Source: Candidatus Omnitrophota bacterium (GTDB lineage Bacteria; Omnitrophota; Gorgyraeia; Duberdicusellales; 4484-171). From it: 32,244 nucleotides of DNA. Location: contig JAHISK010000143.1 in NCBI GenBank assembly GCA_018818105.1, positions 1-32,244 of the forward strand, written 5' to 3'. The stretch's first letter is position 1. Each line of letters opens with the position of its first letter. Shown piece after piece: positions 1 to 32,244 of the stretch. Both the position numbers and the translations under genes were made by a program. The notes beneath the pieces are model-generated. The model made no database searches. It worked only from the letters and a program-made list of their open reading frames with translations, and was not told the origin of the DNA.

Positions 1-1
1 C

Positions 2-124
2 ACTGCTGCTAAAAGATTAAAAAATCAGACACTTGAAGAATGGTTCTTGTGGACACTGGAAGAATTTGCTAAAAATTCCAATGTTAACCCTATATCATTA
101 TTGCCTTCCGTAGGAATCCCATAA
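2..124 (+). CDS. 3' end of a truncated unknown gene
   Basis: An open frame runs from the left window edge to a TAA at 122-124 and gives about 40 residues. The composition is protein-like: a helical, acidic and aromatic stretch with EEWFLWTLEEF, ending in LLPSVGIP. The start lies outside the window. No family is recognisable from this tail, and the frame is supported only by its being open and by its composition. The next gene begins about 200 bp downstream behind its own promoter candidates, so this is probably a separate transcription unit. Confidence 0.4.
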   Translation, partial: TAAKRLKNQTLEEWFLWTLEEFAKNSNVNPISLLPSVGIP

Positions 125-158
125 AGACTCACCCATTACACAATCTCACAAAATATTC

Positions 159-187
159 TTGACAGGTACGTTCTTTTATGTTAAATT
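159..187 (+). promoter_or_regulatory. Sigma70-type promoter candidate upstream of the TPR gene
   Basis: A perfect TTGACA at 159-164 is followed after 17 bp by TAAATT at 182-187, which matches the -10 consensus at 4 of 6 positions. It lies about 140 bp upstream of the TPR gene in a gene-free A+T-rich stretch. Transcription has not been shown. Confidence 0.5.
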
Positions 188-306
188 TTATATAAACATA
201 AGAGCTTACCTACAAGATATTCCAAATAAAAGTTAGCTGTTTGAAAGAACTCAAAAGTGTTTACGTGTATTTAAGGGGTAAAAGATTAAATTAAATGGCA
301 AGTTTG

Positions 307-335
307 TTGACATAAATATTTGTTTATGTTAAAGT
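307..335 (+). promoter_or_regulatory. Second promoter candidate overlapping the TPR gene start
   Basis: TTGACA at 307-312 and TAAAGT at 330-335 are separated by 17 bp. Transcription would begin around 342-344, exactly at the in-frame ATG at 344. If active, this promoter would give a leaderless message whose protein starts MRVFLICVLL. The -10 matches 4 of 6 consensus bases. Confidence 0.4.
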
Positions 336-1165
336 TAAAATTGATGAGAGTATTTCTTATCTGTGTTTTATTAGTCCTTCCTGTTTTTTCTTCCTATGGA
401 GAAAATGATTTAGATGAACGGGCAAAATCTTACCGTGAGGAAGGGTATTGCCTACAATCAAAGGGAGACCTAAAGGGTGCTTTTATGTTTTATCAAAAAG
501 CAATCCAGTTGGAACCTTTATATGTAGAAGTTTATAATGATTTAGGCGTACTTTATGAGGGAACAGGGGAAGATGAGAAGGTTGTTCAAATGTATTCTAA
601 AGCATTAGAGTTAGATCCTCAGTATTTATCTGCTTATACGAATTTAGCTTTTTTTTATGAGAAAAAGGGAGATATTGAGCAAGCTAGCTATTATTGGCAG
701 AAACGGTATGAATTAGGAGAAGAAGGTGAGTATTGGTGGCAAGTTGCTGGGCAGCATTTAGATCAGCTAAATGCCTATCCTCCTTTTGTTAAGGCAAGAC
801 AGGAAAAGGCAGCTAAACAGTTAGGGGCGGATCTTTCTTATAAGCGAGAACAAGCTAGATTAAAAATAGTTGAAGAAGCACGGCTTCGGTTTGAAACCGG
901 ATCTAGTTTGTTTTTGAAAGGTGATTACGCGGCGGCAATAAGAGAGTTTCAAATAGTAAAGTTTATAGATTCGTCAGATGGAGGAGAAATAAAAGCGAAG
1001 GCAGAAGAGTTTCTTAAAAAAGCAGAAGATATGCGGGTGAAGACGCTGGCGATAAATTACGCGACAGAGGCAGTGAATTATATAAAAAGTGAAGATTTTC
1101 TAGCCGCAGGTGAAAAGCTGAAAGATGCTTTTTCTGTTGTTTCTGATATTTCCCATAAAGAGTAA
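326..1165 (+). CDS. Secreted tetratricopeptide-repeat protein
   Basis: The protein has an N-terminal signal peptide: a short Lys-containing n-region, a hydrophobic core (VFLICVLLVLPVF) and a polar boundary near SSYGEN. At least two to three TPR units follow in about residues 35-130, with the usual pattern of small residues and closing Pro (AIQLEP, ALELDP). The second half is helical and charged and has another TPR-like stretch (GDYAAAIREFQIVKFI). TPR arrays bind proteins, so a periplasmic or envelope scaffold role is inferred; no specific partner is evident. Three in-frame starts compete: TTG at 320, ATG at 326 and ATG at 344, none with a clear Shine-Dalgarno. The ATG at 326 is preferred for its positively charged n-region, but 344 would fit a leaderless start from the promoter at 307-335. 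Confidence 0.75.
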   Translation: MLKLKLMRVFLICVLLVLPVFSSYGENDLDERAKSYREEGYCLQSKGDLKGAFMFYQKAIQLEPLYVEVYNDLGVLYEGTGEDEKVVQMYSKALELDPQYLSAYTNLAFFYEKKGDIEQASYYWQKRYELGEEGEYWWQVAGQHLDQLNAYPPFVKARQEKAAKQLGADLSYKREQARLKIVEEARLRFETGSSLFLKGDYAAAIREFQIVKFIDSSDGGEIKAKAEEFLKKAEDMRVKTLAINYATEAVNYIKSEDFLAAGEKLKDAFSVVSDISHKE

Positions 1166-1208
1166 GATAAAGTGACCAGCCGAGAAATCATGGAATTTTT
1201 AACTCCCT

Positions 1209-3713
1209 ATGTATAAAGACGCGATTTATCTTGTTGATGGAACATCTATATGTTACCGCTCTTTTTTTGCTATAAGACTGTCAACTTCCAAAGGAGTTCC
1301 TTCGGGAGCGGTTTATGGCTTTTTTAAAACGCTACAAAAAATAATTTCTAAATATAAGCCTGCTTATATGGGTATTTGTTTTGACGTTTCACGTAAAACC
1401 TTTCGTCATGAGAAGTTTAAAGAGTATAAAATAAATCGGCCGCCGATGCCTGATGGGTTGGGATTTCAAATTCCTCTTATAAAGAAGATGGTAAAAGATT
1501 TAGGTATAGCGGTAGTTGAGAAAGAAGGGTTTGAGGCAGATGATATTATTGCTACGCTTTGTGAAAAATCTCATCGGCAAAAAATGCCGGCAGTTATTGT
1601 AAGTATGGACAAAGATATGTGCCAATTAATAAAAAATGAAGACGTTGTTATGTATAATCCTAATCACGATAAAATTTTAAGCGAGGATGGATTTTTTGAA
1701 AAATATGGCTTTGGACCGGCGCAAATGGTTGATTTTCTTTCTTTGGCAGGTGATAGTACTGATAATATTCCTGGCGCTAAGGGTATCGGGCGAGTAGGCG
1801 CTACTAAATTAGTAAAAGAGTTTGGCGCGGTTGAACATATTTATAATAATCTGGATAGAGTGGGGGCAAAGATTAAAGAGAAGCTTCTAGATAATAAAGA
1901 TAATGTATTTTTAAGTAAAGAGTTGGTGAAGCTGCATTTGTGCGATTTGGATTTAAAATGGGATGATTTAAAAATAAAGGAGTGTAATTACGCTGGTCTT
2001 TATGAGTTATTTAATGAGTTGGAGTTTAAAAATTTACTTAAAGATATTCCTTCTCCTTCTCTAGATTTGGATGTTGAAGTTAAGGAGATGCCGTCAAAAG
2101 ATTTTTTAAAGGGATTGGAAGGGGAAACGCTGGCTGTTTTTATTGATAAAGATGATGGGTTTATCTTTGATAAAAATAAGAACTGTGTGTATAAAACTAA
2201 AAAATCTTTATTGAAAGAATTTTTAGAGGACGAAAAAATAAAAAAAATATCTTATGGTTTTAAAGATCAAATTTTATCTTTCGAAGACATAAAAATAAAG
2301 GGGTTGTATTTTGACGTTAAGGTAGCGGCTTATTTGATTGATTCGGGATTCGCGGATTATGATCTTTCTACGCTCATTTTTCATTATTTGGGAGAAGCTA
2401 TTCCTGAGATTCCTTCTCAATCGGTGGTTGTTTTTATTTGGCGGTTATATGAAAAGCTTTTGCCTAAATTGAAGGAAGAGTCGGTTGATAAACTTTTTTT
2501 TGATGTTGAGATGCGACTTATTTATGTTTTAGCAGATATGCAGCGGGTGGGAGTAAAGGTTGATATAGATGTGATGAAGAGATTGCTTGAGGAGGTAACG
2601 AAAAGGATAGCCGTGTCAAGTAAAGAAATTTTTAAACTTGCCGGTAAGGAGTTTAATTTAAATTCTCATCAGCAGTTGGCAGATGTGCTTTTTCTTGATT
2701 TAAAGATACCGCCGCAAGGAAAGACTAAGACGGGGTTCTCTACAGCTGAAGGGGTATTAAAAAAACTAGAGGATAAACATCCTATCGTTAAGTTGATTTT
2801 GGAGTATCGGCAGGTAAATAAGTTGAAAACAACTTATGTTTCACCTCTAATTGAAGATATAAAAATAAATAATGGATGGCTACATGCTAATTTTAATCAA
2901 ACAGCTACGCAAACTGGAAGACTTTCTTCATCATCGCCGAATTTACAAAGTATTCCCGCTAAGGGTGAATTTTCTTCGTTTTTAAGAGGGGCGTTTGTTT
3001 CCTCTTTTAAGGATGGGAAATTGTTATCAGCGGATTATTCACAAATTGAGTTAAGGATTCTTGCTCATTTTTCTCAAGATGAAAATTTAATTGAAGGGTT
3101 TAGGAAAAATTTGGACGTCCATACGCTAACTGCTTCTTTACTTTTTGGAGTGTCAGAAGAAGAAGTGTCGGAGTCTTCGCGTAATGTGGCCAAAAAAGTT
3201 AATTTTGGCATAGTTTATGGTATGGGGCAATTCAGTCTTTCTCAGGAATTGGGAATAAAGCCTAAGGAAGCAGCGAGGTTTATTGATGAGTATTTTCTAA
3301 GGTATCCTAAGGTCGCGGAATATATAAAGAAAGTACACGCTCAGTTAGAGGATAAAGGGTTTGTCACGACAATTTTAGAAAGAAAGAGGAATTTACCCCA
3401 TTTCAATAGTTCTAACGTTGGGTTGCGGGAATTTTCTCGCCGGCAAGCAATAAATACGCCTATTCAAGGGTCTTGCGCTGATCTTATTAAAGTAGCAATG
3501 GTTAAAATTTCCGATGAAATAAAAAATGAAAATTTAAAGTCGCGGTTAATAATGCAAATTCACGATGAACTTATTTTTGATGTGGTTGCGGGGGAGTTAG
3601 ATAATGTTACGATCATGGTTAAACGAAATATGGAGGAAGCTATAAAATTAGCGGTTCCTATAAAAGTTAATATTAAAGTTGGGAATAACTGGGCTCAAAT
3701 GAAGGAGATTTAG
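1209..3713 (+). CDS. polA: DNA polymerase I
   Basis: This is an 834-residue family A DNA polymerase for Okazaki-fragment maturation and repair synthesis. The N-terminal 5'-nuclease domain (about 1-285) keeps its acidic motifs (VDGTSICYRSFF, EADDIIATL, SMDKDMCQL, LAGDSTDNIPGAKGIG). The C-terminal polymerase domain has motif A (DYSQIELRILAHFS), the O-helix motif B (NVAKKVNFGIVYGMG) and motif C (IHDELIFDV). The middle 3'-5' exonuclease domain looks degenerate. The Exo I position reads VFIDKDDGF rather than the D-x-E pattern, and the Exo III Y-x3-D motif is not seen where expected, so proofreading is probably absent, as in Taq polymerase. The O-helix Phe is present, as in E. coli Pol I. Length is within the family range. 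No strong ribosome-binding site precedes the ATG. Confidence 0.95.
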   Translation: MYKDAIYLVDGTSICYRSFFAIRLSTSKGVPSGAVYGFFKTLQKIISKYKPAYMGICFDVSRKTFRHEKFKEYKINRPPMPDGLGFQIPLIKKMVKDLGIAVVEKEGFEADDIIATLCEKSHRQKMPAVIVSMDKDMCQLIKNEDVVMYNPNHDKILSEDGFFEKYGFGPAQMVDFLSLAGDSTDNIPGAKGIGRVGATKLVKEFGAVEHIYNNLDRVGAKIKEKLLDNKDNVFLSKELVKLHLCDLDLKWDDLKIKECNYAGLYELFNELEFKNLLKDIPSPSLDLDVEVKEMPSKDFLKGLEGETLAVFIDKDDGFIFDKNKNCVYKTKKSLLKEFLEDEKIKKISYGFKDQILSFEDIKIKGLYFDVKVAAYLIDSGFADYDLSTLIFHYLGEAIPEIPSQSVVVFIWRLYEKLLPKLKEESVDKLFFDVEMRLIYVLADMQRVGVKVDIDVMKRLLEEVTKRIAVSSKEIFKLAGKEFNLNSHQQLADVLFLDLKIPPQGKTKTGFSTAEGVLKKLEDKHPIVKLILEYRQVNKLKTTYVSPLIEDIKINNGWLHANFNQTATQTGRLSSSSPNLQSIPAKGEFSSFLRGAFVSSFKDGKLLSADYSQIELRILAHFSQDENLIEGFRKNLDVHTLTASLLFGVSEEEVSESSRNVAKKVNFGIVYGMGQFSLSQELGIKPKEAARFIDEYFLRYPKVAEYIKKVHAQLEDKGFVTTILERKRNLPHFNSSNVGLREFSRRQAINTPIQGSCADLIKVAMVKISDEIKNENLKSRLIMQIHDELIFDVVAGELDNVTIMVKRNMEEAIKLAVPIKVNIKVGNNWAQMKEI

Positions 3714-3795
3714 TAGCGTATAGCGCGTAGCGGATAGCGTATAGTGAAAGATTTTATTTCTTTCTAAACGCTATCCGCTAAACGCTATTTGCTAT
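3714..3795 (+). repeat. Heptad inverted repeat, class B (AGCGTAT type)
   Basis: The left arm, 3714-3744, reads as 7-bp units AGCGTAT, AGCGCGT, AGCGGAT, AGCGTAT. A spacer with the small palindrome GAAAG...CTTTC follows. The right arm, 3766-3795, is ACGCTAT, CCGCTAA, ACGCTAT, TTGCTAT. The arms are complementary at about 25 of 29 aligned positions. The element begins immediately after the polA stop codon and ends 9 bp before the glgA ATG. Confidence 0.85.
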
Positions 3796-3798
3796 AAT
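3793..3798 (+). promoter_or_regulatory. -10 box at the end of the repeat, upstream of glgA
   Basis: A perfect TATAAT is created where the right arm of the class B repeat runs into unique sequence. Its expected start site, about 7 bases on, falls on the glgA ATG at 3805, suggesting a leaderless mRNA. No convincing -35 box is present, and there is no Shine-Dalgarno before the ATG. Confidence 0.45.
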
Positions 3799-3804
3799 AC
3801 AATT

Positions 3805-5190
3805 ATGAAAATAGCGTTTTGTTCATCTGAAGTGTTTCCTTTTGCTAAGACGGGCGGTCTTGCTGATGTGAGTGGGGCGTTGCCTTTGGCTTTAGCTCGG
3901 GGAGGGTGTCAAGTAAAAGTGTTTCTGCCGTTTTATAAAGGGATAATCCCTCAAAAAGTATGTGGTAATTACGGTGTAACTAAGCAGGGGGGGGTTGAAT
4001 TCTATTTCATTAAGAATGACGCGTATTTTATGCGGGAAGCTCTTTACGGGACACCGTCGGGCGATTATCCCGATAATTTAGAAAGATTTTCTTTTTTTAG
4101 TAAACAGATACTTGAAATTCTTAAGAAGATAAAGTTTGTTCCGGATGTTATTCATAGCAATGATTGGCAGACATCTTTAGTGAATATGTATTTAAAATTA
4201 CCACCTGTTAAGGAAGGGGGATTTTTCAAAAAGACGAAGAGCGTTCTTACTATTCATAATTTGGCTTATCAGGGGGTATTTGCTAAAAATAAGTTTCCTC
4301 TTTTGGATATACCATCGAAGTATTTTAATGTTAATTGTTTAGAGTTTTACGATAAGATAAATCTTCTTAAGGGAGGAATCGTATTTTCTGATATGGTTAA
4401 TACTGTTAGCCCTACTTATGCTAAGCAGGTTCAGACTCCTGATTATGGTTGTGGGTTAGATGGTATATTGAGAGAAAAACGCGGCCGGTTTATGGGAATC
4501 CTTAACGCTATTGATTATGATGTGTGGAATCCTCAGTCAGATAAGCTTATATATAAAAAATATGGTTTTACAACACTAAACGATAAATATGTTAATAAGC
4601 GAAAGTTTCAAGAGGCGTGCGGGTTAGATACGGATAAAAACAAAATGCTTTTAGGTATGGTAAGCCGCCTTGCTGAACAAAAAGGAATAGATATTTTATC
4701 TGATTCTTTGGACGATCTTTTGCGTAAGTATCAGGTAGTCATTTTAGGGTATGGCGATAGAAAGTATCATAATATTTTAAAGAAAAAAGCGAAAAAGTAT
4801 AAGGCAAGATTTTCGTTGCACTTAAAGTTTGATGAAGATCTTGCTCATAAAATATATGCCGCGTGTGATTGTTTTTTGTTGCCTTCAAGATTTGAACCTT
4901 GCGGGCTTTCTCAGATGATTAGTTATAGGTACGCGACAGTCCCAATAGTTCATTGCACCGGTGGATTAGGAGATACCGTTGTTGAAGTTAATAGGGGCGG
5001 CGGCGGGTTTCTTTTTCATAGGTATAGTAGTGATGAGTTGATTTCCTCTGTTGAGCGCGCGGCAGAGATGTTTAGAGAAAAGAAGTCGTGGAGGACGGTA
5101 ATAGAAAGAGTTAGTAAGTACAATTATTCGTGGAAAGTGACTGCGGATGAATATATAAGAATGTATAAGCGATGTCTGTCTTTGGAGTAA
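3805..5190 (+). CDS. glgA: Glycogen (starch) synthase, ADP-glucose type
   Basis: This is a 461-residue GT5 glycosyltransferase that extends alpha-1,4-glucan from ADP-glucose in the cytoplasm. The N-terminal KTGGLADV motif carries the ADP-glucose-binding lysine. The C-terminal GT-B half has the nucleotide-sugar signature (SRFEPCGLSQMISYRYA) and the family motif around VHCTGGLGDTV. Length is close to the usual 470-480 residues. The ATG follows a class B palindrome without a Shine-Dalgarno. The 3' end overlaps coaE by 19 bp, so the two are probably co-transcribed and translationally coupled. No other glycogen genes are in the window. Confidence 0.94.
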   Translation: MKIAFCSSEVFPFAKTGGLADVSGALPLALARGGCQVKVFLPFYKGIIPQKVCGNYGVTKQGGVEFYFIKNDAYFMREALYGTPSGDYPDNLERFSFFSKQILEILKKIKFVPDVIHSNDWQTSLVNMYLKLPPVKEGGFFKKTKSVLTIHNLAYQGVFAKNKFPLLDIPSKYFNVNCLEFYDKINLLKGGIVFSDMVNTVSPTYAKQVQTPDYGCGLDGILREKRGRFMGILNAIDYDVWNPQSDKLIYKKYGFTTLNDKYVNKRKFQEACGLDTDKNKMLLGMVSRLAEQKGIDILSDSLDDLLRKYQVVILGYGDRKYHNILKKKAKKYKARFSLHLKFDEDLAHKIYAACDCFLLPSRFEPCGLSQMISYRYATVPIVHCTGGLGDTVVEVNRGGGGFLFHRYSSDELISSVERAAEMFREKKSWRTVIERVSKYNYSWKVTADEYIRMYKRCLSLE

Positions 5191-5774
5191 CCGGAAAGTT
5201 AGCTAGTGGGAAAAGTACTCTTGTTGAATTGTTGAAGAAAAAGGGTGCTAAAACCTATGATCTCGATGATGTTATCCATCGGTATTACCGCAATAAAAAT
5301 AGTGAAGTTTATAAGAAGATTATAACTCAGTTTCCACGATCAGTTGGTAAAAATAAACAAATTTCCCGTAAAAAATTAGGTGAAATTGTCTTTGCTTGTA
5401 ACGCGGCAAGAGAAAAAATAGAGAAAATTGTTCACCCTGTGATTATAAAAGACTTAAGACTTTGGGTTAAAGAAAATAGAAAAAAAGAAGAATTTTATAT
5501 AGCGGAAGTACCGCTTCTTTTTGAAAAGAATTTGGCTTGTTGTTTTGATAGGGTTATTTTAGTGGTTGCTAGCCGACAAACTATTCTTTGCCGAGTTCAG
5601 GATAAATTTGGAATTTCTAAAAAAGATGCTGCCAAGAGACTTTCTTTCTTTATTTCTGATAAGGAAAAGAGGAAAGGATCGGATTTTGTTGTTAAAAATA
5701 GGGGATCGATGGAAGAGCTTAAGAAAGAAGTGGATGTTTTGTGGGAGAAGATTAAATTGGATGGAATTAAATAG
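5172..5774 (+). CDS. coaE: Dephospho-CoA kinase
   Basis: This 200-residue P-loop kinase catalyses the last step of coenzyme A synthesis, phosphorylating the 3'-OH of dephospho-CoA. The N-terminus carries the Walker A motif (GVTGKLASGKST, about 6-17) followed by the LDDVIHRYY region that matches the family's DAD/H substrate motif. The HPVI and EVPLLFE motifs are diagnostic of CoaE. Length is typical. The start overlaps the glgA 3' end, and the 3' end is followed by the structured rho leader. Pairing coaE with rho is common in several bacterial phyla. Confidence 0.92.
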   Translation: MSVFGVTGKLASGKSTLVELLKKKGAKTYDLDDVIHRYYRNKNSEVYKKIITQFPRSVGKNKQISRKKLGEIVFACNAAREKIEKIVHPVIIKDLRLWVKENRKKEEFYIAEVPLLFEKNLACCFDRVILVVASRQTILCRVQDKFGISKKDAAKRLSFFISDKEKRKGSDFVVKNRGSMEELKKEVDVLWEKIKLDGIK

Positions 5775-5805
5775 TAAAGTTAAGATTAATTGGTGTTCCG
5801 GAGCC

Positions 5806-5945
5806 AATTCGACTAGATGTTTTTTAAAGGGTGATTTGAAAATTAAGTATTGTCCCGTACCAGAGTCTCGATAAATCGGGACACGGTACAGGGCTTCCCG
5901 ATACACCTTGATATAATATTAAGGAAGTCGGGAAATTCGACTAGA
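5806..5945 (+). repeat. Palindromic insert between 12-bp direct repeats in the rho leader
   Basis: Two identical 12-bp copies of AATTCGACTAGA (5806-5817 and 5934-5945) bracket 116 bp. That stretch contains a hairpin built on CTCGAT/ATCGGG with outer GTACC/GGTAC arms, and a second inverted pair, TTCCCGA (5895-5901) and TCGGGAA (5928-5934). The -10 candidate for rho lies inside the second stem. The direct repeats resemble a target duplication or a recombination scar, but their origin is not proven. Confidence 0.5.
5912..5917 (+). promoter_or_regulatory. Candidate -10 box for rho
   Basis: A perfect TATAAT lies 82 bp upstream of the rho ATG, inside the TTCCCGA/TCGGGAA inverted pair. No good -35 hexamer is seen at the usual distance. 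The implied leader of about 75 nt would contain the hairpin at 5939-5980. Confidence 0.35.
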
Positions 5946-5980
5946 GGCTTTTGTTCGCTGGCGCTTCAAAAGTCTAAGTC
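5939..5980 (+). promoter_or_regulatory. Hairpin in the rho 5' leader
   Basis: GACTAGAGGCTTTTG (5939-5953) can pair with CAAAAGTCTAAGTC (5967-5980). The hairpin ends 5 bases before the rho Shine-Dalgarno AGGAGG (5986-5991). The loop contains CTGGCGCTTCA, an 11-mer also found in the palindrome after trpA. It could affect rho translation; regulation is inferred from position only. Confidence 0.4.
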
Positions 5981-5999
5981 TCAGTAGGAGGTTTTAGGT

Positions 6000-7262
6000 A
6001 TGGATGATAGTGTTGATATTGGTATGTTAAAGGAAATGAAAATTTCTGAGTTAAGTAAAATGGCTAAAGAGTTGAAGTTAAATGGGGTAAGCGGGTTAAA
6101 AAAACAAGATCTGATTTTTAAGATTTTACAGGCGAAAGCGGAGCGGGAAGGTCTTATGTTTGGGATTGGGGTTCTAGACGTTCTTTCTGAAGGGTTTGGA
6201 TTTTTACGGTCTTCGAATTATAATTATCTACCTTCGCCGGATGATATTTATGTTTCGCCTTCTCAAATTAGAAAATTTTCTCTTCGGACAGGGGATACTG
6301 TAAGCGGTCAAATACGTCCGCCAAAGGATAATGAGAAGTACTTTGCTCTTCTTAAAGTTGAAGCAGTTAATTTTGAACATCCGGAATATTCAAGTAATGT
6401 GGTTTTGTTTGATAATTTGACGCCAATTTATCCGAAGGAAAGGTTTCTTTTAGAAACTTCGCCGGAAGAATTGTCTATGAGGATTTTAGATTTACTTTGT
6501 CCTATTGGAAAGGGACAGCGTAGTTTAATTGTTGCTCCTCCATATAGCGGTAAGACTGTGCTTTTGCAGAAAGTCGGTAACGCAATAATGAAAAATTATC
6601 CCGATGTAATGTTAATGGTTCTTCTTATCGATGAGCGGCCGGAAGAAGTTACTGAAATGAAACGCATGGTTAAAGGAGAAGTAATAAGTTCTACATTTGA
6701 TGAGCCAGCGCAGCGGCATGTTCAGGTTGCTGAGATGGTGTTGGAAAAAGCAAAGAGGCTTGTGGAGCATAAAAAAGATGTAGTTATTCTTCTTGATAGT
6801 ATAACGCGTCTCGCGAGGGCTTATAATATTGTTGAACCGCATTCGGGAAGAATTTTGTCTGGTGGAATTGATTCAAACGCGCTGCATAAACCGAAAAGAT
6901 TTTTCGGGGCAGCTAGGGCTTTAGATGAAGGAGGATCGTTAACTATTATCGCGACTTCACTTGTTGATACGGGATCAAGGATGGATGATGTAATTTTTGA
7001 AGAGTTTAAAGGTACGGGTAATATGGAAGTTACGCTTGATAGGAGCATTTTTCAGCGTAGGATTTATCCTGCTGTTGATATAAAGCGGTCTAATACCAGA
7101 AGGGAAGAATTACTTCTTCATCCCGACGAGTTGAAAAAGGTATGGATATTGAGGAAGGTGTTAAATGAGGTAAGTTCCGCGGAAGCGTTAGAGCTTCTTA
7201 CAGGAAAGCTGGGGAAGACTAAGAATAACGTAGAATTTTTACTTACCCTTAACAAAAAGTAA
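6000..7262 (+). CDS. rho: Transcription termination factor Rho
   Basis: This is a 420-residue hexameric RNA-dependent ATPase that ends transcription. The N-terminal Rho-N/SAP-like helical domain (about 9-50, [17 protein letters not shown]) is followed by the cold-shock-type RNA-binding domain ([12 protein letters not shown]...[13 protein letters not shown]). The RecA-like ATPase domain has Walker A ([13 protein letters not shown]), Walker B ([16 protein letters not shown]), and the downstream [20 protein letters not shown] and [19 protein letters not shown] stretches that hold the Q- and R-loop regions. Length matches E. coli Rho (419), without the long insert seen in some phyla. A clear AGGAGG lies 8 bases before the ATG. 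The structured leader may allow autoregulation, as known for rho elsewhere. Confidence 0.97.
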
Positions 7263-7315
7263 AGAAGTGAAGATTGTAATTATAAGTGCGACAAAAAGTA
7301 AGAGCAAAATTTTTC

Positions 7316-7343
7316 TTGCGAAAAGCTGGAAAAAGGCTATAAT
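7316..7343 (+). promoter_or_regulatory. Promoter candidate for rpmE
   Basis: TTGCGA at 7316-7321 and a perfect TATAAT at 7338-7343 are spaced by 16 bp. The implied leader of about 90 nt to the rpmE GTG contains two perfect hairpins. This suggests that rpmE has its own promoter just downstream of rho. Confidence 0.6.
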
Positions 7344-7384
7344 TATGAGGTTTTAGATGTTTCTGGTATTAAAGAAAATAGACC

Positions 7385-7424
7385 GTCCCGAAAAATCGGG
7401 ACTCTATTTTTGCGAAGCAAAAAT
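7385..7424 (+). promoter_or_regulatory. Twin hairpin in the rpmE leader, abutting the ribosome-binding site
   Basis: Two perfect stems lie in tandem: GTCCCGA/TCGGGAC with an AAAA loop (7385-7402), and ATTTTTGC/GCAAAAAT with a GAA loop (7406-7424). The second stem ends exactly where the Shine-Dalgarno GAGGAGGTG starts. L31 genes are often regulated (zinc status, or autogenous control), so a translational role is possible. The first stem also resembles the CGGGA palindromes in the rho leader and could be an interspersed repeat. Confidence 0.5.
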
Positions 7425-7433
7425 GAGGAGGTG
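7425..7433 (+). promoter_or_regulatory. Strong ribosome-binding site that fixes the rpmE start
   Basis: GAGGAGGTG sits 7 bases before the GTG at 7441. It supports this GTG over the in-frame ATG at 7357, whose extra 28 codons would translate the leader hairpins and do not resemble L31. Confidence 0.8.
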
Positions 7434-7440
7434 TGTTGAC

Positions 7441-7644
7441 GTGAAAGAGAAGATTCATCCTAAATATGAGTTATCTACAATTATGTGTGCTTGTGGTAAC
7501 GTTATTCGTACTCGGTCTACTAAGAAGGCTGTAAATGTTGAAATTTGTTCGAAATGTCATCCTTTTTTTACCGGAAAACAGAGATTTGTAGATTCGGAAG
7601 GACGAGTAGATAAGTTTGAGAAAAAGTACGGTAAGAAGAAATGA
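7441..7644 (+). CDS. rpmE: 50S ribosomal protein L31, zinc-binding type
   Basis: The 67-residue protein starts at GTG (VKEKIHPKY, read as Met). The four zinc ligands of the C+ class are present as MCACGN and CSKCHPF, followed by the conserved [23 protein letters not shown] tail region. L31 bridges the 50S central protuberance and the 30S head. A longer frame from 7357 is open but would add a non-homologous N-terminus made from two hairpins, and the Shine-Dalgarno at 7425-7433 selects the GTG. The gene lies between rho and prfA, a common bacterial arrangement. Confidence 0.93.
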
Positions 7645-7647
7645 TTG

Positions 7648-7750
7648 TAGACCATCGACGATAGACCTAAAGTGTCAACGACAAATTTTTAAGATTCTTA
7701 AAAGGTTTTTAGTTTGGGGTCGATAGTCGATAGTCGATAGTCTATGGTCT
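7648..7750 (+). repeat. Heptad inverted repeat, class A (TCGATAG type)
   Basis: The left arm at 7648-7667 (TAGACCATCGACGATAGACC) faces a right arm at 7718-7750 made of GTCGATA repeated three times followed by GTCTATG and GTCT. Between them lies a perfect small palindrome, TTTTAAGA-T-TCTTAAAA (7687-7703). The element starts 4 bp after the rpmE stop and ends 6 bp before the prfA ATG. Confidence 0.85.
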
Positions 7751-7756
7751 GATCAT

Positions 7757-8827
7757 ATGATTAACATCAAAAAGCTACAGAAAGAATATCAAGATTTATC
7801 TCATCAATTATCTTCCCAAGAAACCTTAAACGATAGAGAAAAGTATCAGCAGTTAGCAAAGAGATTTTCTTTTTTGGAGAAGCTTCTTGCTTTGGCAGAA
7901 AAAAAAGAACAGCATTTGCGGGCGAAGAATCATCTTGAAAAAATGGTTTCGGATTCTAAAGAAGATGAAGATGTCAAGGGCTTGGCTCGCGAAGAGTTAA
8001 TCGTTTTAGAAGAAAACATAAAAAGGTTGGATGAAGATATTGAGAATAAAGTATTTGAAGAAAATTCTCCTCAGCGGGATATTATCATTGAGATCAGAGC
8101 CGCCTCGGGGGGGGAAGAATCTGCCCTTTTTTCTGCCAGTTTGTTTAAGATGTATTCTAAGTGTATAGAAAATAAAGGGTGGAAACAGGAAATATTAAGT
8201 TTCAATTCTACCGAAATCGGCGGGATTAAGGAAGCGATTTTTTCCGTAAAGGGGCAAGGCGCTTATAATTATCTTAAGTTTGAGAGTGGCGTTCACCGTG
8301 TTCAACGAGTGCCGGTTACTGAATCCGGTGGTCGAATTCATACCTCAACTGTGACAGTCGCGGTTTTAATAGAGCCGAAAGAAGTGGAACTTAAAATTAA
8401 TCCAGATGATTTAAAAATAGAGACTTGTCGAGCAAGCGGTGCCGGCGGTCAGCATGTTAATGTTACTGATTCTGCCGTGCGAATGCAGCATCTTCCTACA
8501 GGGATAGTAGTTACTTGTCAGGATGAACGGTCACAAATTAAAAATAGAGCTAAAGCATTGAGGGTTCTTAAAGCTCGGATTATGGAGAGGATGCAAAGAG
8601 AAGAAACAAATAAAATTACCGAAGCTAGACGGGGGCAAGTTGGTACGGGGGACAGAAGTGAAAAGATAAGGACTTATAATTTTCCTGAAAGGCGGGTAAC
8701 TGATCACCGTATAAATTTCACCTTTCATCGGTTGGAAGCTGTTTTGGAAGGAGATATTGATGAGTTTGTGAAAAGACTCCTTAAAGAAGAAAGACAGAAA
8801 ATATATGAGACTAAAGGGTTGGCTTGA
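7757..8827 (+). CDS. prfA: Peptide chain release factor 1
   Basis: This 356-residue class I release factor recognises UAA and UAG. The RF1-type anticodon tripeptide is P-x-T (PVT in [17 protein letters not shown]). The catalytic GGQ lies in [18 protein letters not shown], and the downstream basic region ([18 protein letters not shown]) is conserved. The N-terminal helical domain (1-100) and total length are typical. No Shine-Dalgarno precedes the ATG; instead it sits 6 bases after a class A repeat. The 3' end overlaps prmC by 23 bp, fitting coupled production of the factor and its methylase. Confidence 0.96.
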
Positions 8828-9629
8828 TTCAAACAGTCGTGTTTTTATGGCGAGGGATTTAAGGTATATTGTTAAGTCTTTTTTTCCCGCTTGCGGCCTA
8901 GGGTCTTTTTATGACAGCGGTTTTTTAAATAATGATAAGGTTCAATGTTTAGAAAATATAAAAAGGTTATATTTAGAAAAAATACCTCTTGCTTACATTT
9001 TGGGGAAGGAAGAGTTTTACGGGATAGAATTTAAAGTCAATCCTTCGGTGTTAGTTCCTAGAAAAGAAACAGAATTGATTGTTGAAGAAGCTTTAGATAT
9101 TATAGATAGAGATAACATTAAGTGTGTTTTAGATTTATGTTGCGGCAGCGCTAATATTGCTATAAGTATTAAAAAGGTGGCTTCTCAATGTCGAGATGTT
9201 TTTGCTTGCGACATAAGTGCGGCTGCTTTAGCGGTAGCTGGATGGAATGTCTGTTCTCATAAAGCAGATATTAAGTTGGTACGGTCTGACTTGTTATCTG
9301 GGTTTAGGTCTCAACAGTTCTCTATGATAGTTACCAACCCTCCTTATGTAGAGTCTAAAGCTATAGATAGTTCTTTACGCCATGAGCCCAGAGTCGCTTT
9401 AGATGGCGGGGTCGATGGGTTAGATATTATTAAAAAAGTATTATTACAGGCGCCTTTTTATTTAAAGAAAGACGGATATTTAGTAATGGAGATTGGGTAT
9501 AATCAGAAAGAAGCAGTTAATAGTTTGATTGAGCGCTTTGCGTGGTATAAAATAGTAAAGTGGATAAAAGATTACGATAATAACTGGAGAGGAATCATCT
9601 TGAAAAAGACCATAGACTATCGACCATAG
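8805..9629 (+). CDS. prmC: Release factor glutamine methyltransferase
   Basis: This 274-residue SAM-dependent enzyme N5-methylates the glutamine of the GGQ motif in release factors. The N-terminal helical substrate domain includes [13 protein letters not shown]. The Rossmann MTase domain has [13 protein letters not shown] (SAM binding) and the catalytic NPPY ([10 protein letters not shown], about residues 176-185). The ATG lies within the prfA 3' end. The last residues (KKTIDYRP) are encoded by the left arm of the class A repeat at 9608-9712, which also supplies the stop codon, so the natural C-terminus has been replaced or extended by repeat sequence. The catalytic domain is otherwise complete. 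Confidence 0.93.
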
Positions 9630-9712
9630 ACTATCGACCAAAATTTTCCAGAGGAAAATTTTGAACGAAAAAAAGGTTTTCAATCTATGGTCGATAGTCT
9701 ATGGTCTATGGT
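9608..9712 (+). repeat. Heptad inverted repeat, class A, overlapping the prmC 3' end
   Basis: The left arm at 9608-9640 alternates GACCATA and GACTATC. The right arm, 9681-9712, carries TCTATGG, TCGATAG, TCTATGG, TCTATGG. A stretch of 23 bases of the right arm (9684-9706) is perfectly complementary to the left arm. Inside is a perfect 11-bp hairpin, CAAAATTTTCC-AGA-GGAAAATTTTG (9639-9663). The element provides the last codons and stop of prmC and ends 8 bp before the murA ATG. Confidence 0.9.
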
Positions 9713-9720
9713 TTGATAGC

Positions 9721-10989
9721 ATGGATAAATTTATAATTCATAAATCATCATTAAAAGGCACAGTTAAAATTAGCGGCTCTAAGAATGCTTCTCTGCCTAT
9801 TATGGCGGCAACGCTTCTTACCGATGAAGAGTGTGTGATTAAAAATGTTCCCGATCTTATGGATATTCGCACAATGATAAAAATTTTAGAAGTTTTAGGT
9901 AAAGAAATAAAGTTTCAAAGAAACGTTTTAATTGTAAAAGCAAAAAAAAGAACTTCCGGAAAGGAGTATGTAGCGCCCTATAAGTTAGTTAGAACTATGC
10001 GTGCTTCATTTTGTTGTTTAGGGCCACTTCTGGCGAAGAGGAAGAAAGCGAGTGTCGCTTTCCCTGGGGGGTGTGTTATTGGTGTGCGCCCGGTTGATTT
10101 GCATCTTAAAGGGTTAAGGGAATTAGGCGCGAGCATTGTTGTTGAAAAAGGGTATTGTGTAGCTACGACAAAGGGGTTAATAGGCAAACACATTTATTTG
10201 GGAGGAGCTTTTGGGTCAAGCGTTCTTGCTACCGCTAATATTGTTATGGCCGCGGTTTTAGCGCGAGGAGTAACTTTAATTGAGCATGCTGCTTGTGAAC
10301 CGGAAATAGAAAGTTTAGTTTTTGTTTTAAAAAAGATGGGGGCGCAAGTAGAGGGTCAAGGTACCCCTTTAATTAAGGTCTTAGGCGTTAAGGTGTTAGG
10401 CGGCGTTACTGTTGAGATTATTCCCGATAGAATTGAAGCCGGCACGTTTATCGCGGCAAGTTTGGCAACTAATTCACCGTTATGTATTGAGGATATTAAT
10501 CCTTGGCATCTTACTTCGGTAATTGAAACTGCAAGAGGAATGGGGGCTCAGTGCGTTGTGGGGGAATCTTCTATTTCTGTGAATCCTGGAGGAGCAATGA
10601 AATCTGTGAATTTAACAACGTTACCTTATCCAGGATTTCCTACCGATTTACAGGCGCAGTTCATGGTGTGTCTGTGTTTAGCAGAAGGAATTTCTTTAAT
10701 TACGGAAAAAATATATCCTGATAGATTTATGCATGTCGCGGAAATTAATCGAATGGGTGCTTGTGTTAGGAGGAATGGTCCCTATTCTATCATAGAAGGA
10801 AGAGATAAGTTGTATGGCGCGGAAGTTATGGCTTCTGATTTAAGGGCTTCGGCGGCGTTAGTTATAGCAGCCTTAGCGGCTCAAGGTAAAACTCAAGTTT
10901 TAAGAGTGTATCATATTGATAGAGGATATGATAAAATTGAAGATAAATTGAGGAAGTTGGGAGCGAAGATAAAGAGAGTGAAACAGTAA
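9721..10989 (+). CDS. murA: UDP-N-acetylglucosamine 1-carboxyvinyltransferase
   Basis: This 422-residue enzyme transfers enolpyruvate from PEP to UDP-GlcNAc, the first committed step of peptidoglycan synthesis. The N-terminal GTVKISGSKNASLPIMAATLL motif is typical. The catalytic cysteine is present in PGGCVIGVRPVDLHL, which predicts fosfomycin sensitivity by family knowledge. Inverted alpha/beta domains span the rest (IPDRIEAGTFIAA, PYPGFPTDLQAQF, DLRASAALVIAAL). The ATG at 9721 is chosen because it gives the standard N-terminus. An upstream in-frame TTG at 9661 would add 20 residues (including LWSIVYGLW) that are simply the translated repeat. No Shine-Dalgarno precedes the ATG. Confidence 0.95.
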   Translation: MDKFIIHKSSLKGTVKISGSKNASLPIMAATLLTDEECVIKNVPDLMDIRTMIKILEVLGKEIKFQRNVLIVKAKKRTSGKEYVAPYKLVRTMRASFCCLGPLLAKRKKASVAFPGGCVIGVRPVDLHLKGLRELGASIVVEKGYCVATTKGLIGKHIYLGGAFGSSVLATANIVMAAVLARGVTLIEHAACEPEIESLVFVLKKMGAQVEGQGTPLIKVLGVKVLGGVTVEIIPDRIEAGTFIAASLATNSPLCIEDINPWHLTSVIETARGMGAQCVVGESSISVNPGGAMKSVNLTTLPYPGFPTDLQAQFMVCLCLAEGISLITEKIYPDRFMHVAEINRMGACVRRNGPYSIIEGRDKLYGAEVMASDLRASAALVIAALAAQGKTQVLRVYHIDRGYDKIEDKLRKLGAKIKRVKQ

Positions 10990-10991
10990 TA

Positions 10992-11218
10992 TAGACTATC
11001 GACCATTGACCATCGACCATCGACTATTGACCATCGACTATCGACCATTGACCATCGACTATTGACTAAAGATGAGAGATTATAAAAATATAAAAGTTTA
11101 TCAATTTGCAGATAATTTAGCTGTAGAAATTTATAAAGTAACTAAGGGGGGGTCTGTTGGTATTTACGGTTTAAAGTTTTTTTAAGGTCTATGGACTATG
11201 GTCTATAGTCTATGGTCT
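10992..11218 (+). mobile_element. Class A heptad element enclosing a four-helix-bundle ORF remnant
   Basis: The left arm, 10992-11068, is eleven consecutive heptads: TAGACTA, TCGACCA, TTGACCA, TCGACCA, TCGACTA, TTGACCA, TCGACTA, TCGACCA, TTGACCA, TCGACTA, TTGACTA. The right arm at 11186-11218 is the inverse type (TCTATGG, ACTATGG, TCTATAG, TCTATGG). Instead of the usual short A+T palindrome the spacer holds a truncated S23/IVP-like reading frame. The whole lies between murA and trpG, ending 7 bp before the trpG ATG. Calling it a mobile element is inference from repeat structure, cargo and dispersal of related copies. Confidence 0.6.
11072..11185 (+). pseudogene. Truncated four-helix-bundle (23S rRNA IVP/S23-like) protein
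   Basis: An ATG frame of 37 residues begins MRDYKNIKVYQFADNLAVEIYKVTK and continues to IYGLKFF before TAA. The start closely follows the N-terminal helix of the four-helix-bundle family originally described from 23S rRNA intervening sequences, where a tyrosine-gly-leu (YGL) typically opens helix 2. Full-length members are about 115-130 residues, so roughly two thirds are missing. The frame is precisely bracketed by the two arms of a class A repeat (3 bp from the left arm, adjacent to the right). No Shine-Dalgarno is present. It is probably a non-functional remnant. Confidence 0.65.
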
Positions 11219-11225
11219 GATTATT

Positions 11226-11789
11226 ATGGTTTTAGTAATCGATAATTACGATTCATTTACTTATAATTTGGTGCAGTATTTGCGGGAGTTGGGCGCGGAT
11301 ACTGATACTTATCGTAATGACAAATTGACTATTTTCCAGATTAAGAAATTGAAGATAGACAGAATCGTTATATCTCCCGGTCCAGGAAGACCTAAAGATG
11401 CTGGCATAAGTTGTCAAGTGATTAAGTCGTTTTATAAAGAAATACCGATTTTGGGAGTTTGTTTGGGGCATCAGTGTATAGGTGAGGTGTTTGGCGCGCG
11501 AATAATAAAAGCTAGTGAGATTATGCATGGAAAAACGTCTTTAATCTATCATGATAATAAAGATATCTTTGAAGGCATCAAGAATCCTTTTATCGCGACG
11601 AGGTATCACTCATTGGTAATAGATAGGCAAACGGTACCTTCAAATTTATCTATTACAGCTCATACTGAGAATGATATAATAATGGGAATAAAAGAAAAAG
11701 ATTATCCTTTATATGGGGTGCAGTTTCATCCCGAATCTATTTTGACAGAGGAAGGAAAAAATATTTTAAAGAATTTTTTAAATATATGA
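11226..11789 (+). CDS. trpG: Anthranilate synthase component II (glutamine amidotransferase)
   Basis: This 187-residue class I amidotransferase releases ammonia from glutamine for anthranilate synthase. Motifs are the N-terminal DNYDSFTYNLVQYL, the oxyanion strand SPGPGRP, the catalytic Cys in GVCLGHQ, and the His-Glu pair in QFHPESILTEEGK. Stand-alone proteins of this type can also serve as PabA for folate. The partner synthase subunit trpE is not in the window. The ATG follows a class A repeat by 7 bp with no Shine-Dalgarno. The stop overlaps the trpD start by 4 bp (ATGA), indicating translational coupling. Confidence 0.92.
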   Translation: MVLVIDNYDSFTYNLVQYLRELGADTDTYRNDKLTIFQIKKLKIDRIVISPGPGRPKDAGISCQVIKSFYKEIPILGVCLGHQCIGEVFGARIIKASEIMHGKTSLIYHDNKDIFEGIKNPFIATRYHSLVIDRQTVPSNLSITAHTENDIIMGIKEKDYPLYGVQFHPESILTEEGKNILKNFLNI

Positions 11790-12832
11790 TTAAAGAAGCA
11801 ATATGTAAATTAACTCAGCGTGATGACCTTAGTTTCAAAGAAACTAAAGTTGTGTTTGAAGAGATTTTTGGGCATAAAACAACTCCTTCTCAGATTGCCG
11901 CGTTCCTGGTGGCTTTAAAAATGAAAGGAGAAACAGAAGAAGAAATTTTTGCTGCCGCGTCCGTTGTTCGCCAGTACGCGAAAAAGGTGAAAGTTAGGCA
12001 GGATTTTATGGGTATTGAGGATGTGGGTGAACCTATTTTTGATACTTGTGGAACAGGAGGGTCGGGTACCAATAAATTTAATATTTCTACCGCGGTAGCT
12101 TTTATTGTCGCGGCGGCGGGGATAACGATGGCTAAGCATGGGAATCGTGCTATGTCTTCAAGTTGCGGTAGCGCCGATGTGTTAGAAACATTGGGCATAA
12201 AAATAGATGCTTCTCCTTCTTTTATGGAGGAAGCGCTTAAAAATGTAGGTGTAAGTTTTCTATACGCGCCGTTGTATCATCCCGCTTTAGGTGAAGTAGC
12301 TGCTGTTAGAAGTCAAATTGCTGTTCGGACTATATTTAATATTTTAGGACCGTTGTGTAATCCTGCTTCAGCAAATTATCAGCTTCTGGGCGTGTATAAA
12401 TCGGAGTTGGTGACGGTTATTAGCAGGGTATTGCGAAAATTAGGAGTAAAGAGAGCGTTTGTTGTGTATGGTAAAGATTTAAAAGATGAAGTTTCTCTTA
12501 CTGGGCCTACGCGGGTAGCGTTTGTAAATAATAAAAAAATAGTAAATTTCACTTTAAATCCTTCAGATTTCGGGCTCAAAAAAATTACGTTAGCGTCGAT
12601 AAAGGTTAAAAACGCGAAAGCAAGCGCCAAAGTTATAAAAGAAGTTTTAGATGGGAAAAAAGGATCAGGACGAGATATTGTTTTAGCTAATGCCAGTTGT
12701 TGCTTTTATATTTTAGGAAGGGTTAATGATTTTAAGGCAGGCGTAAAGTTAGCAGCTCAATTGATTGATACCGGTGAGGCTAAAAGTAAACTGACAGAGT
12801 TCAAAAAGTTTTTAAGGAATAATTTAGGGTGA
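11786..12832 (+). CDS. trpD: Anthranilate phosphoribosyltransferase
   Basis: This 348-residue enzyme joins anthranilate to PRPP. It has the N-terminal helical domain and the glycine-rich PRPP loop DTCGTGGSGTNKFNIST (about residues 89-105). KHGNRAMSSSCGSADVLE and the R-x-I-FNILGPLCNPA stretch are also conserved. Length matches the family. It is coupled to trpG by a 4-bp overlap and followed by trpC after a 4-bp gap, so the three form a compact operon segment. Confidence 0.95.
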   Translation: MIKEAICKLTQRDDLSFKETKVVFEEIFGHKTTPSQIAAFLVALKMKGETEEEIFAAASVVRQYAKKVKVRQDFMGIEDVGEPIFDTCGTGGSGTNKFNISTAVAFIVAAAGITMAKHGNRAMSSSCGSADVLETLGIKIDASPSFMEEALKNVGVSFLYAPLYHPALGEVAAVRSQIAVRTIFNILGPLCNPASANYQLLGVYKSELVTVISRVLRKLGVKRAFVVYGKDLKDEVSLTGPTRVAFVNNKKIVNFTLNPSDFGLKKITLASIKVKNAKASAKVIKEVLDGKKGSGRDIVLANASCCFYILGRVNDFKAGVKLAAQLIDTGEAKSKLTEFKKFLRNNLG

Positions 12833-12836
12833 AGTA

Positions 12837-13616
12837 ATGAATAAAATATTATCGGTAATTATAGAATCACAAAAGAAAAAGATTGAGGTGTTAAAAAAGA
12901 ATGAGGCAGAGTTGAGGTCTTTAGCTAAGACCGCATCGACGCCAAATTCGTTTAAAAAAGCGATAAAAAGAGATGGTAAGATTTCTTTGATAGGAGAGGT
13001 GAAAAAAGCTTCGCCGTCGGCGGGAGTATTGCGTAAAGATTTTTCTCCTACGGATATTGCTAAACAGTTTGAAAAATCAAAAGTAAACGCGGTCTCGGTG
13101 GTTACAGAAGAGGAGTTTTTTTTAGGAAAGATTAATTATATTGAGGATATTAAGAAGGCAATAGATTTGCCAGTTTTACGTAAAGATTTTATTTTAGAAG
13201 AAGTTCAGGTGTTAGAGTCTAGAGCTGTTGGTGCTGACGCTATTCTTTTAATTATGCGTATATTGGATGAGGTTAAGTTTGGCCAGTTGTATGCTTTAAG
13301 TAAAGATTTAGGCATGGATGTGTTGGTAGAGGTTCATACTGAAAAAGAGTTAAGAAAAGTGTTGAAAACTGGCGTTGAAATCATAGGGATAAATAACCGT
13401 AATTTACATACTTTAAGAGTCGATTTGATGCAGACTCAGAAGTTAATACCTTTTTTGCCTTCTGATGTTATAAGGGTTAGCGAGAGTGGAATAAATTCGG
13501 TGAAAGATGTTTTGTTGCTTAAGGGGCTAGGGGTAGACGCGGTGTTAGTGGGTGAGTCCTTAATGAAAGCTGAAAGTATTGAAGATAAGATAAAAGAGTT
13601 GCATATAGACGCGTAA
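12837..13616 (+). CDS. trpC: Indole-3-glycerol-phosphate synthase
   Basis: This 259-residue (beta/alpha)8 enzyme closes the indole ring from CdRP. Conserved pieces include the catalytic-lysine strand LIGEVKKASPSAGVL, the VLRKDFILEEVQVLESRAVGADAILLI segment, GINNRNLHTLRVDL and the phosphate-binding SESGINS...VLVGESLM end. It is monofunctional; the isomerase is the separate trpF downstream. A weak AGGGTGA lies before the ATG. The 160-bp gap to trpF holds a class C repeat. Confidence 0.95.
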   Translation: MNKILSVIIESQKKKIEVLKKNEAELRSLAKTASTPNSFKKAIKRDGKISLIGEVKKASPSAGVLRKDFSPTDIAKQFEKSKVNAVSVVTEEEFFLGKINYIEDIKKAIDLPVLRKDFILEEVQVLESRAVGADAILLIMRILDEVKFGQLYALSKDLGMDVLVEVHTEKELRKVLKTGVEIIGINNRNLHTLRVDLMQTQKLIPFLPSDVIRVSESGINSVKDVLLLKGLGVDAVLVGESLMKAESIEDKIKELHIDA

Positions 13617-13635
13617 AAGAAGGGTTAAGGGTATG

Positions 13636-13733
13636 CATTTTAAATTTACCAATTAACATTTTAAAATTAGCATTTGGAAGAATTAATATTTGGAAATTTA
13701 AATTGCTAAGTGGTAAATGGTAAATTTAAAATG
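13636..13733 (+). repeat. Heptad inverted repeat, class C (GGTAAAT type)
   Basis: The left arm (13636-13677) contains units ATTTACC, AATTAAC, ATTTTAA, AATTAGC. The right arm (13700-13733) ends GGTAAAT, GGTAAAT, TTAAAAT. GGTAAATTTAAAATG has a perfect 15-base complement in the left arm. It lies between trpC and trpF. The 17 bases that follow at about 13741 (GGTCAAG, GAACAAG) are also heptad-like. Confidence 0.8.
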
Positions 13734-13779
13734 ATAGCATGGGTCAAGGAACAAGGAATATAGAGGAGAAAAGATATAA

Positions 13780-14409
13780 ATGGTTAAGGTAAAGATTTGT
13801 GGGATTACTAATTTGGATGACGCCCTGTTTTGTTCAAGACAGGGGGCTGACGCGGTAGGGTTTATTTTTACCCCGGCAAGCCCGCGATGTATAAAAGTAA
13901 AAGATGCCAGCAGAATATCTGGACTTATGGGGCCTTTTATAACTAAAGTTGGTGTTTTTCTTGATGAAAAAAAAGATAATGTTTTAGCCGCGGCTAGAAC
14001 CGTCGGTTTAGATGTTTTGCAGTTTCATGGGGCGGAAAGTCCGGCGTATTGCGGGGCGTTTCAGCCGGAATTTAAAGTGATAAAAGTTTTATTTGATCGA
14101 GATAGGCCGTTTAAGAAAACAGTTTGTAAGTATAAAGGGGTAGATGCTTTTTTATTTGATGTTAAATTAGAGGATAAAAGGAAAGGGGTAAGTAGTTTGT
14201 CAAAGGTAGCCTTAGAAGAAGTTTCACGGTTAATAAAAGAAGACCATAGAGTAATTATTTCCGGAGGACTTAGGTCAAATAATGTTTTAAAGGTAAAAAG
14301 GTTAAACCCTTATGCCGTAGATGTTGCTAGTGGAGTTGAAAGTCGCGTAGGCAAGAAGGATAAAAAATTGGTTCGCGAATTCATAGGAAAGACAAAAGAT
14401 TTATTGTAG
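13780..14409 (+). CDS. trpF: Phosphoribosylanthranilate isomerase
   Basis: This 209-residue (beta/alpha)8 isomerase converts PRA to CdRP. Family motifs are [13 protein letters not shown] with the catalytic cysteine, GADAVGFIF, the LQFHG strand, LFDVKLED with the catalytic aspartate, and IISGGL plus VDVASGVES for phosphate binding. Unlike many class C neighbours it has a Shine-Dalgarno (GAGGAG about 10 bases before the ATG). It is followed by trpB after a short hairpin spacer. Confidence 0.94.
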
Positions 14410-14410
14410 G

Positions 14411-14429
14411 GGCAGGTTCATAACCTGCC
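14411..14429 (+). repeat. Perfect hairpin between trpF and trpB
   Basis: GGCAGGTT-CAT-AACCTGCC forms an 8-bp stem with a 3-base loop, immediately after the trpF stop and followed by TTTTAAAA. It could be a weak attenuator or terminator before trpB. The short GC-rich palindrome is also of a kind found dispersed in many bacterial genomes, so a repeat origin is equally likely. Confidence 0.55.
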
Positions 14430-14446
14430 TTTTAAAAGGAAAGAAT

Positions 14447-15682
14447 ATGAAAGTTCCAAATAAAAGAGGTTATTTTGGCCAATTTGGCGGTAAATTTATT
14501 CCTGAAACGTTGACTTGTTGCTTACAGGAGTTAGAAGATACCTACAAAAAAGTAAAGAATGATAAAAAGTTTAATGAAGAGGTGGCATATTATCTTAAGG
14601 AATATGCCGGGAGACCAACATCTCTTTACTTCGCGGATAATTTAAGTAAGCTTTTAGGAATGAAGGTTTATTTGAAAAGAGAAGATCTTCTTCATACCGG
14701 TGCTCATAAAATTAATAACGCGATAGGGCAGATTTTGTTGGCTAAATTTATGGGCAAGAAACGGATTATTGCTGAAACAGGAGCTGGGCAGCACGGGGTT
14801 GCTGTTGCTACTGTGGCTAGCCTTTTTGGATATCCGTGCGAGGTTTATATGGGGGAAGAAGATATTCGGCGTCAGCGGATGAATGTTTTTCGAATGAAGA
14901 TTTTAGGGGCGAGGGTTATTCCTGTTAAAAGCGGTTCGCGAACATTGAAGGATGCTTGTTCCCAAGCTATAAGAGATTGGGTTACTAATGTAGGTGATAC
15001 TTATTATCTTATAGGGTCAACTGTAGGCCCGTATCCATATCCTTTAATTGTGAGAGATTTTCAAGCTGTTATTGGGCAAGAATCTAGAAGGCAGATTTTA
15101 AAAAAAGAGGGCAGGCTCCCTGATTATTTAGTTGCCTGTGTAGGTGGAGGAAGTAATTCTTTAGGTTTGTTTTATCCTTTTTTTAACGATAAAGGGGTTA
15201 AGTTTATTGGTGTCGAAGCTGGTGGATTTGGGTTGAGTGGTTTTAACGCTGCTTCGCTTATTAAAGGAAGAGTGGGCGTGTTGCATGGAGCAAAATCGTA
15301 TGTGCTGCAGGATAAGTTTGGTCAAATCAAAAATGCCCATTCTATTGCCGCGGGTCTGGATTATCCCGCGGTTGGTCCAGAACATGCTTTTTATAAGTCA
15401 ATGAACCGCGCGCGGTATACGGCAGTAACGGATAAATGCGCTATCAAAGGGTTTAATTTGCTTAGCCAAGTTGAAGGCATAATCCCCGCTCTTGAGTCGT
15501 CGCATGCGGTGTATTATCTTAAGAAGTTAGCCAAGAAAGCAGCCGGCAAGATAGTTTTAGTTTGCCTTTCCGGTAGAGGTGATAAAGATTTAGAAATTGT
15601 GCAGGAATATATAAACAAAAGGGCCAAGGGTCAGGGGGCAAGGGGCAAGGGAAATAGAGAGAAGAAAGGAGAGAGGAGATAG
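14447..15682 (+). CDS. trpB: Tryptophan synthase beta chain
   Basis: This 411-residue PLP enzyme condenses indole with serine. The PLP lysine lies in [13 protein letters not shown]. The glycine-rich phosphate loop is [14 protein letters not shown], and [10 protein letters not shown] is conserved. The start [17 protein letters not shown] is canonical for TrpB1. The last 20 or so residues (from [11 protein letters not shown]) are an extension encoded by a tandem heptad array (GGGCAAG type, 15621-15651) running into A/G-rich sequence; normal TrpB ends near EYINKR. An AAGGAAAG precedes the ATG. TrpA follows after 56 bp. Confidence 0.95.
15621..15651 (+). repeat. One-armed heptad array, class G (GGGCAAG type), inside trpB
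   Basis: Tandem units GGCCAAG, GGTCAGG, GGGCAAG, GGGCAAG lie in the 3' end of trpB and are translated as the C-terminal tail. No complementary arm is visible downstream. Confidence 0.65.
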
Positions 15683-15738
15683 GCGAAAGAAAAGAAGTAG
15701 GGGATATTTCTAAGGGCTGTTCGATAAAAATAAAAAAT

Positions 15739-16521
15739 ATGCGGATAAAAGATAAATTTGAGCAGTTAAGAAGAGAAAACAGGAAGGCGTTTATCGCTTA
15801 TGTTCCTTATGGTTTTCCTACGGAAAAGCATACTAAAGATATAATTTTAACCCTTGCTGATGCCGGTGCTGATTTGATTGAAGTGGGAATCCCTTTTTCT
15901 GATCCTTTAGCTGATGGACCAGTAATTCAGGCGGCTACTTCTTTAGCTTTAGAGAGAGGAGCTAATGTTTCCGGAGCGTTTAAGTGTTTAGGGGAATTAA
16001 AAGGCAAAATAGATGTTCCTTTGGTGATTATGACCTATTGTAATCCTTTCTTAAGCTTTGGTATGGATAAATTTTTTCGCCAGATGAAAAGCGCTTCTGT
16101 TTCGGGCTTGATGGTAGTGGACTTACCGATAGAAGAAAGTAAAGAATATATTAGTTTGGCTAGAAAATTTGATATAGATACAGTGTTTTTTGTTACTCCG
16201 AAGACTCCTATTTCTCGGGCGAAAAAAATCGCCGATTGTTGCCGCGGATTTATTTATTATATTTCTGTTACAGGAATAACTGGTCCGCAAGATTTTTCCT
16301 ATGGGTCTCTTGCCTCTCGCATTAAGAGGTTGCGTAAGCTTACTAAAGTGCCGATATGCGTTGGTTTTGGTATTCATACTCACAAGCAGGTTAAAGAGGT
16401 TGGCGCCTTTAGTGATGGAGTAATTGTAGGGAGTGAGATTGTAAGTTTTATAAAAAATTATTCGTGTGATAAAAACTTTTTAGACAAATTAAAAAATTAT
16501 ATAGGACAACTGAAGAACTGA
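15739..16521 (+). CDS. trpA: Tryptophan synthase alpha chain
   Basis: This 260-residue (beta/alpha)8 lyase releases indole from indole-glycerol phosphate and channels it to TrpB. The catalytic Glu and Asp are in LIEVGIPFSDPLADGPVIQ. MTYCNP, YYISVTGITG and the phosphate-binding VGFGI and VIVGSEIV segments are conserved. Length is typical. The ATG is preceded by an A-rich spacer without a clear Shine-Dalgarno. A large branched palindrome follows the stop and may end the trp transcript. Confidence 0.95.
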   Translation: MRIKDKFEQLRRENRKAFIAYVPYGFPTEKHTKDIILTLADAGADLIEVGIPFSDPLADGPVIQAATSLALERGANVSGAFKCLGELKGKIDVPLVIMTYCNPFLSFGMDKFFRQMKSASVSGLMVVDLPIEESKEYISLARKFDIDTVFFVTPKTPISRAKKIADCCRGFIYYISVTGITGPQDFSYGSLASRIKRLRKLTKVPICVGFGIHTHKQVKEVGAFSDGVIVGSEIVSFIKNYSCDKNFLDKLKNYIGQLKN

Positions 16522-16524
16522 AAA

Positions 16525-16678
16525 TTAAAGAATCAAAAAACGAATTTTCTCGGGATCGTAAAAATCCCCTGCGAGGATTTTTACTGGCGCTTCACCCTTA
16601 AAAATCCTTCCCTTCGGGAAGGATACCATGCTTTTAAGGGTCAGAGCCTCCCGAATAAAATTGTTTTTGATTCTTTAA
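16525..16678 (+). repeat. Large branched palindrome after trpA
   Basis: Perfect 15-bp outer arms, TTAAAGAATCAAAAA (16525-16539) and TTTTTGATTCTTTAA (16664-16678), continue inward as an imperfect stem to CTCGGGA/TCCCGA. Inside are two hairpins. One is GTAAAAATCC/GGATTTTTAC (16558-16584). The other is compound: ACCCTTAAAA/TTTTAAGGGT around ATCCTTCCC-TTC-GGGAAGGAT (16594-16641). The fold would be a three-way junction. It starts 3 bp after the trpA stop and may act as a terminator or processing structure. The 11-mer CTGGCGCTTCA at the junction also occurs in the rho leader hairpin. Confidence 0.75.
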
Positions 16679-16714
16679 GCAATCTGTTAACTCAGTGTCA
16701 ACCTAGTATTAAAT

Positions 16715-17974
16715 ATGTATAACATAACAAAAATTAACAAAGTAACTTTTATTTTTTCTCCTTTCAAAGGAATAGAAACCGCCTCTCTAGGGGTGTTCTT
16801 GGGGATCGGTTCCCGGTTTGAGAAGAAAAGAGAGAAGGGCATCGCTCATTATTTAGAGCATATGGTGTTTAAAGGAAGCAGAAAATACTCTTATCGCAAG
16901 ATTAAAAGAGAGATTGAAGGGCGTGGAGGGGCGTTAAACGCTTTTACTTCTCAGGAATTAACAGGATATTACGCTTATTTTTTGAATAAGAATTTGAACC
17001 CAACGTTAGACATTCTTTTAGATATGGTGATGAATCCGCTCTTGGACAGCAATGAAATAGAAAAAGAGCGCAATGTAATTTTAGAGGAAATAAAGATGTA
17101 CAACGACCTTCCTTCGGCAAGGGTGACTATGTCCTTGGATCAGCTTCTTTGGCAGACGCACCCGTTAGGGGATGAGGTTATAGGGTATGAGGGAACTGTG
17201 AAGAGAATAAAAAAATGCGATTTGACTTCTTTTCAAAAAGAATTTTATTTGCCATCTAATATGGTTGTTTCTTGTACAGGAGATTTAGATGAGAAAAAGG
17301 TTATAGATTTAATCGGGCAAAAAGTTGAAAAGATATCTGATCGGGCGCGGTTTAGAAGAAATATTCCCGCGTCATTACGGGGATTTCATATAAACGTTGA
17401 AAAAAAAGAATTAGCGCAGGCTCATCTTTGTTTAGGGTTTAGAGGCGTTTCTTATTTGAGTCAAGAGCGGTATGTTGCTGACCTTATAAATGTTATTCTT
17501 GGGGCAAATATGAGTAGTAGATTATTTGAGGAAGTAAGGGAGCGGCGGGCGTTGTGTTATGATATTTCTACTGAAGTTAGAAAGTATAGGGATAGTGGGG
17601 CATTTGCCGTTCATTTGGGGTTAGATAAAAGTAAAATAACCGTAGCGCTTAGCAGTATTTTGAAAGAATTAACAAAGTTAAAAGAAAAATTAGTTTCGCT
17701 TAAGGAGGTCGATAGAGCAAAAGATTATCTTTTAGGGCAAATGGCTATGGGGTTAGAGCGGCCGGGAGGAAGGATGTTCTTTTTGGCAGAGTCGTATTTA
17801 TCGACAAGAAGGATTTATACTTTAAATGAAATTAAGAAGAAGATTAGGGCTATTGATGCTTATCAAATTAGGGAATTATCCCGCGAAATTTTTTCGGTTA
17901 AAAATATGTGTGTAGCGTGTATCGGTGATTTTAATAATGATATTGAGAAAAAAATAAAGGACGTAATTAAATAA
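16715..17974 (+). CDS. M16 family zinc peptidase (processing-protease-like)
   Basis: This 419-residue pitrilysin-family metallopeptidase resembles YmxG and mitochondrial processing peptidase beta. The inverted zinc motif HxxEH is HYLEH (H45, E48, H49), and the third ligand lies in the ERNVILEEIKMY segment about 76 residues on. The second M16 half has the conserved R/Y region (SSRLFEEVRERRALCYDISTE). Length matches the single-chain bacterial members. There is no signal peptide, so a cytoplasmic location is likely; the physiological substrate is unknown. No Shine-Dalgarno precedes the ATG; a TAGTAT 5 bases upstream could give a leaderless transcript. Confidence 0.88.
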   Translation: MYNITKINKVTFIFSPFKGIETASLGVFLGIGSRFEKKREKGIAHYLEHMVFKGSRKYSYRKIKREIEGRGGALNAFTSQELTGYYAYFLNKNLNPTLDILLDMVMNPLLDSNEIEKERNVILEEIKMYNDLPSARVTMSLDQLLWQTHPLGDEVIGYEGTVKRIKKCDLTSFQKEFYLPSNMVVSCTGDLDEKKVIDLIGQKVEKISDRARFRRNIPASLRGFHINVEKKELAQAHLCLGFRGVSYLSQERYVADLINVILGANMSSRLFEEVRERRALCYDISTEVRKYRDSGAFAVHLGLDKSKITVALSSILKELTKLKEKLVSLKEVDRAKDYLLGQMAMGLERPGGRMFFLAESYLSTRRIYTLNEIKKKIRAIDAYQIRELSREIFSVKNMCVACIGDFNNDIEKKIKDVIK

Positions 17975-17993
17975 AAAAGGAAGAGGTTTTAAT

Positions 17994-18377
17994 ATGAGTA
18001 ATAGTAAGAAGAAAGCAGGAAGTAAAGATAAAATATTTAAAATAGTGGATTGGGCAGTGTCTAAAGGAGCAATTAATCCTATAATCTTAGATGTGAGCGC
18101 TTCCAGCGGGCTTTGTGATTATTTTATTATTTGTTCAGCGGATAATAGTCGTCAGGTTGAAGCTATTTGTGATGAAATAAAAGATAAGTGTAAGAAAGAA
18201 AAGATAAGAGTCGCCCATATAGAAAAAGACGACGCGCCGCAATGGATTCTTATGGATATGGTAGATGTAATTTTTCATATTTTTATTGAAGAAGCGAGAG
18301 ACTTGTATAATCTTGAATGTTTATGGAGCGACGCGAAAAAAATAAAAATCCCTCCTGCCAAAAAAGTTAAAGAATAA
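17994..18377 (+). CDS. rsfS: Ribosomal silencing factor RsfS
   Basis: This 127-residue YbeB/Iojap-family protein binds L14 on the 50S subunit and blocks subunit joining when nutrients are scarce. Typical pieces are ILDVSASSGLCDYFIICSADNSRQVEAICDEI, then HIEKDDAPQWILMDMVDVIFHIF and REYYNLE-like RDLYNLECLWSDA. A GGAAGAGG lies upstream of the ATG. It follows the M16 peptidase by 19 bp and probably shares its transcript. Confidence 0.93.
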   Translation: MSNSKKKAGSKDKIFKIVDWAVSKGAINPIILDVSASSGLCDYFIICSADNSRQVEAICDEIKDKCKKEKIRVAHIEKDDAPQWILMDMVDVIFHIFIEEARDLYNLECLWSDAKKIKIPPAKKVKE

Positions 18378-18458
18378 TTCTTTTTTGGTTTTTATATTTT
18401 TTAGCTAGCAAATTTTAAAAGATAAAATTAATTTTTTTTAAAAAAAGCTTAAAAACTA

Positions 18459-18486
18459 TTGACAAATCTTTTTAATTTGTTAAATT
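18459..18486 (+). promoter_or_regulatory. Promoter candidate for the lysine-rich peptide gene
   Basis: A perfect TTGACA at 18459-18464 is followed after 16 bp by TAAATT at 18481-18486 in a very A+T-rich stretch. It lies about 55 bp upstream of the peptide gene, which also has a strong Shine-Dalgarno and terminator. Confidence 0.6.
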
Positions 18487-18525
18487 AAAAATATAGCATT
18501 AACCGATAGTGTGTCGGATAAAAAA

Positions 18526-18535
18526 AAGGAGGTGA
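18526..18535 (+). promoter_or_regulatory. Full-consensus ribosome-binding site
   Basis: AAGGAGGTGA matches the complement of the 16S rRNA 3' end over 10 bases and lies 3 bases before the ATG at 18539 (5 from the AGGAGGT core). It is the strongest such site in the window and identifies the tiny gene that follows. Confidence 0.85.
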
Positions 18536-18538
18536 TTC

Positions 18539-18610
18539 ATGGCAAAGAAGAAAGCAGCAGCAAAGAAAAAAACCGCTACGAAAAAAGCAGCAAAGAAAAA
18601 GAAGAAGTAA
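18539..18610 (+). CDS. 23-residue lysine/alanine-rich basic peptide (histone H1-like)
   Basis: The peptide begins MAKKKAAAKKKTATKKAA and ends in five lysines. It is made only of Met, Ala, Lys and Thr, and 14 of 23 residues are Lys. The composition recalls the C-terminal tails of bacterial histone H1-like proteins (for example chlamydial Hc1 or AlgP), which bind DNA through lysine/alanine repeats; a nucleic-acid-binding role is inferred. The gene is a complete unit of its own: TTGACA promoter, near-perfect ribosome-binding site at 18526-18535, and a strong intrinsic terminator 26 bp after the stop. Together these suggest high expression. Confidence 0.8.
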   Translation: MAKKKAAAKKKTATKKAAKKKKK

Positions 18611-18636
18611 CGAATAGAACACCTTAAGGTTGATAA

Positions 18637-18668
18637 AACCCCGCGAAGAAATACGCGGGGTTTTTTTT
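18637..18668 (+). terminator. Intrinsic terminator of the lysine-rich peptide gene
   Basis: AACCCCGCG (18637-18645) pairs perfectly with CGCGGGGTT (18654-18662) around an 8-base loop, followed by a run of eight T (18661-18668). It is a textbook Rho-independent terminator. Confidence 0.93.
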
Positions 18669-18671
18669 ATT

Positions 18672-18778
18672 CAGAAGACCGAATACTTCAGGACTGAAAA
18701 CTGAGGCTTAAGGATGGAATACTAAAAATATGTTTTTTATCTTGTTTTCTGGCGTCTGGTATCTATCTTCAGTATTCC
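18672..18778 (+). repeat. Heptad inverted repeat, class H (ACTGAAA / CCAGAAA type)
   Basis: The left part (18672-18723) contains units ACTGAAA, ACTGAGG, CTTAAGG, ATGGAAT. The right part (18744-18778), read on the - strand, contains ACTGAAG, ATAGATA, CCAGACG, CCAGAAA. The clearest pairing is GGAATACT with AGTATTCC. Arms are more diverged than in classes A and B. It lies between the terminator and the ribE promoter. Confidence 0.6.
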
Positions 18779-18794
18779 TTTTTTAGCGGGTATA

Positions 18795-18803
18795 TGGTAT
18801 AAT
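18795..18803 (+). promoter_or_regulatory. Extended -10 promoter for riboflavin synthase
   Basis: TGGTATAAT is an extended -10 element (TGn plus TATAAT at 18798-18803), 89 bp upstream of the ribE ATG. The -35 region (TTCCTT) is poor, as is usual for extended -10 promoters. No FMN riboswitch is recognisable in the leader. Confidence 0.6.
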
Positions 18804-18892
18804 CTGTTCGATTTCATTGTAATGTAATTCATTGAAAATTCTTTATTTATCGGTATTTTCAAGTTTTTCTTAGTTGGGAAAAATAGAAGCTT

Positions 18893-19471
18893 ATGTTTAC
18901 AGGAATAATCAAAGAAGTTGGACAAGTTGAGAAAATAGTTAAACAGAGAGGCACGACGCAGTTAGTGATAAGGTCAAATGATCTTTGGAGTAATTGTGAG
19001 GTTAGTGATAGCGTTTCTATTAATGGGGTTTGTCTCACGGTAGTTAAAAAACAAAAGTGTTTGCTTTTTTTTGATGCCATAGATTCAACCTTGAAAAAAA
19101 CTAATTTGAAAAAGATAAGAACGTCCGGGTATGTTAATCTTGAACTAGCATTGCGAGTGGGAGATAAATTGGGCGGTCATTTTGTTTTGGGGCATGTCGA
19201 TGGGGAAGCTAAGCTAATAAAAAAAATTAAAATTAAAAATTTTTGGCGCCTAGATATTGAATTGTTATCAAAGGATAGAAACTTTATTCTAGAAAATGGA
19301 TCAATAGCTTTAGAAGGGATATCTCTTACGGTGAAAAGAATTTTAGCGAAATATTTTTCTGTAGAGTTAATCCCCTTTACTTATGAACATACAAATTTAA
19401 AATATAAGAAAATAGGAGAAACTTTAAATATAGAATTTGATCAGCTCCTTAAGGTAAGAGGTAGTGTTTAG
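18893..19471 (+). CDS. ribE: Riboflavin synthase, alpha subunit
   Basis: This 192-residue enzyme dismutates two 6,7-dimethyl-8-ribityllumazines to riboflavin. The two tandem lumazine-binding beta-barrel domains are visible: MFTGIIKEVGQV...SVSINGVCLTV in the first half and LGGHFVLGHVDG...ISLTVKRI...PFTYEHTNL in the second. Length is slightly below the usual 200-215. Only this riboflavin gene is in the window. It has its own promoter and no strong Shine-Dalgarno. Confidence 0.92.
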   Translation: MFTGIIKEVGQVEKIVKQRGTTQLVIRSNDLWSNCEVSDSVSINGVCLTVVKKQKCLLFFDAIDSTLKKTNLKKIRTSGYVNLELALRVGDKLGGHFVLGHVDGEAKLIKKIKIKNFWRLDIELLSKDRNFILENGSIALEGISLTVKRILAKYFSVELIPFTYEHTNLKYKKIGETLNIEFDQLLKVRGSV

Positions 19472-19546
19472 TAGAAATTAAGATTAATATTTTTTATGCA
19501 TAATTATCTGTATTATTGTTACTAACAACTAAATACTAAGATGGTT

Positions 19547-19624
19547 CGGGAAGTAGCGCAGCTCGGCTAGCGCGCTTGGTTCGGGATCAAGAGGTCGTGG
19601 GTTCAAATCCCACCTTCCCGACCA
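19547..19624 (+). tRNA. tRNA-Pro (anticodon CGG)
   Basis: The acceptor arms CGGGAAG and CTTCCCG pair over 7 bp, with discriminator A and encoded CCA (19622-19624). The D arm is GCGC...GCGC. The anticodon stem CTTGG/TCAAG encloses the loop TTCGGGA with anticodon CGG, reading CCG. The T arm is GTGGG-TTCAAAT-CCCAC. Confidence 0.95.
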
Positions 19625-19925
19625 ATTTAGTATCGCGAAACGATGTTAAATAGAGGTTAGAAATTTGAAAGTAGTAAATCTTTCCTAAAAGGTATCAATT
19701 AACCGCTATCCTTAAATGTTAGATCTTCAAACTGTTTGTAAATTATTCGTTGTGATACACAACTGTAACGCTGTTGTTTGTGAACTTTATTTTTTCGCGC
19801 CCGGAGATTACGGTTTTTGATGGTGAGCCTAAGAGAGGAATATAGTAATGGGTGAGTAAACGAGGGATTGCCTCCTAGGAATATAAGATATTTTAATTGA
19901 AAAATAAGGATTATCGGATAAAATA
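19625..19925 (+). other. About 300-bp gene-free stretch with small hairpins
   Basis: No reading frame of interest is present between the tRNA and the ROK kinase gene. Visible elements are a perfect hairpin GTTGTG-ATA-CACAAC, the short pair CCG...CGG, GAGG...CCTC near 19862-19875, and a possible closing stem of TTAAA/ATCTT at about 19712 with AAGAT/TTTAA at about 19886. It lacks the heptad pattern of other gaps. It may hold a noncoding RNA, but no family can be assigned. Confidence 0.3.
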
Positions 19926-19930
19926 ATGGG

Positions 19931-20830
19931 ATGGAAGTTTTTTTAGGTGTTGATTGGGGCGGAACTTATATCAAAGCCGGCGTAGTTGATGGTAAAGGAA
20001 GAATTGTAGAAAAAGAAGTGTTTTCTTCCTCGAAGTTAAAAGATAAAAGAGTATTTATAAGTGAGATAAAGAAGTTATTGTTTCGCTTTAGCCGTTATAA
20101 AATTACTGCTGTTGGTATTGGCGCGCCAGGAATTATTGATACAAATAAAGGTTTTATCTATTACCTGCCTAATGTTTCAGGGTGGAAAAATTATCCGTTA
20201 AGAACTGTTTTGCAAAAAGAACTTCGATTGCCTGTATATATAGATAACGATGCTAACCTTTTTGCTTTAGCTGAGGCCAAAATTGGAGCTGCCAAAGATA
20301 GACGTCGCGCGATATTTCTAACGTTAGGGACAGGGTTGGGGGGCGCGGTTATTTTAGATGGGAAGATATTAGAGGGAAGAACCAGTGCTTCTGAATTAGG
20401 TCATATGCCGGTTGATATAATGGGGCGAAAATGCGGATGTGGCGGTAGAGGTTGTATTGAAACTCTAGTGGGAAATAGATATTTGTTAGAAGATTATAGA
20501 AAACGTAAAAAAAATACTAAAGTAAAAGACGTTAAGGAAATTTATGATAGAGCGTTATCAGGAGAAGCGAGCGCTTTAGCTGTGTGGATAAGCTTTTCTA
20601 AAGGATTAGGAATGTTTTTATCCGGTATGGTGAATACGTTTAATCCTGAAGTTATTGTTTTTGGCGGCGGAGTTTCTGGGGCGTTTAGCTTATTTAAACC
20701 GATGGTTTGGAAAGTTATTAGGCAACAGGCGATGTGGCCGCAGGTAAAAGGATTAAAGTTAGTAAGAGCGAAGTTAAAAGACACAGGAATTATTGGCGCG
20801 GGGCTATTGGCAAAAGAAAATAGCATATAG
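19931..20830 (+). CDS. ROK family sugar kinase (glucokinase-like)
   Basis: This 299-residue protein has the ATP-binding DWGGTYIKAGVVD motif, the sugar-binding region GIGAPGIID and DNDANLFALAEA with the catalytic aspartate. It also has GTGLGGAVILDG and the ROK zinc site GRKCGCGGRGCIETL with its conserved cysteines. There is no N-terminal helix-turn-helix, so it is an enzyme rather than a repressor. Glucose is the likeliest substrate; other hexoses or N-acetylhexosamines are possible. The final codons and stop (ENSI, AGCATATAG) run into class B-type heptads. Confidence 0.9.
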   Translation: MEVFLGVDWGGTYIKAGVVDGKGRIVEKEVFSSSKLKDKRVFISEIKKLLFRFSRYKITAVGIGAPGIIDTNKGFIYYLPNVSGWKNYPLRTVLQKELRLPVYIDNDANLFALAEAKIGAAKDRRRAIFLTLGTGLGGAVILDGKILEGRTSASELGHMPVDIMGRKCGCGGRGCIETLVGNRYLLEDYRKRKKNTKVKDVKEIYDRALSGEASALAVWISFSKGLGMFLSGMVNTFNPEVIVFGGGVSGAFSLFKPMVWKVIRQQAMWPQVKGLKLVRAKLKDTGIIGAGLLAKENSI

Positions 20831-20986
20831 CGGATATAAATTCGAAGCACGAAATTAGAAATACGAAACAAATTCGAATGATCAAAATTATAAATTTAAA
20901 AACAAAATTTTTAATCTAAGTTTAGAATTTATGTCATTATGATTTTGATAGTGTTTTGAAGTGCGATATTCGATATTCGGATTTTT
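20824..20986 (+). repeat. Heptad inverted repeat, class E (TTCGATA type), with class B remnant
   Basis: AGCATAT, AGCGGAT (20822-20835) form a short class B fragment overlapping the ROK stop. It is followed by a left arm with TTCGAAG, CACGAAA, TTAGAAA, TACGAAA. The right arm (20937-20986) contains TGCGATA, TTCGATA, TTCGGAT. The arms pair imperfectly around an A+T-rich spacer, with ATCAAAATTAT opposite ATGATTTTGAT as the inner match. Confidence 0.7.
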
Positions 20987-21001
20987 TAAAGGATGATAAT
21001 T

Positions 21002-21130
21002 ATGAAATTATTCATAGAGAAAATAATGAAGAATTCTTTAACAGACATTGGAATACAGAGGGCTCTTAGCGATTGGGATAAATTGAATAAGAGTTTGAAT
21101 GAGCATTGTGTGAAATCGGAGAACAGATGA
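21002..21130 (+). CDS. Possible 42-residue hypothetical peptide upstream of lptD
   Basis: An ATG frame with AAAGGATGAT upstream encodes MKLFIEKIMKNSLTDIGIQR and ends SLNEHCVKSENR. It is unrelated to any family I recognise. It stops inside the left arm of the class D repeat, overlapping the lptD start by 4 bp (ATGA). It may be a leader peptide coupling translation to lptD, or a remnant of a gene interrupted by the repeat. Support is only the frame, a weak ribosome-binding site and the overlap. Confidence 0.3.
   Translation: MKLFIEKIMKNSLTDIGIQRALSDWDKLNKSLNEHCVKSENR
21118..21121 (+). promoter_or_regulatory. Ribosome-binding site that decides the lptD start
   Basis: GGAG lies 5 bases before the ATG at 21127, favouring this start over the in-frame TTG at 21106. 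Confidence 0.55.
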
Positions 21131-21256
21131 CAGAAAACAGAAGACAGAAGACGGAAGGTAAACAAGGGCTATCGGCTATTAGCTGGCAGCTTAAAATTTT
21201 TCTTCGAAAAATTTTAAGGAAGTCTGTTGTCTGTTGTCTGTTGTCTGTTGTCTGTT
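21123..21256 (+). repeat. Heptad inverted repeat, class D (GTCTGTT type), inside lptD
   Basis: The left arm (21123-21152) reads ACAGATG, ACAGAAA, ACAGAAG, ACAGAAG. The right arm (21222-21256) is five perfect copies of GTCTGTT. Between them lie a second heptad type (GGCTATC, GGCTATT, AGCTGGC) and a perfect 13-bp hairpin, CTTAAAATTTTTC/GAAAAATTTTAAG (21190-21218). The whole element is in frame and encodes the start and signal peptide of LptD. Confidence 0.9.
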
Positions 21257-23556
21257 CTTTTGCGGCATTCGCGCAAGCGCAGGAGGAAGGGCAAGGAGAG
21301 GTTTATGATTATCAGGAATACCCCAATGGGATAGAACAAGACCAGCTGGAAGTTTTCCAAAATCAGGAAATAGATTCACTATCTCAGGAAGAGTCCGCGG
21401 AAAAAACATGGGAAGACGAGAAGCAAGATTTGGCGCAGCCAAAAGGAGAAAAGGTTCCAGTAATCATTGATGGAGATGAGCTTAGTTATCTTCATGGTAA
21501 AGGACAAATTGTCGCTAAAGGAAATGTGAGGGTCACTAATAATAATATTACTTTGTTTTGTGATGAAATTGATTATGATGCCAAGACCTATCTGGCGCAT
21601 TTAAAAGGGAATGTGAAGATAGTAAAGACAGAGGTCGTGGCCGTTGAGGGAAAAGATGAGGAGGAAGAAAAAATTTCTACTATTTATGGCAAAGATGTGG
21701 TTTTTAATTTCCAGACTAAAGATGCCCAAATTGTAGATGTTAGAATGGAAGATCCTCCTATCTACGGTGAAGCCCAGAGCGCGGATAAAATTGGTGATGA
21801 GAAGTTTATTCTTAAAAGAAAAAGTTATTTTACTACCTGTGATTTAAAAAATCCGCATTATAAAATAACCGCGCGCCGTATAACGGTGTATCCAAAAGAT
21901 AGGATTATCGCAAGAGATGTGGTTTTCAAAGTATTGGATGTTCCGCTTATGTATTTGCCTTATTTTACGCATTCGCTTAAAGATAAATGGTTTCCTATTC
22001 AGATAGTTCCCGGTAAGGATCGAGAGTTGGGTGGATGTTTTGTGCGCAATAGCGTAAGATATGACCTTAATAAAGACAATAGAGGAAAGTTGCATGTTGA
22101 CTGGTATGATAAGCGAAAGCTAGGTGTGGGTATATCTCATAAGACTGATAGTGCTAAGTTTGGGGAGGCGTTGATTAAGTATTACGCTATTCAGGATGAG
22201 GCTTACGATAGAGAGTTAAGAGGGGATTTGTTTAAGCGGTATCCCGAACGAAGGAATACGGCAGAGAAGTATTTGGAAGATGACCGGTATCGCGCGCAAA
22301 TTTCTCATGAGTGGAATCCAATAGATAGGTTGTCTATAAAAAGTGAGTTTCATAAGTTTTCCGATGATAATTTTGTGAAAGATTTTTTCTTTCGCGAATA
22401 CGAAGTTGATCCGAATCCTTTATCGTATAACCTTATTGATTATTCTTTTTCTAATTCTTCAGTGTCTTTACTTACGCAAAAGAGAGTGAATCATTATAGT
22501 TCTCAAGTAGAATATTTGCCGCAGGTAGAGTACAATTTGTTCCGGCAAAATTTAGGGGCAAGTAAATTTTATTTTGAGTCCCAGGCGGCTTTAGGTAATT
22601 TAACCAGTAAAACAGCCCATTCAGATGTAGATAAGGATGTTGACCGATTTTACTCGCATAGTACGTTGAGTTATGATGGTAAGCTAAAGTGGTTGAGTCT
22701 TAACCCTTATATAGGAGGGTACGCCAACGTGTATTCTAAAGACGCCTTTGGTGATGAAGGGCTTTGGCGGGGAGCGTTTGAGACAGGGACCGATTTAAAC
22801 ACAAAGCTATATAAGGTATTTGGCGCGAATTTTAATATGTTAGGGAAAAAAGTAAAACTGATGCGGCATGTGGTAACGCCAAATGTTACTTATTCATATA
22901 AACACGATCCAACAGTTTCTAATACCAATGTCTTATCGTTTGATGGTAAAGATAGTATTACTAGGGCAGAATCAGCGGTTTTTAGCTTGAGTAATAAATT
23001 ACAAGCAAAGACAGAAGAGGGTACTGTTTGGGACTTTTTATATTTTAGCCCGTCAGTAAATTATCTTATTCATCCCGAAGGAGCTGCGAGTAGGTTTACG
23101 ACGGTAAATACAAATTTGGAAGTTTATCCTGTCGAAGGGATATCTTTAAATGCCAGCAAGGTTTATACTGTTGCTGATAGAAGAATTACTAGCGTCAATG
23201 TTGACCTTAAGTTTGAAGATACCAGTGGTGAAGGAAAATATGTTGTTTCTTTAGGTCACAGATATGCTCGCCATAGTAGCACACAGGGTACTTTTAATCT
23301 TGAATATCAGATTTTACCAAAAGTAAATTTTAAAAATTACCTGCGTTTTGAGCATAACACAGGGGATTTGCTGGAAAGAATGTTTGGAGTAAGACTGGAT
23401 TTACACTGTTGGTGGCTGGATTTAGGATACAGAATGGATAAACAAAGAGAGGGCGTTAATAATAATTCTGTCTGGATGATTTTTAGTTTAAAAGCGTTTC
23501 CTGATATGGAAGTTGTGTTTGATGAAAGTTATAAGGGAGCAAAAAGGAGATATTAA
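21127..23556 (+). CDS. lptD: LPS-assembly outer-membrane protein LptD
   Basis: About 809 residues from ATG 21127. The protein forms the outer-membrane barrel that inserts lipopolysaccharide, with LptE and the LptA bridge. After the signal peptide comes an acidic linker and an LptA/OstA-like beta-jellyroll (VIIDGDELSYLHGKGQIVAKG...NNITLFCDEIDYD). The LptD signature follows (YFTTCDLKNPHYKITARRI, then DVPLMYLPYF), and then the long barrel domain ending in alternating aromatic strands. The signal peptide is unusual. Its basic n-region (KIFLRKILRK) comes from the inner palindrome of a class D repeat, and its hydrophobic core (SVVCCLLSVVCSF) is five GTCTGTT heptads, with AFAQA as a cleavage site. 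It is followed by ugd after 2 bp. Confidence 0.93.
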   Translation: MTENRRQKTEGKQGLSAISWQLKIFLRKILRKSVVCCLLSVVCSFAAFAQAQEEGQGEVYDYQEYPNGIEQDQLEVFQNQEIDSLSQEESAEKTWEDEKQDLAQPKGEKVPVIIDGDELSYLHGKGQIVAKGNVRVTNNNITLFCDEIDYDAKTYLAHLKGNVKIVKTEVVAVEGKDEEEEKISTIYGKDVVFNFQTKDAQIVDVRMEDPPIYGEAQSADKIGDEKFILKRKSYFTTCDLKNPHYKITARRITVYPKDRIIARDVVFKVLDVPLMYLPYFTHSLKDKWFPIQIVPGKDRELGGCFVRNSVRYDLNKDNRGKLHVDWYDKRKLGVGISHKTDSAKFGEALIKYYAIQDEAYDRELRGDLFKRYPERRNTAEKYLEDDRYRAQISHEWNPIDRLSIKSEFHKFSDDNFVKDFFFREYEVDPNPLSYNLIDYSFSNSSVSLLTQKRVNHYSSQVEYLPQVEYNLFRQNLGASKFYFESQAALGNLTSKTAHSDVDKDVDRFYSHSTLSYDGKLKWLSLNPYIGGYANVYSKDAFGDEGLWRGAFETGTDLNTKLYKVFGANFNMLGKKVKLMRHVVTPNVTYSYKHDPTVSNTNVLSFDGKDSITRAESAVFSLSNKLQAKTEEGTVWDFLYFSPSVNYLIHPEGAASRFTTVNTNLEVYPVEGISLNASKVYTVADRRITSVNVDLKFEDTSGEGKYVVSLGHRYARHSSTQGTFNLEYQILPKVNFKNYLRFEHNTGDLLERMFGVRLDLHCWWLDLGYRMDKQREGVNNNSVWMIFSLKAFPDMEVVFDESYKGAKRRY

Positions 23557-23558
23557 TT

Positions 23559-24884
23559 ATGAGTCATAAGAAAAACATTAAAGTTTACAACCTTTGCGTA
23601 GTGGGTGCAGGGCACGTTGGGTTAGTCGCCGCTGCCTGTTTTTCCGAGTTAGGGCACAAGGTTATATGTGTTGATAATGATAAGAAACGGGTAAGCGCTT
23701 TAAGAAAAGAGATAATGCCGTTTTATGAGCCCCAAATGGCGCCGTTAGTAAAAAAAAATCTAAAGCGCGGTAATTTGGTTTTTTCCACGTCTTTAGATGA
23801 GGGAATAAAAAAATCTGATGTGATATTTGTCGCTGTAGGAACTCCGCCTCAGGCGGATGGGTCAGCTGACCTTACTTCTGTTGAAAATGTTGCTAGAGCT
23901 GTAGCCAAAAATTTAGACGGAGATTATAAATTAGTAATATCAAAGTCTACGGTTCCTGTTCAAACCGGTCAGCGCGCTAAAGAAACAATTTATCGTTATA
24001 GAAAAAACAATGCTGAGTTTGATGTGGCATCAAATCCTGAGTTTTTAAGAGAAGGTAAAGCGGTGTATGATTTCTTTTATCCTGATAGAATTGTTATCGG
24101 CGTTGAAACAAAACGGGCGGAGACTATTTTAAAAGAAATTTATGCCACGATTGACGCTCCTGTGATTGTTACCGATATAAACACCGCTGAATTGATTAAG
24201 CATGCTTCTAATTCTTTCCTTGCTACAAAGATTTCGTTTATTAACGCTGTATCAAGAGTTTGCGATTTGGCCGGCGCCGATGTTAGTAAGGTTTCTTTGG
24301 CGATGGGGTTGGATAAAAGGATAGGCAAAGATTTCCTTGATGCCGGAGTTGGATATGGCGGATTTTGTTTCCCTAAGGATTTAGAAGCTTTTATTTACAT
24401 TTCTAAGAAATTAGGGTATGATTTTAGGTTGCTTAAAGAGGCTCAAAATATAAATGAGGAGCAACGTTCCTATTTCGTTGAGAAAATCAAAGAACACTTG
24501 TGGATTCTAAAGGGTAAGAAAATTGCTGTTTTAGGGCTTTCGTTTAAACCCGACACCGATGATATGAGGTTCGCGCCGGCTATTGATATTATAGCGGCTT
24601 TATTAAAAGAAGGGGCAATATTATCACTTTACGATCCGCAAGCTAGGGATGAGGCTCAAGAGTTGTTTAAGGATAAGCGGATCAAGTTTTCTAAAAATTC
24701 GCAAGAAGCCTTAAGGGGCGTGGATTGTGTCTGTTTTTTAACTGAGTGGGAAGAGTTTAAGAATTTAGATTTTAAAAAAGCAAAAAAAGCCATGGCATAT
24801 CCTCTAGTTGCCGATGGCAGAAATATGTTCCAACGGGATGAGTTGAAGGCTTTAGGTTTTGAGTATATTGGGATGGGAAGATAG
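23559..24884 (+). CDS. ugd: UDP-glucose 6-dehydrogenase
   Basis: This 441-residue NAD-dependent enzyme oxidises UDP-glucose to UDP-glucuronate in two steps. The N-terminal Rossmann motif is VVGAGHVGLVAAACFSELG. The middle domain has SNPEFLREGKAVYDFF and the catalytic cysteine in GVGYGGFCFPKDL (about residue 268). The C-terminal domain has VLGLSFKPDTDDMRFAPA. It lies 2 bp after lptD, so envelope assembly and polysaccharide precursor supply may share a transcript. Its product feeds the UDP-xylose synthase at 27951. Confidence 0.94.
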   Translation: MSHKKNIKVYNLCVVGAGHVGLVAAACFSELGHKVICVDNDKKRVSALRKEIMPFYEPQMAPLVKKNLKRGNLVFSTSLDEGIKKSDVIFVAVGTPPQADGSADLTSVENVARAVAKNLDGDYKLVISKSTVPVQTGQRAKETIYRYRKNNAEFDVASNPEFLREGKAVYDFFYPDRIVIGVETKRAETILKEIYATIDAPVIVTDINTAELIKHASNSFLATKISFINAVSRVCDLAGADVSKVSLAMGLDKRIGKDFLDAGVGYGGFCFPKDLEAFIYISKKLGYDFRLLKEAQNINEEQRSYFVEKIKEHLWILKGKKIAVLGLSFKPDTDDMRFAPAIDIIAALLKEGAILSLYDPQARDEAQELFKDKRIKFSKNSQEALRGVDCVCFLTEWEEFKNLDFKKAKKAMAYPLVADGRNMFQRDELKALGFEYIGMGR

Positions 24885-24933
24885 TTTAGTCGATAGTGAA
24901 TAGTATCTAGTTGTTAGTATCTAGTATTTAGTG
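24885..24933 (+). repeat. One-armed heptad array, class F (TAGT-phased)
   Basis: Seven units, TTTAGTC, GATAGTG, AATAGTA, TCTAGTT, GTTAGTA, TCTAGTA, TTTAGTG, start directly after the ugd stop codon. TAGT recurs every 7 bp while the other three bases vary. No inverse arm is visible nearby. Confidence 0.75.
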
Positions 24934-24978
24934 AAGAGGATAATAAAAAATATTGTTTAGTAGAAATGCCCCAATAAA

Positions 24979-25055
24979 CATTCTAAATTTAGCATTTAAA
25001 ATAATTAATATCTAAAAATTAAAAATGCTAATTGGTAAATGGTAAATTTAAAATG
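24979..25055 (+). repeat. Heptad inverted repeat, class C
   Basis: The left arm begins CATTCTAAATTTAGCATTT. The right arm (25021-25055) contains AAATGCTAATTGGTAAAT, GGTAAAT, TTAAAAT. AAATGCTAA and TTAGCATTT, and TAAATTTA on both sides, pair. The element ends 7 bp before the ATG of the next gene and is adjacent to the class F array. Confidence 0.75.
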
Positions 25056-25062
25056 AGACGTT

Positions 25063-26367
25063 ATGGATAGTTATCAGGTATTAAAAGAGAAGATTGAGAA
25101 TAAACAGGCAAAGATTTGTATTGTGGGCTTGGGTTATGTGGGGCTTCCTTTGGCTGTTGCTTTTGGCCAATATGGATATTTTGTTTATGGGTTTGACACC
25201 AGTTCTTCACGAATTGAAAAATTAAAAAATGGAGAAAAATATATTGTTGATGTTGAGGCTCAAACAGTTCTGGATTTAATAAATAAAGATAAATTTTTGC
25301 CTACGACAGCAAAGAGCGTTTTAGGTGATTGCGATGTGGTTATAATTTGCGTGCCGACACCTTTACGAAAAGTGAAAATACCGGATATTTCTTATGTTGT
25401 AAAAGCTAGCAAAATGATAAAAAAATACTTGAAGGAAGGGCAGTTAGTTATTTTAGAAAGTACGTCTTTTCCTACGACTACAAGAGAAGTAGTATTGCCG
25501 GTTTTGAGGAAGTCCGGGTTGAAGGAAGAGGAGGATTTTTTTCTTTGTTTTTCTCCCGAGAGAGTTAATCCTGGAGATAAAGATTTTCCACCTACAAAAA
25601 TCCCCAAAGTTGTAGGGGGGTTGTCTGAGGAATCTACACAATTATCCTCGGCGTTGTATTCTAAAATCATGGAGGAAGTTTTTACAGTTTCAAGTCCGGA
25701 AGTCGCTGAAACATCTAAGTTATTGGAAAATACTTTCAGATTAGTAAATATCGCTTTAGCCAATGAATTCGCGATAGTATGTGATAAGTTAGGGATAAGC
25801 GTATGGGAGGTAATAGAAGCAGCAAAGACAAAGCCGTTTGGATTTATGCCTTTTTATCCCGGGCCGGGAACAGGCGGCCACTGTATTCCCTGTGATCCAT
25901 TATATTTATCCTGGAAAGCTAAAAAGTTAGGGTTTAAGACAAAGATGATAGACTTAGCTTCCTATATTAATCATTTTATGCCCAAGTATATTATTGATAA
26001 AGTAGAGGAGTTATTAAGAGAGAAAGAAGTGGCGTTGAAGGAATCAAGTGTTTTGGTTTTAGGGGTTACTTACAAGAAAGACGTAAAGGATTTGAGAGAG
26101 TCTCCCTCTTTAGATATAATTGAGCAGTTACAGAAAAGAACTAAAAAATTAGATTTTTATGATCCATTAATTCCTTATTTAGAGATTGCCGGTATTCATT
26201 CGAAAGGGATTGATTTTTCGGCTGATAATTTAAAAAATTACGATTGTATTGTTATTGCCACGGATCATTCTGATGTGGATTATGATATCTTGCAAAAGAG
26301 CGCTAAATTTATTTTTGATACGCGTAATGTGTATAAGCATGATTTTGGGAATGTGAAAAGACTATAA
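25063..26367 (+). CDS. UDP-N-acetyl-D-glucosamine 6-dehydrogenase (WbpA-like)
   Basis: This 434-residue nucleotide-sugar dehydrogenase is of the WbpA/WecC/VipA branch. The Rossmann motif is VGLGYVGLPLAVAFG. The branch-specific CFSPERVNPGDKD and TKLL-like TSKLLENTFRLVNIAL segments are present, and the catalytic cysteine is in PGPGTGGHCIPCDPLYL. The C-terminal NAD/UDP-binding domain has VLGVTYKKDVKDLRESPS. It probably oxidises UDP-GlcNAc (or UDP-GalNAc) to the uronate; substrate choice is inferred from branch motifs. No Shine-Dalgarno is seen, and a class C repeat ends 7 bp upstream. Confidence 0.9.
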   Translation: MDSYQVLKEKIENKQAKICIVGLGYVGLPLAVAFGQYGYFVYGFDTSSSRIEKLKNGEKYIVDVEAQTVLDLINKDKFLPTTAKSVLGDCDVVIICVPTPLRKVKIPDISYVVKASKMIKKYLKEGQLVILESTSFPTTTREVVLPVLRKSGLKEEEDFFLCFSPERVNPGDKDFPPTKIPKVVGGLSEESTQLSSALYSKIMEEVFTVSSPEVAETSKLLENTFRLVNIALANEFAIVCDKLGISVWEVIEAAKTKPFGFMPFYPGPGTGGHCIPCDPLYLSWKAKKLGFKTKMIDLASYINHFMPKYIIDKVEELLREKEVALKESSVLVLGVTYKKDVKDLRESPSLDIIEQLQKRTKKLDFYDPLIPYLEIAGIHSKGIDFSADNLKNYDCIVIATDHSDVDYDILQKSAKFIFDTRNVYKHDFGNVKRL

Positions 26368-26433
26368 ATAGCGTTTAGCGCATAGCGGATAGCGTAGAGT
26401 AAAATTTTCCTATACGCTAGCCGCTGTCCGCTA
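26368..26433 (+). repeat. Heptad inverted repeat, class B
   Basis: The left arm, 26368-26399, reads ATAGCGT, TTAGCGC, ATAGCGG, ATAGCGT. The right arm (26410-26433) reads CTATACG, CTAGCCG, CTGTCCG, CTA, around an A+T spacer (AAAATTTTCC). It starts right after the stop of the dehydrogenase and ends 14 bp before the epimerase ATG. Confidence 0.8.
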
Positions 26434-26447
26434 ATAGAGAGGCGAAT

Positions 26448-27416
26448 ATGATTAATTCTTTAAAAACCAAAAAGATTTTAGTGACGGGTGGCGCGGGATT
26501 TATTGGATCTCATATTGTCCAGCGTTTGTTGAAAGAAGGAAATTCTGTAGTGGTTCTTGATAATTTTTTTTCCGGAAAGAGAGAAAATTTATCTTTTGTG
26601 AATGATCTTACTTTAGGCGATGGTCAATATCGATTGATAGAAGGGGATATTAGGAATTATGATGATTGCCTCCAAAGCTGTAAGGGGGTCAATGTTATCT
26701 TTCATCAGGCAGCATTGAGAAGTGTTCCTAGGTCATTTAATAATCCTTACGATTATAATGAGGTTAATATTAATGGGATGTTGAATGTGTTAGAAGCGGC
26801 TAAAGCTAATAAGGTTAAGAGGGTGGTGTTTGCTTCGTCAAGTTCTATTTATGGAGATACGGATAAGTTTCCGCAGACCGAAGGCCAGTACCCACTATTG
26901 ATTTCTCCGTATGCTTTGAGTAAGTTAACGGGAGAGTATTATTGTCGTATTTATAGCCAAAACTTTGGATTAGAAACAGTATCATTACGGTATTTTAATG
27001 TTTTTGGGCCGCGGCAGGCTTTAGATGATGATTATGCTGTTGTTATTCCTAAGTTTATTGATTGTATTTTAAAAGATAGGCAACCTCCAATTCATGGTAC
27101 AGGTAAGCAATCTCGAGATTTTACGTATATAGATAATGTGGTTGAGGCAAATATTTTAGCGGCAGTGACAGTTGGGGTGGGGGGAAGTGTTTTGAATGTG
27201 GCTTGTGGGAAGACGCATTCAATTTTGGATTTAGTAGAGATCATTAATAAAACTACAAATAAATCTATAAAGCCGGTGTTTACTCCTCCAAGGGTGGGGG
27301 ATGTTTTTCGGACACACGCGGATATATCGCAAGCTCAAGCGTTGTTGGGGTTTAAGCCGGCAGTTGAGTTTGAGGAGGGCTTGAAGAGGACGGTTGAGTG
27401 GGTAGAAAACAAATAA
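26448..27416 (+). CDS. NAD-dependent UDP-hexose / UDP-HexNAc 4-epimerase
   Basis: This 322-residue extended SDR has the NAD motif TGGAGFIGSHIVQRLL, the catalytic Ser/Tyr/Lys set (ASSSSIYG and SPYALSK), and the C-terminal sugar-domain segments SLRYFNVFGPRQ and GTGKQSRDFTYIDNVVEANI. The RxFNVFGPRQ and downstream pattern resemble WbpP-type UDP-GlcNAc 4-epimerases more than GalE, fitting the adjacent WbpA-like dehydrogenase. GAGAGG before the ATG is a fair ribosome-binding site. Confidence 0.87.
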   Translation: MINSLKTKKILVTGGAGFIGSHIVQRLLKEGNSVVVLDNFFSGKRENLSFVNDLTLGDGQYRLIEGDIRNYDDCLQSCKGVNVIFHQAALRSVPRSFNNPYDYNEVNINGMLNVLEAAKANKVKRVVFASSSSIYGDTDKFPQTEGQYPLLISPYALSKLTGEYYCRIYSQNFGLETVSLRYFNVFGPRQALDDDYAVVIPKFIDCILKDRQPPIHGTGKQSRDFTYIDNVVEANILAAVTVGVGGSVLNVACGKTHSILDLVEIINKTTNKSIKPVFTPPRVGDVFRTHADISQAQALLGFKPAVEFEEGLKRTVEWVENK

Positions 27417-27419
27417 AAT

Positions 27420-27519
27420 CATTTTAAATTTATCATTGAAAAATTAGCATTTTAAATTGGAAAAATAGAAAACTAAATTCAGTTTAAAATGGTAAATGGT
27501 AAATTTGCAATTTAAAATG
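27420..27519 (+). repeat. Heptad inverted repeat, class C
   Basis: The left arm, from 27420, reads CATTTTAAATTTATCATTG, then AAATTAGCATTTTAAATTGG. The right arm (27481-27519) reads AGTTTAAAATGGTAAAT, then GGTAAATTTGCAATTTAAAATG. The element ends 8 bp before the cupin ATG, which has no Shine-Dalgarno. Confidence 0.75.
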
Positions 27520-27527
27520 AAATAATA

Positions 27528-27884
27528 ATGAAAGTAGAAAGGCCGTGGGGTTGTTATACCGTTTTGAATGAAGGAGCAGGGTTTAAGGTTAAGCTTGTTG
27601 AGGTTTTGCCTTATAAAAAATTAAGCCTTCAGAAACATAAGTGTAGAAGTGAGCATTGGGTTGTTGTTGAGGGACAAGCTCAAGTTGCCAATGATGGACA
27701 AACGTATTGTTTAAAGCCTAATGAAAGTATTTATATTTCTAAGAACAGTGTACACCGTTTAGAAAATAATGAAGATACAGTATTGAAAATAATTGAGGTT
27801 CAGTGTGGTGATTATTTAGAAGAGGACGATATAGAAAGATTAGAAGATGAATACCAAAGAGATAGCGTAGAGCGTAGAGCGTAG
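27528..27884 (+). CDS. Cupin protein, mannose-6-phosphate isomerase type II domain
   Basis: This 118-residue single-domain cupin matches the C-terminal domain of ManC/AlgA (PMI type II): N-terminal ERPWGCYTVL, LQKHKCRSEHWVVVEG with metal-ligand His and Glu residues, and ISKNSVHRLEN. It could isomerise mannose-6-phosphate and fructose-6-phosphate for GDP-mannose supply, but as a lone domain its activity is uncertain. The last residues (DSVERRA) and the stop codon are encoded by the left arm of a class B repeat. Confidence 0.82.
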   Translation: MKVERPWGCYTVLNEGAGFKVKLVEVLPYKKLSLQKHKCRSEHWVVVEGQAQVANDGQTYCLKPNESIYISKNSVHRLENNEDTVLKIIEVQCGDYLEEDDIERLEDEYQRDSVERRA

Positions 27885-27940
27885 AGCGGATAGAGAAAAA
27901 CAAAAAGTATTTACTACCCGCTACGCGCTAAACGCTGTTC
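27861..27940 (+). repeat. Heptad inverted repeat, class B, overlapping the cupin 3' end
   Basis: The left arm (27861-27893) has units AGCGTAG repeated three times followed by AGCGGAT. The right arm (27914-27940) reads CTACCCG, CTACGCG, CTAAACG, CTGTTC. The left arm supplies the cupin's last codons and stop. The right arm ends just before the GAGGAG ribosome-binding site of the next gene. Confidence 0.82.
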
Positions 27941-27950
27941 GAGGAGAGCT

Positions 27951-28886
27951 ATGAATGTATTGATTACAGGTGGAGCGGGGTTTATTGGGTCTCATTTATG
28001 CCGGCGGTTTTTAGATCAAGATAATTCTGTTATTTGTGTGGATAATTTTATTACCGGATCTAAAGAAAATGTGAAAGAGTTGTTAAGTAGTTCTAATTTT
28101 AAGTTGATGGAACATGATATTTCTCAGCCTTTATATATAGATGAGAGAATAGATTGGGTTTTCCATTTCGCCTCACTGGCTTCGCCAAAATATTATCTAA
28201 AGCATCCTATTAAGACTCTTAAATCAGGGCTTCTGGGAACGCATAATTGTTTAGGTTTGGCTAAGAAAAGTGAGGCTAAGTTTTTTTTGGCGTCGACGTC
28301 TGAAATTTATGGGGATCCTTTAGTTCATCCTCAGCCGGAAGAATATTGGGGCAATGTTAATTCTATAGGAGTAAGGTCCTGTTACGATGAATCTAAAAGA
28401 GGAGCGGAGGCGTTAGTGTACGCGTATATGCGTCAGCATAATTTAGATGTAAGAGTTATTCGTATTTTTAATACTTATGGCCCTAATATGCGGATTGATG
28501 ACGGTAGAGTTGTTTCTAACTTTATCGTGCAGGCGTTAAAAGGGCAGGATTTAACCATATATGGAGAAGGTAATCAGACGAGATCTTTTTGTTACGCGGA
28601 TGATTTAGTTTCAGGGATAATAAGGATGACTGAAGTCGATTATCAGATGCCTTTAAATTTAGGTAATCCCGGCGAATTTACGGTGAGCGAGTTGGCTAAG
28701 ATAGTCTTAAAAATAACGGATTCGAAATCAAAGATAAAGTTTTTGCCTTTACCAGAAGATGATCCGAAACAAAGACGGCCTGATATCAGTAAGGCTAGCG
28801 AATTATTGAATTGGCAGCCGCAAGTTTGTTTGGAAGAAGGTTTAAAGAGAACTATAGATTATTTTAAGAGAGTGATTAATGAGTAA
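27951..28886 (+). CDS. UDP-glucuronate decarboxylase (UDP-xylose synthase)
   Basis: This 311-residue SDR converts UDP-glucuronate to UDP-xylose. NAD motif TGGAGFIGSHLCRRFL and the UXS signatures are clear: FHFASLASPKYYLKHPIKTL, STSEIYGDPLVHPQPEEYWGNVN, catalytic Tyr/Lys in CYDESKRGAEAL, IFNTYGPNM and GNQTRSFCYADDLV. It complements ugd upstream, making a two-step UDP-xylose route in one cluster. A GAGGAG precedes the ATG. The 3' end overlaps the mntA-like gene by 8 bp. Confidence 0.94.
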   Translation: MNVLITGGAGFIGSHLCRRFLDQDNSVICVDNFITGSKENVKELLSSSNFKLMEHDISQPLYIDERIDWVFHFASLASPKYYLKHPIKTLKSGLLGTHNCLGLAKKSEAKFFLASTSEIYGDPLVHPQPEEYWGNVNSIGVRSCYDESKRGAEALVYAYMRQHNLDVRVIRIFNTYGPNMRIDDGRVVSNFIVQALKGQDLTIYGEGNQTRSFCYADDLVSGIIRMTEVDYQMPLNLGNPGEFTVSELAKIVLKITDSKSKIKFLPLPEDDPKQRRPDISKASELLNWQPQVCLEEGLKRTIDYFKRVINE

Positions 28887-29205
28887 GGATTCAATATTTG
28901 GGTTAACAAACGAATTGGTAAGCCAGATTATCAAAATCATTTTAGATCGTAAAGAGCCGGAGAAAATCGTTATTTTTGGCTCAAGGGCCCAGGGAGTATT
29001 TAAATACAATTCTGATATAGATATCGCGATTTTCGGCAGAGATTGGACAGATAGTGATATTGCTGTAGTAAAATTGAATTTAGATGAAGACGTACCTACG
29101 CCATTGAAGTTTGATGTGCTTAATTTTTACACGATAACTAAGGAGAGACTTAAAAAGAACATTTTAAATAAAGGGAGGGTTATTTATGACTCTGGAAAGG
29201 ATTGA
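28879..29205 (+). CDS. MntA-like minimal nucleotidyltransferase (antitoxin)
   Basis: This 108-residue MNT protein has the GSx10DxD motif: G34-S35, ten residues, D46-I-D48. The third acidic residue is probably in LKFDVLNF. In characterised type VII systems MntA neutralises its HEPN partner by adding AMP groups to a tyrosine. It overlaps the UDP-xylose synthase by 8 bp upstream and its HEPN partner by 20 bp downstream, so it is translated within the sugar operon. Confidence 0.85.
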   Translation: MSKDSIFGLTNELVSQIIKIILDRKEPEKIVIFGSRAQGVFKYNSDIDIAIFGRDWTDSDIAVVKLNLDEDVPTPLKFDVLNFYTITKERLKKNILNKGRVIYDSGKD

Positions 29206-29554
29206 TGAGTTTTTTGATGATTTTAGTAACGCTGTAGAACGATTGCGGGAAGCGTTAAATGGAGATTTTTCTTTGACCAGTTTGGTAGTTGATGGGACAA
29301 TTCAGCGGTTTGAGTTTACTTTTGAGTTGTCATGGAAACTAGCTAATGCTATATTGGAAAACAACAATGTTTTCGCGCGTTGGCCGCGTATGGTAATAAA
29401 AGAGGCGTTTAAATTCGGTCTTATTAAGGAAGGGCAGGGGTGGTTAGAAATGTTGGAGGATAGGAATAAGACTTCGCATATATATGATGAAAAACAGGCG
29501 TTGGGAATATATGAGAGGATAAAAAATAAACATTTAAACTTCTTGATAAATTAA
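29186..29554 (+). CDS. HepT / HI0074-like HEPN toxin-type partner
   Basis: This 122-residue all-helical protein is of the nucleotidyltransferase substrate-binding family (HI0074-like). It has the RFEFTFELSWK helix and the HEPN motif R-x4-H-x-Y at residues 93-100 (RNKTSHIY). In HepT toxins these Arg and His residues form the RNase centre and the Tyr is the AMPylation target of MntA. It overlaps the MNT gene by 20 bp. Whether this pair is an active toxin-antitoxin or a housekeeping enzyme pair cannot be told from sequence alone. Confidence 0.82.
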   Translation: MTLERIDEFFDDFSNAVERLREALNGDFSLTSLVVDGTIQRFEFTFELSWKLANAILENNNVFARWPRMVIKEAFKFGLIKEGQGWLEMLEDRNKTSHIYDEKQALGIYERIKNKHLNFLIN

Positions 29555-29586
29555 TTGGTGAAACTAAAGAGTATATAAATAGCATT

Positions 29587-29592
29587 AAGGAG
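29587..29592 (+). promoter_or_regulatory. Ribosome-binding site that decides the aminotransferase start
   Basis: AAGGAG lies 5 bases before the ATG at 29598, preferring it to the in-frame GTG at 29592, which overlaps the site itself. Confidence 0.7.
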
Positions 29593-29597
29593 TGAAG

Positions 29598-30746
29598 ATG
29601 AGAATACCATTATTAGATTTAAAACGCGAGTATGAATATTTAAAGACAGATATTGATAAAGCCGTTAGAGAATGTTTTGAATCACAGCGTTGGATTTTAG
29701 GGCCGCAGGTAAAGGAATTTGAACATCAGGCATCAAAGTATCTGGGAGTAAAATTTGCTTTTGGCGTTGCTTCGGGAACTGATGCCTTAGTTCTCGCATT
29801 GAGCGCGTTAGCGTTGAAGCTGAAAGGTAAAGAATTTTTTGATAAAGAAGATGAAATTATAACAACGCCGTTTACCTTTGTGGCGACAGCCGAAGCAATT
29901 GTTCGCTGCGGAGCTACTCCTGTATTTGTTGATATAAATCCTGATACATATAATATTTGTCCTGAGGCAATAAAGAAAGCTGTTACTAAAAATACAATAG
30001 GTATTATTCCTGTGCATTTGTATGGATTACCGGCAGATATGAATAGTATTTTGGAAATAGCGAAAGATAATGATTTGTTTGTAGTCGAAGATACGGCGCA
30101 GGCGTTTGGTGCTGAATATAGAGGCAAAAGAGTGGGGACGTTAGGGGATATAGGAGCGTTTAGCTGTTTTCCATCAAAAAATCTGGGTGGCTGCGGGGAT
30201 GGAGGGTTGATTGTGGCTAATGATTTAGAACTAGCCGAGTTTACTCGGGTGTTAAGAAATCATGGTCAGAAGAAGAAATATGATGCTGATTTTACCGGAT
30301 ATAATTCGAGGCTGGATTCAATTCAGGCCGCTATTTTAAACGTTAAATTAAAACATATCGATAAATTTAATGAATTACGAAGGGGTGTTGCTCAACGATA
30401 TGATGATGCGTTTAGTTCAGTAAAGGAAATACAAGTTCCCAAGCTGACAGCTGATAGCAGAAAGCAGATAGCTAATCTTAACCATGTCTATCATTTGTAT
30501 ACCATAAAAGTAGATGCTGATAGGGATAAGCTTTTAGAATATATTAATTCCAAGGGTATTGAGTCGCGAGTTTATTATCCCGTACTTCTTCATAAAATGG
30601 CGGCGTTTAAGCGTGGGAAAGTTTGTGGTGATTTAAAAAATAGCGAAGATGTATTATCGAGAGTTTTAACTTTGCCGATTCATCCTTTTTTAAAAGAAGA
30701 GGAGATAGAGTTTATTATAGAAGCTTTAAAAGATCATTTTAAATAA
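29598..30746 (+). CDS. DegT/DnrJ/EryC1 family sugar aminotransferase (WbpE-like)
   Basis: This 382-residue PLP enzyme transfers an amino group to a keto-nucleotide sugar. The family start MRIPLLDLKREY, the VASGTDALVLAL cofactor-binding segment, VVEDTAQAFGAEY with the pyridine-N aspartate, and the Schiff-base lysine in CFPSKNLGGCGDGG (about residue 195) are all present. Together with the WbpA-like dehydrogenase it could make a 3-amino-HexNAc uronate as in the WbpA-B-E route, though the WbpB oxidase and acetyltransferase are not seen here. Confidence 0.9.
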   Translation: MRIPLLDLKREYEYLKTDIDKAVRECFESQRWILGPQVKEFEHQASKYLGVKFAFGVASGTDALVLALSALALKLKGKEFFDKEDEIITTPFTFVATAEAIVRCGATPVFVDINPDTYNICPEAIKKAVTKNTIGIIPVHLYGLPADMNSILEIAKDNDLFVVEDTAQAFGAEYRGKRVGTLGDIGAFSCFPSKNLGGCGDGGLIVANDLELAEFTRVLRNHGQKKKYDADFTGYNSRLDSIQAAILNVKLKHIDKFNELRRGVAQRYDDAFSSVKEIQVPKLTADSRKQIANLNHVYHLYTIKVDADRDKLLEYINSKGIESRVYYPVLLHKMAAFKRGKVCGDLKNSEDVLSRVLTLPIHPFLKEEEIEFIIEALKDHFK

Positions 30747-30748
30747 CT

Positions 30749-31291
30749 ATGGATTTTGAGAATGTTTTAAAAAGAATTATTAATGATTTTGAAAGGAGTC
30801 GCGTAAAGTACGCGTTAATAGGAGGATTTGCTTTAGGTTTGTGGGGTGTGGTTAGAGCCACAGCGGATTTGGATTTCTTGATAGATAAAGAAAAGTGTTT
30901 GAAGATGAAAGATATTATGCGTAAGCATAAATATAAATGTTTTTACGAAGATGATAACGTTGCTCAGTATAAAGGAGAAGAATATTTATTAGGAGAGATA
31001 GATTTCCTATACGCGTTTCGAAAACCGTCGAAGGAAATGTTAAAGCGGTGTGTCGTAAGAAAAATTTTTGATAATAAAATCACGATAAAAGTGTTGATTC
31101 CTGAAGATTTGATTGGATTAAAGGTGCAGGCAGTTGTGAATAATCCTAGCCGTAAGAGTATGGATTGGAGTGATATTGAGCAGCTAGCGGAAGCGAATAA
31201 GAAAAATATAAAATGGGATATTATAAAAAAGCATTTTTTATTATTTGATTTGGATGCTGACTTTAATAGATTGAGGGATAAGAATGGTTAA
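30749..31291 (+). CDS. Nucleotidyltransferase-fold protein (AbiEii / DUF6036-like)
   Basis: This 180-residue protein carries a polymerase-beta-type nucleotidyltransferase core: YALIGGFALGLWGVVRATADLDFLI with G25-G26 and the metal pair D40-L-D42. A third acidic residue is likely in GEIDFLYAF. The C-terminal part (PEDLIGLKVQAVVNNPSRKSMDWSDIEQL) is typical of AbiEii-like and DUF6036 toxins and related enzymes. It starts 2 bp after the aminotransferase and overlaps a small basic ORF by 8 bp, an arrangement reminiscent of two-gene toxin-antitoxin modules. Function is not established. Confidence 0.72.
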   Translation: MDFENVLKRIINDFERSRVKYALIGGFALGLWGVVRATADLDFLIDKEKCLKMKDIMRKHKYKCFYEDDNVAQYKGEEYLLGEIDFLYAFRKPSKEMLKRCVVRKIFDNKITIKVLIPEDLIGLKVQAVVNNPSRKSMDWSDIEQLAEANKKNIKWDIIKKHFLLFDLDADFNRLRDKNG

Positions 31292-31451
31292 CAATAAGAA
31301 AAGGAAGAAGGCGGATAAGTTAACGATAAAGAAAAAAATGTCTAAGAGCTCCGCGGATGAGTTTATTGATTTTGTGGTTATGTTTAATAGATTTATTAAT
31401 CATAAACCGAAAGAAAAAGTTCCTATGATAGGTAGGGATATGAGAATGTAG
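31284..31451 (+). CDS. Small basic protein coupled to the nucleotidyltransferase
   Basis: The 55-residue protein begins MVNNKKRKKADKLTIKKKM, continues with an amphipathic segment (SADEFIDFVVMFNRFINHK) and ends PMIGRDMRM. The ATG lies inside the nucleotidyltransferase 3' end (8-bp overlap), which supports real translation by coupling. I do not recognise a named family. The basic head plus one helix would suit a small antitoxin or an accessory subunit of the upstream protein, but this rests on context only. Confidence 0.6.
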   Translation: MVNNKKRKKADKLTIKKKMSKSSADEFIDFVVMFNRFINHKPKEKVPMIGRDMRM

Positions 31452-31460
31452 GTTGAGATT

Positions 31461-32183
31461 ATGCAGTACGAAACACATGTTAGATCCGTCCTAAAGACTA
31501 TTTCATGGAGGATATTCGCGACGATAATTACTACGTCGTTAGTATTTGTTTTTACCAGAAAAATTGAAGTCGCTTTATTTATTGGTGGTATAGAAGCTGT
31601 TTGTAAAATGATTTTTTATTTTTTCCATGAACGTACATGGAACAAAATTAAATTTGGAAAGAAAGAGATTAAACCCTTTGTTTTATGGTTTACGGGATTA
31701 TCCGGCGCGGGGAAAAGTACGATCGCGGATGGAGTTTATGATTATTTAATAAAGAAAGGGTGTAAGGTTGAGCGGCTTGATGGAGATGTTGTTCGTTCGG
31801 TTTTTCCTAATACCGGGTTCAGTAAGGAAGAAAGAAATAGCCATATTAAAAGAGTTGGTTTTTTAGCGTCTTTATTGGAAAAAAATGGGACAATAGTTAT
31901 TTCTTCTTTTGTTTCGCCTTATCAGGAAGCAAGAGATTTTGTTAAAGAGCAATGTGACAATTTTATAGAAGTGTATGTTTCAGCTTCTGTTGATGTATGT
32001 GAGCAGAGAGACCCAAAAGGGCTATATAAAAAGGTAAGGAGTGGAGAAATTAAGAATTTTACAGGCATAGATGATCCTTATGAGCCGCCTAAGTTTCCGA
32101 CAATTGTTGTTGATACCGCACGACAGACGATTGATGAGTCTTTTGAGCGAGTTAAAAATCATATTCAGAAATATTTGAATTGA
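31461..32183 (+). CDS. cysC: DUF2061 membrane domain fused to adenylylsulfate kinase
   Basis: The 240-residue fusion has an N-terminal DUF2061 domain (about 1-66: two hydrophobic segments in SWRIFATIITTSLVFVFT and ALFIGGIEAVCKMIFYFFHE). It is joined to an APS kinase domain with Walker A GLSGAGKST (79-87), LDGDVVR, the R-x-N region in KEERNSHIKRVGFLA, and FVSPYQEARDFV. The kinase makes PAPS, the sulfate donor. The membrane anchor and position at the end of a polysaccharide cluster suggest PAPS for sulfated surface glycans rather than cysteine synthesis; this is inferred, as no sulfotransferase is visible. It follows the small ORF by 9 bp. Confidence 0.9.
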   Translation: MQYETHVRSVLKTISWRIFATIITTSLVFVFTRKIEVALFIGGIEAVCKMIFYFFHERTWNKIKFGKKEIKPFVLWFTGLSGAGKSTIADGVYDYLIKKGCKVERLDGDVVRSVFPNTGFSKEERNSHIKRVGFLASLLEKNGTIVISSFVSPYQEARDFVKEQCDNFIEVYVSASVDVCEQRDPKGLYKKVRSGEIKNFTGIDDPYEPPKFPTIVVDTARQTIDESFERVKNHIQKYLN

Positions 32184-32190
32184 TCTGTAC

Positions 32191-32244
32191 TGTTTATACT
32201 TGATTTTTCAGCAGAAATAGCCTTGTTTATGCTTGATTTTTCAG
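32191..32244 (+). repeat. Two direct repeat copies at the right window edge
   Basis: Two 21-nt copies (32191-32211 and 32224-32244), each beginning TGTTTAT and ending TTTTTCAG, differ at one base and are separated by 12 bp, a period of 33. The second copy runs to the window end, so the array may continue. Copy and spacer lengths are too short for a confident CRISPR call. Confidence 0.55.

Follow-up and report, generated by a model that had tools for sequence, protein, structure and literature searches.

How does a gene for an exported protein come to have its start inside an interspersed repeat, and does the repeat then encode the export signal? The question is raised by lptD (21127..23556, + strand), a single-copy gene for an outer-membrane protein in a 32,244-nt stretch of DNA from an uncultured Omnitrophota bacterium; this stretch, at its full length, is referred to as the window. 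Our reading, to which we give a probability of about 0.8 (a joint figure for the explanation as a whole), is that the repeat supplies both the LptD start codon and its membrane-targeting signal.

Structure of the heptad inverted repeat

On direct reading, the 5' end of lptD is a heptad inverted repeat of about 21120-21260, in frame with the gene. The initial annotation had placed the element at 21123-21256, a placement accurate to a few bases, but the left arm opens about three bases earlier, at 21120. We prefer 21120-21260 because the arms are then in matching register, with five heptads each and an AGAA/TTCT end common to both. The left arm (21120..21157, +) consists of AGAA and five degenerate CAGAAGA-type heptads (AGAA-CAGATGA-CAGAAAA-CAGAAGA-CAGAAGA-CGGAAGG), which Tandem Repeats Finder reports as 5 copies at 85% over 21123-21157. 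It holds the ATG and encodes MTENRRQKTEG, the hydrophilic start of the n-region. Beyond it lies a degenerate heptad run, GCTATCG-GCTATTA-GCTGGCA (21167..21191, +), that forms a small hairpin of its own and encodes GLSAISWQL; the peptide GLSAISWQLK, between the left-arm peptide and KIFLRKILRK, thus comes from degenerate GCTATTA-type heptads.

The center of the element is the palindrome CTTAAAATTTTTC-TTC-GAAAAATTTTAAG (21190..21218, +), a stem-loop with a perfect 13-bp stem and a 3-nt loop. Its translation, LKIFLRKILRK, is the basic stretch preceding the core, in agreement with the earlier claim that KIFLRKILRK is read from a central perfect palindrome. The right arm (21222..21256, +) contains five GTCTGTT copies (Tandem Repeats Finder: 21222-21256, GTCTGTT x5, 100%), and complementarity to the left arm extends to ~21260. 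The five copies translate to the hydrophobic core SVVCCLLSVVC, also as first proposed. The encoded N-terminal peptide is MTENRRQKTEGKQGLSAISWQLKIFLRKILRK-SVVCCLLSVVC-SFAAFA/QAQ, where the slash, here and below, marks a predicted cleavage site. Two parts of the original description are narrowed by this anatomy. The element had been called a class D element, and the arms do place it in that family, but other GTCTGTT arrays in the genome differ in their centers or lack a partner arm. It had also been said to lie wholly in the lptD frame, which is true of everything 3' of 21127, but not of the first bases of the element, which opens 5' of the ATG.

As RNA, the element folds with an energy of -62.6 kcal/mol (z = -7.0), and the Shine-Dalgarno sequence and AUG of lptD are both paired. 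A fold of this kind might indicate that the element is chiefly an RNA regulator, in which the hairpin hides the lptD Shine-Dalgarno sequence and AUG to control translation and signal coding is secondary. The repeat at batD in a relative's genome (G011), which folds at -55.9 with the start within the stem, is consistent with such a role. However, a secretin repeat with the same layout as that of lptD (described below) folds no better than shuffled sequences (z = +1.3), and the lptD element has no Rfam match. The secretin case suggests that the hairpin degenerates but the coding persists, which weakens the regulatory explanation, and we consider it unlikely.

Start codon and predicted signal peptide

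The 816-aa open frame of lptD contains LptD_N and LptD_2 domains, and its matches to PF03968 (LptD_N, OstA; 23.4 bits) and PF19838 (25.8 bits) are both over the cut-off, which identifies the product as LptD; it is the sole LptD match in the genome. ATG 21127, within the left arm as originally annotated, is the only plausible start. A search for a downstream start with a signal of its own found none, the only in-frame ATG, GTG or TTG before the mature protein being TTG 21241, inside the hydrophobic core. The putative Shine-Dalgarno sequence GGAG (21118..21121, +) is located 5 nt before the ATG, and is half host and half element. The array copy number comes from a draft metagenome assembly (157 contigs), and TTG 21106 is a possible upstream start; the signal peptide might be an artefact of misassembly, or the true start might lie elsewhere. 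A start at TTG 21106 would merely lengthen the n-region, however. Against misassembly, a one-unit miscount would break the frame, the frame is not interrupted in either arm, and the arrangement recurs in independent genomes. We regard either error as very improbable.

Neither of the two other frames can be read into the core, as each meets a stop (at 21215 and 21192). Perfect tandem copies within a reading frame whose alternatives are closed could act as a frameshift switch, LptD being turned off when one heptad (7 nt) is added or lost, as at contingency loci. LptD is nevertheless expected to be essential, and its loss would be met by no rescuing frame or second copy, which leaves a switch of this type hardly credible.

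The predicted Sec signal peptide (21127..21273, +) is 49 aa long if cleavage occurs at AFA/Q, or 51 aa (to 21279) if it occurs at AQA/Q, with the site aligned by eye with LptD orthologs. It has the sequence features of a Sec signal processed by signal peptidase I, i.e., the basic KIFLRKILRK, a hydrophobic core, and small residues at -3 and -1 (AFA/Q). The predicted n-region is long (32 aa), and the core has a mean hydropathy of 2.75, as compared with a range of 1.7-3.7 in LptD orthologs. Judged from these features, the N-terminus probably serves as an export signal. The left arm and central palindrome would form its basic, hydrophilic n-region and the right arm its hydrophobic core, and signal peptidase I would cleave after AFA or AQA.

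Comparison with orthologs and the transaldolase junction

The signal peptides of LptD orthologs are mostly non-repetitive, and end at a similar xFAQ/xFSQ-type site. They are unrelated to the signal described here, and the same peptide encoded by non-repeat DNA was not seen in the relatives, so that the repeat origin first suggested for it holds in this comparison. SFAAFAQ resembles the cleavage region of the relatives, and everything before SFAAFAQ is repeat.

In the relatives examined, a full transaldolase/F6P-aldolase gene is usually found upstream, with lptD close behind and having an ordinary signal peptide. Here, only the last ~30 codons of that gene are present (21002..21130, +), as an open remnant of a gene that is full length in relatives. 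The remnant is a 42-codon ORF in which, after MKLF, ~30 residues match the C-terminus of the relatives' enzyme; a TAL_FSA (PF00923) gene was not found anywhere else in this genome. Where the rest of the transaldolase gene would be expected, there is a second repeat, GAAATACGAAAC ... CGATATTCGATATTCG (20838..20979, +; region 20831-20990). The remnant has its own Shine-Dalgarno-like AGGA (20990-20993), and its TGA overlaps the lptD ATG as ATGA.

The simplest history for this arrangement would be that the heptad inverted repeat inserted where transaldolase and lptD meet and took the place of an older LptD signal as regards its start, n-region and hydrophobic core, with the cleavage region SFAAFAQ alone left from the ancestral gene. 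Translation of LptD would now begin at the left-arm ATG. We infer the insertion and the state that preceded it, since the nearest relatives have at most 54% LptD identity and no same-genus genome was found among the sets searched. Because the lptD Shine-Dalgarno sequence and AUG are paired in a very stable hairpin, initiation is expected to be hindered unless the hairpin is opened. Ribosomes finishing the transaldolase remnant may help to open it, by way of the ATGA overlap; alternatively, lptD initiation might occur before the right arm is transcribed.

A reading rule for heptad arrays

The initial annotation also stated that a heptad array encodes the same 7-residue cycle in all frames, and a check of all non-homopolymer heptamers found this to be exact. 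The hydropathies of a heptad and its complement are inversely related (r = -0.71), and the complement is hydrophilic for 95% of the hydrophobic heptads with no stop on either strand, because codons with a middle T (hydrophobic) are complementary to codons with a middle A (hydrophilic). It follows from the frame-independent cycle and the opposite hydropathy of the arms that a single inverted repeat can provide both a basic n-region and a hydrophobic core. With the A-rich strand as the left arm, a hydrophilic reading precedes a hydrophobic one in both orientations of the element, as it does in a signal peptide. The rule is not general to every array: at least one strand of most arrays contains a stop, and elements that contain a stop or have the opposite polarity cannot encode the n-region/core pair.

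Abundance and distribution of period-7 arrays

The window contains 11 period-7 arrays, and none at six other periods tested. Our genome sample covers ~936 kb of 2.03 Mb (under half, from the draft assembly), and has 134 period-7 arrays versus at most 10 at any of the other periods tested. The arrays comprise many heptamer classes, rather than one specific heptamer. These dispersed tandem heptads are enriched between genes, with 83 of 115 arrays being intergenic or at gene edges. Exact GTCTGTT arrays are represented in only 6 of 285 genomes, mostly outside signal peptides, because other genomes use other heptamers; the exact array was dropped as a phylum-wide marker for this reason.

Two side observations concern the ends of contigs and genes. 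At locus L100 (11357-11505), a near-perfect ACAAGTA-type array of ~20 copies reaches the end of contig C11, which suggests that the assembly breaks at such arrays. At several gene 3' ends (window 15619-15682 and 27858-27884; L117, L123 and L124), heptad arrays overlap the coding sequence and give basic C-terminal tails such as KGQGSRGK.

Recurrence in other export signals

Two-arm elements occur in frame in lptD, in a secretin gene of the same genome, and in batD of G011. The secretin (Pfam Secretin, 142 bits) begins MIKKPKTEDQRSKPKK...FFIFCFVFSVVSLLSVVCCLNAYAQ/EGG, in which the left arm is the n-region and the right arm is the core, and it shares this n-region plus core layout with lptD (MIKKPKTEDQRSKPKK...VFSVVSLLSVVCCLNAYAQ). 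Most relatives of this secretin have unrelated signals. The BatD protein of G011 has both arms (MMDEGRVMREGGRKK...ILHPSSFILH), with four perfect ATCCTTC copies.

Other cases are less complete in their geometry. Within the same genome, the core of BatD ends in heptads, and heptads also lie in the leader or core of two pilin-like genes and one small lipoprotein-like gene. Among the relatives, two further lineages have such runs in lptD: the LptD of one (G021) has two different heptad runs, in the core or its flank, and that of the other (G030) has a TATCCTT pair plus a complementary run at its start. In a relative (G040), the signals of a secretin, LptE (PF04390) and a T2SSB-like protein contain heptads, as does an unnamed protein.

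Among the sampled genomes, signal-like regions with a lag-7 score of at least 16 of 21 were found in 11 genes, versus 0-2 genes for lags 5, 8, 10, 11 and 13, where "signal-like" is a crude definition that includes membrane anchors. At low thresholds, lag 7 stands out only modestly in the small ortholog set, because a T-rich core increases the score at every lag; our claim of recurrence is based on direct reading and on the cases that pass the high threshold. One high lag-7 score (L189) was discarded as being due solely to masked Ns.

These examples bring us to a broader proposal, which we hold at about even odds: that inverted heptad repeats provide the Omnitrophota with portable export signals, and that the signals of core envelope proteins (LptD, LptE, secretins and BatD) turn over repeatedly by repeat capture. 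On our main reading, the arrays, which are mainly intergenic, can be read in as signal where one extends into the 5' end of an exported protein's gene.

Arrays at non-exported genes and inside enzymes

At non-exported genes (HemW-, alanine-racemase-, PhoH-, ScpA-, RuvB- and MurA-like, with names judged by eye), the arrays end upstream of the conserved ATG. By hand count, an array is read into the N-terminus in 6 of 234 signal/TM-like genes, and in 0 of 516 others (p = 9e-4).

Arrays also occur in frame inside enzymes, where the reading is hydrophilic. ValS (L088:11603-14329), the product of an essential gene, contains three separate in-frame heptad arrays, each located in a loop that varies in all relatives; some relatives hold other low-complexity inserts in their ValS loops. 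Single in-frame arrays, all hydrophilic, are found in MnmE, Mur-ligase/FolC-like, PyrK-like, MiaB-like, CarB-like, PurQ-like, DapF-like and DegT-type genes (L085, L092, L100, L120, L137, L265 and window 29592-30746), among others. The hydrophilic bias is partly due to stop codons on the other strand, while the in-enzyme arrays that are open on both strands, which are small in number, all read in the hydrophilic direction. Hydrophobic array readings were found in export signals, at positions upstream of the true start, or in doubtful ORFs.

This distribution bears on whether the lptD repeat is adaptive. Signal peptides accept highly varied sequence, and intergenic repeats may simply drift into gene starts, where only the N-termini of signal peptides are loose enough to take them; the repeat would then be used, but would confer nothing. 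Tolerated insertion of this kind is favored by the permissiveness of signal peptides, by the largely intergenic position of the arrays, by their ending before the conserved ATG of non-exported genes, by the N-terminal count given above, and by the placement of the ValS arrays in variable surface loops. We think it somewhat probable. It bears on selection only, and is compatible with our main reading that the repeat encodes the start and signal. The initial annotation spoke of domestication, and this is apt insofar as the gene now takes its start and core from the repeat and relies on them, but a tolerated insertion into the most permissive part of a protein would explain the arrangement as well as an adaptive event. 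That annotation did not mention the recurrence of the event, the opposite hydropathy of complementary arms, or the decayed transaldolase gene with a stop that overlaps the lptD start.

Significance and relation to known repeat systems

The encoding of the LptD signal by a repeat would provide a concrete and repeatable route from non-coding repeat DNA to the export signals of outer-membrane biogenesis and secretion genes. A simple rule predicts which repeats can serve as signals, and in which arm order, so that the origin of new signal peptides becomes a directly testable question. There is also a warning for gene-callers: in genomes of this type, an N-terminus derived from a repeat may be genuine. 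We found neither the recurrent use in export signals nor the two-arm hydropathy rule in PMC10969869, PMC4679880 or searches of the open-access literature.

Several known systems share parts of this arrangement, the nearest being Rickettsia palindromic elements and intergenic heptanucleotide repeats. REP/BIME elements with RAYT transposases are similar in being small, high-copy inverted repeats, and this genome has Y1_Tnp genes (7 matches), but no fixed REP core was seen among the heptad elements. Y1_Tnp (RAYT-like) transposase genes or fragments lie on contigs C53, C123, C82, C57, C59 and C138 of this genome (G000), and these transposases are possible candidates for the movers of heptad repeats. 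The G-rich heptameric repeats of Xanthomonas and Nostoc form abundant dispersed arrays near genes (PMC4692102), and are alike in abundance and gene proximity; they differ in their proposed role, which is regulation by G-quadruplexes.

Rickettsia palindromic elements (RPEs) are ~150-bp palindromic repeats that lie in frame in unrelated genes and are translated within the product (PMC10969869). A palindromic element in frame in unrelated genes is also what we find, in both two-arm and single-array cases. RPE families each encode a conserved peptide, however, whereas heptad elements have variable centers and belong to many heptamer classes. RPEs are not described as signal peptides (PMC10969869), and the heptad arrays in mature enzymes are read on the hydrophilic strand.

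Similar too are the cyanobacterial heptad repeats generally, and in particular the TAACTGA heptanucleotide direct repeats of Beggiatoaceae and Cyanobacteria, which are intergenic and near start codons (PMC4679880). One strand of the TAACTGA repeat encodes the 7-residue cycle LSVISYQ, and insertions are tolerated at protein ends (PMC4679880). As here, these are dispersed tandem heptads enriched between genes. They differ in that one heptamer makes up the repeat and just one inverted case is recorded, whereas the arrays described here include many classes in inverted-repeat pairs, and have export signals as their recurrent coding use.
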